The notes beneath the pieces were generated by a model. The model did no database searches, was not told the DNA's origin, and worked only from the letters and a program-made list of their open reading frames with translations. The translations under genes were made by a program, and so were the position numbers. This document shows positions 1-64,000 of a stretch of 64,000 bases of DNA, piece after piece (within the stretch, counting starts at the first letter, position 1; the number at the start of each line of letters is the position of its first letter). Source of the stretch: Hyphomicrobiales bacterium (GTDB taxonomy: Bacteria; Pseudomonadota; Alphaproteobacteria; Rhizobiales; Rhizobiaceae); assembly GCA_900473185.1 (NCBI GenBank), contig UCKU01000008.1:1-64000 (forward strand). Reading direction: 5' to 3'.

Positions 1-146
1 GTTCAGTGTATCGGGAGGGCGCACCGTCCGGCCGGGGGCTATCGTCTCCGGTCGACAGAGCTTCGGGGCCGGCAATCTTGGCGGCTCTAAAAGGGGCGTT
101 GGGGTGTTTCCTCAGACACGCCAACTGCTTGTTTCAGATGGAAAAC

Positions 147-179
147 AGCGCCTAGCGGCGCTTAAAACAGGAGAGGGAA
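147..179 (+). promoter_or_regulatory. Leader hairpin and ribosome binding site of the sugar-binding protein gene
   Basis: Six-base inverted repeat AGCGCC/GGCGCT (147-152 and 157-162) with a four-base loop, immediately followed by a strong Shine-Dalgarno AGGAG (169-173) six bases before the ATG at 180. The hairpin sits just upstream of the ribosome binding site and could shape translation or mRNA stability; that role is inference. The preceding bases (1-146) hold no gene I can support. One frame is open from the left edge to a stop at 88-90 and might be the tail of an upstream gene. Confidence 0.4.
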
Positions 180-1439
180 ATGAAAAACACTGCTCTGAAA
201 AGCTTGCTGCTTGCCTCCAGCCTGCTGTCGTCAGCCGGCCTCGTTCATGCCGCCGACGTGACGCTTACCGTTGAAAGCTGGCGTAACGACGACCTGCAGA
301 TCTGGCAGGAAAAGATCATCCCGGCTTTCGAAGCCAAGAACCCGGGCATCAAGATCGTCTTCTCGCCGACCGCTCCGACTGAATACAATGCTTCGCTGAA
401 TGCCAAGCTCGATGCAGGTTCTGCAGGCGACATCATCACCTGCCGTCCGTTCGATGCCTCGCTCGAACTCTTCAACAAGAAGCAGCTCGTCGATCTGACC
501 AGCCTGTCCGGCATGGAAAACTTCTCGCCGGTCGCCAAGGCTGCATGGTCGACGGACGACGGCAAGTCGACCTTCTGCGTGCCGATGGCTTCGGTCATCC
601 ACGGCTTCATCTACAACAAGGATGCCTTCGACAAGCTCGGCATCGCTGTTCCGAAGACGGAAGACGAGTTCTTCAAGGCTCTCGACAAGATCAAGGCTGA
701 CGGCACCTACATCCCGCTCGCCATGGGCACGAAGGACCTCTGGGAAGCCGCCACCATGGGCTACCAGAATATCGGCCCGAACTACTGGAAGGGAGAAGAG
801 GGCCGCGAAGCCCTGATCGCCGGTAAGCAGAAGCTGACTGACGCCGACTGGGTCAAGCCGTACGAAGAGCTTGCCAAGTGGAAGCCTTACCTTGGTGACG
901 GTTTCGAAGCCCAGACCTACTCGGACAGCCAGAACCTCTTCACGCTCGGCCGCGCCGCCATCTACCCGGCCGGCTCCTGGGAAATCTCGCTGTTCAACAC
1001 GCAGGCGCAGTTCAAGATGGGCGCCTTCCCGCCGCCGGTTCCGAAGGCTGGCGATACGGGCTACATTTCCGACCATCCGGATATCGGCGTTGCCCTGAAC
1101 GCCAAGAGCACGCACCAGGAAGAAGCGAAGAAGTTCCTCACCTGGGTCGCTTCGCCTGAGTTTGCGGACATCTATGCGAACTCCCTGCCTGGCTTCTTCA
1201 GCCTGAACTCCAGCCCGGTCAAGATGAGCGATCCGCTTGCTCAGGAATTCGTTTCCTGGCGCGGCCCGTACAAGTCGACCGTCCGCTCGACCTATCAGAT
1301 CCTGTCGCGCGGCACGCCGAACCTCGAAAACGAGACCTGGGTTGAATCGGCAAACGTCATCAACGGCACGGACACCCCGGCCGCTGCTGCCGAAAAGCTC
1401 CAGAAGGGCCTCGACAGCTGGTACAAGCCGGCGAAGTGA
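180..1439 (+). CDS. Sugar ABC transporter substrate-binding protein (CUT1 type)
   Basis: Periplasmic solute-binding protein of family 1, 419 residues, delivering a sugar to the permeases encoded just downstream. Residues 1-24 form a Sec signal peptide ending in VHA before ADVTLTVESW; there is no lipobox cysteine. The body has the usual features of carbohydrate-binding proteins (an early TAPTEYNASL stretch, AGDIITCRPF, and a late GSWEIS segment). The start is fixed by a strong Shine-Dalgarno six bases upstream. It is the first gene of an operon with two permeases, a dehydrogenase and an ATPase. The substrate cannot be read from the sequence; the accompanying Gfo/Idh/MocA enzyme suggests a sugar, polyol or glycoside. 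Confidence 0.9.
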   Translation: MKNTALKSLLLASSLLSSAGLVHAADVTLTVESWRNDDLQIWQEKIIPAFEAKNPGIKIVFSPTAPTEYNASLNAKLDAGSAGDIITCRPFDASLELFNKKQLVDLTSLSGMENFSPVAKAAWSTDDGKSTFCVPMASVIHGFIYNKDAFDKLGIAVPKTEDEFFKALDKIKADGTYIPLAMGTKDLWEAATMGYQNIGPNYWKGEEGREALIAGKQKLTDADWVKPYEELAKWKPYLGDGFEAQTYSDSQNLFTLGRAAIYPAGSWEISLFNTQAQFKMGAFPPPVPKAGDTGYISDHPDIGVALNAKSTHQEEAKKFLTWVASPEFADIYANSLPGFFSLNSSPVKMSDPLAQEFVSWRGPYKSTVRSTYQILSRGTPNLENETWVESANVINGTDTPAAAAEKLQKGLDSWYKPAK

Positions 1440-1452
1440 GGTTTTGAAGGTG

Positions 1453-1477
1453 AGGGGCGGTCTATCAGGCCGCCCCT
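1453..1477 (+). other. Intercistronic stem-loop after the binding-protein gene
   Basis: Perfect 8-bp stem AGGGGCGG/CCGCCCCT with a nine-base loop, 13 bases after the stop of the binding-protein gene. There is no U-run, so it is probably not a full terminator. Stem-loops at this place commonly protect the upstream mRNA and give more binding protein than permease; that function here is inferred. Its right arm merges with the repeat-like sequence that follows. Confidence 0.5.
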
Positions 1478-1634
1478 TATCGGCCTGCCGGCCATCTTGT
1501 CCCACGAGGGGCAGGAGACTCGCAGCCGCCTCTTAGCCCGTGGTTTTCAGGTATGGGCATGCCTGCTCTCCGAATAGAGGGAGAGGGGAGTGAGGGGCAA
1601 GATTTCCACCTGCGCTGCGCCCTCCGGCCCAGCC
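1468..1634. repeat. Probable rhizobial intergenic mosaic (RIME-like) repeat
   Basis: The 215-base gap between the binding-protein and first permease genes is unusually long for this operon. It contains blocks I recognise from repeated rhizobial intergenic elements: a CTGCCGGCC-type core near 1490, CGAGGGGCAGGAGACTCG near 1506-1523, and a purine-rich GAGGGAGAGGGGAGTGAGGG block near 1578-1597. Several short inverted repeats lie inside. The assignment rests on remembered resemblance, and the boundaries are approximate. Only a self-comparison of the whole genome can confirm multiple copies. Confidence 0.45.
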
Positions 1635-1654
1635 AATAAAAACAGGCAAAAGCC

Positions 1655-2602
1655 ATGAGCGAAGCCGACAACGCAGTCGACCTGATCCCGATCAAGCGTC
1701 CCATACGCTGGCATATCGGCATCTTCCTTCTTCCGGCCTTCATCGTCTATACGGCGATCATGATCCTGCCGCTGATCGAAACGCTCCGGCTTTCCTTCTA
1801 CAATACGGTTGATGGCGCACCGGCTTTCGTTGGCTTTGCCAATTACAAGGTTCTCTTCGGCGATGCCCGCTGGGTGCATGACTTCTGGAATGCGCTGCGC
1901 AACAACGTGATCTTCTTCATCATCCATATGTGCGTGCAGAACCCGATCGGGATTGCGCTTGCCGCACTGCTGTCGACGCCGCGGCTTCGCTTCGTTGCCT
2001 TCTACCGTACGGCAATCTTCCTGCCGACGCTGCTCTCCTTCGTCATCGTCGGCTTCATCTGGAAGCTGATCCTCTCGCCGATCTGGGGTGTCGCGCCCTG
2101 GCTGATGAGCCTTGTCGGCATGAAATGGGCCTTTGCGCCCTGGCTCGGCCAGTCCGGTCCGGCGCTGGTTGCCGTGTCGCTAATCTCCAACTGGCAATAT
2201 ATCGGCATCCCGATGATGCTGATCTATGCGGCGCTTCTCAGCATCCCAGAAGAGGTGATCGAGGCTGCCGAATGCGACGGCATTACCGGTTGGGCGCAGT
2301 TCTGGAAGATCAAGCTGCCGCTGATCCTGCCGGCAATCGGCATCATCTCGATCCTGACCTTCGTCGGCAACTTCAATGCTTTCGACCTGATCTATACGGT
2401 GCAGGGCGCGCTTGCCGGCCCTGATATGTCGACAGATATTCTGGGCACGCTGCTCTATCGCACCTTCTTCGGCTTTCAGCTGCAGCTCGGCGACCGCTCC
2501 ATGGGGGCGACGATCGCAACCGTGATGTTCCTGATCATCCTTGCCGGCGTGTCCTTCTATCTTTTCGCTATCCAGCGGCGCATGCGCCGCTACCAGTTCT
2601 GA
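1655..2602 (+). CDS. Sugar ABC transporter permease, MalF/UgpA-like
   Basis: Inner-membrane permease of 315 residues with about six hydrophobic spans and a cytoplasmic N-terminus (residues 1-30). The family EAA loop, contacting the ATPase, is visible as EAAECDGITGWAQFWKIKLP near residues 204-223. It forms the transmembrane pair with the product of the next gene. The ATG at 1655 lies after the long, repeat-like gap. The stop is followed after 14 bases by the next start, so the two permeases are translated as a unit. Confidence 0.9.
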   Translation: MSEADNAVDLIPIKRPIRWHIGIFLLPAFIVYTAIMILPLIETLRLSFYNTVDGAPAFVGFANYKVLFGDARWVHDFWNALRNNVIFFIIHMCVQNPIGIALAALLSTPRLRFVAFYRTAIFLPTLLSFVIVGFIWKLILSPIWGVAPWLMSLVGMKWAFAPWLGQSGPALVAVSLISNWQYIGIPMMLIYAALLSIPEEVIEAAECDGITGWAQFWKIKLPLILPAIGIISILTFVGNFNAFDLIYTVQGALAGPDMSTDILGTLLYRTFFGFQLQLGDRSMGATIATVMFLIILAGVSFYLFAIQRRMRRYQF

Positions 2603-2616
2603 GGAGTGTGAGCCCC

Positions 2617-3459
2617 ATGTCGAACAGAGCGCGCACATCTCCCATCCGTGCCGGCCTCGTGCATCTGGCGCTGATCGGCTACACGCTGATCGCCATCTTT
2701 CCGGTGTTCCTGACGATCGTCAATTCGTTCAAGGACCGCAACTCGATCTTCCGATCGCCGCTGCAGGTGCCGACACCTTCGACCTTCAGCCTCGTCGGTT
2801 ACCAGACGGTGCTGGGGCAGGGTGACTTCGCCACCTATTTCCAGAACAGCTTCATCGTGACGATTGTTGCGATCTTCCTTGTGCTGCTGTTCGGGGCGAT
2901 GGCGGCCTTTGCGCTGTCGGAATATCGCTTCAGGGGCAATACGCTCATGGGCCTCTATATGGCGATCGGCATCATGATCCCAATCCGCCTCGGCACGGTC
3001 GCCATCCTGCAGGGCATGGTCGCGACCGGCCTCGTCAATACGCTGACGGCGCTGATCCTCGTCTATACGGCGCAGGGTATCCCGCTTGCGATCTTCATTC
3101 TCTCGGAATTCATGCGCACCGTCTCAGACGACCTGAAGAATGCCGGTCGTATCGACGGGCTCTCGGAATATTCGATTTTCTTCCGCCTCGTGCTGCCTTT
3201 GGTGCGGCCGGCCATGGCGACGGTCGCCGTCTTCACGATGATCCCGATCTGGAACGATCTGTGGTTCCCGTTGATTCTCGCGCCATCCGAAGCCACCAAG
3301 ACCGTGACGCTCGGCTCGCAGATCTTCATCGGCCAGTTCGTAACCAACTGGAATGCGGTTCTGGCAGCACTGTCGCTCGCGATCCTGCCGATCCTCGTTC
3401 TCTACGTCATCTTCTCGCGGCAGCTGATCCGCGGCATTACCTCGGGAGCCGTCAAGTGA
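2617..3459 (+). CDS. Sugar ABC transporter permease, MalG/UgpE-like
   Basis: Second inner-membrane permease, 280 residues from the ATG at 2617. That start has the Shine-Dalgarno GAGGAG (2601-2606) at correct spacing; the GTG at 2608 lies too close to it. About six membrane spans are visible, and the EAA loop reads NAGRIDGLSEYSIFFRLVLP near residues 173-192. The C-terminus [13 protein letters not shown] is the typical MalG-like ending. Its last codons overlap the dehydrogenase start (GTGA at 3456-3459), so the two are translationally coupled. Confidence 0.9.
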   Translation: MSNRARTSPIRAGLVHLALIGYTLIAIFPVFLTIVNSFKDRNSIFRSPLQVPTPSTFSLVGYQTVLGQGDFATYFQNSFIVTIVAIFLVLLFGAMAAFALSEYRFRGNTLMGLYMAIGIMIPIRLGTVAILQGMVATGLVNTLTALILVYTAQGIPLAIFILSEFMRTVSDDLKNAGRIDGLSEYSIFFRLVLPLVRPAMATVAVFTMIPIWNDLWFPLILAPSEATKTVTLGSQIFIGQFVTNWNAVLAALSLAILPILVLYVIFSRQLIRGITSGAVK

Positions 3460-4523
3460 GCCAATCCGAAAAGCCGATCCGCGTCCTCGTTGCCGGCCTC
3501 GGCAATATGGGCCGCAGCCATGCGCTCGCCTATCACAACAATCCGGGCTTCGAGATCGTCGGCCTCGTCAACCGCTCCAAGCCGTCGCAGCTCGCGCCGG
3601 AACTGGATCAATACACGATTCATCCTGACTTCATGACGGCGCTTACCGAGTTGAAGCCGGATCTCTGCTCGATCAACACCTATTCCGACAGCCATGCCGA
3701 TTATGCCGTGGCTGCCTTCGAGGCCGGCTGCGACGTCTTCGTCGAAAAGCCGCTGGCAACGACGGTTGCCGATGCGGAGCGCGTCGTGGCCGCGGCGAAG
3801 AAGGCCGGCAAGAAGCTGGTCATCGGTTATATCCTTCGCCACCATCCATCCTGGAAGAAGCTGATCGAGGAGGCGCGGAAGCTCGGCGGCCCCTATGTCT
3901 TCCGCATGAACCTCAATCAGCAGTCCAGCGGCCCGACCTGGGCGACGCACAAGTCGCTGATGCAGACGACTTCGCCGATCGTCGATTGCGGCGTCCACTA
4001 TGTCGACGTCATGTGCCAGATCACCGATGCCAAGGCGGTCGAGGTGCGCGGCATGGGCCTGCGCCTGTCGAACGAAATCGCGTCCGACATGTATAATTAC
4101 GGCCACCTGCAGGTGCTCTACGAAGATGGTTCCGTCGGCTGGTACGAGGCCGGCTGGGGACCGATGATTTCCGAGACCGCCTTCTTCGTGAAGGACGTCA
4201 TGTCGCCAAACGGCGCCGTTTCGATCGTCATGGATCCGAAGGCGAAGTCCGACGATATCGACACGCATACCAAGACCTCTGTCATCCGGCTGCACACGGC
4301 AGAGACCGGGCCTGATGGCAAGTTCATTCGTCCCGATCAGGACATGACGATGGAAGGCGAGCCCGGCCATCAGGCGCTTTGCGACCTGGAACAGGCCTTC
4401 GTGCTGCGCGCTGTCAGCGAGGATCTGGACCTTACCCGCCATATGGATGACGCCGTGGCCTCGCTGCGCATCTGCCTTGCCGCTGACGAAAGCGTGCGCA
4501 CCGGCCGACCGGTTAGACTATAA
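3456..4523 (+). CDS. Gfo/Idh/MocA family NAD(P)-dependent oxidoreductase
   Basis: Cytoplasmic dehydrogenase of 355 residues starting at a GTG that overlaps the preceding stop by four bases. The N-terminal Rossmann motif is [15 protein letters not shown], followed by the family EKPLATT motif (Lys of the EKP motif near residue 99). The C-terminal half carries the substrate domain, with CGVHYVDVM containing the conserved His. These enzymes oxidise sugars, inositols or sugar acids. Being embedded between the permease and ATPase genes suggests that it acts on the imported compound. The exact substrate is unknown. Confidence 0.88.
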
Positions 4524-4533
4524 GGAAAGACTA

Positions 4534-5535
4534 GTGGGATCGCTTCAACTCAAATCCATCCGCAAGGCCTACGGCAAGCATGAAGTGCTGAGGGGCATCG
4601 ACCTCGAGGTCAAGGACGGGGAATTCGTCATTTTCGTTGGCCCTTCCGGCTGCGGAAAATCAACCCTGCTGCGCAGCATTGCCGGCCTGGAAGACGTCAC
4701 CTCCGGGGCCGTCATCATCAACGGCCGCGACGAGACGCTGACGCCGCCGGCCAAGCGCGGCATCGCCATGGTGTTCCAGTCCTACGCGCTCTATCCGCAC
4801 CTGACGGTCAAGGACAATATGGGCCTCGGCCTCAAGCAAGCCGGTACGGCCAAGGACGAGATCGAGAAGCGGGTGAGCAAGGCGTCGTCGATGCTGTCGC
4901 TCGAACAATATCTGGCGCGTCGTCCGGCCGAGCTTTCCGGTGGTCAGCGCCAGCGCGTGGCGATCGGCCGTGCGATCGTGCGCGAGCCGGAACTCTTCCT
5001 GTTCGACGAGCCGCTCTCCAACCTCGACGCAGCGTTGCGCGTGCAGACGCGCCTCGAAATCGCCCGCCTGCACCGCAGCCTCAAGGCGACCATGATCTAC
5101 GTTACCCACGATCAGGTCGAAGCCATGACGCTCGCCGACAAGATCGTGGTGTTGAACGCCGGCGCAATCGAGCAAATCGGTTCGCCGATGGAACTCTATA
5201 ACCGCCCGGCCAATACTTTTGTCGCGGGCTTCATCGGCTCTCCGCAGATGAACTTCATTGCCGGCGACAAGGTCGGCGATACGGACGCAAAGACGATCGG
5301 CATCCGCCCCGAGCACCTGACGCTGTCGCGCGACAACGGTACCTGGAAGGCGAAGACCGTGCATGTCGAGCATCTCGGCGCCGATACAATCGTCTATCTG
5401 GAATCCGACCAGTGCGGCCTGCTGACCGCGCGTCTCTTCGGCGAACACAAGTATGAACCCGATGAGATTGTCTATGCGACACCCGATGGCGGCCACGTCC
5501 ATCGCTTCGATGCGAATGACCAAGCGATCCGCTGA
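4534..5535 (+). CDS. Sugar ABC transporter ATP-binding protein (MalK/UgpC-like)
   Basis: ATPase energising the permease pair, 333 residues from the GTG at 4534. That start has an AAGGAAAG Shine-Dalgarno five bases upstream and follows the dehydrogenase stop by 10 bases; an upstream ATG at 4447 lies inside the dehydrogenase gene and lacks support. Walker A is GPSGCGKS, the Q-loop reads [11 protein letters not shown], the ABC signature LSGGQRQR, and Walker [14 protein letters not shown], followed by [10 protein letters not shown]. The C-terminal 100 residues form a TOBE-type regulatory domain ([10 protein letters not shown]), as in MalK-type CUT1 ATPases. Confidence 0.93.
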
Positions 5536-5549
5536 TTGCCACCTGAATG

Positions 5550-5578
5550 AAAAGCCCCGCCATCGAGCAGGGCTTTTT
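5550..5578 (+). terminator. Rho-independent terminator of the sugar ABC operon
   Basis: Stem AAAAGCCC/GGGCTTTT with a 12-base loop and a T-run, 15 bases after the ATPase stop. It separates the operon from the convergent exporter gene on the minus strand. Confidence 0.85.
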
Positions 5579-5601
5579 CTATCGAGCGACAGATAGATGG
5601 G

Positions 5602-6515
5602 TCAGCGCCGAAAAAGCCGTCCATCGATGATGATCAGGCTCGTCATGACCAGGATCATTCCGCCAAACTCGAACGTTTCCAGCCTTTCGCCGAGAAAGAC
5701 GGTGCCCAGCAGGATCGCGCTGACGGGCACTAGCAGCGTCACCAGGGAAGCATTGGTCGCTCCGGCCGAGGCGATGAGATTGAATAGAGAATGAAGGCGA
5801 AGGCGGTGGTCAGGACCGCGAGAACCAGTACGGCCATCCATATCGGAACGGACGGCGTGACCATGTCGGTCGGGCTGTAGAAAAAGAAAACGATCGGCAG
5901 CATGAGGATGGTCGCGCCTGTCAGTTGGCCGGTCGCGACTACCGTCGGGCTTATGCCTTTGAAGCGCTTGGCGTAGACGACGGCGAAGGCATAGGAGACA
6001 GCGGCTCCGATGACTGCGAGTTTTGCCCATGTGGGGCCGCCAAGATTGGATAGAAGCCCAGGGCCGATCATGACAGCGGCGCCTGCGATGCCGATAGCGA
6101 CGCCCGCGATTTTCACGGTTGAGATCTTTTCATCCGGTGTCAGCGTATTTGCTACGAGGATCGTCCAAAGAGGTGTCTTTGCGTAGAACACGGAGGCGAG
6201 GCCGGCGCCGATTTCCGTTTGGCCGGTAAAAATCAGCGAGAACGGAATGACGTTGTTGAGCAGGGCGAGACACAGGAAAGAACCGGGCCGGGCGAGAACG
6301 GGCGCGAAGGAAATGCCGCGCAGCCTTAACCAGAGATGCCGAACCAGCGCGGCAATCGCCACGCGATAGAGGACGAGTGCCAAAGGAGGAATTTCGGATA
6401 CGGCTATGCGGGCGAAGAAGAAGGACCCGCCCCACAGGGCGCCCAGGAGCACGAGCTGGCTCCAATCCTTCGCCGACATTGATTGTGTCATCGCTACGGT
6501 GCGCAATGCCGTCAT
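5602..6515 (-). pseudogene. EamA/DMT family exporter gene split by a single-base frameshift
   Basis: Drug/metabolite transporter of the ten-helix EamA type. The N-terminal 250 residues (WGGSFFFARIAV onward) run in one frame, but after AFAFILY near position 5784 the frame is lost. The missing C-terminus (SAGATNASLVTLLVP to DGRLFRR, stop at 5602) continues in the neighbouring frame. Adding one A to the GAA at 5782-5784 (one T on the coding strand) restores ILYFNLIASAGATNAS. That aligns with the intact paralogue at 34528-35433, which has ILYFRILAAAGATNAS. It is either a recent inactivating deletion or a sequencing error. The start is uncertain: ATGs at 6515, 6491 and 6479 all lack a clear ribosome binding site. 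Confidence 0.85.
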
Positions 6516-6663
6516 CCAGTAGATGGAGATAGGCCTTGCACTCTATCCCCGGCGGGGGTGGCCGACAGCAACGGAACAATCCGGATATCCGAATTCTATG
6601 GAATCTGGTGCTGTCTTATTCCGATCGGCCGGATTGATATGTCTGGACCGAACTCAAGGGGGA

Positions 6664-6969
6664 TCAGCCGAGAACCGGGCGCATGAAGCTGCGCTCATAG
6701 CTGATGATGCTGCGGTTACGCCTGTCGAGCTCGAAGGCGGCCTGGCATTCCGGGTCGCTTGCCATACGGGTGCGATAGTCCTCATAGGCGGCAAGGCTCG
6801 GGAAGGAAAACAGCGCAACTGCGATGTTGTTTGCGCCCTCGGACGGCAGGAAATAGCCGTGATGGGCGCCGCCCATTCTGTTGACGATGGGGATCCAGAG
6901 CCGGGCGTATTGTTCGAATTCGGCAAGCTTGTAAGGGTCGATGACGTATCGCAGATGGCAGGTAATCAT
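6664..6969 (-). CDS. NIPSNAP family protein
   Basis: Small cytoplasmic protein of 101 residues starting MITCHLRYVIDPYKLAEFEQ, typical of the NIPSNAP ferredoxin-like fold (alpha-beta barrel dimers). The central GGAHHGYFLPSEG and the late ARTRM/FMRPVL-like ending fit the family. The ATG at 6969 was chosen because the family begins with this beta strand; upstream codons in the same frame look non-coding. The molecular role of bacterial NIPSNAP proteins is poorly known. It stands alone between the frameshifted exporter gene and the terminator of the ABC operon. Confidence 0.75.
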   Translation of the reverse strand: MITCHLRYVIDPYKLAEFEQYARLWIPIVNRMGGAHHGYFLPSEGANNIAVALFSFPSLAAYEDYRTRMASDPECQAAFELDRRNRSIISYERSFMRPVLG

Positions 6970-7146
6970 TGAAAGACCCCGTTGTGGAACGACCGAGCGG
7001 GTGGCCGTCCGGTCTGTATTGCTTGCCCGGATTCGAGGCAAGCCGTTGGTCAGTTCCTTTACGCTGCCTTCCGTTTCGATGCTATCTCCCTGGCCTGGAT
7101 ATTCAGAGGGGCAGGGGCTCATGAAAATTAGGTAGCAGGCATGCAA

Positions 7147-7170
7147 AAGGCGCCGCGTTGGCGGCGCCTT
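7147..7170 (-). terminator. Terminator of the minus-strand ABC operon
   Basis: Perfect ten-base stem AAGGCGCCGC/GCGGCGCCTT with a four-base loop, 24 bases past the ATPase stop. On the minus strand it is followed by TTTT. Confidence 0.75.
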
Positions 7171-7193
7171 CGTTTGATTTCAGTCTCTTTCGA

Positions 7194-8255
7194 TCAGTCG
7201 CGGATGACGAGCAGGTCGGCAGCCATGAAGCGGAGCGTCACGGTTTCGCCAGCGGCTGGCGGGGTGACGCCGGGGCTGTTGAACATGTCGAAGGAGATGA
7301 CGTTGCCGCCGACATTCATGCGGGTGCGGATGACCGAACCCAGGAAGTGGGCGGAGACGACCTGACCGGTGAGGGCGGTGTCGCTCTGGGTGCCTTCGGC
7401 AAGCGAACCAGCTTCCGGGCGGAGTGCCAGCTGAACGGTGTCGCCAGCCTTGTAGGTCTGGACGGACTGCTTCAGCGTCACACCCTGATCGCCGATCTGG
7501 ATGCGGTTGCTATCCGGGTCGAGGACCTTGGCTTCGATGAGGTTCAGCGTGCCGACGAAGGAGGCGACGAAGCGCGTTGCCGGTGTGTTGTAGATCTCGA
7601 AGGGCGTGCCGATCTGGTCGGCCTTGCCGGCGTTCATGACGACGATGCGGTCGGAGATCGAGAGCGCTTCTTCCTGGTCGTGCGTGACGAAAACCGTGGT
7701 GATGCCGAGCGACTGTTGGATCTGGCGGATTTCCTCGCGCAGCGAAACGCGGATCTTGGCATCGAGCGCCGAGAGCGGCTCGTCGAGCAGCAGAACCTGC
7801 GGCTTGACGGCAAGGGCGCGGGCGAGTGCGACGCGTTGCTGCTGGCCGCCGGACATCTGGTAGGGGAAGCGATCTGCCAGATGATCGAGCTTGATGAGGC
7901 CGAGCATTTCCTTGACCCGGCTGTCGATCTCCGGCTTCGGAGCCCCCGCGACCTTCAGGCCGAAAGCGACGTTGTCGTGCACCGTCATATTCGGGAAAAG
8001 GGCGTAGGCCTGGAAGACCATGCCGATGTTGCGCTGGTTCGGTTTCAGCGCACTCTGGTCCTTGCCGTTGATCGTCAGCGTACCGCCGGTCGGCGTTTCG
8101 AAACCGGCGATCATGCGCAGAACAGTGGTCTTGCCGCAGCCCGATGGGCCGAGGAAGGAAACGAATTCCCCTTTCTCGATGTTCATGTTGAAGTTCTTGA
8201 CGACCTGCGTCTGGCCGAAGGATTTCTGAATGTTGGTCAGCGTAAGAAAGGACAT
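7194..8255 (-). CDS. ABC transporter ATP-binding protein, PotA/FbpC-like
   Basis: ATPase of 353 residues for the uptake system encoded upstream on the same strand. Walker A is GPSGCGKTT, the Q-loop MVFQAYALFPNM, the signature MSGGQQQRVALARAL, Walker B VLLLDEPLSALDA and the switch VTHDQEEAL. A C-terminal TOBE_2-type domain (residues about 270-350; LALRPEAGSL) is typical of polyamine, iron and phosphonate-type importers. The ATG at 8255 lies 12 bases after the stop of the permease gene. The operon order is binding protein, permease, permease, ATPase. Confidence 0.92.
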   Translation of the reverse strand: MSFLTLTNIQKSFGQTQVVKNFNMNIEKGEFVSFLGPSGCGKTTVLRMIAGFETPTGGTLTINGKDQSALKPNQRNIGMVFQAYALFPNMTVHDNVAFGLKVAGAPKPEIDSRVKEMLGLIKLDHLADRFPYQMSGGQQQRVALARALAVKPQVLLLDEPLSALDAKIRVSLREEIRQIQQSLGITTVFVTHDQEEALSISDRIVVMNAGKADQIGTPFEIYNTPATRFVASFVGTLNLIEAKVLDPDSNRIQIGDQGVTLKQSVQTYKAGDTVQLALRPEAGSLAEGTQSDTALTGQVVSAHFLGSVIRTRMNVGGNVISFDMFNSPGVTPPAAGETVTLRFMAADLLVIRD

Positions 8256-8267
8256 GAGCCAAATACC

Positions 8268-9056
8268 TTATGCTTTAGCCGGGCGGGCTTTGCCAAAGCG
8301 GGAAACGAGGTTGAGCAGGCCCATGCTGAGCCAGGTGATCGAAAATGCGATGACCGCGAGCGCGGAAGGCTCATAAGCCTTGTTGGCGCCGACGAGCTGG
8401 AGGTAGGGGCCAAAGGCCGGACGGTTGAGCAGTGCGGCGAATGTGAATTCGCCCATGACAATTGCGAGCGTGATGAAGGCGCCCGAGAGCACGCCGCTCA
8501 TGACATTCGGGAAAATGCACTTGAACATGATGGTCGTCCAGCGAGCGCCGAGGCTTTCGGCGGCCTCCGTCAGCGTGCGGACGTCGATGGCGCGCATGGC
8601 TGTATCGACGGCGCGGTACATGTAGGGCAGCGACAAGGTGATGTAAGAGAAAACCAGCAGGATGTTGGTGCCCGTCGACGAATTCGTCAGCGGCAGATAG
8701 GACGACGAATTGTACATCCTGAGGTAGCCGAAAACGATGACAATCGCCGGTATGACGAGCGGTAGCAGCGTGATGAATTCGACGACCGGACGCATCTGCG
8801 GTAGGCGCAGCCGCACCCAGTAGGCTGTCGGTACGACGAGCAGCATGCCGAAGATGATGGTCAGAAACGCCATTCCCATGGAGTAGCCGAAGGTCTCGCG
8901 GAACTGAGCGTCCGAGAAGACTGACTGATAGGCATCGAAGCTATAGGTGCCGCGGCGCATGCGCAGCGAAAATTCGATCGTGCCGATCAGCGGAATGATG
9001 AAATAGGACGCGCCGAGAATGATGGCGATCCAGGCTCCGAGACGTTGAGCTTTCAT
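8268..9056 (-). CDS. ABC transporter permease, PotC-like
   Basis: Inner-membrane permease of 262 residues starting MKAQRLGAWIAIILGASYF at 9056, where ATGA overlaps the stop of the preceding permease gene. About six spans are visible, and the EAA loop reads EAAESLGARWTTIMFKCIFP near residues 169-188. A longer frame continues upstream but belongs to sequence within the PotB-like gene. It pairs with that permease to form the membrane channel. Confidence 0.9.
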   Translation of the reverse strand: MKAQRLGAWIAIILGASYFIIPLIGTIEFSLRMRRGTYSFDAYQSVFSDAQFRETFGYSMGMAFLTIIFGMLLVVPTAYWVRLRLPQMRPVVEFITLLPLVIPAIVIVFGYLRMYNSSSYLPLTNSSTGTNILLVFSYITLSLPYMYRAVDTAMRAIDVRTLTEAAESLGARWTTIMFKCIFPNVMSGVLSGAFITLAIVMGEFTFAALLNRPAFGPYLQLVGANKAYEPSALAVIAFSITWLSMGLLNLVSRFGKARPAKA

Positions 9057-9946
9057 TTCTGCCACCGTTCGGCGCGCATGCGCAGCATGAGATAAAGGAC
9101 ATTGGATACGCCGGTTATGACGATCATGCCGAGCGCGATCGCGTAACCGAGGTTGGCATTGTGCAGGACGTCGCCGCGGATCTGCGCATAGAGCAGGATC
9201 GGCACGATGTTCAGTGAACTGCCGGTCAGCGCGAAGGCGGTGGCGATGGCGCCGAAAGCGTTGGCAAAGAGCAGCAGCGTGGTACCGAGCAGGCTCGGCC
9301 AGAGGATCGGCAGGGCAACCATCGTCCAATATTGACGGTTGGTAGCGCCAAGAATTTCAGAGGCTTCGCGCCATTCCTTCTTCATACCGTCCAACGCCGG
9401 CGTCAGGATCAGCACCATCAGCGGGATCTGGAAATACATGTAGGTGATCGTGAGGCCGAAGAACGAGAGGAGGTTGAAGCCGGTGCCGTAAAGGTTGAAG
9501 CCGAACCAGTCGCGCAGGAAGAGGGTCACAAGGCCGGTGCGGCCGAGTGTTGCGAGAAAGGCGAAGGCGAGCGGTACCCCGGCGAAATTCGAGGCGACGC
9601 CGGAGAAGGTCAGAAGCGTCGAGCGCACCGAGTTCGGCAGGCCGCCGAGCACGACGGCCCAGGCGAGGAAAAAACCGATCAGCGCGCCGCCGAGGGCGGA
9701 CGCCACCGAGACGCGAATACTGATCCAGTAAGCGCTCAAAATGGATGGCGTAAAGAGATCGCCGATATTCTTCAGCGTGAGTTCGCCCTCGGGCGTCAAG
9801 AACGCGCCCGCCACGAGATAAAGCGTGGGGATGATCAGGAACAGCAGTGAAAAAATAATGAAGGGTGCAATGCCCAGCCAGTCGATCACGCGGTCTTTGT
9901 TGATCAAGGGGGCGCTGCTTACCATAGGTGTTGAAACGGTACTCAT
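9053..9946 (-). CDS. ABC transporter permease, PotB-like
   Basis: Inner-membrane permease of 297 residues with a cytoplasmic N-terminus of about 28 residues and six predicted spans. The EAA loop is EASEILGATNRQYWTMVALP near residues 195-214. It overlaps the second permease gene by four bases and lies 70 bases after the binding-protein gene. It belongs to the polyamine/iron-type (PotBC, FbpB) import class. Confidence 0.9.
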   Translation of the reverse strand: MSTVSTPMVSSAPLINKDRVIDWLGIAPFIIFSLLFLIIPTLYLVAGAFLTPEGELTLKNIGDLFTPSILSAYWISIRVSVASALGGALIGFFLAWAVVLGGLPNSVRSTLLTFSGVASNFAGVPLAFAFLATLGRTGLVTLFLRDWFGFNLYGTGFNLLSFFGLTITYMYFQIPLMVLILTPALDGMKKEWREASEILGATNRQYWTMVALPILWPSLLGTTLLLFANAFGAIATAFALTGSSLNIVPILLYAQIRGDVLHNANLGYAIALGMIVITGVSNVLYLMLRMRAERWQK

Positions 9947-10016
9947 GGAAAGCTCATCCTGGGGCGTCGGAGTGAGAAAACCTCCCCGCCCTGAGGCGAG
10001 GAGGCAGGATCAGGTG

Positions 10017-11120
10017 TTACTTGACGCTGGCGCCGACGACGGAATCCCAGTTCTTGGTGATGGCTTCCTTGCCGGCAGCCTGCTCTTCGAGCGTCGGGAA
10101 GACAGCCTTTTCATAGGCTGCTGCCGGCGGCAGCTTGTCGAGCAGCTCCTTCGGGATCTTGTTGTTCTTGGCAAGATCGTTGAAGCGGATCGGGTGGCAA
10201 TAGCCCTTCAGCCAGCCGAGCTGACCTTCGTCGGAATAGAGATACTCCATCCAGAGCTTGGCGGCGTTCGGGTGCGGAGCGAAGGCGGAGATCGCCTGGA
10301 CGTAGACGCCGGCAACGACGCCCGTCTTCGGAACGATGACTTCGAACGGAGGGTTGCCCTTCAGGCTTTCACCCCAGGAAAGCGCGTTGTAGTCCCAGGC
10401 GACGATGATCGGCGTGGAGCCCTGCGCGAACGGTGCCGCCTTGCCGACGACAGGCACGAAGTTGCCGGCCTTGTTGAGCTCGGCGAAGAACTTCAGGCCT
10501 TCTTCGCCTGCCTTGGCGGCGTTACCGCCGGATGCGGAAAGACCAGCGGCATAGACGCCCTGGACAGCCTGGTTGGCGGTGCGCGGATCGCCTGCGAGAG
10601 CGACGCTGTTTGCGTAATCGCTCTTCTTCAGGTCGGACCAGTCGGCCGGCGATGTCTTGACGAGGTCCTTGTTCACGAGGAACGAGAGAACGCCGTAATA
10701 GTCGCCGTACCAGTAGCCTTCTGCATCCTTGGCGGAATCCGGGATCGAATCCCAGGTGGAGACCTTGTAAGGCTGAATCAGGCCGTCTTTCTTGGCGGAC
10801 GGGCCGAAGGAGAGACCGACGTCGATGACGTCAGGAGCCTGCGGGCCGGTGTTGCCCTTGTTGGCCTTGATAGCTTCGACTTCGTCGCCCGAACCGGCAT
10901 CCGGGTTCAGCTCGTTGACTTCGAGGCCATACTTCGCCTTGAAGCCGGCAATGACGTCACCATAGCCGCACCAGTCGTGTGGGAGAGCGATCGTCGTCAG
11001 CGTGCCTTCCTTCTTGGCGGCAGCGATAAGTTCAGCGCTCGGCTCAGCTGCTGCGATCGCAGTCGAAGCAACGATCATCGCAGTAGAAAGCGAGAGCAGT
11101 CGAGAAATGTTAGAGATCAC
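10017..11120 (-). CDS. ABC transporter substrate-binding protein, PotD/AfuA-like
   Basis: Periplasmic binding protein of 367 residues, translated from a GTG at 11120 with AAGGAGAACAACA upstream. The signal peptide is about residues 1-24 (AMIVASTAIAAA). The mature start AELIAAAKKEGTLTTIALP is typical of family 1 binding proteins for iron, thiamine, phosphonate or polyamine-like ligands. WYGDYYGVLSFLVNKD gives the usual hinge segment. The ligand is not deducible. The gene is first in a four-gene operon behind an RpiR regulator and near an amine-type catabolic cluster, so a nitrogen compound is a reasonable guess. Confidence 0.88.
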   Translation of the reverse strand: MISNISRLLSLSTAMIVASTAIAAAEPSAELIAAAKKEGTLTTIALPHDWCGYGDVIAGFKAKYGLEVNELNPDAGSGDEVEAIKANKGNTGPQAPDVIDVGLSFGPSAKKDGLIQPYKVSTWDSIPDSAKDAEGYWYGDYYGVLSFLVNKDLVKTSPADWSDLKKSDYANSVALAGDPRTANQAVQGVYAAGLSASGGNAAKAGEEGLKFFAELNKAGNFVPVVGKAAPFAQGSTPIIVAWDYNALSWGESLKGNPPFEVIVPKTGVVAGVYVQAISAFAPHPNAAKLWMEYLYSDEGQLGWLKGYCHPIRFNDLAKNNKIPKELLDKLPPAAAYEKAVFPTLEEQAAGKEAITKNWDSVVGASVK

Positions 11121-11309
11121 TGTTGTTCTCCTTCGGGTTTTCAGTGTCCGATGTGCTGTTACTGTCGTTAGATGAAGCTTGTATGACAGTTGCGTGACGT
11201 TAATTTCGTCATGAATAGCAGGCGCTTGCGGCAGATGTTTTATTTGCGACAGGCTGTCCTGATTCCGCGAGATCCGTCTTTGTTTTTGCCCTTTTTTTAG
11301 CTGTCCCTC

Positions 11310-12182
11310 CTAACCCGGTTTGCGGAAAAGCCGTGTCTGTTCGAACAGGCCTTCCAGCGTTTTCATGCGCTCCTTCGTCTCGTCCCAGGTCGAGTTCTGC
11401 ACCGCCTCGATGAGCGCCTCGACGATGAAGAGTGTGACGACGGAGGAATCCCATGCCGATGGCGCCTCGATCTGCACGCGGAAGGCGTGCCGCGCCAGCT
11501 TTGCGGCGGGCGAAGCCCATTGGTCGGTGAAGACGATGATTTCGGCGTCGCGCTTGCGGGCGGCAGTGGCGAGGCTCACCATCTCCTGCTCGTAGCGGCG
11601 GATATCGAAGATGATGAGCAGATCGCCCGGGTTCATGTTGAGAACGTATTGCGGCCAGCTCGACGAATTCGACGACAGCAGCGCCGTGTTCGGGCGGATG
11701 ACCTGCATATGGGTAAAGAAGTACTCGGCCAGCGCGCCGGTGATGCGTCCGCCGACGAAGTATAGCGTGCGCTTGCGGTCCGAGAGCAGGGCGGCGACAT
11801 TGTCGAACGTTGCTGTATCGAGATCGGAGAGCGTTTGGCGCAGATTGCCCATGATGGCATCGGCGAAGCGGTTCAATATATGGGTGCCCGGCGCGTTCTG
11901 GGCCCAGCGGTCATGCTTGGCGATCGGGTTGGAGATCGTCGCCTCGACTTCCTGATGCAGATGCTGCTGGAAATCCGGATAGCCCTTGTAGCCGAGCTTC
12001 TGGACCATGCGCACGACCGTCGGCGTGGAGACGCCGGCATTTTCTGCAATGGTGGTGATGCTGCCGAGACCGGAGACGGGGTAGTTGTCGAGCAGGCTTT
12101 CAGCCAACTGCTTCTCGGCGCGCGTGAGCACGCCAAGATGCGAATGAATGACGTCCGAAACGGTCTTTGCCGCGGCACTCAC
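11310..12182 (-). CDS. MurR/RpiR family transcriptional regulator
   Basis: Regulator of 290 residues with an N-terminal HTH_6 domain (about residues 10-85; AENAGVSTPTVVRMVQKLG is the recognition region) and a SIS domain (about 125-255; LYFVGGRITGALAEY and VIVFTDQWASP-like segment) that normally senses a phosphosugar or related ligand. The GTG at 12182 is preferred because GGGGAG lies nine bases upstream; an in-frame ATG at 12260 has no such support. It is transcribed toward the ABC operon and divergently from the amidohydrolase cluster, so it probably controls one or both. Confidence 0.88.
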   Translation of the reverse strand: MSAAAKTVSDVIHSHLGVLTRAEKQLAESLLDNYPVSGLGSITTIAENAGVSTPTVVRMVQKLGYKGYPDFQQHLHQEVEATISNPIAKHDRWAQNAPGTHILNRFADAIMGNLRQTLSDLDTATFDNVAALLSDRKRTLYFVGGRITGALAEYFFTHMQVIRPNTALLSSNSSSWPQYVLNMNPGDLLIIFDIRRYEQEMVSLATAARKRDAEIIVFTDQWASPAAKLARHAFRVQIEAPSAWDSSVVTLFIVEALIEAVQNSTWDETKERMKTLEGLFEQTRLFRKPG

Positions 12183-12344
12183 GTGATCTTGCTCCCCGGG
12201 ATGGTCTGACGCCACTTTCCCACTGAAAGTTAACAACGCTGTCACAATCCATGTCAACAAGTGTCATGAAAAGAAATTTTCAGAACGCGCTTGACACTGC
12301 CGTGAACCTGAAGAATTCTTTTCTTGTAAAGATTTTATTAAGCC
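12183..12344. promoter_or_regulatory. Divergent promoter region between the RpiR gene and the amidohydrolase cluster
   Basis: A 162-base divergent intergenic region, AT-richer than its surroundings. It holds the inverted repeat GAAAAGAAATTTTC (12268-12281) and several TGTCA/TGACA half-sites. The string TCATGAA (12265-12271 region) recurs upstream of the binding-protein gene near 11209-11215. These are candidate regulator sites only. Confidence 0.4.
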
Positions 12345-13130
12345 ATGGGAGACGTGCTTTTGGTGCTGGCTCAGCCCCGAATTCTCAGCGAAGCGGATGG
12401 CGTTTGTGTCGCAATCGAGCGCGTCAACGGCAGGAGCCCGGTCCTGCTCGTCTGCGAACATGCGTCGCGCACGCTTCCTGAACAGTTCGGCGATCTCGGC
12501 CTCTCTCAAGAGGCGCTTTTGAGCCATATCGCCTGGGATCCGGGCGCGCTTGCTGTTGCCCGCGGCATTTCTGCTGCTCTCGATGCGACATTGATCTACC
12601 AGCGCTTCTCGCGGCTGATCTATGACTGCAACCGGCCGCCGAGTTCTTCGGGCGCCATGCCGGAGGCGAGCGAGATTTATGCGATCCCTGGCAACAAGGA
12701 TTTGAGCGCGGAGGAGCGCAAGGCGCGTACCGAAGCGCTCTATGAGCCGTTCCACGCTGCCGTCAGCGGCCTGATCCGTGACCGGAAGGCGAGGGGACAG
12801 GATAGCGTCATCGTGACCATCCACAGCTTCACGCCGGTCTATAATGGCAAGTCGCGTGCAGTCGAGCTCGGCATCCTCCATGACGAGGACAGCCGTCTTG
12901 CCGACCGCATGCTGCACTTAGCGGCCGAGGCGCCGCTCTACCGTACCGAACGCAACGAACCCTATGGTCCTGAGGACGGCGTGACGCATACGCTGATCCT
13001 GCACGGCATTTCCAATGGGCTTCGCAATGTCATGATCGAGGTCCGCAATGACCTCATCAGTGAAGATACCGGCCAAGGGGTCGTGGCCGACTATCTCACG
13101 AGGCTTCTCCAGCAAAGTCTGGATGCCTGA
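12345..13130 (+). CDS. N-formylglutamate amidohydrolase family protein (possible gamma-glutamyl amide hydrolase)
   Basis: Predicted zinc amidohydrolase of 261 residues. Family motifs include LLVCEHASRTLP near residue 34, DPGALAVARG, FSRLIYDCNRP and VTIHSFTPVY. HutG-type enzymes split N-formylglutamate in histidine degradation, but no hut gene is nearby. Instead it heads a cluster with an amine/amino-acid permease, a glutamine-synthetase-like ligase and two dehydrogenases. A role in releasing glutamate from a gamma-glutamyl product is therefore plausible (inference). The ATG at 12345 has no good ribosome binding site; a GTG at 12363 with GGGAG upstream is an alternative. Confidence 0.82.
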   Translation: MGDVLLVLAQPRILSEADGVCVAIERVNGRSPVLLVCEHASRTLPEQFGDLGLSQEALLSHIAWDPGALAVARGISAALDATLIYQRFSRLIYDCNRPPSSSGAMPEASEIYAIPGNKDLSAEERKARTEALYEPFHAAVSGLIRDRKARGQDSVIVTIHSFTPVYNGKSRAVELGILHDEDSRLADRMLHLAAEAPLYRTERNEPYGPEDGVTHTLILHGISNGLRNVMIEVRNDLISEDTGQGVVADYLTRLLQQSLDA

Positions 13131-13251
13131 ATAAAACATAAGACCCCGGGGAGCAGTTTAACTGCGAACAGCCCGCAAGGCGAAAAGCCACGGGCACTTT
13201 TGGCACTAGATCGGCCGCAATTCCGCGGACGATTGTCAACAGGGGGAAGTC

Positions 13252-14799
13252 ATGTCGGACTATTCCGAAAGTGATAAGAAGCAGGATATGAGCATCCTGC
13301 ATTCCATGGGCTATGCCCAGGAACTCGAACGACGGATGAGCTCGTTCTCGAACTTTGCCGTTTCCTTCTCGATCATCTGCATTCTGTCGGGCGGTATCAA
13401 TTCGCTCGCGCAGGCAACCGCAGGTGCAGGCGGTGCCGCCATCGGCATCGGCTGGCCGGTCGGCTGCTTCGTTTCGCTCGTCTTTGCCGTCGCCATGGCA
13501 CAGATCAGCTCCGCTTACCCGACTGCGGGTGGCCTCTATCACTGGGGCTCGATCCTCGGTAACCGCTTCACCGGCTGGCTGACCGCCTGGTTCAACCTGC
13601 TTGGTCTCGTCACTGTTCTCGGCGCCATCAACGTCGGCACCTATTATTTCTTCATGGGCGCCTTCGGCACGAGCTATCTCGGCCTGGCGGACACGACCAC
13701 GGTGCGCATCGTCTTCCTGGTGATCATCACCGGCGCGCAGGCGCTTGTGAACCATATGGGCATCGGGCTTACAGCAAAGCTCACGGATTTCTCGGGTTAC
13801 CTGATCTTTGCAACCGCGATCGCGCTCGCCGCCGTGTGCCTGCTGTCGGCTCCGTCCTATGAGTTCGGCCGTCTCTTCACCTTCGCCAACTATTCCGGCG
13901 CAGCAGGTGGCAACGTCTGGCCGGCGACCTCAGGTACCTGGGTGTTCCTGCTTGGTCTGCTGCTGCCGATCTACACGATCACCGGCTATGACGCTTCGGC
14001 CCATACATCGGAAGAAACCGTCAAGGCGGCCCATTCGGTGCCGCGCGGCATGGTTTCCTCTGTTCTCTGGTCGGCGCTCTTCGGCTACATCATGCTGTGC
14101 GCCTTCGTGCTCATGCTGCCGAACATGGACGATGCTGCAAAGCAGGGCTGGAACGTGTTCTTCTGGGCGATGGACACGCAGGTCAATTCGGTCGTGAAGG
14201 ACATTCTCTACTTCGCGATCCTCGTCAGCCAGTGGCTGTGCGGTCTTGCGACTGTTACCTCGGTCTCGCGCATGATCTTCGCCTTCTCGCGTGATGGCGG
14301 CCTGCCGGCCTCCAAGGCGCTGTCGAAGGTCAGCCCGAACTACCGCACGCCGGTTGCCGCAATCTGGACGGGCTCGATCCTCTCGGTGCTCTTCGTCTGG
14401 GGCTCGTCGCTCGTTTCAATCGGCGAGACGCCGGTTTACACGATCGTCGTATCCTGCACGGTCATCTTCCTGTTCTTCTCCTTCGCGATCCCGATCGCGC
14501 TCGGCCTCTTTGCCTGGGGCACAGCGAAGTGGGATAAGATGGGCCCGTGGAATCTCGGCGAAGGCATGTTCAAGCTCTTCGCGGTTCTCTCGATCCTCGC
14601 GATGATCCTGATCTTCATCCTCGGCATTCAGCCGCCGAACGGACCGGCGCTCTATGTCACGGTAGGCTTCCTGGTTCTGACCGGCATCGTCTGGTTCGGC
14701 TTCGAAAGCCGCCGCTTCAAGGGGCCGCCGATCGGCGACGAAGTGGCAAGGCGCCAGGCCGAAATCGCAGCGGCCGAGAAGGCTGTCGGCGAAAACTAA
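13252..14799 (+). CDS. APC superfamily amino acid/amine permease
   Basis: Inner-membrane transporter of 515 residues with about twelve hydrophobic spans. The N-terminal MGYAQELERRMSSFSNFAVS and the following FSIICILSGGINS are characteristic of the GABA/choline/amine branch of the APC family. GTYYFFMGAFG and the central GYDASAHTSEET motif also fit that branch. AGGGGGAAG just before the ATG at 13252 sets the start. It probably imports the amine or amino alcohol processed by the downstream ligase and dehydrogenases. The substrate is unknown. Confidence 0.88.
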   Translation: MSDYSESDKKQDMSILHSMGYAQELERRMSSFSNFAVSFSIICILSGGINSLAQATAGAGGAAIGIGWPVGCFVSLVFAVAMAQISSAYPTAGGLYHWGSILGNRFTGWLTAWFNLLGLVTVLGAINVGTYYFFMGAFGTSYLGLADTTTVRIVFLVIITGAQALVNHMGIGLTAKLTDFSGYLIFATAIALAAVCLLSAPSYEFGRLFTFANYSGAAGGNVWPATSGTWVFLLGLLLPIYTITGYDASAHTSEETVKAAHSVPRGMVSSVLWSALFGYIMLCAFVLMLPNMDDAAKQGWNVFFWAMDTQVNSVVKDILYFAILVSQWLCGLATVTSVSRMIFAFSRDGGLPASKALSKVSPNYRTPVAAIWTGSILSVLFVWGSSLVSIGETPVYTIVVSCTVIFLFFSFAIPIALGLFAWGTAKWDKMGPWNLGEGMFKLFAVLSILAMILIFILGIQPPNGPALYVTVGFLVLTGIVWFGFESRRFKGPPIGDEVARRQAEIAAAEKAVGEN

Positions 14800-14825
14800 G
14801 AACTGAGGCTTCCCTCTCACATGGC

Positions 14826-14846
14826 GGGGCCGCGTCACGCGGCCCC
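14826..14846 (+). other. GC-rich stem-loop downstream of the permease gene
   Basis: Perfect nine-base stem GGGGCCGCG/CGCGGCCCC with a TCA loop, 26 bases after the permease stop. It lacks a T-run, so it is more likely an mRNA-stabilising or attenuating hairpin than a full terminator; the next gene is probably still co-transcribed. Confidence 0.5.
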
Positions 14847-14945
14847 ATCACGGTTCAACGAAAAGGCATCGGGCGGGTTGATCCCGGCGGTCGCATGCCG
14901 TTTCGTTGTCCCGATTTCCCGGTTTCAATTTCAGGCGGATGAATC

Positions 14946-16310
14946 ATGAGCAGCTATACTCTCGACGATCTCAGACAGGACGTTGCCGACGGGCGCATCG
15001 ATACGGTGCTGGCCTGCCAGGTGGATATGCAGGGGCGCCTGATGGGCAAGCGTTTCCAGGCGGAATTTTTCCTCGAAAGCGCCTGGAAGGAAACGCACAG
15101 CTGCAACTACCTGCAGGCGACCGACATGGAGATGGAAACCGTCTCCGGCTACAAGGCGACGAGCTGGGAGAAGGGTTACGGCGACTATACGATGAAGCCG
15201 GACCTTTCAACGCTGCGGGTCATCCCTTGGCTCGAAGGAACAGTCCTCGTTCTCTGCGACGTGCTGGATCATCATACACATGAGGAAGTGGCCCATTCGC
15301 CGCGTGCGATCCTGAAGAAGCAGGTGAAGCGGCTCGAAGCGATGGGCATGAAGGCCTACATGGCCTCCGAGCTCGAATTCTTCCTGTTCGACCAGAGCTA
15401 CGAGGCGGCGCAGGCTTCCGGTTATCGCAACTTGAAGCTCGCCAGCGCCTATAACGAAGACTACCACATCTTCCAGACCACCAAGGAAGAAGAGGTGATG
15501 CGGGCGATCCGCAAAGGCCTGCAGGGAGCCGGCATTCCGGTCGAAAATTCCAAGGGTGAGGCATCCGCCGGCCAGGAAGAAATCAATGTGCGTTATGCCG
15601 ATGCGCTCACCATGGCCGACCGGCATGCGATCATCAAGAACGGCTGCAAGGAGATCGCCTGGTCGAAGGGCAAGGCAATCACCTTCCTTGCCAAGTGGCA
15701 CTACAATGCCGCCGGCAGTTCCTCGCATATCCATCAGTCGCTCTGGAGTCTTGAAGAAAAGCCGCTCTTCTTCGACCATACCGGCCATCACGGCATGACA
15801 CCGCTGATGCAGAACTATATTGCCGGTCTGCTCAGCCACGCGAGTGAGATCACCTATTTCCTGGCGCCTTATATCAACTCCTACAAGCGCTTCATGGCCG
15901 GCACCTTCGCGCCGACCAAGGCCGTCTGGAGCAAGGACAACCGCACGGCAGGCTACCGCCTTTGCGGTGAGGAAACCAAGGGGATCCGTATCGAATGCCG
16001 CGTCGGCGGCTCCGATCTCAATCCCTACCTTGCCTTCGCGGCCCTGCTTGCGGCCGGCATAGACGGCATCGAAAAGAAGCTGGAACTGGAAGCGCCCTAT
16101 GTGGGCGATGCCTATTTCGGCAAAGACATTCGCGAGATCCCGCGCACATTGCGGGCTGCGACCAAGGCGATGACGGAATCGGAGATGCTGCGCGCAGCCT
16201 TCGGCGACGAGGTCATCGACCACTATACCCGCGCTGCTGAATGGGAGCAGGAAGAATACGACCGCCGCATCACGGATTGGGAAGTGGCGCGCGGCTTCGA
16301 GAGAGCTTAA
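14946..16310 (+). CDS. Glutamine synthetase-like gamma-glutamyl-amine ligase
   Basis: Glutamine synthetase family enzyme of 454 residues. It has the catalytic C-terminal domain with ELEFFLFD, GQEEINVRYADAL, the ATP-binding KAITFLAKWHYNAAGSSSH segment and RIECRVGGSDLNPYLAF. The conserved adenylylation tyrosine region of GlnA is not recognisable, and the N-terminal beta-grasp part is divergent (QVDMQGRLMGKRF). Relatives such as PuuA, IpuC and the Streptomyces GlnA4 join glutamate to amines instead of ammonia. Its neighbours (amine-type permease upstream, aldehyde and alcohol dehydrogenases downstream) support a gamma-glutamylating role over nitrogen assimilation. The true amine is not readable. 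Confidence 0.85.
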   Translation: MSSYTLDDLRQDVADGRIDTVLACQVDMQGRLMGKRFQAEFFLESAWKETHSCNYLQATDMEMETVSGYKATSWEKGYGDYTMKPDLSTLRVIPWLEGTVLVLCDVLDHHTHEEVAHSPRAILKKQVKRLEAMGMKAYMASELEFFLFDQSYEAAQASGYRNLKLASAYNEDYHIFQTTKEEEVMRAIRKGLQGAGIPVENSKGEASAGQEEINVRYADALTMADRHAIIKNGCKEIAWSKGKAITFLAKWHYNAAGSSSHIHQSLWSLEEKPLFFDHTGHHGMTPLMQNYIAGLLSHASEITYFLAPYINSYKRFMAGTFAPTKAVWSKDNRTAGYRLCGEETKGIRIECRVGGSDLNPYLAFAALLAAGIDGIEKKLELEAPYVGDAYFGKDIREIPRTLRAATKAMTESEMLRAAFGDEVIDHYTRAAEWEQEEYDRRITDWEVARGFERA

Positions 16311-16410
16311 GAACATATCCGAAGCGGAAGGCCGCCCGACTGGATTCCCCCTGCGGAGGATAAGTCGCGGCGTCTTTCTCTGCGGCTCAGAAGAAAACAG
16401 GATTTAGATC

Positions 16411-17796
16411 ATGACAATGATCCAATGCATTTCGCCGATTGACGGCTCTGTTTATGCGGAGCGTCCGGCGCTTTCCCTTGAAGCGGCAAAGGAAGCCGTG
16501 GCGCGTGCGCGCAAGGCGCAGAAGGCCTGGGCCAAGCGCCCGCTTGAAGAGCGCGTTCAACTGGTGCTGAAGGGCGTTGCCCGTCTTAACGAGATGTCCG
16601 ATGTCGTCGTACCCGAGCTTGCCTGGCAGATGGGCCGGCCGATCAAGTATGGCGGCGAATATCGCGGCTTCAACGAGCGCTCCAATTATGTCGCCTCGAT
16701 CGCGGCCGATGCTCTTGCGCCGCTCGTCGTCGAAGAGAGCGACAAGTTCGAGCGCCGCATTGAACGCGAAGCGCATGGCGTCGTCTTCGTCGTCGCCCCC
16801 TGGAATTATCCCTATATGACGGCGATCAACACGATCGCTCCGGCGCTGATGGCCGGCAATACCGTCGTGCTCAAGCATGCCTCGCAGACGCTGCTCGTCG
16901 GTGAGCGGCTGGTGCAAGCCTTCGTCGAGGCCGGTGTTCCCGAGGATGTGTTCCAGAACGTCTTCCTCGATCATGAGACGACTTCGGCGTTGATTGCCGC
17001 CGGCAGCTTCAACTTCGTCAATTTCACCGGCTCCGTCGAAGGCGGTCGCTCGATGGAACGCGCTGCGGCCGGTACCTTTACCGGTCTCGGTCTCGAGCTC
17101 GGCGGCAAGGATCCGGGCTATGTGATGGAAGATGCCGATCTCGACGCTGCCGTCGATACGCTGATGGATGGCGCGACCTATAATTCCGGCCAGTGCTGCT
17201 GCGGCATCGAACGCATCTATGTGCATGAATCGCTCTATGACGCCTTCGTCGAAAAGTCGGTCGCCTGGGTTTCGAACTACAAGCTCGGCAATCCGCTCGA
17301 TCCCGAGACATCGCTCGGCCCGATGGCGCACAAGCGCTTTGCCAAGGTGGTGCGCGAGCAGATCGCCGATGCCGTTGCCAGGGGCGCCAAGGCGCTCGTC
17401 GATCCCAAACTTTTCCCGGCCGATGACGGCGGCGCCTATCTTGCCCCGCAGATCCTCGTCAATGTCGATCACTCCATGGCCTTCATGCGCGAAGAGACCT
17501 TCGGCCCGGCCGTCGGCATCATGAAGGTCAAGAATGACGATGAAGCATTGGCGCTGATGAATGACAGCCAATACGGGCTGACGGCTTCGCTCTGGACCAA
17601 GGATGCCGAGCGGGCAGGGCGGCTCGGCCGCGAAATCGAAACCGGCACCGTCTTCATGAACCGCGCCGATTATCTCGATCCGGCCCTGTGCTGGACCGGC
17701 GTCAAGGAAACCGGCCGCGGCGGCTCGCTGTCGATCATCGGCTTCCACAATCTGACGCGCCCGAAATCCTACCATCTCAAGAAGGTCACAGCATGA
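16411..17796 (+). CDS. NAD(P)-dependent aldehyde dehydrogenase
   Basis: Aldehyde dehydrogenase superfamily enzyme of 461 residues. APWNYPYM, the Rossmann FTGSVEGGR, the general base in LELGGKDPG and the nucleophile region GQCCCGIER (three consecutive cysteines) are all present. It is slightly short because the N-terminus lacks an extended arm. It lies 100 bases after the ligase gene, and its stop overlaps the alcohol dehydrogenase start (ATGA at 17793-17796). In the proposed pathway it oxidises a gamma-glutamyl aminoaldehyde to the acid. Confidence 0.9.
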   Translation: MTMIQCISPIDGSVYAERPALSLEAAKEAVARARKAQKAWAKRPLEERVQLVLKGVARLNEMSDVVVPELAWQMGRPIKYGGEYRGFNERSNYVASIAADALAPLVVEESDKFERRIEREAHGVVFVVAPWNYPYMTAINTIAPALMAGNTVVLKHASQTLLVGERLVQAFVEAGVPEDVFQNVFLDHETTSALIAAGSFNFVNFTGSVEGGRSMERAAAGTFTGLGLELGGKDPGYVMEDADLDAAVDTLMDGATYNSGQCCCGIERIYVHESLYDAFVEKSVAWVSNYKLGNPLDPETSLGPMAHKRFAKVVREQIADAVARGAKALVDPKLFPADDGGAYLAPQILVNVDHSMAFMREETFGPAVGIMKVKNDDEALALMNDSQYGLTASLWTKDAERAGRLGREIETGTVFMNRADYLDPALCWTGVKETGRGGSLSIIGFHNLTRPKSYHLKKVTA

Positions 17797-18947
17797 GCAG
17801 CGCCAACATCACAGCCAACTGGAGCTATCCGACAGCCGTCAAGCTCGGCCGCGGCCGCATCAAGGAACTGGCCGACGCCTGCAAGAGCCTCGGCATGAAG
17901 AAGCCGCTGCTCGTCACCGACCGCGGCCTCGCCTCGATGGCGATCACCAAGAACGCGCTCGACATTCTCGAAGATGCAGGCCTCGGCCGGGCGATCTTTG
18001 CCGATGTCGATCCGAACCCGAACGAGAAGAACCTCGAAGCCGGCATCAAGGCCTTCCGCGACGGCGGCCATGACGGGGTTGTTGCCTTTGGCGGCGGTTC
18101 GGGCCTCGATCTCGGCAAGTGCGTCGCCTTCATGGTCGGCCAGACGCGCCCCGTCTGGGATTTCGAGGATATCGGCGACTGGTGGACGCGCGCGAACGTC
18201 GAAGGCATTGCACCGATCGTTGCCGTGCCGACGACGGCCGGCACCGGCTCGGAAGTCGGTCGGGCCAGCGTCATCACCAATTCTGTGACGCATGTGAAGA
18301 AGATCATCTTCCATCCGAAGTTTCTGCCGGGTGTCGTCATCGCCGATCCGGAACTGACGGTCGGCATGCCGAAGATCATCACGGCAGGCACCGGCATGGA
18401 TGCCTTCGCCCATTGCCTGGAAGCCTATTCCTCGCCCTTCTACCATCCGATGTCGGCCGGCATCGCGCTGGAGGGTATGCGGCTCGTCAAGGAATTCCTG
18501 CCGCGTGCCTATAAGGAAGGCACGGATCTGGAAGCCCGCGCCAACATGATGTCGGCAGCCGCCATGGGTGCTGTCGCCTTCCAGAAGGGGCTTGGCGCCA
18601 TCCACGCGCTCTCGCATCCGATCGGTGCCGTCTACAACACGCATCACGGCATGACCAATGCCGTCGTCATGCCGGCTGTCCTGCGCTTCAACCGCTCTGC
18701 CATCGAGGAGAAGATTGCGCGTGCCGCTGCCTATCTCGGAATTTCGGGCGGTTTCGACGGTTTCTATGATTACGTGCTGAAGCTGCGCTCCGAACTCAAC
18801 GTCCCTGACAATCTGACGGCGATGGGAATCACCACGGAGCGGATCGACGAACTGGCGGCGATGGCGATCGAAGACCCGAGCGCCGGCGGTAATCCGGTTG
18901 CATTGACGCTCGAAAATACCAAGACACTGTTTGCTGATTGCTTCTGA
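17793..18947 (+). CDS. Iron-containing alcohol dehydrogenase
   Basis: Group III, metal-dependent alcohol dehydrogenase of 384 residues. The cofactor motif GGGSGLDLGK and PTTAGTGSEV are visible. The metal ligands are an Asp and three His in ITAGTGMDAFAHCLEAY, ALSHPIGA and NTHHGMTNAV. The ATG at 17793 overlaps the aldehyde dehydrogenase stop, so the pair is translated together, as expected for consecutive oxidation of an alcohol to an acid. Upstream in-frame codons belong to the aldehyde dehydrogenase region. The gene ends at a strong terminator. Confidence 0.92.
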   Translation: MSSANITANWSYPTAVKLGRGRIKELADACKSLGMKKPLLVTDRGLASMAITKNALDILEDAGLGRAIFADVDPNPNEKNLEAGIKAFRDGGHDGVVAFGGGSGLDLGKCVAFMVGQTRPVWDFEDIGDWWTRANVEGIAPIVAVPTTAGTGSEVGRASVITNSVTHVKKIIFHPKFLPGVVIADPELTVGMPKIITAGTGMDAFAHCLEAYSSPFYHPMSAGIALEGMRLVKEFLPRAYKEGTDLEARANMMSAAAMGAVAFQKGLGAIHALSHPIGAVYNTHHGMTNAVVMPAVLRFNRSAIEEKIARAAAYLGISGGFDGFYDYVLKLRSELNVPDNLTAMGITTERIDELAAMAIEDPSAGGNPVALTLENTKTLFADCF

Positions 18948-18973
18948 TCAGATAAAGGCGGACCTATCAACTT

Positions 18974-19007
18974 GCCCGGAAAACCTTGGTTTTCCGGGCT
19001 TTTTTTG
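18974..19007 (+). terminator. Rho-independent terminator of the amine/amino-alcohol cluster
   Basis: Near-perfect 26-base hairpin GCCCGGAAAACC/GGTTTTCCGGGC followed directly by seven T, 27 bases after the alcohol dehydrogenase stop. Confidence 0.92.
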
Positions 19008-19070
19008 TTTTTAGCGCATGCTTATTTCTGATGATGCGAAAAATGCAGGCAGCAATTTCAGCGGGTCCGT

Positions 19071-19087
19071 TTAACAGTTTGTTAACC
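19071..19087 (+). promoter_or_regulatory. Candidate CtrA box (TTAA-N7-TTAACC)
   Basis: TTAA at 19071-19074, seven bases, then TTAACC at 19082-19087 exactly match the CtrA cell-cycle regulator consensus TTAA-N7-TTAAC of alphaproteobacteria. A further GGTTAACC palindrome lies at 19104-19111. Both sit 75-115 bases upstream of the ParA-like ATPase gene. The match is seen in the sequence; occupancy by CtrA is inference. Confidence 0.6.
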
Positions 19088-19184
19088 ACGATTGGCAAGG
19101 ATGGGTTAACCGCACGATGCTCCGACAGTGCGATTAATAACGAGCGATGCCGGCTCGCGCCATTTCCCTTCGAGGACTAAGAAT

Positions 19185-19895
19185 ATGCCAGTCATCACAT
19201 TCGCAAATACCAAGGGCGGCGCCGGCAAGACCACAGCCGTATTGCTGCTTGCTACCGAACTTGCCCGTCAGGGCTACCGCGTCACCATCCTCGATGCCGA
19301 TCCGCAGCACTGGATTTCGCGCTGGCACGAAATCTCCGGCCATGTGGCAAACATCAGCGTCATCGATTTCGTAACGACTGCCTCGCTGCCGCAGCACATC
19401 AGCGAAAACAAGCAGAATACCGATTACTTCATCATCGACCTGCCGGGCGCGCGTAATCCGCTGCTGGCAACGGCCGTCGGTCTCTCCGACCATGTGCTGA
19501 TCCCGATCCAGGGCTGTGCCATGGATGCCCGCGGCGGCGCTCAGGTTCTCGAGCTCCTGCAGTATCTTGAGGAGAAGGCAGGCATCAAGATCGGCCATTC
19601 GGTCGTGCTGACCCGCGTCAACTCCATGGTTACCACCCGCGCGCTGCAGCTCGTCAAGGCGCTGCTGAACGAGCGCCACGTGCCGGTTCTCGATACGGCG
19701 ATCATCGAACGTTCGGCCTTCCGCGACATCTTCGATTGCGGCGGCACGCTGCATACGATGGACCCGATGCGCGTCAGCAACCTCGACAAAGCCCGTGAAA
19801 ACGCCCTCTGTTTCGCAGAAGAGATCATTCGCAAGGTGCCGGGCCGCCTTCCGGTTGCCATTCGCCTGGCAAACGCCATGGGCCGTGCTGCCTGA
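19185..19895 (+). CDS. Orphan ParA/MinD-family ATPase
   Basis: Deviant Walker ATPase of 236 residues starting MPVITFANTKGGAGKTTAVL, with the ParA-type P-loop KGGAGKTT at residues 10-17, DADPQHW (A' motif) and FIIDLPGAR (Walker B). The length and single-domain layout resemble VirC1-like and small ParA proteins rather than chromosomal ParA or plasmid RepA, and no parB gene is adjacent. The ATG at 19185 has CGAGGA upstream; in-frame codons before it are in the promoter. A perfect CtrA-type box upstream suggests cell-cycle-timed expression, and so a role in polar positioning of a cargo. The cargo is unknown. Confidence 0.82.
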   Translation: MPVITFANTKGGAGKTTAVLLLATELARQGYRVTILDADPQHWISRWHEISGHVANISVIDFVTTASLPQHISENKQNTDYFIIDLPGARNPLLATAVGLSDHVLIPIQGCAMDARGGAQVLELLQYLEEKAGIKIGHSVVLTRVNSMVTTRALQLVKALLNERHVPVLDTAIIERSAFRDIFDCGGTLHTMDPMRVSNLDKARENALCFAEEIIRKVPGRLPVAIRLANAMGRAA

Positions 19896-19922
19896 TCAGG
19901 CTATCGGGGGGTAGGGAAATTG

Positions 19923-19950
19923 ATGCCTCGGCTTCGGCCGGGGCATTTTC
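19923..19950 (+). terminator. Terminator of the ParA-like gene
   Basis: Ten-base stem ATGCCTCGGC/GCCGGGGCAT (one T:G wobble) with a TTCG tetraloop and a TTTT tail, 27 bases after the ParA-like stop. It argues against starting the next gene at the in-frame ATG at 19923. Confidence 0.75.
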
Positions 19951-20024
19951 CATTTGAAATTACATTTGCTCACTGGTGTAATGGTTGTCAGGTTGTAAAA
20001 ATCCCTTCACGCGCGAAGCAACGC

Positions 20025-21140
20025 ATGAGCATCACCCGGCAAGTCGACGACAAGCTTATCGATTCCATCTACGGAATCGTTTTTGGCGAAGCGCGATGGG
20101 ATACGTTCCTGACGGAGTTGAACGGGCTGTTGCCGGGGGCGGGAACCAGCCTTTTCTATCACGACGCTGCGCGGGCGGAAGGTTCGTCGCAGTTCCACAT
20201 CAACATGGATCAGGCGTGGATCGACACCTACACTCGCTATTACTGCCGGCTGAACCCCTGGATATCCGGCCTGAACAGAACGCCCACCGGGCAGGGGGCA
20301 ATCGGCGAGGATTTCATATCCTATGCGGAGCTTTCTAAGACCGAGTTCTTCAATGACTTCTGGCATCGGCATGAAGGTCACGGCGCCGTCGGCATGGCGA
20401 TCCTGCGGGAGGGGAGCCGATCGTTCAATCTTTCGATCACCACGACCCGCTGGACCGATCCGAATGAGAGCCGGGCCTGTGCTGGGCTTCTGACACGGAT
20501 CGCGCCGCATCTGAGGCGGGCCTTCATCGCGCTGGAATCCGGTGGCCGGCAGAAGAGCCATTCGGAGATCAACGGACGACTGTTCGATGCCATTGGTGTC
20601 GGCGTGCTCCTGCTGAATTCAGAGCGGCGACTGATGTCCGCTTCTGGCTTGGGAGAGGCGGTACTCGAACAGGGAAAAGGTGTCTGGCTTTCACCGCTCG
20701 GAACGGTGCATCTTGCCGACGAGGATGCGGACGACCGTCTCACACTGATGCTGCGGCATGGAGAGGAGGCGGAGCGTCAGCAGACGGTTCTGACGGATGG
20801 CCGGAAGATCACCTTGCTCAAGCTTGAGAAGAGCCACCACCCACGCTTCTTCGAACGGCCTGTCGTCGCCATCCTGATCGAGCCGCAACAAAGCTCTACG
20901 GGGCTGAGTGATGAGAAACTGCGCAGTGATTTCGGTCTCACGCAGGCTGAGATCAGGGTCGTGAGGGCGCTGGTTTCGGGAGGCTCGGTTGCGGGCCTGG
21001 CTGCCGAAACCAGCCGTTCACGGGAGACGATCCGTTCGCAAGTGCGGTCCGTCTACATGAAGACGGGCGCCAGGAAGCAGGTGGAACTCTTGCGTCTTAT
21101 CCAGTTCGGCGAGCGCCCGGCGGAGACACCGGGCGAATAG
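20025..21140 (+). CDS. LuxR-type HTH transcriptional regulator (solo)
   Basis: Regulator of 371 residues with a C-terminal GerE/LuxR-type helix-turn-helix (about residues 300-362; FGLTQAEIRVVRALVSGGSV, then TSRSRETIRSQVRSVYMKTG). The N-terminal 200 residues do not show the acyl-homoserine-lactone-binding tryptophan/tyrosine pattern I would expect. They resemble the PAS-like sensor of uncharacterised rhizobial LuxR solos. The ATG at 20025 was chosen because the upstream in-frame codons lie in a terminator. It converges with the L,D-transpeptidase gene, leaving six bases between the stops. Target genes are unknown. Confidence 0.8.
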   Translation: MSITRQVDDKLIDSIYGIVFGEARWDTFLTELNGLLPGAGTSLFYHDAARAEGSSQFHINMDQAWIDTYTRYYCRLNPWISGLNRTPTGQGAIGEDFISYAELSKTEFFNDFWHRHEGHGAVGMAILREGSRSFNLSITTTRWTDPNESRACAGLLTRIAPHLRRAFIALESGGRQKSHSEINGRLFDAIGVGVLLLNSERRLMSASGLGEAVLEQGKGVWLSPLGTVHLADEDADDRLTLMLRHGEEAERQQTVLTDGRKITLLKLEKSHHPRFFERPVVAILIEPQQSSTGLSDEKLRSDFGLTQAEIRVVRALVSGGSVAGLAAETSRSRETIRSQVRSVYMKTGARKQVELLRLIQFGERPAETPGE

Positions 21141-21146
21141 CCTTCC

Positions 21147-22532
21147 TCAATCGACGAATTCGACCGTCACGCCCGGCTTGACCATCTTGGCAAGCTCCGT
21201 CGCGTCCCAGTTCGTCAGACGGATGCAGCCGTGGCTCTGGGTACGGCCGATCTTTGACGGGTCGGGGGTGCCGTGAATGCCATAGGTGGGCTTGGATAGC
21301 GCCATCCATACGGTGCCAACGGGGCCGTTTGGACCGGGCGGGATATCGAGGATCTTGTCGTTGGCGCCCTGCTGGAAATTGATCTTGGGATTATAGGTGT
21401 AGCCCGGATTAAGGGCTACGCGCTCGACGGTGACGATGCCCGACGGCGAGGGCGTGTCGGTCGAGCCGATCGAAGCGGGGTAGGCAGCAACGAGATTGCC
21501 GGCGTCGTCATAGGCGAAGACCTGCTTGCGGCCCTTGTCGGCGAGGATCTTCGCGACTGCGCCGATCTTGTTCTCGCCGGGATTGACGACCTTGATGACG
21601 GTGCCTGGAATCGTGAAATCCGTGCCAGGGTTCATTTCCTTCAGGAAGTTCTCGTCCATGTGGAAGCGTTCGGCGAGCGCTTCGGTGACCGAGGTGTAAG
21701 CGAGGGACGGCAGGAGCGCCTTCTGCGAATAATCTTCCGGGATTTGCGCGACATAGGGACCGGCCGCATCCGCATCCGTGATCGTGTAGTTGACGACCGG
21801 CAGGCCGCCATTCATGCGCAGTTCTTCGAGGATCGCATCCGTATTATTTGGATCGAGCTTGGTGCCGGTCATCTGTTCATAGGCGTAGATCGCCTTGGTG
21901 ACATTGGAGCCCATGTGGCCGTCGATGACACCAGGCGAAACGCCGGAGCGATCCAGAAAGACCTGAAGGGCCACGATCTCGGGCTTCGACTTGTCCTTGA
22001 GAGTGATCACAGGTTCCTGCGGCGCCGGGCGCGGCTCGTCTGCGGGTGGAATCTGCTGATCGGGCTCGACTGCTGCATAGTCGTCCTGTCCCTGCTGATC
22101 GCCGGGATAGGCCTGATCCTCAAGCGGCCGGCGCTCTATGGCGGCGTCCTGCGGAATGGAGCCGGTTACCGGGCCACGCTCGGAATAGCGCGTGTCGCCG
22201 TAACGGTTATTGTCCGCGTAATAAGGATCGTTGTTATAGGGATCGTTGGAGGCTTCACGCGATGTGCGCGGCGAATAATAGCCGCGGGCGCGCATCTCGG
22301 TGGCGATGATGTTGCCGTAGCGGTCGACCAATACGCGATTGCCGCTGTAGTCACGGGTATAGACGAAGCCGCGGCCGGGCGGGACGTAGTCGAGAATTTC
22401 GCCGCCTGGCGTCACCAGCACGATATCGCTCCGGTTTCGGCCATATTGCTGGGCATCGGCCTGCGGCGCGACGGCAGCTAGCGCCAACAGCATGGCCGAA
22501 AAAGAAAAGGCCGATTTCATAAAGCGATTCAC
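21147..22532 (-). CDS. L,D-transpeptidase (YkuD domain) with peptidoglycan-binding region
   Basis: Periplasmic cross-linking enzyme of 461 residues. Residues 1-27 are a signal peptide ending AVAPQADA. A repeat-poor, Pro/Asp/Tyr-rich linker (about 30-160) leads to a PG_binding_1-like segment (LQVFLDRSGVSPGVIDGHMG, about 190-209). The C-terminal YkuD domain has the catalytic motif SHGCIRLTNWD. It probably forms 3-3 peptide cross-links or anchors proteins to murein. Translation appears to start at a GTG at 22532 with GAGGTG upstream; an ATG at 22520 is the alternative. It is one of several murein-modifying genes in this window. Confidence 0.9.
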   Translation of the reverse strand: MNRFMKSAFSFSAMLLALAAVAPQADAQQYGRNRSDIVLVTPGGEILDYVPPGRGFVYTRDYSGNRVLVDRYGNIIATEMRARGYYSPRTSREASNDPYNNDPYYADNNRYGDTRYSERGPVTGSIPQDAAIERRPLEDQAYPGDQQGQDDYAAVEPDQQIPPADEPRPAPQEPVITLKDKSKPEIVALQVFLDRSGVSPGVIDGHMGSNVTKAIYAYEQMTGTKLDPNNTDAILEELRMNGGLPVVNYTITDADAAGPYVAQIPEDYSQKALLPSLAYTSVTEALAERFHMDENFLKEMNPGTDFTIPGTVIKVVNPGENKIGAVAKILADKGRKQVFAYDDAGNLVAAYPASIGSTDTPSPSGIVTVERVALNPGYTYNPKINFQQGANDKILDIPPGPNGPVGTVWMALSKPTYGIHGTPDPSKIGRTQSHGCIRLTNWDATELAKMVKPGVTVEFVD

Positions 22533-22787
22533 GTCTCACACCTCGATCAGTGGCTCGGCAGACACACACCTGCGAATTTTGACGCTAGTGTGGAATTTCT
22601 TAAGCCGTGCTGAACAAAACATAAAAACAACAGTGTTTTGCGTTTACTCATAAACGCTTGCGCGAAGATGACGTTCCTGTGAGGTCGCCGGTTGCGGTGC
22701 TCCCCGCCCAATTCATCGGTCCCGATTGACGAGGGTGACCGCACGACCTAACGCTACCGCAACCAAGATTCCCCGGGAGGACAGCCG

Positions 22788-23624
22788 ATGATCGAATTTG
22801 CCGCCGCAAGCGGGCCGCGCCTGATGCTGGACGAAACATCGGTGCTGGATATCGCCGGCTGCTTTATCGAGGGTGTGGACATCGCGCCCAAGCGGGCCAT
22901 TCCTGACGATGGCGACCCACGAATCGATCACTCGCTGGAAGGCTTCCTCTTCACCTGCGGTCCTGATCATATCCGCCACCGGCAGCCCATTCCCGGCACT
23001 GATGGTAAGATCTATCCGCTGCACGGCTCTGCCTCCGGCCATCCGGCCAAGGTGCTGTGGACGAGGTTGGAAAACGGCGATGCCGAATGCCGCGCCGATA
23101 TCGACATCACTACGGTCGAGGGCTTGCCGCAGCGCATCGAGCGGCTGTGGCGGATCGACGGGGCGACGGGCGAGGTCTCGCTTGAGGATCGCGTGGTCAA
23201 TACGAGCCGCGAGACGGTGCCAACCTTCCTGATGTACCATATGAACACCGGCGGCAAATGGCTCGACGCGGCGACGCGGCTCGAAGGCCGGATGCTAGAA
23301 GGCGGTGGTTTTCCCTGGACCTTCGGCGAGGAGCCGGGCGGCATCTTCTGCGTCGAGTCTCCCGCTACTGAAGATGGTTTCGCCGAAGTCCGGCTTGGGC
23401 CGATTGCTGCGATCGGCGGCAAGACGCTGAGGGTGCGTTTCCGCGCCGATACGCTGCCGCATCTGCAGATCTGGCGGAACCAGAAGGCGCCGGCGCATAT
23501 TATCGGTATCGAACCGGTGTCGCACCGCTGGGTGCTGCGCCATGAGCTGGAGACGGCCGGTGAGTTCAACTGGCTGAAGCCGGGTGAAAGCCGCAGCTAC
23601 GGCCTGCGTTTCGCTTTCGTCTAA
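22788..23624 (+). CDS. DUF4432 family galactose-mutarotase-like protein
   Basis: Protein of 278 residues with the beta-sandwich signature of the aldose 1-epimerase superfamily. FLFTCGPDHIR near residues 46-56, PLHGSASGHPA near 75-85 and MYHMNTGGKW near 150-159 match the DUF4432 pattern, in which conserved His residues line the sugar pocket. No signal peptide is seen, so it should be cytoplasmic. The GGGAGGACAGCCG before the ATG at 22788 sets the start. No sugar operon is adjacent, and the substrate is unknown. Confidence 0.72.
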   Translation: MIEFAAASGPRLMLDETSVLDIAGCFIEGVDIAPKRAIPDDGDPRIDHSLEGFLFTCGPDHIRHRQPIPGTDGKIYPLHGSASGHPAKVLWTRLENGDAECRADIDITTVEGLPQRIERLWRIDGATGEVSLEDRVVNTSRETVPTFLMYHMNTGGKWLDAATRLEGRMLEGGGFPWTFGEEPGGIFCVESPATEDGFAEVRLGPIAAIGGKTLRVRFRADTLPHLQIWRNQKAPAHIIGIEPVSHRWVLRHELETAGEFNWLKPGESRSYGLRFAFV

Positions 23625-23710
23625 TGAAGGGGCGTTCGGCGAAGACGTGTTGACGCTTGACAGGACGCGTCGTAGACCTTCAGCCCACCATTTTCGAGGA
23701 GATTGAGACG

Positions 23711-24049
23711 ATGGATATCCGCCAGATCGACGATGAATACTCCGTTTCCGGCCAGATCACGGTTGACGAACTCGACCAGATCAAGGCGCTCGGCTTCAAA
23801 TCCATCGTCTGCCATCGTCCGGATGGCGAAAGCCCTGATCAGACGCCTTTTGCCGTCATCGAAGCCCGCGCCAAGGAAATTGGCCTTGCGATCACCCACG
23901 TGCCCGTCGGCCCGATGGGCGTGACTGAGGAAGCTGTGCAGGGCATGGTCGACGCACTCGACGAATTCGAGCGCCCGATGCTCGGCTACTGCCGCTCCGG
24001 CGCGCGCTCCACGGCGATCTATCAGAAGACACACCACATCCGCGCTTAG
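23711..24049 (+). CDS. TIGR01244 family phosphatase/sulfurtransferase-like protein
   Basis: Small cytoplasmic protein of 112 residues of the DUF442 (beta-lactamase hydrolase-like) family with a protein-tyrosine-phosphatase-like fold. FKSIVCHRPDGE and the active-site loop GYCRSGARST, with its reactive Cys near residue 98, are visible. AGGAGATTGAGACG before the ATG at 23711 fixes the start. Stand-alone members are linked to sulfide handling or biofilm traits in other bacteria, but the reaction here is not established. It lies 86 bases downstream of the DUF4432 gene and is followed by a hairpin terminator. Confidence 0.8.
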   Translation: MDIRQIDDEYSVSGQITVDELDQIKALGFKSIVCHRPDGESPDQTPFAVIEARAKEIGLAITHVPVGPMGVTEEAVQGMVDALDEFERPMLGYCRSGARSTAIYQKTHHIRA

Positions 24050-24079
24050 TCTTCAGTTTGGAAGGCTGAATATTCCGAT

Positions 24080-24103
24080 GCCGCCTGAAGGCGGCGTCTT
24101 TCA
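24080..24103 (+). terminator. Short terminator-like hairpin after the TIGR01244 gene
   Basis: Stem GCCGCC/GGCGGC with a TGAA loop followed by GTCTTTCATTT, 30 bases after the stop and 22 bases before the RidA start. It may be partial, allowing read-through into ridA. Confidence 0.55.
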
Positions 24104-24124
24104 TTTGATGAACAGGAGAACACG

Positions 24125-24469
24125 ATGAGCATCAAGCGTATCGACATCGGCGCCCGCATGAGCGGCGCCGTCATCCACGGCAACACCGTCTATCTCGCAG
24201 GCCAGGTCGGCGAAGGCGAAAGCGTTACGGATCAGTGCAAGTCTGCACTCGGCGAAGTCGATCGTCTGCTCGCCGCTGCCGGCAGCAACAAGTCGAAGAT
24301 CTTGCAGACGATCATCTATCTCTCCGATATCGCCTATTTCGCAGAGATGAACGCCGTCTGGGAAGGCTGGATCGACCCGGCAAATCCGCCGGCCCGCGCC
24401 ACCAGCGAAGCCAAGCTCGCTGCGCCGAAGTACAAGGTCGAGTTCATCGTCACAGCTGCTCTCGACTAA
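24125..24469 (+). CDS. RidA/YjgF family protein
   Basis: Small trimeric-type protein of 114 residues of the RidA superfamily, whose archetype hydrolyses reactive enamine/imine intermediates from PLP enzymes. NTVYLAGQVGEG, the central LSDIAYFAEMNAVWEGW, and the C-terminal ARATSEAKLAAPKYKVEFIV with its conserved Arg are in the expected places. AACAGGAGAACACG gives a strong ribosome binding site for the ATG at 24125. Which subfamily it belongs to, and whether it is a true deaminase, cannot be judged by eye. Confidence 0.9.
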   Translation: MSIKRIDIGARMSGAVIHGNTVYLAGQVGEGESVTDQCKSALGEVDRLLAAAGSNKSKILQTIIYLSDIAYFAEMNAVWEGWIDPANPPARATSEAKLAAPKYKVEFIVTAALD

Positions 24470-24494
24470 GAGCGTCGCACAGAACGAGCTTGAG

Positions 24495-24542
24495 GCCGGT
24501 GAAGTGTGAACCAGATTGGTTCACGTATTCACCGGCTTTTTG
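24495..24542 (+). terminator. Two-tier terminator downstream of ridA
   Basis: Outer stem GCCGGTGAA/TTCACCGGC and inner stem GTGAACC/GGTTCAC around a five-base loop, followed by TTTTTG. It overlaps the 3' end of the convergent thiamine-diphosphate enzyme gene. Confidence 0.85.
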
Positions 24543-26187
24543 TTTGGGCGATTTCCGAGAGGGTTCGGGTCGGCGTGATCGCCTCAGGATCGAGCTTGAT
24601 TTCGATGATTGACGGCTTACCGCTGTCGCGCGCCCGCTCGAAGGCCGGCGCAAAGTCCTCGGTCTTTTCCACCGTCTCGCCGTGGCCGCCATAGGCGCGG
24701 GCAAGAGCTGCAAAATCCGGATTGGTGAGGTCGGTGGCGCTGACCCGGCCCGGATATTCGCGCTCCTGATGCATGCGGATCGTGCCGTAGATGCCGTTAT
24801 TGACGACGACTGCGATGATCGGCAGGCCGTAGCGTACGGCGGTCGCAAATTCCTGTCCGTGCATCAGGAAACAGCCGTCACCGGCAAAGCAGATGACTTG
24901 CCTGTCGGGAAAGAGCCGCTTGGCGGCAACGGCGGCCGGCAGGCCGTAGCCCATGGAGCCTGAGGTTGGTGCCGCCTGCGTGTTGAAACGACGAAAGCGG
25001 TGGAAGCGATGCACCCAGGTGGCGTAGTTGCCGGCGCCATTGGTGAAGATCGTGTCCGGCTTCGTATTGGCCTCCAGCCATTCCATGATCGGTCCCATAT
25101 GGACGGCGCCCGGGCCTGTTGCCGGCGGCTTCGACCAGGCGAGATAGGCCTGATGCATGCGCTCGGTGCGTTCGGCCCAGCGCGACTCGGCCGGCGCTTC
25201 GAGATCGGCGAGCGCTTCGACGAAATCGGCGGGACTGGCGCAGATGGCGAGATCGGGGCGATAGACGCGGCCAAGCTCGGACGGGTCCGGATGGATATGG
25301 ACGAGCGACTGGGCCGGGTAGGGGATATCGAGCAGCGTGTAGCCCGAGGAGGGCATTTCCGACATGCGGCTGCCAAGCAGGATCAGGAGATCGCTTTCTT
25401 TGATCTCTTTCGCCAGCGCCGGATTGATGCCTATGCCGACATCGCCGGCATAGGAGGGATGCAGGTGATCGAACAGCATCTGGCGGCGGAAGGAACAGCC
25501 GACCGGCAGGCTGAAGCGCTCGGCAAAGGTCTGGAAATCGGCGACCGCATCGGCATCCCAGCGGGTGCCGCCGAGGATGACCATCGGCCGCTCGGCCTTC
25601 AAGAGGCGCAAGTAGAGATCATCGATCTGGCTGCGGCCCGGATGGGCTTCGACGCGCGTATGGCGCCTGGCGCGGGGCGCTTCGACTTCGTCGCGCAGCA
25701 TATCCTCCGGCAGCGTCAGGACGACGGGGCCGGGGCGTCCCGATGTGGCGATCGCAAAGGCGCGGGTGACGAATTCCGGGATGCGGGCGGCATCGTCGAT
25801 CTCGCCGACCCATTTGGCAAATTCGGTGAAAGCGCGGCGGAACTCGACTTCCTGGAAGGCTTCGCGCTCGCGCGCCTCCCGCTGCACCTGGCCGATGAAG
25901 AGGATCATCGGGATCGAATCCTGCCGGGCAATGTGCAGGCCGGCAGAAGCATTGGTGGCGCCTGGGCCGCGGGTGACCATACAGATGCCGGGTTCGCCGG
26001 TCAGCCGGCCCCAGCAATCCGCCATCATGGCAGCACCACCCTCCTGGCGGCAGACGATGACGTCGATATCGCTGTCATGCAGGGCGTCGAGCACGGCGAG
26101 GAAGCTCTCTCCCGGCACGCAGGAGAGGCGTTTCACGCCGTTTGCCTTCAGCGCCTCGACGATCAATTGCCCGCCTGTCCTCTTCAT
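24529..26187 (-). CDS. Thiamine-diphosphate-dependent enzyme, acetolactate synthase-like
   Basis: Cytoplasmic ThDP enzyme of 552 residues with the three usual domains. The N-terminal pyrimidine-binding domain holds the catalytic Glu in VCRQEGGAAMMAD and TRGPGATNAS. The central domain is about 200-330. The C-terminal diphosphate-binding domain holds the metal motif AGDGCFLMHG ending in VVVNN. It is not a typical oxalyl-CoA decarboxylase (N-terminus and GPGATN region are synthase-like), although a class III CoA-transferase gene lies 13 bases upstream on the same strand. The pairing suggests a decarboxylase, lyase or condensing enzyme acting on an acyl-CoA or oxoacid; the reaction is unresolved. 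Confidence 0.85.
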   Translation of the reverse strand: MKRTGGQLIVEALKANGVKRLSCVPGESFLAVLDALHDSDIDVIVCRQEGGAAMMADCWGRLTGEPGICMVTRGPGATNASAGLHIARQDSIPMILFIGQVQREAREREAFQEVEFRRAFTEFAKWVGEIDDAARIPEFVTRAFAIATSGRPGPVVLTLPEDMLRDEVEAPRARRHTRVEAHPGRSQIDDLYLRLLKAERPMVILGGTRWDADAVADFQTFAERFSLPVGCSFRRQMLFDHLHPSYAGDVGIGINPALAKEIKESDLLILLGSRMSEMPSSGYTLLDIPYPAQSLVHIHPDPSELGRVYRPDLAICASPADFVEALADLEAPAESRWAERTERMHQAYLAWSKPPATGPGAVHMGPIMEWLEANTKPDTIFTNGAGNYATWVHRFHRFRRFNTQAAPTSGSMGYGLPAAVAAKRLFPDRQVICFAGDGCFLMHGQEFATAVRYGLPIIAVVVNNGIYGTIRMHQEREYPGRVSATDLTNPDFAALARAYGGHGETVEKTEDFAPAFERARDSGKPSIIEIKLDPEAITPTRTLSEIAQTKSR

Positions 26188-26200
26188 GGCCCCTTCCTTC

Positions 26201-27400
26201 TCATGGCGACGTCTTCCTCTCCCATTCTACAAGTTCGGTCAGAACCTCTTCATTATGCTCGCCAAGGCGCGGGCTCGGCCGTTCGTAACGCAGCGGCGTT
26301 TCCGACAGAACAACCGGCGTGCGCACACCCGGGATCATCGTGCCTGCGGCATCCGGCAGATCGATGCGCAGGCCGCGCGCGAAAATCTGCGGATCGGCAA
26401 ACATTTCCTCGATCGTGTTGATGGCGCCGGCCGGGACTGCGTTGTCCTCGCAAGCCTTCAGGAGGTCGGCTTTTTGCCATTTCAGCGTTTCGGTAGAGAC
26501 CATCCGGCGCACTGCGTCTCTGTTGGCGACGCGGGCCTTGTTGGTCGCGAAGTTCTCGTCATCGGCGATGACAAGGCCGAGGATCGTGCAGAGCCGGCGG
26601 AACTGGCCGTCATTGCCGACGGCGAGAATGAGATAGCCGTCAGCCGTCGGCACGACCTCATAGGGCGAGATATTCGGATGCGCATTGCCGAGGCGCACGG
26701 GGGCGTGGCCGGAAACCAGATAGTTCATGTTCTGGTTGGCGAGGATTGCCGATTGCACATCGAGCAGCGCCATGTCGATCAACTGGCCTTCGCCCGTCTT
26801 CAGGGCATGGATAAGGGCGGCTTCGATCGCCGAGACCGCATAGATGCCGGTGAAGATATCGGCAATCGCGACACCTGCTTTCATCGGCTGTCCATCCGGT
26901 TCACCCGTGATCGACATGAAGCCCGACATGCCCTGGACGATATAGTCGTAGCCGGCGAGACTGGCATAGGGGCCGGTCTGGCCGAAGCCGGTGATGGAGC
27001 AATAGACGAGGCGCGGATTGATCGCTCTCAGGCTCTCATAGTCGAGCCCGTATTTGACGAGGCCGCCAAGCTTGAAGTTCTCGATCAGCACGTCTGCTGT
27101 GGCGACGAGGCGGCGCACCAGCGACTGGCCGTCCTTGCTTTTCAGGTCTGCGGTAACGGAGCGCTTGCCGCGATTGGCGGAATGATAATAGGCGGCGGAG
27201 AGATTTTCGCCATCCGCGCCTTCGACGAAGGGCGGCCCCCAATGCCTGGTGTCGTCGCCACCATCCGGGTTTTCCACCTTGATCACATCGGCGCCGAGAT
27301 CGGCCAGCATCTGTCCCGCCCAAGGGCCGGCCAACACGCGCGCAAGCTCGATCACCCTGATGCCCGCAAGCGGCGGCTTCTTCTTCAGGTCTTCCGTCAT
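26201..27400 (-). CDS. Class III CoA-transferase (CaiB/BaiF family)
   Basis: Family III CoA-transferase of 399 residues that moves CoA between carboxylic acids. IRVIELARVLAGPWAGQML at the N-terminus, DVIKVENPDGGDDTRHWGPP and FKLGGLVKYGLDY fit the family. The catalytic Asp is in GVAIADIFTGIYAVSA near residue 172. It is followed after 13 bases by the ThDP enzyme gene and preceded, 44 bases upstream, by a DMT transporter gene, suggesting one transcript. The natural acid could be oxalate-like, a branched acid or an aromatic acid; the sequence alone does not say. Confidence 0.9.
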   Translation of the reverse strand: MTEDLKKKPPLAGIRVIELARVLAGPWAGQMLADLGADVIKVENPDGGDDTRHWGPPFVEGADGENLSAAYYHSANRGKRSVTADLKSKDGQSLVRRLVATADVLIENFKLGGLVKYGLDYESLRAINPRLVYCSITGFGQTGPYASLAGYDYIVQGMSGFMSITGEPDGQPMKAGVAIADIFTGIYAVSAIEAALIHALKTGEGQLIDMALLDVQSAILANQNMNYLVSGHAPVRLGNAHPNISPYEVVPTADGYLILAVGNDGQFRRLCTILGLVIADDENFATNKARVANRDAVRRMVSTETLKWQKADLLKACEDNAVPAGAINTIEEMFADPQIFARGLRIDLPDAAGTMIPGVRTPVVLSETPLRYERPSPRLGEHNEEVLTELVEWERKTSP

Positions 27401-27444
27401 GTTCCTCCCAAATTCCTCCCAATTCCTCCTATGGGCGGCGGATT

Positions 27445-28401
27445 TCAGGGCGCCCGCGTTGCCTCAGATGTATCGGATACGGGTTTGGAAGCAAAGCGCC
27501 GCTCGCGCCAGATGATGTAGAGGCCCGATGCGATGACGATGAGGATGCCGAGCCATTTCAGCGCGTCCGGGAAATCGGCGAAGACCAGCCAGGCAAAGAC
27601 CGTGGCCGAGACGATTTCCAGATATTGCAGCGGCGCAAGCGTGGAGGCCGGGGCGGCGCGATAGGCATAAGCCGCGAGAATGCCTGTTATCGCTGCGGCA
27701 ATGCCCGTACCCAGCAAGTAGCCGAAGGCGGGAAGATCGGGCATGGTCGTGTCGAAGATGTCGGAGCCGCTGCCATAACCGAAGAACAGGATGACGGCGC
27801 AGAAGAAGATGCCCCAGAGGCCGGTCTGGAACTGCATGGCCCAGGGATCTTCCCGGTGTGACAGCACGCGTGTCATCAGCGCGAAGACGGCGATGCAGAA
27901 GGCGCTGACGACGGGCAGCAGGGCGATATAGCCCACCTGCTCGAAGCTCGGCTGGATGATCAGCATGGCGCCCAGGAAACCGACGGCGCAGGCGCTGTAG
28001 CGCCGCCAGCCGATGGTTTCCTTCAGGAAGATGCTGCCGAGGATCGTCAGGATGATCGGCTCGACGAAGAAGATGGCGATGGCATCGGCAACCGCCATGA
28101 CCTTCAGCGTTGTGACGAAGCAGATCATCGAGATCGTGACCATCGCGCCGCGGATGGCATGATACCAGCTCTGCTTGAGCGAAAACTGGATCCTGGCACC
28201 GCGCAGGAAGATGAAAGGCAGCATGGTGAGCGCCTGGATGACGAAGCGGAAGCCGGCCACTTCGGTGGAGGAGATGGTTGTCGTCGCGAGCTTCGAGAAG
28301 ATGTCGATCAGCGGCGAAATCAGCACCGAGAGCAGCATGAAAAGCAAGCCGAACGTCACCTCGGATGAGGCGGGATGGCGGGTGGAACTCAGGCTCGTCA
28401 T
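27445..28401 (-). CDS. DMT superfamily transporter (EamA type)
   Basis: Inner-membrane transporter of 318 residues with ten hydrophobic spans in two EamA repeats, beginning MTSLSSTRHPASSEVTFGLL. The start at 28401 lies one base after the stop of the hydrolase gene, so the two are coupled; longer in-frame sequence upstream overlaps that gene. ADAIAIFFVEPIILTILGS and ASTLAPLQYLEIVSATVFAW carry the repeat signatures. The family mostly exports small metabolites. Its substrate is unknown but may relate to the acid handled by the CoA-transferase downstream. Confidence 0.88.
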   Translation of the reverse strand: MTSLSSTRHPASSEVTFGLLFMLLSVLISPLIDIFSKLATTTISSTEVAGFRFVIQALTMLPFIFLRGARIQFSLKQSWYHAIRGAMVTISMICFVTTLKVMAVADAIAIFFVEPIILTILGSIFLKETIGWRRYSACAVGFLGAMLIIQPSFEQVGYIALLPVVSAFCIAVFALMTRVLSHREDPWAMQFQTGLWGIFFCAVILFFGYGSGSDIFDTTMPDLPAFGYLLGTGIAAAITGILAAYAYRAAPASTLAPLQYLEIVSATVFAWLVFADFPDALKWLGILIVIASGLYIIWRERRFASKPVSDTSEATRAP

Positions 28402-28402
28402 C

Positions 28403-29347
28403 TCAGGTCCTTTCGCTCGGGACCGTGCGGATCGCCTCGTCGCACCAACCGGCGAAATCCGCAATTGCCGTTTCCGCGCCGATCTCGTTCAGCGTTTCAT
28501 GCCGCATGTCCTGATATATCTCAGTGCTGATACGGGAGAAGCCTCGGCTTTTCAAACGCTTTGACAACCAGAGCACGGCTTTTCCATTGTTGGTTGCCGG
28601 GTCCTTGCCGCCGCCGACCAGATGGATCGGCATGTTCTTCGGCAGGCTCCCGAGCCGCTCCTTCTCGATGCCGCGGAAGGTGAGGGCGAAGACATCGAGC
28701 CAGAGCGAGACCGAAGCATCAAAGCCGCAAAGCGGATCGGCAATATAGGTGTCGACTTTGGCCGGATCGCGCGACAGCCAGTCGAATTCCGTGCGGTGAT
28801 CGGGAATGGATTTACCCCAGGCGGAAAATGTCAGCCTCGGCAGCATGTCGCTCGGCACATCGGAGCCCTTCAGCATGCGCTCGGCAAGCAGGATCGCCTG
28901 GGCGGCGCGGCCGGAAAGACCGACGGCGAAATTCGAATTCCAAACGGCAAGGCCTGCGAAACGGCCAGGGAGATCGGCTGCGGCATTGAGTGCGATCAGA
29001 CCGCCCATGGAGTGACCGAGCAGAATGACGGGCAGGCCGGGGTGACGGCCGGTGGCAAAGGTGTGCATGGCGGCGATATCACTGATGACACTCTCAACAC
29101 CGTTGCGTCTGGCAAAGCGACCGAGCGGTGCATCATCGGCCGTTGTCTCGCCGTGGCCGCGATGGTCATGCGCATAGACATGGTGGCCGCTTGCCGCCAT
29201 GGCCTCGGCAAAATGCTGGTAACGGCGGGAATGTTCGGCGAGCCCGTGCGAAATCATCAGGATAGCCCGTGCCTGCCCCTCTGCAGGTTGGTGATGATAG
29301 GCAAGCGAAGCCGCGGCGTTTTGAAGCCGCAATGTCTCGGAAAACAT
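28403..29347 (-). CDS. Alpha/beta hydrolase, monoacylglycerol lipase-like
   Basis: Serine hydrolase of 314 residues of the Hydrolase_4 (lysophospholipase/monoglyceride lipase) type. The oxyanion-hole segment SHGLAEHSRRY, the family HDHRGHGET and the nucleophile elbow LLGHSMGGLIA (Ser near 116) are present, with a late DMRHETLNE holding the catalytic His. The ATG at 29347 has GGGAGG six bases upstream; the long in-frame extension further upstream reads through unrelated sequence. No signal peptide is seen. It is the first gene of the minus-strand run that includes the DMT transporter. Confidence 0.88.
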   Translation of the reverse strand: MFSETLRLQNAAASLAYHHQPAEGQARAILMISHGLAEHSRRYQHFAEAMAASGHHVYAHDHRGHGETTADDAPLGRFARRNGVESVISDIAAMHTFATGRHPGLPVILLGHSMGGLIALNAAADLPGRFAGLAVWNSNFAVGLSGRAAQAILLAERMLKGSDVPSDMLPRLTFSAWGKSIPDHRTEFDWLSRDPAKVDTYIADPLCGFDASVSLWLDVFALTFRGIEKERLGSLPKNMPIHLVGGGKDPATNNGKAVLWLSKRLKSRGFSRISTEIYQDMRHETLNEIGAETAIADFAGWCDEAIRTVPSERT

Positions 29348-29516
29348 GCATTCCTCCCACGCCAAAAGACCAGATATCAAGGCAAATGCAATATTGCGGT
29401 TTCGCTCATACATAAGAAAAGCATGCTTGCCCCTGCGATTCAGGGTTGCGCAAGCTTCGGCTTCATGCTTGTTTGTTCCTGTATTGTTCTTTGTCGGGGC
29501 TATTTCGGGGCTAATA

Positions 29517-30254
29517 ATGGTCAAGTTTCTACTCTCGGTTTCCATCCTGTTCCTTTCGCTGTCGTCAGTCGGTTCCGTATCCGCACAGGAAAGCGGGCGC
29601 ACACGGTTCATCCTTGCTGCAAGCTGGCAGCCGGCATTCTGCCAGACCAACCAGAAGAAGGCGGAATGCGCCACTCAGAGTGGCGACCGCTACGACGCCA
29701 CCAACTTTTCTCTCCACGGTCTGTGGCCGATGCGTCAGGACTATTGCGGCGTACCTGATGACCAGAAAGCCGCCGACAAGGATGGCCAGTGGACGAGCCT
29801 GCCGGCGGTGAACCTCTCAACCGAGACGAAGAGTGCGCTCGACAAGGCGATGCCCGGCACGCAATCGGCGCTTGAGCGGCATGAATGGATCAAGCACGGC
29901 ACCTGCACGAAAATGAGTGCCGACGATTATTTCGCCATCGCCATTCATCTGATGGGTGATCTCAATGCTTCGGCCGTGCGTGATCTCTTTGCCGCCAATG
30001 TCGGCAAGACGCTGAAGGCCGATGCAATCAAGGCGGCCTTCGATAAGAGCTTTGGCACAGGCGCCAGTGACCGGGTGAAGATGAGCTGCCGGCGTGTCGG
30101 CAACCAGCGGGTGATCAGCGAACTGACGATTGGGCTTTCGCAGGATGCCGTTTCGGCTCAAGCGAAGGAGAAGGGCCTCGGCGGCCTCATCCAGGGAGCA
30201 GGGCAGACGTCCTTCGGCTGCGACGAAGGCATTGTGGATGCAGCCGGCTTCTGA
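29517..30254 (+). CDS. Ribonuclease T2 family protein, exported
   Basis: Endoribonuclease of 245 residues. A signal peptide covers about residues 1-22 (LLSVSILFLSLSSVGSVSAQ). The two conserved active-site blocks are NFSLHGLWP (CAS I His) and HEWIKHGTC (CAS II His and Glu). Paired cysteines fit a periplasmic, disulfide-bonded enzyme that scavenges or degrades RNA. The ATG at 29517 was chosen because it begins directly before the hydrophobic signal; longer upstream frames overlap the divergent hydrolase promoter. It stands as a single gene; EttA follows after 108 bases. Confidence 0.9.
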   Translation: MVKFLLSVSILFLSLSSVGSVSAQESGRTRFILAASWQPAFCQTNQKKAECATQSGDRYDATNFSLHGLWPMRQDYCGVPDDQKAADKDGQWTSLPAVNLSTETKSALDKAMPGTQSALERHEWIKHGTCTKMSADDYFAIAIHLMGDLNASAVRDLFAANVGKTLKADAIKAAFDKSFGTGASDRVKMSCRRVGNQRVISELTIGLSQDAVSAQAKEKGLGGLIQGAGQTSFGCDEGIVDAAGF

Positions 30255-30362
30255 CGGAAACATGCCGAAATCCCGACGAAACGGGGTTTCGGCGTTGCCC
30301 GACGGCGTGGTTTCGCCTACATAGCGGCCACGATTTCAAGTTTCCGTCCGGAGCATCCCAGC

Positions 30363-32012
30363 ATGGCACGCCAGTTCATCTATCATATGTCCGGCCTCAA
30401 CAAGGCCTATGGCAATAAGAAGATCCTCGAGAATATCCATCTTTCCTTCTATCCCGATGCCAAGATCGGTATCCTCGGTCCGAACGGCGCCGGTAAGTCC
30501 ACCGTGCTGCGCATCATCGCGGGCCAGGATAAGGAATATACCGGCGAAGCCTGGCTCGCCGAAGGCGCGACGGTCGGATACCTGGAACAGGAACCGAAAC
30601 TCGATCCGAACAAGACAGTGTTTGAGAATGTCATGGAAGGCGTTGCCTCCAAGACGGCTGTGCTCGAGCGTTACAACGAATTGATGATGAACTATTCCGA
30701 CGAGACGGCGGACGAGGGTGCAAAGCTTCAGGACATTATCGACAGCCAGAACCTCTGGGATCTGGAAAGCCAGGTCGAAATGGCAATGGAAGCCCTGTGC
30801 TGCCCGCCGCGCGACGCCGAAGTCACCAGCCTTTCGGGTGGTGAGCGTCGCCGTATCGCACTTTGCCGCCTGCTCCTGTCGCAGCCGGATCTGCTGCTGC
30901 TCGACGAACCGACCAACCATCTGGATGCCGAAACCATCGCCTGGCTCGAAAAGCACCTGCGCGACTATCCGGGCGCCGTGATGATGATCACCCACGATCG
31001 CTACTTCCTGGACAACGTCACCGGCTGGATCCTCGAACTCGACCGTGGCCGCGGCATCCCTTACGAAGGCAACTACTCGGCTTACCTGCAGGCGAAGGCC
31101 AAGCGCATGCTGCAGGAAAACCGCGAGGAGGCGGGCCGCCAGAAGGCGATCAGCCGCGAACAGGAATGGATCGCTTCCAGCCCGAAGGCCCGTCAGGCCA
31201 AGTCCAAGGCGCGTATCAAGTCCTACGAGCAGCTGGTGGAGGCTGCCGAGAAGCAGCGTCCCGGTGACGCGCAGATCATCATCCCGGTCAGTGAGCGCCT
31301 CGGCCAGGTGGTCATCGAGATGGAAGGCATCACCAAGGGCTTCGAGGGCCGCACGCTGATCAACGATCTGTCGATCAAGCTGCCGCCGGGCGGTATCGTC
31401 GGCATTATCGGCCCGAACGGCGCTGGCAAGACGACGCTGTTCAAGATGATCACCGGCCAGGAAAAGCCTGATGCTGGATCGGTCCGCATCGGCGAGACCG
31501 TGCATCTCGGTTATGTTGACCAGAGCCGTGATGCTCTCGACGGCAACAAGACCGTCTGGGAGGAAATCTCCGGCGGCGCCGAAATCATCAAGCTCGGCAA
31601 ATTCGACATGAACTCGCGCGCCTATTGCGGCGCCTTCAACTTCAAGGGCGGCGATCAGCAGCAGAAGGTCGGCAATCTCTCGGGTGGTCAGCGCAATCGC
31701 GTTCACCTTGCCAAGATGCTGAAGGCCGGCGGCAATGTTCTGCTGCTCGACGAACCGACCAACGACCTCGATACGGAAACGCTGGGTGCTCTGGAAAGCG
31801 CGCTGGAAGCATTTGCCGGCTGCGCCATCATCATCAGCCACGATCGCATGTTCCTCGACCGTCTGGCCACGCACATCCTCGCTTTCGAAGGCGAGGGCCA
31901 TGTTGAATGGTTCGAAGGCAACTTCGAGGATTACGAGCAGGACAAGGTCCGCCGTCTCGGCCCCGACGCCTTGAACCCGGGTAGCCAGGCCCACAAGCGC
32001 CTGACGCGCTGA
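30363..32012 (+). CDS. ettA: Energy-dependent translational throttle protein EttA
   Basis: Cytoplasmic ABC-F protein of 549 residues that binds the ribosomal E site and gates the first elongation steps according to ATP/ADP. Two ATPase domains are present: GPNGAGKST with LSGGERRRIALCR and LLLLDEPTNHLDA, then GPNGAGKTT with LSGGQRNRVHLAK and LLLDEPTNDLDT. The EttA arm (about residues 95-140) and the charged linker RQKAISREQEWIASSPKARQ between the domains are present. Length and N-terminus (MARQFIYHMSGLNKAYGNKK) match the family. It is transcribed alone and ends at a strong terminator. Confidence 0.96.
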   Translation: MARQFIYHMSGLNKAYGNKKILENIHLSFYPDAKIGILGPNGAGKSTVLRIIAGQDKEYTGEAWLAEGATVGYLEQEPKLDPNKTVFENVMEGVASKTAVLERYNELMMNYSDETADEGAKLQDIIDSQNLWDLESQVEMAMEALCCPPRDAEVTSLSGGERRRIALCRLLLSQPDLLLLDEPTNHLDAETIAWLEKHLRDYPGAVMMITHDRYFLDNVTGWILELDRGRGIPYEGNYSAYLQAKAKRMLQENREEAGRQKAISREQEWIASSPKARQAKSKARIKSYEQLVEAAEKQRPGDAQIIIPVSERLGQVVIEMEGITKGFEGRTLINDLSIKLPPGGIVGIIGPNGAGKTTLFKMITGQEKPDAGSVRIGETVHLGYVDQSRDALDGNKTVWEEISGGAEIIKLGKFDMNSRAYCGAFNFKGGDQQQKVGNLSGGQRNRVHLAKMLKAGGNVLLLDEPTNDLDTETLGALESALEAFAGCAIIISHDRMFLDRLATHILAFEGEGHVEWFEGNFEDYEQDKVRRLGPDALNPGSQAHKRLTR

Positions 32013-32032
32013 TCGGCTCTTTGCGCTTTTCG

Positions 32033-32060
32033 AAAGCCCCGGCTGGTCCGGGGCTTTTTT
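32033..32060 (+). terminator. Rho-independent terminator of ettA
   Basis: Ten-base stem AAAGCCCCGG/CCGGGGCTTT with a five-base loop and a T-run, 20 bases after the ettA stop. Confidence 0.9.
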
Positions 32061-32136
32061 GATGTCTGCTGTCGTTATCACCACAGGCAAGTTCGCAAAT
32101 CGGTAAAATGCCGCTTGCCTCAGCTATCCAAATCAC

Positions 32137-32152
32137 ATAAAGATATCTTTAT
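32137..32152. promoter_or_regulatory. Perfect 16-bp palindrome, likely ArsR-type operator
   Basis: ATAAAGATATCTTTAT is a perfect palindrome ending 18 bases before the ATG of the ArsR-methyltransferase gene. AT-rich, dyad-symmetric sites like this are typical of ArsR-family repressors, so autoregulation of the arsR-metF operon is likely. A second partial copy (ATATCTTGAT) follows at once. Confidence 0.65.
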
Positions 32153-32170
32153 ATCTTGATTGGGTAGAAT

Positions 32171-33196
32171 ATGAGCGAACCCTTAAGGCTTGGACTGGAT
32201 GCGCTGGTGGACGTCTTGAAGGCGGCCGGCGAACCGACGCGCCTGCGGCTGCTGGCGCTGCTGGCGGCGGGCGATCTCACCGTGACAGATCTTACGGAAA
32301 TTCTCGGCCAATCCCAGCCCCGTATCTCCCGGCACCTGAAGCTGCTTGGCGAGGCGGAGTTGATAGACCGCTATCAGGAAGGCGCCTGGGCCTATTTCCG
32401 GCTGGCGCAGGAGGGCAAGGCTGCTGCCCTGGTGAGGGCCCTGCTGAAGCATGTCTCCGAAAACGATCCTGTCGTCCAGCGTGACGGCGAGCGTCTGGCG
32501 TCCGTCAAGCGCCAACGCGCTGAGCGGGCGCAGGCCTATTTCAGCCGCAACGCCGCCGAATGGGACGAGCTTCGCCGCCTGCACGCCGCTGACGAAGAGG
32601 TGGATGCGGCCGTCATCAAGCTGCTCGGGGCCAACCCGATCGATTCCCTTCTCGACCTCGGCACCGGCACCGGCCGCATGCTGGAGCTTCTCGCCGGCCG
32701 TTATCGCCGGGCGATCGGCGTCGATGCCAGTCGCGACATGCTGAGCGTAGCGCGCGCCAATCTCGACAAGTCCCGCATCACCACAGCTTCGGTACGCCAC
32801 GCCGATATCCTGAACCTACCTTTCGAAGGGCAGGATTTTGATCTTGTGACGATCCATCAGGTGCTGCACTTCTTCGATCAGCCTGACATCGCGATCACGG
32901 AAGCCGCGCGCATGCTGCGGCCGGGCGGACGTCTGGTCATTATCGATCTGGCGCCGCACAACCTTGAATATCTTCGCGACGAACATGCCCATGTGCGTCT
33001 CGGCTTTTCGCATCAGGCCATGTCGGACTGGGTGCGCAAGGCTGGGCTCGATATAGAGCAGGTCGTCGACCTTCATCCGGGTCAGCAGGGCGAGCAGGGC
33101 CTCACGGTCACGGTCTGGCTCGCACGGGACCCGAGGCGCTTGATGGCCTCGCTGGAGACCGAAGGCGCCGTACCTACATTTGCCGGGAGAGAATAA
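32171..33196 (+). CDS. ArsR-family regulator fused to a SAM-dependent methyltransferase
   Basis: Two-domain protein of 341 residues. Residues about 10-95 are an ArsR winged helix (AGEPTRLRLLALLAAGDLTV; recognition helix GQSQPRISRHLKLL) without the usual metal-binding ELCVCDL cysteines. Residues about 140-310 are a class I methyltransferase (motif I LLDLGTGTGRMLELL, later DLVTIHQVLHFF). The stop and metF start are adjacent (TAA then ATG), so it is co-translated with a methionine-cycle gene. A methyltransferase fold on an ArsR domain next to metF suggests sensing of S-adenosylmethionine or S-adenosylhomocysteine (inference). Whether the domain is catalytic is unknown. Confidence 0.9.
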   Translation: MSEPLRLGLDALVDVLKAAGEPTRLRLLALLAAGDLTVTDLTEILGQSQPRISRHLKLLGEAELIDRYQEGAWAYFRLAQEGKAAALVRALLKHVSENDPVVQRDGERLASVKRQRAERAQAYFSRNAAEWDELRRLHAADEEVDAAVIKLLGANPIDSLLDLGTGTGRMLELLAGRYRRAIGVDASRDMLSVARANLDKSRITTASVRHADILNLPFEGQDFDLVTIHQVLHFFDQPDIAITEAARMLRPGGRLVIIDLAPHNLEYLRDEHAHVRLGFSHQAMSDWVRKAGLDIEQVVDLHPGQQGEQGLTVTVWLARDPRRLMASLETEGAVPTFAGRE

Positions 33197-34099
33197 ATGA
33201 CCCAGAAAAACGACGCCCGCCGCCGCGATATCGCGATCTCCTTCGAGTTCTTCCCGCCGAAGTCCGAGGAGATGGAGGGCCAGCTCTGGAACACCGTCCG
33301 CGACCTGCAGGACTGGAACCCGGAATTCGTCTCGGTGACCTATGGCGCCGGCGGTACGACCAAGGCGCCGACTCTCTCCACGGTCACGCGCTTCCTCACC
33401 GATACGCCGCTTGCGACCGCGTCACACCTGACCTGCGTCAGCGCCACGAAGGAAGAGACGCATCAGGTGGTCGACAGTTTCCGCAAGGCAGGCGTCACGC
33501 ATTTCGTGGCGCTGCGCGGTGACGCGCCTGGCGGCGTCGGTGCGCCCTACCAGCCGCATCCGGGCGGGTACGCCAATGCAGCCGAACTGGTGGCCGGCCT
33601 CAAGCAGATCGGCAATTTCGAAATCTCCGTCTCGGCCTATCCGGAAAAGCATCCGGAAAGCCGCGACCAGGCTGCCGATATCGAAATGCTGAAGCGCAAG
33701 GCTGACAATGGCGCCGACCGCGCCCTGACGCAGTTCTTCTTCGACAATGACAATTTCGAGCGTTATCTCGAAAAGGTGCGGGCCGCCGGCGTCAAGATCC
33801 CTGTCGTGCCGGGCATCATGCCGATCCAGAACCTGACGCAGCTGAAGCGCTTTGCCGGCGCCTGCGGCACGGTCATCCCGGATTTCCTCGACGAGCGTTT
33901 TGCCGGATATGACGACAAGCCGGAGGAGCGCGCCAAGGTTGCCGCCGATGTCGCAGCCGAGCAGATCGAGGATCTCGTCCGTCGCGGCCTCAACGAGTTC
34001 CATCTCTATACGATGAACCGTGCGCCGCTGGTTTCTGCCGTTCTCGCCAACCTCGGCCTTTCGCGACAGACGGCGAGAAGCGCCGGCGCTGCCGCCTGA
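33197..34099 (+). CDS. metF: 5,10-methylenetetrahydrofolate reductase
   Basis: FAD-dependent reductase of 300 residues making 5-methyl-tetrahydrofolate for methionine synthesis. The N-terminus ISFEFFPPKSEEM with its catalytic Glu, TYGAGGTT, HLTCVSATKEE, FVALRGDAPGG and a late FHLYTMNRA match bacterial MetF closely. The ATG follows the stop of the ArsR-methyltransferase gene directly. A clear terminator follows after 29 bases. Repression through the palindrome at 32137-32152 would couple methyl-group supply to the sensed metabolite. Confidence 0.95.
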   Translation: MTQKNDARRRDIAISFEFFPPKSEEMEGQLWNTVRDLQDWNPEFVSVTYGAGGTTKAPTLSTVTRFLTDTPLATASHLTCVSATKEETHQVVDSFRKAGVTHFVALRGDAPGGVGAPYQPHPGGYANAAELVAGLKQIGNFEISVSAYPEKHPESRDQAADIEMLKRKADNGADRALTQFFFDNDNFERYLEKVRAAGVKIPVVPGIMPIQNLTQLKRFAGACGTVIPDFLDERFAGYDDKPEERAKVAADVAAEQIEDLVRRGLNEFHLYTMNRAPLVSAVLANLGLSRQTARSAGAAA

Positions 34100-34128
34100 T
34101 CAGACAGATACCGCTATCAGCATATAGG

Positions 34129-34161
34129 AAAAGCGCATGCCGGGCGGGGCATGCGCTTTTC
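34129..34161 (+). terminator. Terminator of the arsR-metF operon
   Basis: Perfect 12-base stem AAAAGCGCATGC/GCATGCGCTTTT with an eight-base loop, 29 bases after metF. It is symmetric enough to serve both strands. Confidence 0.85.
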
Positions 34162-34220
34162 AATATCTGGGGCTGATTGTTTCAGGAGTTCGGTATTCAG
34201 TCTTTACGCTTCGTATCGGC

Positions 34221-34298
34221 TCAAATGAAGAGCATGGATACGACGAATGCGAACGCTGCACTGACCAACAGGACATTCAAGGATTGCGTAAGTCCCAT
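34221..34298 (-). CDS. 25-residue hydrophobic membrane microprotein
   Basis: Very short open frame encoding 25 residues (begins MGLTQSLNVLLVSAAFAF, ends VVSMLFI) with a strong Shine-Dalgarno GAGGAGG six bases before the ATG at 34298. Residues 7-25 form one continuous hydrophobic segment, long enough for a single membrane span, with no charged residue in the whole peptide. The surrounding region is otherwise empty. A ribosome binding site this good with an uninterrupted transmembrane segment makes chance unlikely, but conservation in relatives would be the decisive evidence. The function is unknown. Confidence 0.6.
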   Translation of the reverse strand: MGLTQSLNVLLVSAAFAFVVSMLFI

Positions 34299-34527
34299 GT
34301 CTGCCTCCTCGCGTTAACCGGCTAATAATATGTCGGAAATGTGTTAGTTGGGAAGCGCTTCTTGTGCTGCACTGCCGAAGAGGGCAGTGGATAAGTCTAG
34401 AAACTATCCTGCAAGCTACTGAAATATAATCAGAAAATTCTGCTCGCAAAATTTAACACTTCGTTACAAACCGATAGCTGCGATTCACGCTTTTGGCGAA
34501 AGAATGGCGCGCTGCAGCATAATCATT

Positions 34528-35433
34528 TCAGGTTATCGCGCCAAAGCGGTGGTAGATGCGGCCATCCAGTATGACAAGTCCTGCGCCGATCAGCGCCATG
34601 CCGGCAATCTCTGTCATTTCCAGTCGCTCGCCCAGGAACAGGAAGCCCAGAAGGATCGCGCTCGGCGGCACGAGCAGCGTCACCAGAGAGGCATTGGTCG
34701 CGCCTGCCGCGGCCAGGATACGGAAGTAGAGAATATAACCGAAGGCGGTGGACAAGAGGGCGATTGCCAGAATGGCGGCGATGGCGTTGGCCGAGGGTGT
34801 GGCAAGTGCCCAGGGATGGTCCATAACGAGCGACAGCGGCAGGGCGACCAGCGAGGATGCCGTCATCTGCCCGGCAGCGATGATGGGCGGCGCCACGCCC
34901 TTGAAGCGCTTGCTGTAAGTGGCGGCAAAGCCGTAGGAGACCGCGGCAATTACGGGCAGGAGCAGAGCCCATAAGGGCAGATCGCCGCGAGCCGTCACGC
35001 TGGGGCCGATCAACACGACCGTGCCGAGAAGGCCGGTAAGGCAGCCGATGATCTTGGCCGAGGAGAGTTTCTCGTCTGATGTCAGGTAGTTGGCGATCAG
35101 CACCGTCCAGATCGGTGTCGTGGCATTAAGAATGGAGGCAAGGCCGGCGCCGATGCGTGTCTGGCCGAAGAAGATCAGCGCATGGGGCAGGGCGTTGTTG
35201 AGGATGCCGAGAACGACGAATTCGCGCCACCGGCTCTTCAGCAGCGGATAGATCCCGAAGCGCCCGCCGATGTAGATATGCAGCGCGACGGCTGCGATGG
35301 AGAGGCGCAGGAAGACGAGGGTGAGTGGCGGCACCTCTACGACAGCGATGCGCGCGAAGAAGAAGGAGCCGCCCCAGATCAGACCGAGCAGGGCAAGAAG
35401 CCCCCAGGTCAAAGCACTCATTTTCTGTTCCAT
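34528..35433 (-). CDS. EamA/DMT family exporter
   Basis: Inner-membrane transporter of 301 residues with ten hydrophobic spans in two EamA repeats (WGGSFFFARIAVVEVPPL; later SAFGYILYFRILAAAGATNA). The ATG at 35433 is chosen for its GGGAGGG ribosome binding site. It is a close paralogue of the frameshifted gene at 5602-6515 and gives the reading that reveals the missing base there. The exported metabolite is unknown. About 230 bases on its 3' side hold only the microprotein gene's leader and AT-rich sequence. Confidence 0.9.
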   Translation of the reverse strand: MEQKMSALTWGLLALLGLIWGGSFFFARIAVVEVPPLTLVFLRLSIAAVALHIYIGGRFGIYPLLKSRWREFVVLGILNNALPHALIFFGQTRIGAGLASILNATTPIWTVLIANYLTSDEKLSSAKIIGCLTGLLGTVVLIGPSVTARGDLPLWALLLPVIAAVSYGFAATYSKRFKGVAPPIIAAGQMTASSLVALPLSLVMDHPWALATPSANAIAAILAIALLSTAFGYILYFRILAAAGATNASLVTLLVPPSAILLGFLFLGERLEMTEIAGMALIGAGLVILDGRIYHRFGAIT

Positions 35434-35528
35434 GCCGATCCCTCCCATTTGCTGGCAGGTTTAACCGATCGGCGGATAGCCGCCACCCGATTCATGAAGC
35501 CGGGTGGCGAAAGAGCAAATGTGAAGTC

Positions 35529-36755
35529 TCAGAGTGCGTCCAGCAGGGCCGGCGTTGCCCAGCCGTCGGCCGGTATGCCGAGGCGGAGCTGTTCCTTCTG
35601 GATCGCCACTCGGGTACCGGAGCCAAGGATGCCGTCGATCTCGCCGACGTCATGGCCGAGCGAATCTAGCTTCGTCTGCAGCTGCTTCATCTGGTCGTTG
35701 GAAAGGCCCTGTTCGGGCGTGCCCTTCTGATAGGTCGGGGCACCGGAGAGGCGGGTCGCGAAATAGGCGGCAGAGGTCGTGTAGATGAACGACTTGTTCC
35801 ATTCCAGATAGATCTTGAAATTGGGATAGGCGATGAAGGCCGGTCCAAGGCGGCCCTGCGGCAGGACGAGATCGCCTTCGAGATTGGCGAAGGCGGTGTT
35901 GCCGTCGCGCGGCTTGACGCCGAGGTTGAACCATTCGCCAGCCGTCATCGTGCCGCCGAGGCCCGACTTTTCCCAAGGAAGGTTATCTGGCACGGTGACT
36001 TCCTGCAGCCAGGGCTGGCCGCGCTCGAAACCGAGATGCTGGATGAACTTGGCGGCTGTCAGGATCGCGTCCGGGCCGCTCTGCTTGAGGCGAACATGGC
36101 CGTCGCCGTCGCCATCCATGCCATAGGCGATGATATCGCGCGGCAGCATCTGAACCTGACCGATTTCACCGGCCCAGGCGCCGGTGTTGGTCTGCGGGTC
36201 GAGGTCGCCATGTTGTACCATTTCGATGAGGGCGATCAGTTGCGGGCGGAAGAGTTCGGGGCGACGGCAGTCATGGGAAAGCGTCACCAGCGCGTTGCGC
36301 GTGTTGAAATCGCCCTGTACGGCGCCGAAATCCGTTTCCATCGCCCAGAAAGCGGTGATGATCCCGGCGGGAACGCCGAATTCCTGCTCGGCGCGGGCAA
36401 AAACATCGGCATATTGCTTCATCTTCTGGCGGCCGATATCGAGGCGGGCCTGGCTGACGGTGCGCTGCGAGAACTCGAGGAAGGTCTGGCGGAAGACGCC
36501 TTGAGCCCGGTCGCGGCTCAGGACTTTGGGATCGATCTCAGCACCGGCCAACGCCTGGTCTGCTGCTTCGGCGCTCGCGCCCGCTGCAATCGCTTCTTTC
36601 TTGACGCCCTGAAGGAAGGCGGGGAGATCGCCGCCGCAAGGCGCTGCCGGGGCCGAAGCTGCCGCATCCGGAGCCTGCTGGGCAGCAGCGCCTGTTGCTA
36701 GGACGCAGGCAAACAGAAAGGCAAGTGCAGAGCAGCTTTTGAGCGAGCGGTGCAT
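35529..36755 (-). CDS. Lytic murein transglycosylase, MltB family
   Basis: Periplasmic transglycosylase of about 408 residues. A signal peptide covers residues 1-26 (CSALAFLFACVLATGAAAQ). The catalytic domain has the family Glu in ITAFWAMETDFGAVQGD and the segment GEIGQVQMLPRDIIAYG. The C-terminus (about 345-408) is a PG_binding_1 domain (LGHDVGEIDGILGSGTR). There is no lipobox, so it is a soluble SltB-like member. The ATG at 36755 has CGAGGA upstream; the in-frame ATG at 36779 would add eight residues. It cuts glycan strands to 1,6-anhydro-muropeptides during wall growth or recycling. A GH25 lysozyme gene lies 83 bases upstream. Confidence 0.92.
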   Translation of the reverse strand: MHRSLKSCSALAFLFACVLATGAAAQQAPDAAASAPAAPCGGDLPAFLQGVKKEAIAAGASAEAADQALAGAEIDPKVLSRDRAQGVFRQTFLEFSQRTVSQARLDIGRQKMKQYADVFARAEQEFGVPAGIITAFWAMETDFGAVQGDFNTRNALVTLSHDCRRPELFRPQLIALIEMVQHGDLDPQTNTGAWAGEIGQVQMLPRDIIAYGMDGDGDGHVRLKQSGPDAILTAAKFIQHLGFERGQPWLQEVTVPDNLPWEKSGLGGTMTAGEWFNLGVKPRDGNTAFANLEGDLVLPQGRLGPAFIAYPNFKIYLEWNKSFIYTTSAAYFATRLSGAPTYQKGTPEQGLSNDQMKQLQTKLDSLGHDVGEIDGILGSGTRVAIQKEQLRLGIPADGWATPALLDAL

Positions 36756-36838
36756 GAAACGATCCTCGTAAAATGACATAGAATGCCGCCGATTTCACAG
36801 ATGAATGTGACGGAAGCAAGAAAGATTAGGGCACGTTA

Positions 36839-37636
36839 CTAAGAATTTCTATCCTTGGAAACGTCAGCCACCCAGTTGTTCCAGTTTTTCGCAGAACCCG
36901 CGAAGACATTGATATCCGTCGGACCCCGGATGCCGGGGATAACGCCCGTCGACGTGTACTGCCAGAAGGCCCAGCGGCGGTCGGCATAGGTCACGTCGGG
37001 ATGTTTGGCGGTGGAGCGGACCCAGAAATGATAGTCCTGGAAATAGCCGGCGAGGTTGTCGCGGTGAAAATCGACAGAGGTGTAGATGATCGGCCGCTTG
37101 CCGTAATAGGCTTCCAGGCGATCCATGAAGCGCTGCATTTCGGATCGCACGGTGGCCGGGTCGGGGCGGAAGCGACAAGTCTTCGATTCTGCATTCCACT
37201 CGACATCCAGCACCGGCGGTAGGCGCATGGATTCCCTGGGAACGTTGCGGATGAACCAGTCGGCCTGATCGTCGGCGGAGGAGCAGAAATAATAGAAGTG
37301 ATAGGGCGCATGCGGAATGCCTGACGCGGCTGCCTCGCGCCAGTATTCGTCAAAGCGCGGATCGATCCTGTCCTTGCCTTCGGTCGCCTTGATGAAGGCG
37401 AAGGCGACGCCGGATTTGCGCACTGTCTGCCAGTCGATATCACCCTGCCATTTGGAGATGTCGATACCATGGACCGCGTTTTGCTGCGGACGCTTGGCCC
37501 CGAAATCCTGGGGATCGGTATCCTTGAAGTGGCTCTTCGGCTTTATGGAAGCAGTTTCGAGATAATCGTAACCCGTGGAGCTGCAACCGGCGAGCAGCAG
37601 GGCAAGCGGCAGGACGCAAAACAGAAGCCGACGCAT
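36839..37636 (-). CDS. GH25 family lysozyme-like lipoprotein
   Basis: Predicted muramidase of 265 residues. The N-terminus MRRLLFCVLPLALLLAGC carries a lipobox (LAGC, Cys 18), so it is a lipoprotein anchored in a membrane. The GH25 barrel begins at HGIDISKWQGDIDW and has the catalytic DVEWN (Asp-x-Glu) near residues 148-152, then IIYTSVDFH and the C-terminal WAFWQYTSTG. GH25 enzymes hydrolyse the beta-1,4 bond of murein. The ATG at 37636 is chosen as the start of the lipoprotein signal; the upstream ATG at 37669 would precede it with polar residues. Confidence 0.88.
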   Translation of the reverse strand: MRRLLFCVLPLALLLAGCSSTGYDYLETASIKPKSHFKDTDPQDFGAKRPQQNAVHGIDISKWQGDIDWQTVRKSGVAFAFIKATEGKDRIDPRFDEYWREAAASGIPHAPYHFYYFCSSADDQADWFIRNVPRESMRLPPVLDVEWNAESKTCRFRPDPATVRSEMQRFMDRLEAYYGKRPIIYTSVDFHRDNLAGYFQDYHFWVRSTAKHPDVTYADRRWAFWQYTSTGVIPGIRGPTDINVFAGSAKNWNNWVADVSKDRNS

Positions 37637-37698
37637 GAATGTTCCGTCGTGATGATGGATCTGCCCCACAGCCTGACCTTCGAAAACACGCGCCCAGC

Positions 37699-37720
37699 AG
37701 AGGGTATAACCCTCTTTTCT
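37699..37720 (+). terminator. Plus-strand terminator-like hairpin without a plus-strand gene
   Basis: Stem AGAGGG/CCCTCT with a TATAA loop followed by TTTCT on the plus strand, inside the leader of the minus-strand GH25 gene. No plus-strand gene ends here. It may end an antisense transcript, or serve as a leader hairpin on the minus strand. Confidence 0.4.
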
Positions 37721-37756
37721 AATATCAACGTAAAAAAATGGTTATTTACAAGCGAA

Positions 37757-38428
37757 TTATGAGCGCCTGCTGATAATCGCCGCCCGCCAGGCGTAACCGC
37801 CGCCGATCGTCTCGAACGATAGTCGCGCATTGTTTTCAGCGACTTGCGCTTCCAGAACCTCGCGCAGATTGGCGCGGGGCGTGACATGGAATTTGGCGAG
37901 CCAGGCCTTCAGCAGGCTACGAAACCAGGTTGGAAGGCCTTCCTGCTGGCCGAAATCGACGATGTGGAGCTGGCCGCCGGGATTGAGCGCGGCAATCGAT
38001 GCATCCACTGCGCGTTCCCAATCCGGGATCATCGACAGTGCGTAGGAAATGAGGATGCGGTCAAACCCGGTGGTGCCGAATTCGCGCGGCGTATAGGCCG
38101 TGGCATCCGCCACCCGGAAATCCGGGATCGTCGCCTTGGTGGCAAAGGTCTTGCGGGCGGAAATCAGCATTTCCTGGGAAATGTCGAGACCGTAGAGCTT
38201 GGCCGTCGGGAAATGCTTGTGGGCAAGCGCCATGTTGCGGCCGGTGCCGCAGCCGACTTCGAGGAGTGTGCCGCCCTCGGGAACGTCGAGGTTGCGGATC
38301 GTGCTGTCGCGGCCGAGAAGATAGTATTTGCGGGTGAGATCATAGAAATGGCGCTGGTAGCGGTACATGCCATCCATCAGGTCGGCATGTTCCTCGCTCT
38401 TGACGGTCATCTCGTCGACTTTGCTCAC
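37757..38428 (-). CDS. btaB: Diacylglycerylhomoserine N-methyltransferase BtaB
   Basis: Class I SAM-dependent methyltransferase of 223 residues that adds three methyl groups to diacylglycerylhomoserine, the second step of the betaine lipid DGTS. Motif I is LLEVGCGTGRNM (about residues 56-67), with YGLDISQEMLISA after it and FDRILISYALSMI as the motif IV region. The start is a GTG at 38428 overlapping the btaA stop (GTGA). The pairing with BtaA makes the function far more certain than the methyltransferase fold alone would. Confidence 0.9.
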   Translation of the reverse strand: MSKVDEMTVKSEEHADLMDGMYRYQRHFYDLTRKYYLLGRDSTIRNLDVPEGGTLLEVGCGTGRNMALAHKHFPTAKLYGLDISQEMLISARKTFATKATIPDFRVADATAYTPREFGTTGFDRILISYALSMIPDWERAVDASIAALNPGGQLHIVDFGQQEGLPTWFRSLLKAWLAKFHVTPRANLREVLEAQVAENNARLSFETIGGGYAWRAAIISRRS

Positions 38429-39669
38429 GCCTTCTTCCCGTAGATGTGGAAGCCGCCGTAGATTGCCGAGCGGTCCTGGGTGGTCATCTCACGCGACTGT
38501 TCTTCGAAATAGTGCCACTGGTCGCGGATTTCAGGGGCGAGACGGCCTTCGATGATGCTCTTTTCGGCGGCCGTGCGGAAGATCACGCGCGCGCCTTCGC
38601 GGGCAGTGCGGGTGATTTCGCGCCAGACATCGTTGAGCTGCTGGTCGGTCATCCAGTCCTGCGCGTCGAGCAGGATATAGCGGTCGCGCGATGCGGCAGG
38701 CTCATTGGCCAGAAGCTCCGTGAAGCTTGCGTGATGGACATTGACGCGATCAACATTGGCGCGGATCACCTCATAGTGCTCCGGCTTCAGATAGGTCGGC
38801 AGCGGGCCTTCCTCGCCATCGGCGTAGCGGCGCGCAAAGGCCTGCCAGGCGAAGTAGTTGTCGCGCATCGGGAAATGGCAGGCGAGCTTTTCCAGACGGT
38901 GCTTCAGAACCGGCGCTATGGAATTATCGGCGGCAAGGCTCGCCAGCTCGTCATATTGCTGGGGCGGAATGCCAAGACCGAAAAGCGAGCTCTTGCGGTT
39001 GGTGATCCAGCGAACGACCGGCTTTTCGAAGAGGGGAGCGATCTGATCGTCGAAGAACTGGCGCTGCTCGCGAATCGTGCGAGCCTTGGTCATTTCCTGC
39101 AGCTTCACGCCATGCAGGCGGGCAAGAAGGTGGGCGGCACCGATGAAGCGGCCGAGCAGGCCGGTTTCATAAATGTTGCGGTCAAAGACCGTGACGCGCC
39201 GGCGGCCGAATTTGCGGGTATTCCAGTAGGCGCGGGTCGTATCATCGAGATTGGACGACAGATAGCGGTCGAAAACCCGGCTGTTCGATTTCTCGTTCGG
39301 CATCGCCAGGAAGCGCACGAGATCGGAATGGCCCGGCAGGTTCTTGAAAGCGGCAAGCTTCAGCCTGTTCAGCGCAATGTGGTGCGGATTGAGGTCGACC
39401 ACGTCGATCGAAGCCGGCGCCTTGGAAAGGTAGGCCAGCATGTTGCAGCCGCCCGAGCCGATCGTGACGATACGGTGATTGGGCTTCAGCTCCATCGCCT
39501 GCATGTCGAGATCCGGATCTTCCCAGATCTGTGGGTAGACGAGGCCGGAGAAGAGAAGGCCGAAGAGACGCTCGGAGAAGCCGTCCTTGGAAAAAGCCTT
39601 GTGGCGGAGAAGCGCTGCCTTGAGTTTCCGGTTCTTGCGGAAGCCGGTATCCGGTGCAAATTCCGACAT
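38425..39669 (-). CDS. btaA: S-adenosylmethionine:diacylglycerol 3-amino-3-carboxypropyltransferase BtaA
   Basis: First enzyme of betaine-lipid (DGTS) synthesis, 414 residues, DUF3419 family. It transfers the aminocarboxypropyl group of SAM to diacylglycerol. LVYPQIWEDPDLDMQAM and the SAM-binding TIGSGGCNMLAYL with DVVDLNPHH are family hallmarks, as are NNYF-like and LLDAQDWM segments near the C-terminus. AAGGTGACAGACTC before the ATG at 39669 sets the start. In rhizobia these lipids replace phospholipids under phosphate limitation; a weak Pho-box candidate lies upstream at 39714-39731. btaB follows with overlap. Confidence 0.95.
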   Translation of the reverse strand: MSEFAPDTGFRKNRKLKAALLRHKAFSKDGFSERLFGLLFSGLVYPQIWEDPDLDMQAMELKPNHRIVTIGSGGCNMLAYLSKAPASIDVVDLNPHHIALNRLKLAAFKNLPGHSDLVRFLAMPNEKSNSRVFDRYLSSNLDDTTRAYWNTRKFGRRRVTVFDRNIYETGLLGRFIGAAHLLARLHGVKLQEMTKARTIREQRQFFDDQIAPLFEKPVVRWITNRKSSLFGLGIPPQQYDELASLAADNSIAPVLKHRLEKLACHFPMRDNYFAWQAFARRYADGEEGPLPTYLKPEHYEVIRANVDRVNVHHASFTELLANEPAASRDRYILLDAQDWMTDQQLNDVWREITRTAREGARVIFRTAAEKSIIEGRLAPEIRDQWHYFEEQSREMTTQDRSAIYGGFHIYGKKA

Positions 39670-39713
39670 GAGTCTGTCACCTTTTTAGTGTTCAGGGCGT
39701 GTAACGCGCCTCT

Positions 39714-39731
39714 GCTACAGTTTGATGACGA
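39714..39731 (-). promoter_or_regulatory. Weak candidate Pho box upstream of btaA
   Basis: On the minus strand this reads TCGTCATCAAACTGTAGC, resembling the PhoB direct repeat CTGTCAT-N4-CTGTCAY: about ten of fourteen repeat positions match and the spacing is correct. It ends 44 bases before the btaA start, a suitable distance. btaAB is known to be PhoB-controlled in Sinorhizobium meliloti. Confidence 0.45.
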
Positions 39732-39865
39732 GCCCTGTGGGCCAAGGCTTCGACGAGACCCGGTCAAGACTTCCGCGAAATTTGAAGTCGATTGAAACAC
39801 TTCTTTTCGTTTCTCTCTTTCCGTGAGCCAAGTTTCCTGCTTCTCTCCGTTCCGTGGAGGATTGC

Positions 39866-41257
39866 ATGCGAGTTGTTCCGCGTATCTTCAAGGGCTTGGC
39901 CCTGCTCGTCATTCTCGTTGCCATAGGCGCAGTCGCGTGGCTCTCCATAAGCCCGCCGGAGCTCCTGAAGGTGGGCAATGGTTATGCCGCCAAGATCGTC
40001 TGCTCCAATGTCTTCATCGCCGGCCGTGATCCCGACGCCGTTCTCTACGACGATGTCCAAGCGCCTGGAAACCCGCTGCTCAGGCTGATGCGCGTTGAGA
40101 TCGATCGTGACAGCGAGCGGGTGACTTCGCGTTTCATGGGCCTGTTCGCGCCGAGCTACGCGCTTTATCGCGGCGCCCTCGGCTGCACGAGCGTGCCTGA
40201 CGGCGATTTCGATGCCGCCGCCAGGGCTGCGCCGTTGATGCCGGCGGCGCGGTTAAGTGAAAATGACGCGGTCTGGCCGGATGGGGAAAGTGTCGATCCG
40301 GCGACCGGCAATGCCAAGGTCGCGGCGCTTCTGAGCGATGCCAAGCTTGCCGGGCCCGCCATGCGGGCGATGGTCGTCGTGCAGGATGGCCGCATCATTG
40401 CCGAAAGCTACGGGCCGGGCTTCAACGCCGATACGCCGCTGGTCGGCTGGTCGATGACGAAGACCGTCAATGCGGCGCTGATCGGCCGGCTGATGCTGTC
40501 AGGCAAGATCTCCTTCGATGACACGCATCTCCTGCCGCAATGGGCGAATGATTCGCGCGGCGACATCAAGCTCGCTGACTTGCTCGGCATGGAAAGCGGG
40601 CTCGCCTTCAACGAGGATTATGGTGCCGTTGCCGACGTGACGCGCATGCTCTACCTCGACCCTGATATGGTTTCCCTGCCGGCCGGCGCGCCTCTTGTGG
40701 CTGCTCCGGGCACAGATTTCCGTTATTCCAGCGGTACCGCCGTGCTTCTGTCACGTATCTGGATGAACAAGGTCGGCGATCCGCGGGCGGCCTTCGATTA
40801 TCCCCGCGATGCGCTGTTTTCTCCACTCGGCATGACGAGCGCAGTCTTCGAAGCCGATGAGCGCGGTACGTTTACCGGCAGTTCCTATATCTATGCCACG
40901 GGGCACGACTGGGCACGCTTCGGCCAGTTCCTGCTGCAGGATGGCGTGTGGAACGGGCAGAGGCTTTTACCGGAAGGCTTTGTTGCGATGATGCGCACGC
41001 CAACGGCAAGTTCGGGCGGTAAATATACGCAAGGCCAGGCTTGGCTTGCGGGACCGGGCGGCGGCACGAGCGCGGAATTCGGCCTGCCGCAGGATACGTT
41101 CTGGCTGCAAGGCCATGACGGCCAGACGGTGGCAATCATTCCTTCGGCCAATCTCGTCTTCGTCCGCATGGGGCTGACGCCGAGCTGGCTGGGCTACAGG
41201 CCGCAGATCGTGCTGAAGGAAATTCTCAACACGCTTCAGTCGGCGAAAGCCGGCTGA
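39866..41257 (+). CDS. Membrane-anchored serine hydrolase, beta-lactamase/class C family
   Basis: Serine hydrolase of 463 residues with one N-terminal transmembrane segment (about 8-28; KGLALLVILVAIGAVAWL) that should anchor it on the periplasmic side. The class C beta-lactamase/transpeptidase fold shows the SxxK nucleophile as WSMTKT near residue 196 and a YSS (Tyr-x-Ser) motif in DFRYSSGTAVLL near 287. Such proteins include esterases, D-aminopeptidases and lactamases; no antibiotic activity should be assumed. GTGGAGG before the ATG at 39866 is a strong ribosome binding site. It diverges from btaA. Confidence 0.85.
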   Translation: MRVVPRIFKGLALLVILVAIGAVAWLSISPPELLKVGNGYAAKIVCSNVFIAGRDPDAVLYDDVQAPGNPLLRLMRVEIDRDSERVTSRFMGLFAPSYALYRGALGCTSVPDGDFDAAARAAPLMPAARLSENDAVWPDGESVDPATGNAKVAALLSDAKLAGPAMRAMVVVQDGRIIAESYGPGFNADTPLVGWSMTKTVNAALIGRLMLSGKISFDDTHLLPQWANDSRGDIKLADLLGMESGLAFNEDYGAVADVTRMLYLDPDMVSLPAGAPLVAAPGTDFRYSSGTAVLLSRIWMNKVGDPRAAFDYPRDALFSPLGMTSAVFEADERGTFTGSSYIYATGHDWARFGQFLLQDGVWNGQRLLPEGFVAMMRTPTASSGGKYTQGQAWLAGPGGGTSAEFGLPQDTFWLQGHDGQTVAIIPSANLVFVRMGLTPSWLGYRPQIVLKEILNTLQSAKAG

Positions 41258-41297
41258 GGACCGTCACTGACGATGGTTTGTATCAGTAATTGGACTA

Positions 41298-42266
41298 TCA
41301 GTAATTGCCTTGGGCAATGTCGGTCATGCCCTTGCGCTTGGCGTCGTAATAGTAACCGCGGGCATAGAGACGAACGGCATCGTCTTCCTTCTTGTCGGCT
41401 ACCTGCCAGGCGCCCTGCAGGTACTTGCCTGCATATTTGATATTGGTTTCGGCGTCGAAGAGGCCGGCGGGATTGCCGCCGTAACCCATCGATTTTGCGG
41501 TGTTGTACTTGATCTGCATGAGACCGAAGTAGCCGCGCTTGTTGTAGGCCTTGGAATTGTAACGGCTCTCGCGATGAACGACGCGGTGGAGTAGCGATTC
41601 CGGAATTTCGTAAAGCTTCGAATATTTGCTGATGAGCTTACTGACGAAGCTCTTCTCGACAGTCGGCGCATCGTCGCTGTCGTCATCGCTGAACATCGGC
41701 GGGGCGGACGGGGGATCGATCGGACCGGACTCGTCGAAGCCGTAGTCCATGGTGAAGCGCGGCGTGGTGTCGACGGCGGCAAGCGCTGCGAGCGCGCCGT
41801 TCTGCGGCGTCGTGGCTGCGAAGGCAAGCTGTGTGGAGGGGCTTGCAGGCGAGCCCGGACGCGGCGTCGGAATGACGGACTGGATCGCCGTCATCTCGGG
41901 CGTCAGCGGAATGGGAGCATAGCCATTGACGGCAACCTGCTGGACACCGCCCTGCATGGCGAAATCGCCGGCCTGCTGCTGCACGGGGGAGACGACATTC
42001 GGCATGGCGGCTGCAGTGAGAACAGGTGCGGCAGTTGCTGCCTGGGGATTGAGAGTGGCTACGGCCGGGCCGTTTACGCCTTCAGCGGTCGGGATAGCAG
42101 CCAGCGTTGCATCTTCACCCGGCTTCGGCATGGGAATCACGGTCTGAGCGGCGGTCAGTTCCGCCTGAGAGGTATATTCGACGCTCGCGCATCCGGAAAT
42201 GACACCGCAGAGCATGGTAGAGACCACAAGACTGCGTTTCAGGCCGGAAAATCCGATCGCTACCAT
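41298..42266 (-). CDS. SLT-type lytic transglycosylase lipoprotein
   Basis: Protein of 322 residues with a lipoprotein-like N-terminus (VVSTMLCGVISGCAS, Cys near 26). The long Ala/Pro/Thr-rich linker (about 30-215) holds two related segments, TVIPMPKPGEDATLAAIP and SVIPTPRPGSPAS. The C-terminal SLT domain (about 220-320) contains the catalytic Glu in VVHRESRYN and RGYFGLMQIKYNTAKSMGY. The C-terminus (ETNIKYAGKYLQGAW) is shared with the small transglycosylase at 46484. Its linker would let it reach through the periplasm to murein. Confidence 0.88.
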   Translation of the reverse strand: MVAIGFSGLKRSLVVSTMLCGVISGCASVEYTSQAELTAAQTVIPMPKPGEDATLAAIPTAEGVNGPAVATLNPQAATAAPVLTAAAMPNVVSPVQQQAGDFAMQGGVQQVAVNGYAPIPLTPEMTAIQSVIPTPRPGSPASPSTQLAFAATTPQNGALAALAAVDTTPRFTMDYGFDESGPIDPPSAPPMFSDDDSDDAPTVEKSFVSKLISKYSKLYEIPESLLHRVVHRESRYNSKAYNKRGYFGLMQIKYNTAKSMGYGGNPAGLFDAETNIKYAGKYLQGAWQVADKKEDDAVRLYARGYYYDAKRKGMTDIAQGNY

Positions 42267-42381
42267 TCTCTCACTTTCGTGAATCCCGCCGCCCCGGCAG
42301 CGTCTTAAAAGTTACTAAATACCTTAAGCCCAGGAAAAGCCATTAACCTATTCGTGGCTTTCCAGCAACCACGGAATATTA

Positions 42382-43017
42382 CTAGGCTGCAATACGGCGA
42401 TACCCGGCGGTCACGGCGCCGGCAGCGATGAGGAGAGTGCCACCGGTGCGATTGACCGCGCGCTGCACGTTGGCTTTGCGAATCAGGCCTCGGGCGGCAT
42501 GCGCGGCCATGGCGTAGCAGGAGGCATTGATGGTGGCGAGAACGAGGAATGTCGCTTCCATGATCAGCATCTGATCGAAGAAGGGAAGGGCGGGGTTGAG
42601 GAACTGCGGCACGAAGGCGACGAAGAAGACAATGCTCTTCGGGTTCAGCGCCGTCACCACATAGGCATGCAGGAAGATCCGCAGCGACTTTTCTTCCGGC
42701 AGGTTATCGTTGTCAGCGATGTGTTCACCGACGATCGGCGCCCGCCAGAGCTTGATTCCGAGCCATATCAGGTAGGCGCCGCCGATCCACTTCAGCACGG
42801 TGAACAGCGTCGCGGATGCGGCGAGCAGTGCGCCGAGTCCGAAAAGCGACGCCGTCATGGCCGTGAAATCGCCGAGCGCCACGCCCGAAACGGTCGCCAG
42901 CGCCGTTTTCCGGCCATGACCCAGCGCATAGGAAACGACCAGAAGAATGGTCGGTCCCGGTATGGCGAGCATGATGGCGGATGCGGCTGCAAAAGCGAGC
43001 CAAGCTTCAAGCGACAT
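42382..43017 (-). CDS. LysE/RhtB family amino acid exporter
   Basis: Inner-membrane exporter of 211 residues with about six hydrophobic spans. The family signature GPTILLVVSYALGHGRKTAL appears at residues 21-40, followed by VSGVALGDFTAM, and VTALNPKSIVFFVAFVPQF gives the second conserved half. RhtB-type members export amino acids such as homoserine, threonine or lysine-like compounds. The gene stands between the transglycosylase and phosphofructokinase genes, all on the minus strand, with gaps of about 60 to 115 bases. The substrate is unknown. Confidence 0.88.
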   Translation of the reverse strand: MSLEAWLAFAAASAIMLAIPGPTILLVVSYALGHGRKTALATVSGVALGDFTAMTASLFGLGALLAASATLFTVLKWIGGAYLIWLGIKLWRAPIVGEHIADNDNLPEEKSLRIFLHAYVVTALNPKSIVFFVAFVPQFLNPALPFFDQMLIMEATFLVLATINASCYAMAAHAARGLIRKANVQRAVNRTGGTLLIAAGAVTAGYRRIAA

Positions 43018-43074
43018 GGAATCTCCTCCTATTCCTAGAGAACAAGCAAAGACACCATATTAGCCATCCGTCAA

Positions 43075-44286
43075 TCATGCCGCTCTGTATTTTTGCCCGA
43101 TCTGGCTCATTACTTCACCAAACCATGCGGTTGCAAGATCAAATGGCTTGCCACCCTTGATGCGCGGAAATTCTATTGCGCGCAACTTGCCGTTCTGCGC
43201 TTCATCATGGCCGGTTACGCCCGAGATCTTGTTGAGCGCGCTTTCGACGGCAAGGTCGACCATGCTCTGGATCAGGCGCAGATCTTCGCCATTTGCCGGT
43301 GCCGAGCGGGCGAAATAACCGGATTTCTGGACGAGCGAGCGCTCGGCATCGAGTAGGCTTGCGAACTGCTTCTGGAACCAGGCGCCGACATTGATCGTGT
43401 CGATCTTCACGTGGCCGAAGGCATCGCGCTTGACGGTCTCGCCGGCGGCTTCGCGCTCAGCGACGATGGCATCGAGGCAGGCGCCTTCCGACACGAAGAC
43501 GGTGGCATGGCCGGTGCGGTCCATGATCTCCTTCAGGCGCGCGGCCTCGGCATCGAGGTCGAAGGCCATTTCCGGCAGGTAAACGGCGTCGATGCTCTTC
43601 ATATGCGCGTTCATCATCAGGCCGTTGACATATTCATTGCCTTTGGTGCGCTGGAGATAGGCGCGGGCGGTGGCAGCCGTCAGCCAGCCGCAGTGGCGGC
43701 CCATGACCTCGTGAATGACGAGCGTGCGCGGGGCAGCGGTCTGTTCGTTGCTGACATTGTCGAAGAAGTGGGCGCCGACTTCGGCCGCCGTCCAGGCGCC
43801 GAGCGACTGGCGGATCGGCACGACGTCGTTGTCGACGGTTTTCGGCAGGCCGACGACCGTGAGGTCATAACCGTTTGCCGCAAGATAGGCGGCCAGATCC
43901 GCGGCTGTCGTATTCGTGTCGTCGCCGCCGATCGTATGCAAGATGGTGACGCCGTCATTGGCAAGGCGCTCCGCGGCGACCCGCAACGGATTTTCGCCTT
44001 CCTTGACGAGGCCGCGCTTCACGCAGTCGGCGGCATTGGTGAGCTTCACGCGGCTGTTGCCGATCGGCGAACCGCCATAACGGTGCAGGAGCGGCGCCTT
44101 CTCGCGCATTTCCTTGTTGATCGCGACGCTGTCGCCGAGCAGTACGCCCTGATAACCGGACTTGTAGGCGATGAGCTCGATATCGGGTGCAACGTCGCTA
44201 TAGCGCTCGATCAGGCCGCCGACGGCGGATGAGAGGCAGGGCGCGAGGCCTCCGGCGGTCAGCATTGCGACTTTCTGTTTGGCCAT
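43075..44286 (-). CDS. 6-phosphofructokinase, PPi-type motif
   Basis: Phosphofructokinase family enzyme of 403 residues. The N-terminus AMLTAGGLAPCLSSAVGG, the central IGGDDTNTTAADLAAYL and GLPKTVDND are clear. The GGDD motif (not GGDG) and the PKT-Asp loop are the features that distinguish PPi-dependent from ATP-dependent phosphofructokinases. It would phosphorylate fructose 6-phosphate reversibly using pyrophosphate. Rhizobia mostly use the Entner-Doudoroff route, so the physiological flux is uncertain. The gene is transcribed alone, with a 468-base non-coding stretch upstream. Confidence 0.92.
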   Translation of the reverse strand: MAKQKVAMLTAGGLAPCLSSAVGGLIERYSDVAPDIELIAYKSGYQGVLLGDSVAINKEMREKAPLLHRYGGSPIGNSRVKLTNAADCVKRGLVKEGENPLRVAAERLANDGVTILHTIGGDDTNTTAADLAAYLAANGYDLTVVGLPKTVDNDVVPIRQSLGAWTAAEVGAHFFDNVSNEQTAAPRTLVIHEVMGRHCGWLTAATARAYLQRTKGNEYVNGLMMNAHMKSIDAVYLPEMAFDLDAEAARLKEIMDRTGHATVFVSEGACLDAIVAEREAAGETVKRDAFGHVKIDTINVGAWFQKQFASLLDAERSLVQKSGYFARSAPANGEDLRLIQSMVDLAVESALNKISGVTGHDEAQNGKLRAIEFPRIKGGKPFDLATAWFGEVMSQIGQKYRAA

Positions 44287-44382
44287 AATCCCTCCTTTGG
44301 CGCCCGATGCGCGACTACGTGCAGCTCAAAGCGTGTCACGATCTTTCAGATCCGTCTGCCACGCGTTAAGTCTTTGTTTTCC

Positions 44383-44427
44383 GCATGTCGTGACCGCAAA
44401 ACCGCTGCTCAGTTTTGCGCGACATGC
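44383..44427. repeat. 45-bp rhizobial palindromic repeat
   Basis: Hairpin-forming element. GCATGTCG, four unpaired bases (TGAC) and CGCAAAAC on the left pair with GTTTTGCG and CGACATGC on the right around a nine-base loop, giving 16 perfect pairs with one bulge. I recognise the GCATGTCG...CGACATGC frame, with CGCAAAAC inside, as a common dispersed palindrome in rhizobial intergenic regions (from memory). It lies about 100 bases upstream of the phosphofructokinase start. Confidence 0.6.
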
Positions 44428-44754
44428 TTCATGTAACGCATGGATGCGGCAGGGAAAGTGGCCTGTAAAGTAAAGAATTTACGAAAAACGCGCCTTTCTG
44501 CAGAGCAGGTGCCGGAAGCGGCGATATAATCGGTTCAATGCCAGTCCACCTATCCATAAGTGTTGTGGAAATCGCCGGCCGCTGTGCGGATAATGCAGAA
44601 AATGGCGGACACGGCGGATGGTCGCAGCATCAGCGACAATTACCGAATTGTGAAAACTGTTTTCAAACCTACGACCAATAGCCGCCTTGCAATGGCAACG
44701 ATTATTTGGTCAAGGTGTTTCCTCTAGAACTTGCTGCATTGCGAGAAGATGACG
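44428..44754. other. Intergenic stretch without a recognisable gene
   Basis: Between the palindrome and the DjlA-like gene I see AT-rich blocks and short inverted repeats (for example GTAAAGTAAAGAATTTAC near 44465-44482), but no coding signature, tRNA or known riboswitch. It probably contains the promoter of the DjlA-like gene. Confidence 0.4.
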
Positions 44755-45462
44755 ATGTCTTTCTGGGAAAAACTGGTGAATGCCATTGGCAATACCGCGG
44801 GCAATGCGCTCTCCGCGGTGGTCGAGGCTATTCGCACGGTTTTCGAAGGCGATCCGGAAACACGTCGCAAGGTTGCCTTCTCCGTAGCTGTCATTGCGCT
44901 TTCGGCCAAGATGGCAAAGGCCGACGGTATCGTCAGCGAAAAGGAAGTGCAGGCTTTCCGCGATATCTTCGAGTTTCCTCCGAGCGAGGCGAAGAATGTC
45001 GCGCGCCTCTATAATCTCGCCCGCCAGGACGTTGCCGGTTACGAGGCCTATGCAGCCAAGCTGTCCACCCTCTGCTCGACCTGCGCCGCCAATTGCCCGG
45101 TTCTGGAGGACGTTCTCGATGGTCTGTTCCATATCGCCAAGGCGGATGGGCTGATCCACGAGAAGGAAATGAATTTCCTGCGTCATATCGCCGAGATCTT
45201 CCAGATGAGCGAGGCCCGCTTCGATCAGATCGCTGCGCGTCACGTCTCCGATGGACGCGACCCCTACAAGGTCCTCGGGGTTTCGCCGGCAGATGATTTC
45301 CCGACGATCCGCCGCCACTACCATGTGCTCGTCAGCGAGCATCATCCGGACCGGCTGATCTCGCGCGGCGTGCCGGAAGAGTTTCATGCGATTGCCAATG
45401 AACGCATGGCAGCGCTGAACGACGCTTATGCGGCGATCGAAAAGGAACGCCGCGCCGCATGA
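44755..45462 (+). CDS. DjlA-like protein: TerB domain plus J domain
   Basis: Protein of 235 residues. Residues 1-30 form an amphipathic or weakly hydrophobic start (FWEKLVNAIGNTAGNALSAV). A TerB/DjlA central domain (about 55-160) has DG-containing acidic repeats AKADGIVSEKEV and AKADGLIHEKEM. The J domain (about 170-235) has DPYKVLGVSPADDFPTIRRH and the HPD motif that stimulates DnaK ATPase. The first transmembrane segment typical of E. coli DjlA is absent. The ATG at 44755 follows GAGAAG; an ATG two codons earlier is possible. Its stop overlaps the amidase start by four bases, an unusual coupling of a chaperone cofactor and a murein enzyme. Confidence 0.85.
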   Translation: MSFWEKLVNAIGNTAGNALSAVVEAIRTVFEGDPETRRKVAFSVAVIALSAKMAKADGIVSEKEVQAFRDIFEFPPSEAKNVARLYNLARQDVAGYEAYAAKLSTLCSTCAANCPVLEDVLDGLFHIAKADGLIHEKEMNFLRHIAEIFQMSEARFDQIAARHVSDGRDPYKVLGVSPADDFPTIRRHYHVLVSEHHPDRLISRGVPEEFHAIANERMAALNDAYAAIEKERRAA

Positions 45463-46220
45463 CCTCATTCGAGGCCGATTATCGACAAGCGCGTGTCCAA
45501 CCCTCTCCGAACCATGGAGAGCGTGCCGACGGCCGCAAGCCGGATATGATCCTGCTGCATTATACCGGCATGCCGAGCCCGGAAGGGGCGCTCGACTGGC
45601 TCTGTCGTGACGAGAGCCAGGTTTCCAGCCATTATTTCGTGCATCCCAACGGCGAGGTCGTGCAGCTCGTTCCGGAGAGCAGGCGCGCGTGGCATGCAGG
45701 CAAGAGTTTCTGGCACGGCGAGACGGACATCAACTCGATGTCGATCGGCATCGAGATTGCCAATGCCGGCCATCCGGGCGGGCTTCCGGATTACCCGAAA
45801 GAGCAGATTGCGGCGGTGATCGAATTATGTCGCGATTGCGGCGATCGCTGGTCAATTGCGCCTGAAAGGGTGCTCGGTCACTCTGACGTCGCCCCCGTGC
45901 GAAAGGTCGATCCGGGCGAAAAATTCCCCTGGCGCGAGCTGTATCAGGCCGGTGTCGGCCATTGGGTGGAACCGGCCGCGATTACCGGCGGGCGCTTCTT
46001 CCAGCGCGGTGACCGCGGGCAGCCGATCGAGGCACTGCAATCCATGCTGTCGCTCTATGGTTACGGCACTGAGATCACAGGCGAATTCAGCGATAAGACG
46101 GCCGGTGACGTGGAAGCCTTCCAGCGGCATTTCCGCCCCGAACGGGTGGACGGGATCGCCGATTTCTCGACGATCGATACGTTGCACCGCCTGCTTTCGG
46201 CCCTGCCGCAGTATTCCTGA
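45459..46220 (+). CDS. N-acetylmuramoyl-L-alanine amidase, AmpD-like, with PG-binding domain
   Basis: Amidase_2 family zinc amidase of 253 residues that cuts the bond between MurNAc (or anhydroMurNAc) and the stem peptide. The zinc ligands appear in LLHYTGMPS and VLGHSDVAPVRKVDPG. The VHPNGEV region, NSMSIGIEIANAG and the C-terminal PG_binding_1 domain (about 185-250; LYGYGTEITGEFSDKT) complete the fold. No signal peptide is seen, so a cytosolic AmpD-type recycling role is likely. The start ATG overlaps the DjlA-like stop (ATGA at 45459-45462). No ampG or ampC-like gene is directly adjacent. Confidence 0.92.
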   Translation: MTSFEADYRQARVQPSPNHGERADGRKPDMILLHYTGMPSPEGALDWLCRDESQVSSHYFVHPNGEVVQLVPESRRAWHAGKSFWHGETDINSMSIGIEIANAGHPGGLPDYPKEQIAAVIELCRDCGDRWSIAPERVLGHSDVAPVRKVDPGEKFPWRELYQAGVGHWVEPAAITGGRFFQRGDRGQPIEALQSMLSLYGYGTEITGEFSDKTAGDVEAFQRHFRPERVDGIADFSTIDTLHRLLSALPQYS

Positions 46221-46483
46221 CCTTTCATATTTTCTGACATTACCGATTTTCCATGTTCAGGCGCGAAATTCGGACTGCCACATCATTTCCCTATTATCTC
46301 CTCATTGCGATGGTCTAAGAGCTCTCGTCAAACGGCGCCGATGGTTGTTCCCAAGCTAAATCGAAGGCGTCATGTGAAACGATAAGAATTGCTGCGAAAC
46401 CTGATCAGTTCTTGGTCAGGAATTCTCCATGATGGCGAGGCGCGCAGTCCGGCAGTTCTTTGGGTCGGAGTGATTAAGACTAC

Positions 46484-47101
46484 ATGAGAAAACTGATTGT
46501 TGTTGCTGCAGCATGCGTTGGCATGGTGCTGGCGGGAAATAGCTTTGCCTTCGCGAATGACTGGGGCGTAAGAGCCGATGCGCCCGTGAAGAAAGTGGAC
46601 CGTCCGCAGAAGACAGCGGAGCACGTGAATAAGAAGGAACGCCCGCAGAGGACGGCGCAACATGTGCAGAAGAAAACAGAGCGTCCGCTGAAGACGGTCG
46701 AGCGCCAGAGTGGCTATCCCGTCGCCGACGTTTCCGGCAATTCCTATTCCGCACTGATCAGCAAATATGCCAATCAATATAATGTGCCGGTAGCTCTTGC
46801 GACTGCCGTCATTCGTGTTGAAAGCAATTTCAATCCGATGGCGCGCGGCAGCCATGGCGAAATCGGCCTGATGCAGATCAAGCCGGCGACGGCCCGCATG
46901 ATGGGCTATTCCGGCGGTGCCAAAGGTCTGTTCGATCCGGAAACCAATATCAAATACGGCATGAAGTACCTAGCGGCCGCCCACGATCTCGGTGGCGGGC
47001 AGACCTGCAACACCATCCTCAAGTACAATGCCGGCCACGGCGCGACGCGGATGAACCCGGTCTCCAAGTCCTATTGCGGCAAGGTTCTTGCGATGCTCTG
47101 A
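46484..47101 (+). CDS. Small SLT-type lytic transglycosylase
   Basis: Secreted transglycosylase of 205 residues. A signal peptide covers about residues 1-25. A basic linker holds three tandem 13-residue units (KKVDRPQKTAEHV, KKERPQRTAQHVQ, KKTERPLKTVERQ; about 33-73). The SLT domain (about 88-200) has the catalytic Glu in VIRVESNFNPMARG, HGEIGLMQIKPATARMM and a late YNAGHGATRMNP. The positively charged repeats could bind murein or polyanionic surface polymers. The 263-base gap before it holds no gene I can see. It is a shorter relative of the lipoprotein transglycosylase at 41298. Confidence 0.9.
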   Translation: MRKLIVVAAACVGMVLAGNSFAFANDWGVRADAPVKKVDRPQKTAEHVNKKERPQRTAQHVQKKTERPLKTVERQSGYPVADVSGNSYSALISKYANQYNVPVALATAVIRVESNFNPMARGSHGEIGLMQIKPATARMMGYSGGAKGLFDPETNIKYGMKYLAAAHDLGGGQTCNTILKYNAGHGATRMNPVSKSYCGKVLAML

Positions 47102-47181
47102 ACCGGAGCACTTGTCTCTGACAAGGACCGGATGATTCAGAACGATTGCCATGTTATCGCTAGCCTTCAGCGAGGTGAGAT

Positions 47182-48357
47182 ATGGCAGTCGATTTTAAAT
47201 TCATCGTCATCGGCCGCGGCATGATGGGTGCCGCGGCCGCAAAATACCTGGCACGCCAGACGGACGGCGTTGCCGTCATCGGCCCGGACGAGCCTGAAGA
47301 CCGCAAGGCGCATGAAGGCGTCTTCGCCAGTCATTACGACGAAGGCCGCATCACGCGCACCATCGATCCGGACCGCGACTGGGCCTTGCTCGCCAATCGT
47401 TCCATCGCCCGCTATGGCGAGATCGCCAAAGAGAGCGGCATCGATTTCTACACGGAAGCGGGCTGCCTCGCAGTTGCGCCGCCCGAAAGTGCCAATCTTG
47501 CCGATAGAAGGCGTGCAGGCGTCTCGCTCGATATCGAGACTGCGTCCTTCGATGAAGCGGGATTGAAGCGGCAATTTCCCTTCTTTGCCTTTCCCGCCGG
47601 CAGCGCAGGCCTGTTCGAGACAAAGGGAGCCGGCCATATCAGTCCGCGCAGGCTGGTGAAAGCGCAGTCGTTGCTTGCCGAGAAGGCGGGGGCGACTGTC
47701 ATTCGCGACCATGTGATTTCCATTCGCGAAGAGGGTGGGGTAGCGGTCGTGACGACGGCTGGTGGCGCCATCCATCGGGTCGAGAAAGTGCTGCTGGCGG
47801 CCGGTGGTTTTTCCATTTCGCAGAATCTCTTGCCGCAATCGGTTGATATGACGGTTTACGGGCGCACCGTCACCCTGTTCGAAGTGGCGGAAGAGGATGC
47901 GCATCGCTTTGCCGGTATGCCGTCGCTGATCCTCGATGCACCCGGCATCGACATCTACCTGCTGCCGCCAATCCGTTATCCCGATGGCAAGCTCTATCTG
48001 AAGATCGGTGGCGATCCGGACAACCTGGTGCTCCGCGATGATGTGGAGATGCGCGCATGGTTCAGAGCCGACGGACGTGAAGTGGCGCGCGAGCATCTGA
48101 AGAGCATTGTCGATCGTATCGTGCCTGACCTCAAAGCGCGTTCGATTTCCTCCGCATCCTGCGTGGTTTCCTATACGAAGAGCCGGTATCCGATGATCGG
48201 CTATACCGCGTTGCCCCATGTCGCTGTTCTGGCCGGCTGCATGGGAACGTCTGCCAAGAGCTCCGATGAAATCGGCAGGCTGGGAGCCGAACTCATTCTC
48301 GAAGGCAGAATCAAGGACCAGGGCTACGCCACGGATTTCGCACCTTATTTCCATTAG
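47182..48357 (+). CDS. FAD-dependent amine/amino acid oxidase (DAO family)
   Basis: Flavoprotein of 391 residues of the sarcosine-oxidase/glycine-oxidase type. The dinucleotide motif is VIGRGMMGAAAAKYLA at residues 9-24, with an acidic end in the following strand (GPDEPED). GCLAVAPPES, a central GAGHISPRRLVKAQ, and the C-terminal SCVVSYTKSRYPMIG loop are typical. It would oxidise an N-methyl or primary amine of a small amino acid. TGAGGTGAGAT before the ATG at 47182 sets the start. It stands between the transglycosylase gene and rnpB; the substrate is unknown. Confidence 0.85.
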   Translation: MAVDFKFIVIGRGMMGAAAAKYLARQTDGVAVIGPDEPEDRKAHEGVFASHYDEGRITRTIDPDRDWALLANRSIARYGEIAKESGIDFYTEAGCLAVAPPESANLADRRRAGVSLDIETASFDEAGLKRQFPFFAFPAGSAGLFETKGAGHISPRRLVKAQSLLAEKAGATVIRDHVISIREEGGVAVVTTAGGAIHRVEKVLLAAGGFSISQNLLPQSVDMTVYGRTVTLFEVAEEDAHRFAGMPSLILDAPGIDIYLLPPIRYPDGKLYLKIGGDPDNLVLRDDVEMRAWFRADGREVAREHLKSIVDRIVPDLKARSISSASCVVSYTKSRYPMIGYTALPHVAVLAGCMGTSAKSSDEIGRLGAELILEGRIKDQGYATDFAPYFH

Positions 48358-48413
48358 ACCCTCGTCCCATATTTCATTGGCTTTTGCGGGCTTCCTCGTT
48401 TAAGGGAGCCCCT

Positions 48414-48805
48414 GCCAGTTGGCCGGGCAGCCGCGCTTTACCAATGCCGAAAGGCGGTAGGGTGAGGAAAGTCCGGGCTCCACGGAAACACGGTGCCGGA
48501 TAACGTCCGGCGAGGGCGACCTCAGGGAAAGTGCCACAGAAAGCAAACCGCCTGTCTTGACAGGTAAGGGTGAAAGGGTGGGGTAAGAGCCCACCGCATC
48601 TCCGGCAACGGATATGGCACGGTAAACCCCACCGGGAGCAAAACCGAATAGGGATGACGCGGTTGGCGAAAGCCTTCCGGCCTGTTTCTGGGTCAGTCAT
48701 CCGGGTGGGTTGCGTGAGGCAGCGTGCAAGCGTTGTCCCAGATGAATGGCTGCCACGTTCCGGTTCGCCGGAGCCATACAGAACCCGGCTTACAGGCCAA
48801 CTGGC
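48414..48805 (+). ncRNA. rnpB: RNase P RNA (bacterial type A)
   Basis: Catalytic RNA of about 392 bases for tRNA 5' maturation. The outer stem P1 is formed by GCCAGTTGGCC (48414-48424) and GGCCAACTGGC (48795-48805). The universally conserved GAGGAAAGTCCGGGCTCC lies near 48464-48481, and the 3' conserved ACAGAACCCGGCTTACAGGC near 48778-48797. These elements and the overall length are diagnostic. It is transcribed toward the mraZ cluster and lies about 55 bases after the FAD oxidase gene. Confidence 0.95.
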
Positions 48806-48961
48806 GATTACCTTTTCCGGCGTCCGCTTTGCCGCAAAATCCGATTTCCTTCCTATCAAGCCATTGAAATGTCTGAAATAGAGGCGAGGTCTCGCGGACC
48901 TAGCCTAGCCGGATTTTCCGTTCGCTCGGGGTACTTCGCGCGGCGTTTGAGAATCGCTTTC

Positions 48962-48984
48962 CTAACCCTTTGTTAAACTTAACA
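48962..48984 (+). promoter_or_regulatory. CtrA-like box and TTAA palindrome upstream of mraZ
   Basis: CTAA-N7-TTAAAC (48962-48978) is one base off the CtrA half-site TTAA at its left end. It overlaps the inverted repeat TGTTAA-AC-TTAACA (48971-48984). The site is about 255 bases before the mraZ ATG, in the 433-base gap after rnpB that otherwise shows no gene. No TGGGN direct repeats, the MraZ autoregulatory boxes of enterobacteria, were found by eye. Confidence 0.35.
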
Positions 48985-49238
48985 GCTTATAAATGTTTGA
49001 TACTGCGCCCGCCTCAAAATGGGCTCATCCCATTGACGCCCATATGGTCCCATGCTATCCCAAATGCGCACTGCATCAGGGCAATCATCTGCCCATCAAT
49101 CGCAAAGCAAAGGCGCCTTCCGGATCGGAAGCGTCGGGAGGGCCTTGGTTCTTTCGGCTTGCGAAGCTGTGCCTGACTTTGAGGGTTTCGGGCGGCAAAG
49201 AGCTTTCCGGGCTCTTTCGGAAACGGATGTTTCGTGTC

Positions 49239-49676
49239 ATGAGCCGCTTCCTTTCGAATGCGACCAACAGGATCGATACCAAGGGCCGGGTTTCCGTGCC
49301 GGCGGCATTTCGTTCCGTGCTGGCGCAGCGCAATATTCAGGAGGTCTACTGCTTCCAGGATTTTGTGTTTCCGGCGATCAGCGTCGGCGGTTCGGATCTT
49401 CTGGAGAGATTCGAGCGGCAGATTGCGGCGGAGGATCCGTTTTCGCCGGATGCAAACGAGATGTCGCTTCTCATTCATGGGGGCGGGGTCTTCATGAAGC
49501 TCGACGCCGAGGGGCGGTTGATGGTCACGGATTTCATTCGCGACTTCACCGGCATTTCGGACGAAGTGACCTTCGTTGGTCGGGCGGATCACTTTCAGCT
49601 CTGGCAGCCGCAAGCATTTGCGGCCGCACAGGCGCAGGCACGAGGGGAGCGCAAGCTGGCGGGCAAGCGTTCCTGA
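49239..49676 (+). CDS. mraZ: Transcriptional regulator MraZ
   Basis: DNA-binding protein of 145 residues with two AbrB-like swapped-hairpin domains ([20 protein letters not shown] at 5-24, and [18 protein letters not shown] in the second half). It heads the division/cell-wall cluster and, in other bacteria, represses its own operon. The ATG at 49239 ([10 protein letters not shown]) is the conserved family start; an in-frame ATG at 49227 adds four residues. rsmH follows after 17 bases. Confidence 0.93.
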
Positions 49677-49693
49677 ACGAACGAGGGAACGGA

Positions 49694-50719
49694 ATGGCGG
49701 CGAATCCTGGCGGAGGTTCAACTGAAGCCGGTGGCGGACCGGTTCGCCACATTCCGGTTCTTCTCAAGGAAGTGCTTGCGGCGCTGGAGCCTTTTTCCGG
49801 CAAGGTCATTCTCGATGGCACCTTTGGGGCGGGTGGCTATACCTCCGCCATTCTCGATGCTGGTGCCGATGTGATCGCGCTCGATCGCGATCCGACGGCG
49901 ATTGCCGCCGGCCAGGCGCTCGTCGCCGCGCATGGCGGTCATCTCAAGCTCATCCATTCGCAGTTTTCGCAACTTGCCGGTCATGCACCCGATGGCGGGC
50001 TTGATGGCGTGGTGCTTGATATCGGCGTTTCCTCCATGCAGATCGATGAGGCCGAGCGCGGCTTCTCGTTCCAGAAGAGCGGCCCGCTCGACATGCGCAT
50101 GTCGGCTGCCGGTGTTTCCGCTGCCGATGTCGTCAATCGCGCCAAGGTCGCCGATCTCATCCGGATCTTCCACTATCTCGGCGAAGAGAGCCAGGCGCCG
50201 CGCATTGCGCATGCGATCGAAAAGCATCGCGCCGAAAAGCCCTTTGAAACGACGCGCGATCTCGCAGGCCTGATCGAGTTGGTGACGCCGCGCAAGATGA
50301 AAGACAAGATCCACCCGGCAACGCGCGTCTTTCAGGCGCTGCGCATCTTCGTCAATGACGAGCTCGGCGAGCTGGCGCAGGCGCTGTTTGCCGCCGAGCG
50401 GGCGCTGAAGCCCGGCGGTCGCCTCGTCGTCGTCACCTTTCATTCGCTGGAAGACCGCATCGTCAAGAAGTTCTTCTCCGACCGTGCCGGCAAGGCTTCC
50501 GGCTCCCGCCACCTGCCCATCGCGCATGAGCGCGCCGCGACCTTCGAGCCGGTCGGCAAGTCGATGGTTTCTGCCAGCGAAGAAGAGGCTCAGGCCAATC
50601 CGCGCGCCCGTTCCGCCAAGCTGCGCGCCGGCCAGCGCACCACCGCCCCCGCTGAATCCGAAGACATGTCGCTCTTCGGATTCCCAAATCTTGCCAGCCT
50701 CGGAAAGCTTGGAGGTTGA
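49694..50719 (+). CDS. rsmH: 16S rRNA (cytosine1402-N4)-methyltransferase RsmH
   Basis: SAM-dependent methyltransferase of 341 residues (formerly MraW), acting on 16S rRNA C1402 in the decoding centre. [14 protein letters not shown], motif [40 protein letters not shown] and a late [16 protein letters not shown] are all characteristic. The ATG at 49694 has GAGGGAACGG upstream. The stop is followed one base later by the ftsL start. Its length is slightly above the bacterial average because of N- and C-terminal extensions. Confidence 0.96.
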
Positions 50720-50720
50720 T

Positions 50721-51161
50721 ATGCTGAGAACGTTCGATCTTGTGCTCATCGGCATCATGACGGCGACAGCCGCCGTGACCTACACGATCAAGCACCGCGC
50801 CGAGCTGAAGCTCGAGGAGGTTCGCCGCCTCGAAGCGGAGATCAAGCTGGAAAAGGACACGATCGATCTCCTGAAGGCCGACTGGGCGCTGCAATCGCAG
50901 CCGAACCGGTTGGAGCGGCTGGTCAATGCCTATAACAGCGAACTGCAGCTGCAGCCGACGGATTCGACCTCACTTGCCCATGCGCGCGAGCTGCCGATGC
51001 TGAAATCGCAGGTTCCGCCGCCTGACGTTACTGAAGCTAAGGTTGGGGACGCCAAGACTGGCGCCAAGTCGGTTGCTGCAGCCAAGTCGCAGCCGATCCC
51101 GATGCCAGCGCCCCGCGAAGCCGAAGACGCGGACCAGATCGAAACGGGAGCGCTGGAATAA
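50721..51161 (+). CDS. ftsL: Cell division protein FtsL
   Basis: Bitopic membrane protein of 146 residues. A short cytoplasmic start and one transmembrane span (about 5-22; FDLVLIGIMTATAAVTY) are followed by a coiled coil rich in Leu, Glu and Lys (HRAELKLEEVRRLEAEIKLE, about 26-45) and a low-complexity tail with Pro and Ala. FtsL with FtsB and FtsQ activates FtsWI at the divisome. Position between rsmH and ftsI supports the call more than sequence similarity, which is low in this family. GGAGGTTGAT gives the ribosome binding site. Confidence 0.9.
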   Translation: MLRTFDLVLIGIMTATAAVTYTIKHRAELKLEEVRRLEAEIKLEKDTIDLLKADWALQSQPNRLERLVNAYNSELQLQPTDSTSLAHARELPMLKSQVPPPDVTEAKVGDAKTGAKSVAAAKSQPIPMPAPREAEDADQIETGALE

Positions 51162-52909
51162 TGTCCTTCCTTTCCCGCATCATGGTGCTGAAGAGCCAGG
51201 CGCATTTTTCCGCCGGCGTCTACGACCGTTTCGGCGCGCCCTCGGGTATGGCGATCGAAGGGTCGCGCAAGCGCAAGGCCGGACAGGCCAGGAGCCGCGT
51301 CGGCCTGCTGATCGTCGGCTTTACCGCCCTCTATGCGGTCATCGGTGCCCGTATGATCGAATATGGGATGAAGGAACCGGAATCGGTCTCGTCCATCCTG
51401 CCGCCCGATCGGCTGATGGCATCGCGCCCCGATATTGTCGACCGCAACGGCGAAGTGCTGGCGACCGACATCCGCACCGTTTCGCTGTTTGCCGAGCCGA
51501 ACAAGATCGTCGATACCGACGAGGCCGTAGAGAAACTGCAGACGGTGCTTTCCGACCTCGACGTCAAGGACACCTACAAGAAGCTTGCAAACCGCACCTC
51601 GCATTTCGCCTGGCTGCGCCGCCAGCTGACGCCGAAGCAGCAGAGCCAGATCCTGGCGCTTGGCATTCCCGGCATCGGCTTTCGTCCCGAAAAGCGCCGT
51701 TTCTATCCGGGTGGCGCGACGGCTGCGCATATCCTCGGTTATGTCAATATCGACAACCGCGGCGTTGCCGGCATGGAGAAATATATCGACGATCAGGGGC
51801 TTGCCGATCTCGCCTCGGTCGGCATGACGAGCAACCAGCCGCTGGAGCCGGTTCGCCTTTCGATCGACGTGCGCGTGCAGGCGATCGTGCGTGATGTCGT
51901 CGCCAACGCCGTGATCAATTACAAGGCGAAGGGTGCGGGTGCCGTCGTACTGGATGCTCATACCGGCGAAGTGCTCGCCATGGCGTCTGCGCCGGATTTC
52001 GATCCGAACAATCCGCAGGAAGGCTCCAAGGACGGCTGGCTGAACCGCATGTCGAACGGCACGTTCGAGATGGGCTCGACCTTCAAGACTTTCTCCACCG
52101 CCATGGCGATCGACAGCGGCAAGGTCTCGCTGAAAGACAGTTTCGATGCCACCAACCCGATCCGCATCGGCGGCTTCACCATTCACGACTTCCACGGCCA
52201 GCGCCGCTGGCTGACCGTTCCGGAAATCTTCGAATATTCCTCCAACATAGGCACGGCGAGGATGATCGATATCGTCGGCATGGAGATGCAGAAGGACTAT
52301 CTGACGCGCTTCGGCCTGCTGACCAAGATGCAGACCGAGCTGCCGGAGGTGAAGATGCCGAGCCAGCCGCGCGTCTGGAAGAAGATCAATTCCATCACGA
52401 TCTCCTTCGGCCATGGTGTGGCGACGACGCCGCTGCAGACGGCTGTCGCCGGTGCCGCGCTCATCAATGGCGGCAAGCTGATCGAGCCGACTTTCCTGCC
52501 GCGCACCCGCGACCAGGCCGATGACGTGGCCGAGATGGTCGTCAAGAAGGGGACAAGCGACGACATCCGCTATCTCTTCAAGCTGAACGGCCAGAAAGGC
52601 TCCGGCCGCAACGCCGACGTGCCGGGCTTCAATGTCGGCGGCAAGACCGGGACGGCCGACAAGGTCGTCAACGGCCGCTACGCCAGCAACCTCAATTTCA
52701 ACGCCTTTTTGGCGGCTTTCCCGATCGACAATCCAAGATATGTGGTGCTGACCTTCTGCGACGAACCGCTTGATGGCGAGCAGCATCAGCGCATCGCAGC
52801 CTATACGGCGGCGCCCATGGTCAAGAACATCGTGCGCCGTGCTGCACCCATCCTCGGCGTTGAGCCGGAATTTGGCGAAGACGGTTCGGCCTTGTTGGTG
52901 TCTTATTGA
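51161..52909 (+). CDS. ftsI: Division-specific transpeptidase FtsI (PBP3)
   Basis: Class B penicillin-binding protein of 582 residues that cross-links septal murein with FtsW. After a basic cytoplasmic start (about 1-45) comes one membrane span (about 46-64; GLLIVGFTALYAVIGAR), then the PBP dimer domain, which begins with RNGEVLATDIRTVSL. The transpeptidase domain has SxxK (EMGSTFKTFS, Ser near 306), SxN (EYSSNIGTA) and KTG (GGKTGTADK, near 494). The ATG overlaps the last base of the ftsL stop. murE follows after about 64 bases. Confidence 0.95.
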   Translation: MSFLSRIMVLKSQAHFSAGVYDRFGAPSGMAIEGSRKRKAGQARSRVGLLIVGFTALYAVIGARMIEYGMKEPESVSSILPPDRLMASRPDIVDRNGEVLATDIRTVSLFAEPNKIVDTDEAVEKLQTVLSDLDVKDTYKKLANRTSHFAWLRRQLTPKQQSQILALGIPGIGFRPEKRRFYPGGATAAHILGYVNIDNRGVAGMEKYIDDQGLADLASVGMTSNQPLEPVRLSIDVRVQAIVRDVVANAVINYKAKGAGAVVLDAHTGEVLAMASAPDFDPNNPQEGSKDGWLNRMSNGTFEMGSTFKTFSTAMAIDSGKVSLKDSFDATNPIRIGGFTIHDFHGQRRWLTVPEIFEYSSNIGTARMIDIVGMEMQKDYLTRFGLLTKMQTELPEVKMPSQPRVWKKINSITISFGHGVATTPLQTAVAGAALINGGKLIEPTFLPRTRDQADDVAEMVVKKGTSDDIRYLFKLNGQKGSGRNADVPGFNVGGKTGTADKVVNGRYASNLNFNAFLAAFPIDNPRYVVLTFCDEPLDGEQHQRIAAYTAAPMVKNIVRRAAPILGVEPEFGEDGSALLVSY

Positions 52910-52973
52910 GTGTGAATCAATGTCGGTGTCGATTCGTAAGGGGCGGTCGACCTGAACCAGAAAAGTGCATTCG

Positions 52974-54434
52974 ATGAAATTGCGGGACCTCGCCGGAAAT
53001 GCGTTTCCGGAACTCAAAGCTGAACTTGAAGGACCGGCCGGGGCGCTGGATATATCAGGATTGTCTTCCGACAGCCGGAAGGTCGCACCCGGAATGGCTT
53101 TCGTGGCGATTGCGGGCTCCAAGGCGGATGGTGCGGGCTTCATCGCCGATGCGGTTTCCAAGGGTGCTGCCGCCGTCATCGCATCGCATGCGGCTGAGAC
53201 CTCCGTACCGGTTCTGGTCGTTTCCGAGCCGCGCCGTTTCCTCTCCGTTGCCGCTTCGCATTTCTACGGCCGCCAGCCGGCGACGATGGTTGCGGTGACG
53301 GGCACGGCCGGCAAGACCTCGGTTGCTTCCTTCACGCGACAGATCTGGGCACATGCCGGCCACGCGGCCGCGATGATCGGCACGACCGGCGTCATCTCGC
53401 CGACACGCAATGAATATGGCTCGCTGACGACGCCTGATACGGTATCGCTGCACGAGCTGCTCGCCGAACTCGCCGATGAAGGCGTCACGCATGCCTCGAT
53501 GGAGGCTTCCAGTCACGGCCTCGACCAGTATCGCCTCGACGGCGTGAAGCTCGCGGCCGCCGCCTTCACCAATCTCGGCCGCGACCATATGGATTACCAT
53601 CCGACGGTCGAAGACTATATGGCTGCCAAGATGCATCTCTTCGATCGGGTGCTGCCGAAGGGCTCGCCTGCCATCATCTTCGCCGACGATCCGTGGTCGG
53701 AGCAGGCGATCAAGGCGGCGACGGCTGCCGGCCATGATGTGCGCACCGTCGGGCGCAAGGGTGCCTATCTGACGCTGAAGCGTGTCGAGCATTTCCGTCA
53801 CAAGCAGGTTGCGGAAGTTCATGCCGAGGGTGAAATCTTCGAAGTCGATATTCCGCTTGCCGGAGATTTCCAGATTGCCAATGCGCTTGTTGCCGCCGCG
53901 CTCGCCATGTCGACCGGCGTTCCGGCAAAACTCGCGATGGCTGCACTCGAAAAGCTGCAGGGCGCTTCCGGCCGTCTTGAGCTGGTCGGTCATACGAAGG
54001 ACGGCGCGCTCGCCTATGTCGATTATGCCCACAAGCCGGATGCGCTGGAAAATGTGCTAAACTCGGTGCGTCCGTTCACGACGGGCCGCGTCATCGTCGT
54101 GTTCGGCTGCGGCGGCGACCGCGACCGCGGCAAACGGCCAATCATGGGCGAAATCGCCTGCCGGCTTGCCGATGTCGTGATCGTCACCGATGATAATCCG
54201 CGCTCGGAAGAGCCGGCTGCGATCCGCGCCGAGATCATGGCTGCGGCCAAATGCGCTTCCGAGATCGGCGATCGCGCCCAGGCGATCCGTGAGGCGGTTC
54301 TGCAGCTTAAATCCGGCGATACGCTGATCGTTGCCGGCAAGGGACATGAAGAAGGGCAGACGGTCGGCAGCGTCACGTTGCCGTTTTCCGATCATGCCGA
54401 AGTGCGCAAGGCTTTGGAGGAGCGGGTACCATGA
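52974..54434 (+). CDS. murE: UDP-N-acetylmuramoyl-L-alanyl-D-glutamate-2,6-diaminopimelate ligase
   Basis: Mur ligase of 486 residues adding meso-diaminopimelate to the murein precursor. The ATP loop is [13 protein letters not shown] (about 107-119), with Ala where many MurE have Asn. [20 protein letters not shown] and [13 protein letters not shown] follow. The DAP-specificity motif is DDNPRSEEP (about 404-412), so lysine is excluded. The ATG at 52974 (MKLRDLAG) is preferred to a GTG at 52965. Its stop overlaps the murF start (ATGA at 54431-54434). Confidence 0.95.
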
Positions 54435-55864
54435 ACTGGCTCTGGACCACCGAAGACATGATCGCCGCGATGGCGGGTCGTCCGTTCGGCTCGCTGCCGC
54501 AGGGCATTACCGGCATTTCCATCGACAGCCGCTCGATTGCGCCCGGTGAGGCCTTCTTCGCGATCAAGGGTGACCGCGTGGATGGGCACGATTATGCTTC
54601 GATGGCGATGGCAAACGGCGCGTCGCTGCTGGTTGTCAGCGAGGCTCGCCTGCCGGCCATGGGCCGCCTGACGGTGCCGATGATCGTGGTCGAGGACGTG
54701 CTTGCTGCACTCGGCCGTCTGGGGCTTGCGTCGCGCGAGCGTTCGCGGGCGAAGATCATCGCCGTCACCGGATCGGTCGGCAAGACGACGACGAAGGAGA
54801 TGTTGCGCCATGTGCTGTCTCCCTCCGGCAAGGTGCACGCGTCCGTTGCTTCCTTCAACAATCACTGGGGCGTGCCGCTGACCTTGGCACGCATGCCGAT
54901 CGACACCTATTTTGGCGTGTTCGAGGTCGGCATGAACCATCCGGACGAGATCAGGCCGCTTGTGAAGATGATCCGACCGCATGTCGCCGTCGTCACGACG
55001 ATCGCGCCGGCCCATCTCGGCAATTTTCAGAACGTTCAGGAAATCGCCGCCGCCAAAGCGGAAATCTTCGAAGGGCTGGAGCCCGGCGGTGACGTCGTCC
55101 TCAACCGCGACAACGATCAGTTTAATTTTCTGGAGCAGGCCGCCCAAGCGCTCGGCATCACGAAGATCCATTCCTTCGGTCAGCACGCCAAGGCGGAGTT
55201 CCGTCTCGCTGAATTCAACGGCTCGGACGAAAGCTCGACGCTCTGGATGACTGTTGCAGGCGATACCAAGGAAGTGCGCATCGGCGCACCGGGTCGCCAC
55301 ATCGCGGAGAATGCGCTGGCTGCATTGGGCGTCGTGACGATCGTCGGCGCCAGCCTCGACAAGGCCATCGAAGCGCTTGCGACGCTGAAGCCGGAAAAGG
55401 GCAGGGGCAAGCGCTACAGGCTTCCGATCGGCAATGGCAGCTTCACGCTGATCGACGAAAGCTATAACGCCAATCCGGCCTCCATGCGCGCGGCGATCGC
55501 GTTGCTTGCGACAGCCGAACCGACCGGCCGGGGGCGCCGTATCGCCGTGCTCGGCGATATGCTGGAAATGGGCGAATTTGCCGAGCAGGTACATGCAGAT
55601 CTTGCCGGCCCGCTCTTGGCCGCCGGTCTCGAACATGTTTGGCTCGCAGGCCCCGAGATGGTGGTGCTGAAAGAATCGCTTCCCGACAGCGTCGCGGTCG
55701 AGCATCGCGAGAAGACGGAAGAATTGCTGGAATTCGTATCGAACTCGGTCGCACCTGGCGACGTGTTGATGGTGAAGTCGTCTCTGGGGATCGGTTTCGG
55801 CAAGATTGTCGCCGCGCTCCTTGACAAGTACCCGCCAGTTTCAGACACGCAACGCGAACTATGA
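54431..55864 (+). CDS. murF: UDP-N-acetylmuramoyl-tripeptide-D-alanyl-D-alanine ligase
   Basis: Mur ligase of 477 residues adding D-Ala-D-Ala to the UDP-MurNAc-tripeptide. The N-terminal domain has [20 protein letters not shown]. The ATP loop is [14 protein letters not shown] (about 113-126), followed by [24 protein letters not shown] is a MurF signature, and [11 protein letters not shown] marks the C-terminal domain. The D-Ala-D-Ala supplier Ddl is not in the window. It overlaps murE by four bases; mraY follows after 20 bases. Confidence 0.95.
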
Positions 55865-55884
55865 TCGGGTAAAAGGGGCCTTGA

Positions 55885-56985
55885 ATGCTGATTTGGCTAG
55901 TTGAACTGTCAGAATATTTCAAATTTCTGAATTTGTTCAGGTACATTACCTTCCGGGCGGGTGCCGCTCTTTTTACCTCCGCTCTGATCGTCTTCCTCTT
56001 CGGGCCCGCTATCATCAACTCGCTGCGCATCCGGCAGGGTAAGGGCCAGCCGATCCGCGCCGACGGGCCGCAAACGCATTTCAAGAAGGCCGGTACGCCG
56101 ACCATGGGCGGCCTGATGATCCTTGCCGGCATCGTCGGCGCGTCGCTGCTCTGGGCCGATCTTTCCAATGTCTATGTCGTGGCAACGCTGCTCGTGACAC
56201 TCGGCTTCGGCGCCATCGGCTTCTATGACGATTATCTCAAGGTCACCAAGCAGAGCCACAAGGGCTTTTCGGGCAAGGCACGTCTCGGCATCGAGTTCAT
56301 CATTGCCGGCATCGCCGTCTATTTCATGATGCGCACGGCGCTTGCCTCTGGCGCCGCCGGCTCGACCTTCGGCTCCTCGATCGCATTTCCCTTCTTCAAG
56401 GATTTTATGATCAATATTGGCATCATGTTCGTCGTCTTCGGCGGTTTCGTCATCGTCGGCGCCGGCAATGCCGTGAACCTGACTGACGGTCTCGACGGAC
56501 TTGCCATCGTGCCGGTAATGATCGCCGCCGCCGCCTTCGGCATCATCGCCTATCTCGCCGGTAATGCGGTCTTTGCCAACTACCTGCAGATCAATTTCGT
56601 GCCCGGTACTGGCGAGCTTGCCGTCGTGCTCGGCGCCGTCATCGGTGCCGGCCTCGGCTTCCTTTGGTTCAACGCCCCCCCGGCGGCTATCTTCATGGGG
56701 GATACCGGGTCGCTGGCGCTCGGCGGTACGATCGGTACGGTTGCCGTTGCCACCAAGCATGAGATCGTCATGGCGATCGTCGGCGGCCTCTTCGTCATGG
56801 AAACCCTGTCGGTCATCATCCAGGTCGGCTTCTTCAAGATGACCGGCCGGCGCGTCTTCCTCATGGCGCCGATCCACCACCATTTCGAAAAGAAGGGCTG
56901 GACGGAAAGCCAGGTGGTGATCCGCTTCTGGATCATCGCCGTCGGCCTTGCCATGCTCGGCCTTTCCACCCTGAAGCTGCGGTGA
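55885..56985 (+). CDS. mraY: Phospho-N-acetylmuramoyl-pentapeptide-transferase MraY
   Basis: Integral membrane enzyme of 366 residues with about ten spans that joins the UDP-MurNAc-pentapeptide to undecaprenyl phosphate, giving lipid [21 protein letters not shown] with its Asp pair, [32 protein letters not shown] and [13 protein letters not shown] are the conserved catalytic and magnesium-binding loops. GGCCTTGA precedes the ATG at 55885. murD follows after seven bases. Confidence 0.96.
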
Positions 56986-56992
56986 GGCGTTC

Positions 56993-58405
56993 ATGATCCC
57001 GGTCACGACGCTTGCAGGAAAGAAGGTCGCTCTCTTCGGTCTCGGCGGCTCCGGCTCGGCCACCGCCAAGGCATTGATATCAGGTGGCGCCGATGTCACG
57101 GCCTGGGACGACAATCCTGACAGTGTTGCCAAGGCTGCATCGGAAGGTATTGCCACCGCCGACCTGCACATGATCGACTGGAGCGCGCAGGCGCTCTTCG
57201 TGCTTTCTCCCGGCGTGCCGCTCACCCATCCGAAGCCGCACTGGACGGTCGATCTCGCGCGCGCGGCCGGCGTCGATATTGTCGGCGATGTCGAGCTCTT
57301 CGTGCGCGAGCGCCGCGCGCATGCTCCCGATTGCCCCTTCATCGCCATCACCGGAACGAATGGCAAATCGACTACGACGGCGCTGATTGCCCATATCCTG
57401 AAATCGAGCGGCCGCGATACGCAGCTCGGCGGCAATATCGGCACGGCCGTGCTGACACTCGATCCGCCGAAAAGCGAGCGCTATTTCGTCGTCGAATGCT
57501 CCTCCTACCAGATCGATCTTGCGCCGACGCTCAATCCGTCCGCCGGCATCCTGCTCAACCTGACGCCCGATCACCTCGATCGGCACGGCACGATGCAGCA
57601 CTATGCCGACGTCAAGGAACGGCTGGTCGCCGGCAGCGATGTCGCTGTCGTCGGCGTCGATGACAGTCATTCGGCGCTGATTGCCGACCGCATTGAGCGG
57701 GCAGGCGTGAAGGTGGTCAGGATCTCCCGCCGCAATGTGCTGGCCGACGGTATTTATGCCGAAGGCACGAAGCTCATCCAGGCAGCGAGTGGCGCCGTGC
57801 TGCCTTTCGTCGATCTCGATGGCATCCAGACGCTGCGCGGTAGCCACAATGCGCAGAATGCCGCTGCCGCGGTCGCCGCCTGCCTTGCGGTGGGTGTCTC
57901 CGCCGAAGACATCCGTGCGGGTCTTGCATCCTTCCCCGGCCTCAAGCATCGCATGCAGCCGGTCGGCCGGCGCGGCAATGTCGTCTTCGTCAACGATTCC
58001 AAGGCGACGAACGCGGATGCTGCGGCTCCGGCACTTTCGAGCTACAACAGGATCTACTGGATTGCCGGCGGATTGCCGAAGGCTGGCGGTATTACGACGC
58101 TTGCGCCCTATTTCCCACGCATCGCCAAGGCCTATCTGATCGGTGAGGCGGCGGCGGAATTTGCCGCGACGCTCGGCGAGGCGGCACCCTACGAAATATC
58201 AGGCACGCTGGAACGGGCCGTGGCGCATGCTGCAGCTGAAGCCGAAAAGGATGAAACCGGTCCCGTGGCCGTGATGTTATCCCCGGCTTGCGCAAGCTTC
58301 GACCAGTACAAGAACTTCGAAGTCAGGGGCGATGCCTTTGTCGGCCATGTGGCCGCCCTTGACGGCGTGACGATGCTGATCAATTCGGCAACAGGAGACA
58401 AATGA
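56993..58405 (+). CDS. murD: UDP-N-acetylmuramoyl-L-alanine-D-glutamate ligase
   Basis: Mur ligase of 470 residues adding D-glutamate to UDP-MurNAc-L-Ala. The N-terminal Rossmann-like [15 protein letters not shown], the ATP loop [16 protein letters not shown] (about 120-135), [11 protein letters not shown] and [11 protein letters not shown] are clear, and [17 protein letters not shown] marks the C-terminal domain. It lies seven bases after mraY and one base before ftsW, so the three are tightly co-translated. Confidence 0.96.
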
Positions 58406-58406
58406 C

Positions 58407-59561
58407 ATGGTGAGCCGCGCGGAACGTGGAGCATTGGCCGATTGGTTCTGGACCATCGACCGCTTTTTCCTGGCCTTGTTCCTCTTCCTGATGGGCATCG
58501 GCTTCATGCTCTCCTTTGCGGCTTCGCCGGCGGTTGCCGAGCGCATCGGCCTGGAGCCCTTCCACTTCGTCAAGCGCCATGCCGCCTTCATGATCCCGTC
58601 GATTGCGGTCATGCTTGGCCTCTCGTTCCTGACGCCGCGCCAGGTGCGGCGCACCGCGATCATTCTGCTGATCGTGGCACTCGCCATGATGCTGCTGGTG
58701 CTGTTCTTCGGCCAGGAGGTCAAGGGTGGCAGGCGTTGGATCTGGATCGCCGGCCTTTCCATCCAGCCGTCGGAATTCATGAAGCCGGCCTTCGTCGTCG
58801 TCTGCGCCTGGCTCTTTGCCGAACATGCGCGGCAGCCGGAGATACCGGGCAATCTCTTCGCCATCATCCTGTTTGGTATCGTCGTCGCCCTGCTCGTGGC
58901 GCAGCCTGACCTTGGTCAGACGATCCTGACGACGGCCGTCTGGGGCGGCATGTTCTTCATGGCCGGCATGCCTTGGCTCTGGATCATCGTGCTGGGTGTC
59001 GGCGGCGCCGGCGGCCTTGTGACCGCCTACTACGTTTTCCCGCACGTGGCGGGCCGAATAGACAAGTTCCTTACCGGCGAAGGCGATACGTTCCAGATCG
59101 ATACCGCCCGCGAGGCGATCATCCGCGGTGACTGGTTCGGGCAGGGGCCGGGCGAAGGCATCGTCAAGCGCATCATTCCTGACGCCCATACCGACTTCAT
59201 CTTTTCGGTCGCGGCCGAGGAATTCGGCATCGTCTTCTGCATCGCACTCGTCGTCATCTTCACTGTGCTGGTGCTGCGCGGCCTGTCGCATGCCTATCGC
59301 GAAAGGAACGACTTCAACCGCTTTGCCGTCGCCGGCCTCGTGCTGCAGATGGGCATCCAGTCGATCATCAATATCGGCGTCAATCTCGAACTGCTGCCGG
59401 CTAAGGGCATGACGCTGCCGCTGATTTCCTACGGCGGTTCGTCGATGGTGGCGATCTGCGTGACGGCCGGCTTCATTCTGGCGCTGACGCGCCATCGCCC
59501 GGAAAAGCGTGCGCAGGACCGGAGCCTCTTCCGCGTGCCGCACGGCATGCCGGCGGAGTAA
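58407..59561 (+). CDS. ftsW: Septal peptidoglycan polymerase FtsW (SEDS family)
   Basis: SEDS glycosyltransferase of 384 residues with about ten membrane spans, polymerising septal murein from lipid II together with FtsI. ASPAVAERIG and RRWIWIAGLSIQPSEFMKPA are typical. The large loop between spans 7 and 8 has DGTFQIDTAREAI-like sequence, followed by FGQGPGEGI. The late LPLISYGGSSMVA is the family signature. The ATG at 58407 lies one base after the murD stop; murG starts six bases after its end. Confidence 0.95.
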   Translation: MVSRAERGALADWFWTIDRFFLALFLFLMGIGFMLSFAASPAVAERIGLEPFHFVKRHAAFMIPSIAVMLGLSFLTPRQVRRTAIILLIVALAMMLLVLFFGQEVKGGRRWIWIAGLSIQPSEFMKPAFVVVCAWLFAEHARQPEIPGNLFAIILFGIVVALLVAQPDLGQTILTTAVWGGMFFMAGMPWLWIIVLGVGGAGGLVTAYYVFPHVAGRIDKFLTGEGDTFQIDTAREAIIRGDWFGQGPGEGIVKRIIPDAHTDFIFSVAAEEFGIVFCIALVVIFTVLVLRGLSHAYRERNDFNRFAVAGLVLQMGIQSIINIGVNLELLPAKGMTLPLISYGGSSMVAICVTAGFILALTRHRPEKRAQDRSLFRVPHGMPAE

Positions 59562-59567
59562 GGCATT

Positions 59568-60692
59568 ATGAGCAAGGGCATCGTCCTTCTTGCCGCCGGG
59601 GGAACCGGCGGCCACGTCTTTCCGGCAGAGGCGCTGGCCTTCAAGCTGAAGGAGCGCGGCTATTCTGTGCATCTCGTTACCGACAGTCGCGCCGAGCGTT
59701 ATGCCGGCAAGTTTCCGGCCGACGAGATCCATGTCGTGCCGTCGGCGACGATCGGTTCCAAGAACCCCGTGGCCGTTGCGCGTTCCCTGTGGAAGCTCTG
59801 GACCGGAATGCGCGCCGCAAAGCGGCTGATCCAGCGGCTGAGGCCCGTGATCGTCGTTGGCTTCGGCGGTTATCCGACAGTGCCGCCGCTGCTTGCCGCC
59901 AGCCGCCTCGGTGTACCTTCCATGCTGCATGAGCAGAACGCCGTCATGGGGCGTGCCAACAAGGCGCTTGCGCCGCGCGTCAGGGCGATTGCCGGCGGCT
60001 TCCTGCCCGAGAGCGGCGGCACGTTTTCCGACAAGACGATTGCGACCGGCAATCCTGTGCGGCCGGCGATCCTTGCCGCGGCCGAACAGCCTTACATACC
60101 GTCGCATTCGGGCGAGGATTTCAATCTCGTGGTCTTCGGCGGCAGCCAGGGCGCACAATATTTCTCCAAGGCGATGCCGACGGCGATCAGCCTGCTCGAC
60201 GATGCGTTGCGCGCGCGGCTGCGGGTAACCCAACAGGTTCGCGCGGAGGATATGGAGACGGTGCGCGGGTGCGTGGTGCAGCTGCAGATGGCTGCGGATA
60301 TTGCGCCGTTTTTCAACGACATGGCGGAGCGTCTTGCCAAGGCGCATCTGGTCATCTGCCGCTCCGGCGCCTCGACGGTTTCGGAAATCTCGGTCATCGG
60401 CCGTCCGGCCGTGCTGGTGCCTTATCCGCATGCGCTGGACCACGATCAGGCGGCCAATGCCGCGGCGCTGGCAGCGACCGGCGGAGCCAAGGTGATCGCC
60501 CAATCCGAGCTTTCGCCCGAGCGTATCGCCTCTATCCTGACGCATGTCATGAACGATCCGGAAAAGCTTGCGACCATGGCGGCTGCCGCCAAGCTTGCAG
60601 GAAAACCGGATGCAGCGAACTTGCTTGCCGACATGGTTGAGGCTATTGCCGCCGGTAAGACAGTTGTAGAATTCAAGGGGGCACGCGCATGA
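59568..60692 (+). CDS. murG: UDP-GlcNAc:lipid I N-acetylglucosaminyltransferase MurG
   Basis: Peripheral membrane GT28 glycosyltransferase of 374 residues that converts lipid I into lipid II. The N-terminal [18 protein letters not shown] contains both glycine loops. [42 protein letters not shown] and [11 protein letters not shown] (donor-binding) follow, with [16 protein letters not shown] near the C-terminus. The stop overlaps the murC start by four bases (ATGA at 60689-60692). Confidence 0.96.
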
Positions 60693-62104
60693 AGCTGCCA
60701 AAGGCGATCGGCCTTGTCCATTTCATCGGCATTGGCGGTATCGGCATGAGCGGTATCGCCGAGGTGCTGCATAACCTCGGCCACAGGGTGCAGGGATCGG
60801 ATCAGTCCGACAGCGCCAACGTTCAGCGCCTGCGCGACAAGGGCATCGAAGTCTTTGTCGGTCATAAGGCGGAAAACCTCGGCGATGCCGAAGTCGTTGT
60901 CGTGTCGACCGCGATCAAGAAGAGCAATCCGGAACTCATTGCCGCACGCGAGAAGCTCCTGCCGGTCGTGCGCCGCGCTGAAATGCTGGCCGAACTGATG
61001 CGCTTCCGCAACGCGATTGCCATCGGCGGCACGCATGGCAAGACGACGACAACGTCGCTCGTTGCCACGCTGCTCGAAGCCGGCGGGCTGGACCCGACCG
61101 TCATCAATGGCGGCATCATCAATGCCTATGGCACGAATGCGCGCATGGGCGCGGGTGAGTGGATGGTGGTCGAGGCGGATGAGTCCGACGGTACTTTCCT
61201 GAAGCTGCCGGCCGATGTGGCTGTCGTCACCAATATCGATCCTGAGCATCTGGACCATTACGGCAATTTCGATGCGGTTCGCGCCGCTTTCCGGCAGTTC
61301 GTCGAGAATGTCCCTTTCTACGGCTTCGGCGTCATGTGCCTCGACCATCCCGAGGTTCAGGCGCTGGTCAGCCGGATCGAAGACCGTAAGGTCATCACCT
61401 ACGGCGAAAACCCGCAGGCCGATGTGCGCTTCATGAATGTGCGCATCGACGGCACGCGCTCGATCTTCGACGTTGAAATCCGCCGTCGCCGCACGGGACA
61501 GGTCATCCGGCTCGATGATCTCGTCATGCCGATGCCTGGCCGTCACAACATCTCGAATGCCACCGCGGCCATCGCTGTCGCCAATCGCCTCGGTATGTCC
61601 CGCGAGGATATAGCCAAGGGGCTTGCCTCTTTCGGCGGCGTGAAGCGGCGCTTCACACTGACCGGCGAATGGAACGGCGTACAGATTTTCGACGACTACG
61701 GCCATCACCCGGTCGAGATCAAGGCGGTGCTGCGCGCCGCCCGCGAGGCCTGCAAGGGCCGTATCATCGCCGTGCACCAGCCTCACCGCTATACCCGCCT
61801 GTCGAGCCTGTTCGAGGAGTTTGCCGCCTGCTTCAACGACGCAGACAGTATTTTCATCGCGCCTGTTTATGCAGCGGGTGAGGATGCCATCGAGGGCGCG
61901 GATTCGGAATCGCTGGTTTCCCGCATCAAATCGGGTGGTCATCGCGATGCGCGCTTCCTTCCTTCGGCGGAAGCTCTACCGCAGATGGTAGCAGAGATTG
62001 CAAAACCCGGGGACTTTGTAGTTCTGTTGGGTGCTGGTAGCATTACATATTGGGCAGCGGCGCTGCCGAAGCAGTTGCAAGACCTTTCAGGAAAATCCGC
62101 ATGA
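60689..62104 (+). CDS. murC: UDP-N-acetylmuramate-L-alanine ligase
   Basis: First Mur ligase, 471 residues, adding L-alanine to UDP-MurNAc. [17 protein letters not shown], the ATP loop [15 protein letters not shown] (about 112-126), [13 protein letters not shown] and [11 protein letters not shown] are hallmark stretches. [14 protein letters not shown] and [10 protein letters not shown] mark the C-terminal domain. It overlaps murG and murB by four bases at each end, giving strict translational coupling. Confidence 0.96.
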
Positions 62105-63075
62105 AACAGGTTAATGGGGAAAAGCTTCTTGCCTCTCTTGGAGAAGGCGTAAAGGACATTCGCGGCCGACTGACGCCGGATGCCCCCATGGACCGCGTCA
62201 CCTGGTTCCGCGCCGGCGGTCTGGCCGAGTTGATGTTCCAGCCGCATGACGAGGACGATCTTATCGCATTCCTGAAGATCCTGCCGGATGAAGTGCCGCT
62301 GACGGTGGTCGGCGTTGGCTCGAACATCCTGGTGCGTGATGGCGGAATTCCGGGCGTCGTGCTGCGACTGTCGGCCAAGGGTTTCGGCTTTGTCGAACTC
62401 GCCGGCGAAAACCGCATTCACGCCGGCGCCATCTGCCCGGACAAGCATGTGGCCGCCATGGCAATGGACAACGGTATCGGCGGATTTGCTTTCTATTATG
62501 GTATTCCAGGTGGCATCGGTGGGGCTGCCCGCATGAATGCCGGTGCCAATGGGTCCGAAACGAAGGATCGTGTCATCGAGGTGCGGGCGATTGATCGCAA
62601 GGGCAACAAGCATGTGCTAACGAATGCCGAGATGGGCTATTCCTATCGCCATTCGGATGCTGCTGACGATCTGATCTTCACCTCGGTGCTGTTCGAGGGT
62701 TATCCCGACGACCGCGCGAAGATCCGCGCCGAAATGGATGCCGTGCGCAACCACCGCGAGACGGTGCAGCCGATTCGCGAAAAGACTGGTGGTTCGACCT
62801 TCAAGAATCCCGAGGGTCATTCTGCCTGGAAGTTGATCGACGAGGCGGACTGCCGCGGCCTCGTCATCGGCAGCGCGCAGATGTCGTCGCTTCACTGCAA
62901 CTTCATGATCAACATGGGGCAGGCGACCGGTTACGATCTCGAATATCTGGGTGAGGAAGTGCGCCGCAAGGTTTTTGAGACGGCGGGCATCAAGCTCGAA
63001 TGGGAAATCAAGCGTCTCGGGCTCTTCATGCCCGGCCGCGAGGTTCGCCCCTTCCAGGGCGTCACGACAGAGTAA
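62101..63075 (+). CDS. murB: UDP-N-acetylenolpyruvoylglucosamine reductase
   Basis: FAD-dependent reductase of 324 residues making UDP-MurNAc from the enolpyruvyl precursor. The FAD domain shows [19 protein letters not shown] and [20 protein letters not shown]. The proton-donor serine lies in [20 protein letters not shown]. The ATG at 62101 overlaps the murC stop; further upstream codons lie in murC. It is the last gene of this run; only three bases separate its stop from the convergent epimerase gene. Confidence 0.96.
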
Positions 63076-63078
63076 GAG

Positions 63079-64000
63079 CTATTTTACCGCAAGCTTTAAA
63101 CCTTCGCGCGACGTGACAACGGGCGACCAGCCCAGCACGTCGCGCGCGTGGGATATATCGACCCTCAGAGAGCCGCAGAGGCGCTGATAGACGGCTTCCT
63201 TTCCCGTGATCCTGGCGGCCATGTGCATCAGGGACGGCGGGAAGGGTAGGAGCATCGGTTTGACGCCGAGGCCTGCGGCGATACCTTCGATCAATCCCGG
63301 CGTAGACAGATCCTCACCATCTCCTGCAAGGAATATTTCGCCAGCTGCCGCCGGGTGCTGCATGCAGGTGATGATCAGGTCAACGAGGTTCTGCACCGCG
63401 ACCAGCGTGCGGCGGTTTTTCAGTGACGCGAAGGGCAGGGGCAGCTTCTTGCGGACAAGGCCGACGAGCAGGGCGAAGTTACCGCGCGCGCCGGGGCCAT
63501 AAACCAGCGGCGGGCGGACGATGACGACGTCCATGCCGGTGCGGGCGGCGATCTCCCGAAGGCCGATTTCGCTTTCCATCTTCGAAATGCCGTAGGGATC
63601 GATCGGCTTCGGTTGGTCGTCGTGCCGGAACGGCCGGTCGTTTTCTTCGCCGTTGACCTTGATGGTGCTGATGAAGACGAAACGCTTCACGCCGGCGCGG
63701 GCTGCCTGTTCGGCAAGATTGAGCGTGGAGGCGGTGTTGACCCGGCGGAAATCGGCCAGCGGATCGGCCGAGCGATCGTTCATGATGTGAACGCGGGCAG
63801 CAAGATGGACGATGACATCGACGCCTTCGAGCGCTGCGGTCCAATCAGTCTTCTCGGTGATATCGATTGGGAAATGCCCGATATCCGGCGGGAAAGTCGG
63901 TGTCGGGGATCGTGTCGTAACCGCTACGTCGCAAATCCGCTCCCTGTACAGCCGTTCGACAAGAGGAGCGCCGACGAAGCCGGCTGCGCCGGTGACGAGG
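63079..64000 (-). CDS. NAD-dependent sugar-nucleotide epimerase/4-reductase, O-antigen type (partial)
   Basis: Extended short-chain dehydrogenase whose N-terminus is cut by the right edge; the visible part is about 307 residues. Just inside the edge it reads VTGAAGFVGAPLVERLY, the Rossmann motif, then VHLAARVHIMND. The catalytic Ser/Thr are in VFISTIKVNGE and the YxxxK in DPYGISKMESE. RPPLVYGPGARGNFALLVGL and FLAGDGEDLSTPGLIEG resemble WbpV/WreQ-like 4-ketoreductases that finish nucleotide-activated deoxy-aminosugars for O-antigen. That sub-assignment is from memory. It converges on murB, placing a surface-polysaccharide gene inside the cell-wall region. Confidence 0.8.
   Translation of the reverse strand, partial: LVTGAAGFVGAPLVERLYRERICDVAVTTRSPTPTFPPDIGHFPIDITEKTDWTAALEGVDVIVHLAARVHIMNDRSADPLADFRRVNTASTLNLAEQAARAGVKRFVFISTIKVNGEENDRPFRHDDQPKPIDPYGISKMESEIGLREIAARTGMDVVIVRPPLVYGPGARGNFALLVGLVRKKLPLPFASLKNRRTLVAVQNLVDLIITCMQHPAAAGEIFLAGDGEDLSTPGLIEGIAAGLGVKPMLLPFPPSLMHMAARITGKEAVYQRLCGSLRVDISHARDVLGWSPVVTSREGLKLAVK

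Follow-up and report, generated by a model that had tools for sequence, protein, structure and literature searches.

A cluster for probable cobalamin-independent ethanolamine catabolism by gamma-glutamylation, with a variable transporter slot, in a member of the Hyphomicrobiales

Described systems and the layout of the cluster

In PMC10132767, the ethanolamine operon of Phaeobacter sp. MED193 is given as RpiR-GGAH-EtoVWX-ETAGA-GAADDH-GETADH, and five operon proteins were raised on phosphorylethanolamine. The same source credits an ethanolamine pathway in Agrobacterium tumefaciens C58 and Chromohalobacter salexigens to Vetting et al. 2015; the C. salexigens pathway "was predicted in an in silico approach", in the words of PMC6529630. 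For GlnA4 of Streptomyces coelicolor, that paper proposes the same chemistry as considered below, with a member of the formylglutamate amidohydrolase family at the last step. The EutBC lyase acts on the same substrate by other chemistry and to another product.

The window analysed here is a stretch of 64,000 nucleotides from a Hyphomicrobiales bacterium (contig UCKU01000008.1). Five genes lie on its forward strand at 12345-18947. They encode an amidohydrolase of the N-formylglutamate amidohydrolase family (12363-13130; Pfam FGase, 152.9 bits), an APC-superfamily permease (13252-14799; AA_permease_2), a glutamine-synthetase-like ligase (14946-16310; Gln-synt_C), an aldehyde dehydrogenase (16411-17796; Aldedh, 402.5 bits) and an iron-containing alcohol dehydrogenase (17793-18947; Fe-ADH and ADH_Fe_C). 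None of the five proteins reaches the cut-off of any NCBIfam model. The positions of the reading frames and the Pfam families bear out the original prediction of five such genes on one strand, as well as the overlap of the two dehydrogenase frames (4 bases) and the strong terminator at the end of the cluster, an 11-pair stem with a 4-base loop followed by TTTTTTT (18974-18999, forward strand). The longest frame of the amidohydrolase runs from an ATG at 12345 to 13130; judged from relatives, translation more probably starts at the GTG at 12363, which follows GGGAG. A divergent MurR/RpiR-type gene with HTH_6 and SIS domains, the probable operon regulator, occupies 11310-12182 of the reverse strand. 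Its listed frame extends to 12260, and the GTG at 12182-12180 is its likelier start; the originally noted span opens at 12183, next to this probable start, and so takes in the control region. Beside the regulator, also on the reverse strand, lies an ABC transporter (7194-11120) composed of an ATPase (7194-8255), two permeases (8268-9089 and 9053-9946) and a binding protein (10017-11120).

We read the cluster, with a probability of about 0.92, as a route of ethanolamine catabolism by gamma-glutamylation that would need no cobalamin. The permease would import ethanolamine, and the ligase (probable glutamate-ethanolamine ligase, ETAGA) would join it to glutamate at the expense of ATP, giving gamma-glutamylethanolamide. 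The alcohol dehydrogenase (probable gamma-glutamylethanolamide dehydrogenase, GETADH) would oxidise this alcohol to an aldehyde, which the aldehyde dehydrogenase (probable gamma-glutamylacetaldehyde-amide dehydrogenase, GAADDH) would oxidise in turn to gamma-glutamylglycine. From the latter the amidohydrolase (probable gamma-glutamylglycine amidohydrolase) would release glycine and regenerate glutamate, which would thus act as a recycled protecting group. The sequences show directly the gene content, conserved catalytic positions, orthology, the exchange of transporters and the operators; the activities, the order of the steps, what the permease carries and the part played by RpiR are inferred. 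One enzyme for each step of ethanolamine gamma-glutamylation, as first predicted, is the best reading. The cluster is followed by bhcBCD or bhcABCD on three plasmids, one from Paracoccus and two from Aminobacter; these glyoxylate genes fit glycine or glyoxylate as the product.

The MED193 operon shares with the window the four enzymes, the RpiR regulator, the leading position of the amidohydrolase and a transporter placed between it and the ligase, a likeness drawn from a figure legend. It has the TRAP system EtoVWX where the window has the APC permease, and the ABC transporter adjoining the regulator is a feature of the window. A. tumefaciens C58 has a homologous amidohydrolase, Atu2144 (PDB 2odf), and the window ligase is close to PDB 5dm3 of C. 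salexigens. With these precedents the pathway is not new. GlnA4, taken as the model in the original prediction, holds for the proposed chemistry, but Phaeobacter, Chromohalobacter and A. tumefaciens C58 have operons that are nearer; GlnA4 was likened by description, and a short-chain dehydrogenase stands in the figure legend of PMC6529630 where the window has the iron-containing enzyme. EutB was looked for in the whole genome (99.73% complete) and was absent from the search results, which speaks against a cobalamin route in the same genome and agrees with the cluster being, as predicted, an alternative to the lyase. Genes that carry labels such as "glutamine synthetase family protein", "N-formylglutamate amidohydrolase" or "amino acid permease" in public databases would be placed in one pathway, by which nitrogen and carbon of membrane lipids could be used without vitamin B12. 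For plant-associated bacteria, this bears on ethanolamine from phospholipid turnover as a possible food source.

The enzymes and their possible substrates

The ligase matches PDB 11zs (E 2.5e-198) and PDB 5dm3 (E 2.1e-189), the latter of which we take to be the C. salexigens protein. It keeps the catalytic positions of GlnA, but the flap Glu of GlnA, the ammonium flap residue, is F321 here, and Phe is at least 98% conserved at this position in 97 ligase rows. The flap Phe is a non-exclusive mark of the ligase type: the genome encodes a further glutamine-synthetase-like protein that has it and shares 25% identity with the ligase. The adenylylation region of GlnA, originally described as missing, is so only in part; the surrounding loop is shorter and unconserved, but Y390 aligns with the GlnA Tyr that is presumably the adenylylation site.

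The Pfam matches, and the NCBIfam GlnA and GSIII matches (both below cut-off), would also be expected of an ordinary ammonia-assimilating glutamine synthetase that happens to lie beside unrelated genes, the amidohydrolase then serving histidine degradation. We consider this extremely improbable. The ligase scores 266.5 bits on the GlnA model TIGR00653 (cut-off 429.15), and a GlnA identity is rejected on this score together with the Phe in place of Glu; the genome has, at another place, a gene for a GlnA-like protein that carries the flap Glu. The same holds for HutG: another FGase-family protein of the genome (locus L032) reaches 391.5 bits on the HutG model TIGR02017 (cut-off 278.75) and directly follows the histidine ammonia-lyase HutH (TIGR01225, 599.1; cut-off 539.15), whereas the amidohydrolase of the cluster matches no NCBIfam model at 1e-5, TIGR02017 included. 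On these scores and on the place of the true HutG, a HutG identity of the amidohydrolase is rejected. The original prediction had named a firm placement with HutG in a tree as evidence against itself; by family score the two are set apart. The conservation of the gene set across families, given below, also argues against unrelated neighbours. The amidohydrolase matches PDB 2odf (Atu2144) with an E of 9.9e-94. The copy in the A. pusense cluster, in the same place, matches it at 2.8e-155, so that Atu2144 belongs to this cluster type, and by these matches the window protein is its counterpart.

The E. coli Puu pathway (PuuA-PuuB-PuuC-PuuD) follows the same logic of ligase, aldehyde dehydrogenase and hydrolase, in which glutamate protects the amine and is recycled, and the neighbouring ABC transporter has below-cut-off matches to spermidine/putrescine systems. 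Gamma-glutamylation of a putrescine-type polyamine is nonetheless scarcely credible for this cluster. Puu differs in its polyamine substrate, its oxidase step and a differently annotated hydrolase, and the ligase, at only 27% identity, is unlikely to be a PuuA. The gamma-glutamylputrescine synthetase model NF045547 (196.5 bits, cut-off 650) decides nothing here, because E. coli PuuA itself reaches only 198.7; of PuuA, GlnA, IpuC and GlnA4, the comparison of the ligase took in the first two. Among the five genes there is neither an amine oxidase nor an aminotransferase but an alcohol dehydrogenase, which upholds the predicted preference for an amino alcohol over a polyamine. A ligase 51% identical to that of the window, accompanied by an aminotransferase but by no Fe-ADH, lies on a Rhizobium plasmid and looks like a counterpart for a diamine-like substrate.

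As to the dehydrogenases that the ethanolamine reading calls for, C263 (in NSGQCCC) and E229 (in ELGGKD) of the aldehyde dehydrogenase and D203, H207, H271 and H285 of the alcohol dehydrogenase are at least 98% conserved.

Conservation of the gene set and its control region

Relatives of the cluster were compared in 80 named loci, those with the highest scores among 588 or more confirmed stretches, a choice by which the sample leans towards close relatives. The regulator, amidohydrolase, ligase, aldehyde dehydrogenase and alcohol dehydrogenase are all present in 69 of them, and in 79 of 96 loci after the addition of 16 unnamed ones, two of which duplicate named loci; several incomplete loci are short contigs. 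The regulator is divergent and less than 600 bases from the amidohydrolase in 71 of the 80. The gene set is therefore conserved across families and not a chance neighbourhood. When 150 genomes were sampled from the window's order, 71 had a ligase of the cluster type (E up to 1e-150).

Two predicted operators form a conserved pair between the regulator and the amidohydrolase. Operator 1, TGAAAAGAAATTTTCA (12267-12282), is a probable RpiR site, and operator 2, TGAAGAATTCTTTTCT (12309-12324), starts 42 bases past it. Between them lies TTGACA (12291-12296, forward strand), a possible -35 element that a generic promoter scan did not flag; a -10 element at normal spacing from it would run into operator 2. 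RpiR is probably a repressor of the operon that acts through this pair of sites on either side of the -35-like element. The strict pair occurs in 62 of 82 intergenic regions, with a spacing of 42 in 54 of the 62, and in 60 of 63 Rhizobiaceae loci that bear the ABC transporter. In a weight-matrix scan no separate RpiR site was found before the ABC binding protein; only 12267-12324 stand out, where high scores are expected since the matrix was built from orthologues of the same region, and the next-best site is at 19994.

The transporter slot and the adjacent ABC transporter

The place between amidohydrolase and ligase holds a TRAP system, an EutP-like permease or a permease of the window type (20, 13 and 40 of the 80 named loci, with none recognised in 7). 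A quick tree of the ligases requires at least 12 changes of slot type, compared with 31-40 in 30 shuffles. In 63 labelled rows from Rhizobiaceae loci that bear the ABC transporter, no column of the ligase, aldehyde dehydrogenase, alcohol dehydrogenase or amidohydrolase tells the window type perfectly apart from the other types. As the transporter varies among members, a TRAP system such as EtoVWX does not define this kind of operon.

The TRAP binding protein of one locus (L042) matches PDB 4uab (E 2.8e-181), a crystal structure of Csal_0678 in complex with ethanolamine (PMC12410723; also PMC4646407). The EutP-like type occupies the slot in seven Agrobacterium-titled loci, which do not include C58; for the slot permease of A. 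pusense the nearest model is the NCBIfam ethanolamine permease (360 bits, cut-off 381.75). This model, TIGR00908 (EutP/eat), is not among the families of the window permease at 0.001, and the best NCBIfam model of the latter is TIGR00907 (201.4 bits, cut-off 598.3). Distant homologues of the window permease adjoin eutBC in two unrelated genomes, on a Deinococcus plasmid and in locus L165; near two betaproteobacterial homologues, no eut or gamma-glutamylation genes were seen. Because of the eutBC neighbours, the window permease probably carries ethanolamine and would be an ethanolamine permease not so annotated.

Another amino alcohol, 1-amino-2-propanol, 3-amino-1-propanol or serinol, might be the main substrate of the same chemistry. 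Ligase relatives that share 58-61% identity with it sit in clusters resembling rhizobitoxine synthesis, which uses serinol (PMC3222319), and serinol is the likelier substrate there; the two dehydrogenases could take related amides. We hold this to be unlikely for the window cluster, given that a binding protein close to one crystallised with ethanolamine is exchanged into the same slot, that permeases of the window type are paired with eutBC elsewhere, and that the bhc genes found next to relatives agree with a C2 product.

There is a good chance that the window permease founds an unrecognised group of ethanolamine permeases, nearest to the TIGR00907 APC subfamily and serving both the gamma-glutamylation and the cobalamin lyase routes. 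The operon would then be of a plug-in design, in which ethanolamine importers of three types have taken one another's place at a fixed position, at least 12 times by the ligase tree, while neither the enzymes nor, among Rhizobiaceae, the operator pair changed to match. What looks new here, modestly, is the uptake protein as an unrecognised ethanolamine permease swapped with two other transporter types; the exchange points to the likely substrate of a permease group whose annotation says no more than amino acid permease. Among the literature matches listed for ethanolamine with rhizobia or glutamylation, no such rhizobial cluster appears in the titles or the starts of the abstracts, and the permease assignment may still be published.

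In Rhizobiaceae the ABC transporter accompanies the cluster. Its four genes keep their order and all lie beside the regulator in 59 of the 80 named loci, and in locus L150 the transporter is directly downstream of the alcohol dehydrogenase on the same strand; the transporter possibly belongs to the same regulon. Of 20 loci that were compared for having a homologue of its binding protein, one, L150, contains the ethanolamine cluster. In the other 19, ORF grouping yielded no conserved gene besides the transporter, and 17 flanking proteins from the binding-protein loci (one from L150) were of mixed families, of which only TrkH occurred twice, both in one genus. On the models for 2-aminoethylphosphonate and sulfate the binding protein stays far under the cut-off, and the ATPase scores 427.5 on PhnT2, a putative 2-aminoethylphosphonate transporter (cut-off 457.7). 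From the nearness of the ATPase to this cut-off, an amine-bearing phosphorus compound is a possible substrate. In the 150 genomes of the order the ligase is found in 22 of 29 with the ABC transporter and in 49 of 121 without it (Fisher p 0.0008, kinship ignored). The two are linked in none of 17 other genomes having both and in all five such genomes of the window's family.

Enzymes of the cluster and the proposed route

The original prediction placed five genes of a gamma-glutamylation pathway for an amino alcohol or amine in this region, and all five were found on the plus strand with their families confirmed by Pfam. They encode an amidohydrolase of the FGase family (12345-13130, with a likelier GTG start at 12363), an APC permease (13252-14799), a glutamine-synthetase-like ligase (14946-16310), an aldehyde dehydrogenase (16411-17796) and an iron alcohol dehydrogenase (17793-18947); the two dehydrogenase genes share 4 bases. 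A terminator with an 11-pair stem and a T-run closes the cluster (18974-18999). None of the five proteins reached an NCBIfam cut-off.

We read the cluster as serving ethanolamine catabolism by gamma-glutamylation, with a probability slightly above nine in ten; ethanolamine would be gamma-glutamylated and oxidised twice, and glycine released. The pathway itself is already known and the cluster adds one member to it; what is new is modest, namely the probable assignment of the permease to ethanolamine and the repeated swapping of transporters in a fixed slot. Streptomyces was treated by Krysenko et al. in 2019. Their paper proposed the same chemistry and speaks of the C. salexigens pathway as predicted in silico (PMC6529630). 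The operon described for Phaeobacter MED193 includes RpiR, a gamma-glutamylglycine amidohydrolase and a TRAP transporter, together with an ethanolamine gamma-glutamylase, a gamma-glutamylacetylaldehydeamide dehydrogenase and a gamma-glutamylethanolamide dehydrogenase, and the same source cites C. salexigens and A. tumefaciens C58 as having the pathway (Westermann et al. 2023, PMC10132767).

The solved structures closest to the ligase were 11zs (E 2.5e-198) and 5dm3 (E 2.1e-189); with E. coli PuuA, and with the genome's four other GS-type proteins, the ligase shares just 25-28% identity. By alignment it keeps the residues corresponding to the catalytic glutamates, histidines and arginines of GlnA. 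The flap glutamate of GlnA has a role in ammonia binding. Its position is taken by Phe321 in the window ligase, at least 98% conserved across 97 rows, by Phe in eight of nine aligned relatives and by Trp in the ninth, the Thermomicrobium ligase; PuuA has Tyr and the GlnA-like protein of the genome (L035) has Glu. The flap Phe is not an exclusive mark, the three other GS-like proteins of the genome carrying one Phe, one Trp and one Ser. The Cys and Glu motifs of the aldehyde dehydrogenase are present, and in the iron alcohol dehydrogenase conservation is at least 98% at D203, H207, H271 and H285.

Assignment of the amidohydrolase to HutG of histidine degradation, which the original prediction had named as evidence against the pathway, was not borne out: the protein had no match to the HutG model at 1e-5, and among the four FGase-family proteins of the genome it is the one encoded after histidine ammonia-lyase that exceeds the HutG cut-off (391.5 versus 278.75). 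A structure search returned Atu2144 of A. tumefaciens (2odf) as the sole solved relative. The protein at the equivalent cluster position in A. pusense (L100) matches 2odf at E 2.8e-155, so that Atu2144 very probably corresponds to it in C58. EutB (PF06751) was not found in the window's genome by a search that detects the control in E. coli.

Genes annotated for glyoxylate catabolism, bhcBCD or bhcABCD, come after a transporter-free form of the cluster on plasmids of Paracoccus pantotrophus and of two Aminobacter strains, and bhcB and bhcC are also present within the stretch of a further locus, L116. The adjoining bhc genes suit glycine as the end of the pathway, if glycine is converted, as we infer, to glyoxylate. 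All four bhc-bearing loci are without a slot transporter and may be of single origin. Among the three plasmids just named (L160, L168, L173), on which these beta-hydroxyaspartate-cycle genes lie beside the cluster, PLSDB types the Paracoccus one as mobilizable and both from Aminobacter as conjugative.

More distant ligases occur in other settings. Those at L170 6989-8347 and L172 5998-7350 (Paraburkholderia sabiae, Robbsia andropogonis) are 58-61% identical to the window's, with neighbours that we read as a rhizobitoxine-type cluster and that include a gamma-glutamyl-GABA-hydrolase-family protein. Serinol is perhaps gamma-glutamylated there as a protecting step and later released; the passage of PMC5789663 that cites rtxACD as essential and sufficient mentions no gamma-glutamylation step. 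On a conjugative Rhizobium plasmid (L162 2992-12320), the partners of a 51% identical ligase are an aminotransferase, an aldehyde dehydrogenase, an FGase and a protein whose annotation is N,N-dimethylformamidase-like. The iron alcohol dehydrogenase is absent, and this may be a variant that handles another amine. In Thermomicrobium roseum (L163 6974-10725), the genes after a 51% identical ligase are annotated as glucose 1-dehydrogenase and ethanolamine permease.

Exchange of transporters in the slot

One genome per species was scanned and the best 80 of at least 588 confirmed stretches were kept, so this set leans towards close relatives; 16 further loci, two of them duplicates, brought the total to 96. 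Between amidohydrolase and ligase, the best-80 set held a permease of the window's type in 40 loci, a TRAP transporter in 20, a EutP-like permease in 13 and no recognised transporter in 7. Among these seven, L089 carries a window-type permease that is broken, and in four the region upstream of the ligase showed no amidohydrolase or regulator. For the TRAP type, the binding protein of L042 matches 4uab (E 2.8e-181), which is Csal_0678, crystallised with ethanolamine (PMC12410723) and described as ethanolamine-binding (PMC4646407); ethanolamine has been remarked on as a surprising TRAP ligand (PMC5812351). The nearest model to the A. pusense permease was the NCBIfam ethanolamine permease, at 360 slightly below the cut-off of 381.75.

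The ligase tree had 96 rows, of which 87 were labelled by slot type (nine rows with no recognised transporter were uncounted and the distant L050 was left out). Slot type changes on it at least 12 times versus 31-40 in 30 shuffles; the figure of 12 is approximate because many forks of this quick tree are weakly supported. Slot type is therefore partly inherited yet often exchanged. The minimum is nine changes when labels are limited to ABC-bearing Rhizobiaceae. Across the 63 labelled rows of that group, no column of the ligase, either dehydrogenase or the amidohydrolase perfectly distinguishes the window type from the TRAP and EutP-like types, in a test that demands perfect separation and would miss a lesser tendency.

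Homologues of the window permease outside this operon type (46-60% identity) were examined at seven loci, comprising all four matches that a set of 190 genomes of the class gave besides the window's own genome, and three of five such plasmid records (H8 and H10 left out). On a Deinococcus plasmid the homologue (49%) immediately precedes eutB and eutC, and at L165 it comes immediately after eutBC. At L164 and L166 it adjoins a distant GS-like ligase (32-33% identical to the window's) with an aldehyde dehydrogenase and an iron alcohol dehydrogenase, and at L167 such a ligase (31%) with an aldehyde dehydrogenase; at these three the ligase looks to have been replaced by a distant GS paralogue. On two betaproteobacterial plasmids (L158, L159) no eut or gamma-glutamylation-type genes were found near the homologue, the neighbours including short-chain dehydrogenases, an aminotransferase, FAD-binding oxidases and serine hydroxymethyltransferase. 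Ethanolamine is thus directly indicated by two of the seven neighbourhoods and a gamma-glutamylation-like cluster by three; the remaining two indicate neither.

Control region and adjacent genes

A MurR/RpiR-type regulator is encoded divergently on the minus strand (11310 to about 12182). Between it and the amidohydrolase lie two near-palindromes, TGAAAAGAAATTTTCA (12267-12282) and TGAAGAATTCTTTTCT (12309-12324), flanking a TTGACA (12291-12296). Leaving aside the 14 loci (of 96) that lack a suitable intergenic region, 62 of 82 contain a strict form of the pair; its spacing is 42 bases in 54 of them, 43 bases in 7 and 44 bases in 1. These counts describe conservation and are no independent test because the pattern was defined on the same sequences. 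Among ABC-bearing Rhizobiaceae, 60 of 63 loci had the pair, versus only 2 of 19 others; by slot type, the figures were 43/44 for the window type, 11/13 for EutP-like, 6/23 for TRAP and 2/2 for unassigned.

An ABC transporter follows the regulator on the same strand (7194-11120). Its four genes adjoin the regulator in identical order in 59 of the best 80 loci (39 window-type, 13 EutP-like, 6 TRAP, 1 unassigned), whose record titles name Rhizobiales isolates or genera of the Rhizobiaceae. At L150, which belongs to a different genus of this family, the ABC genes come after the alcohol dehydrogenase on the same strand; the transporter is apart from the cluster in 19 other loci examined. It is likely linked to the ethanolamine regulon in Rhizobiaceae, where two different arrangements, those of the window and of L150, were seen. 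Directly past the terminator lies a ParA/VirC1-like ATPase gene (19128-19895), with a homologue on the same strand in the available stretch of 49 of the 59 ABC-bearing loci.
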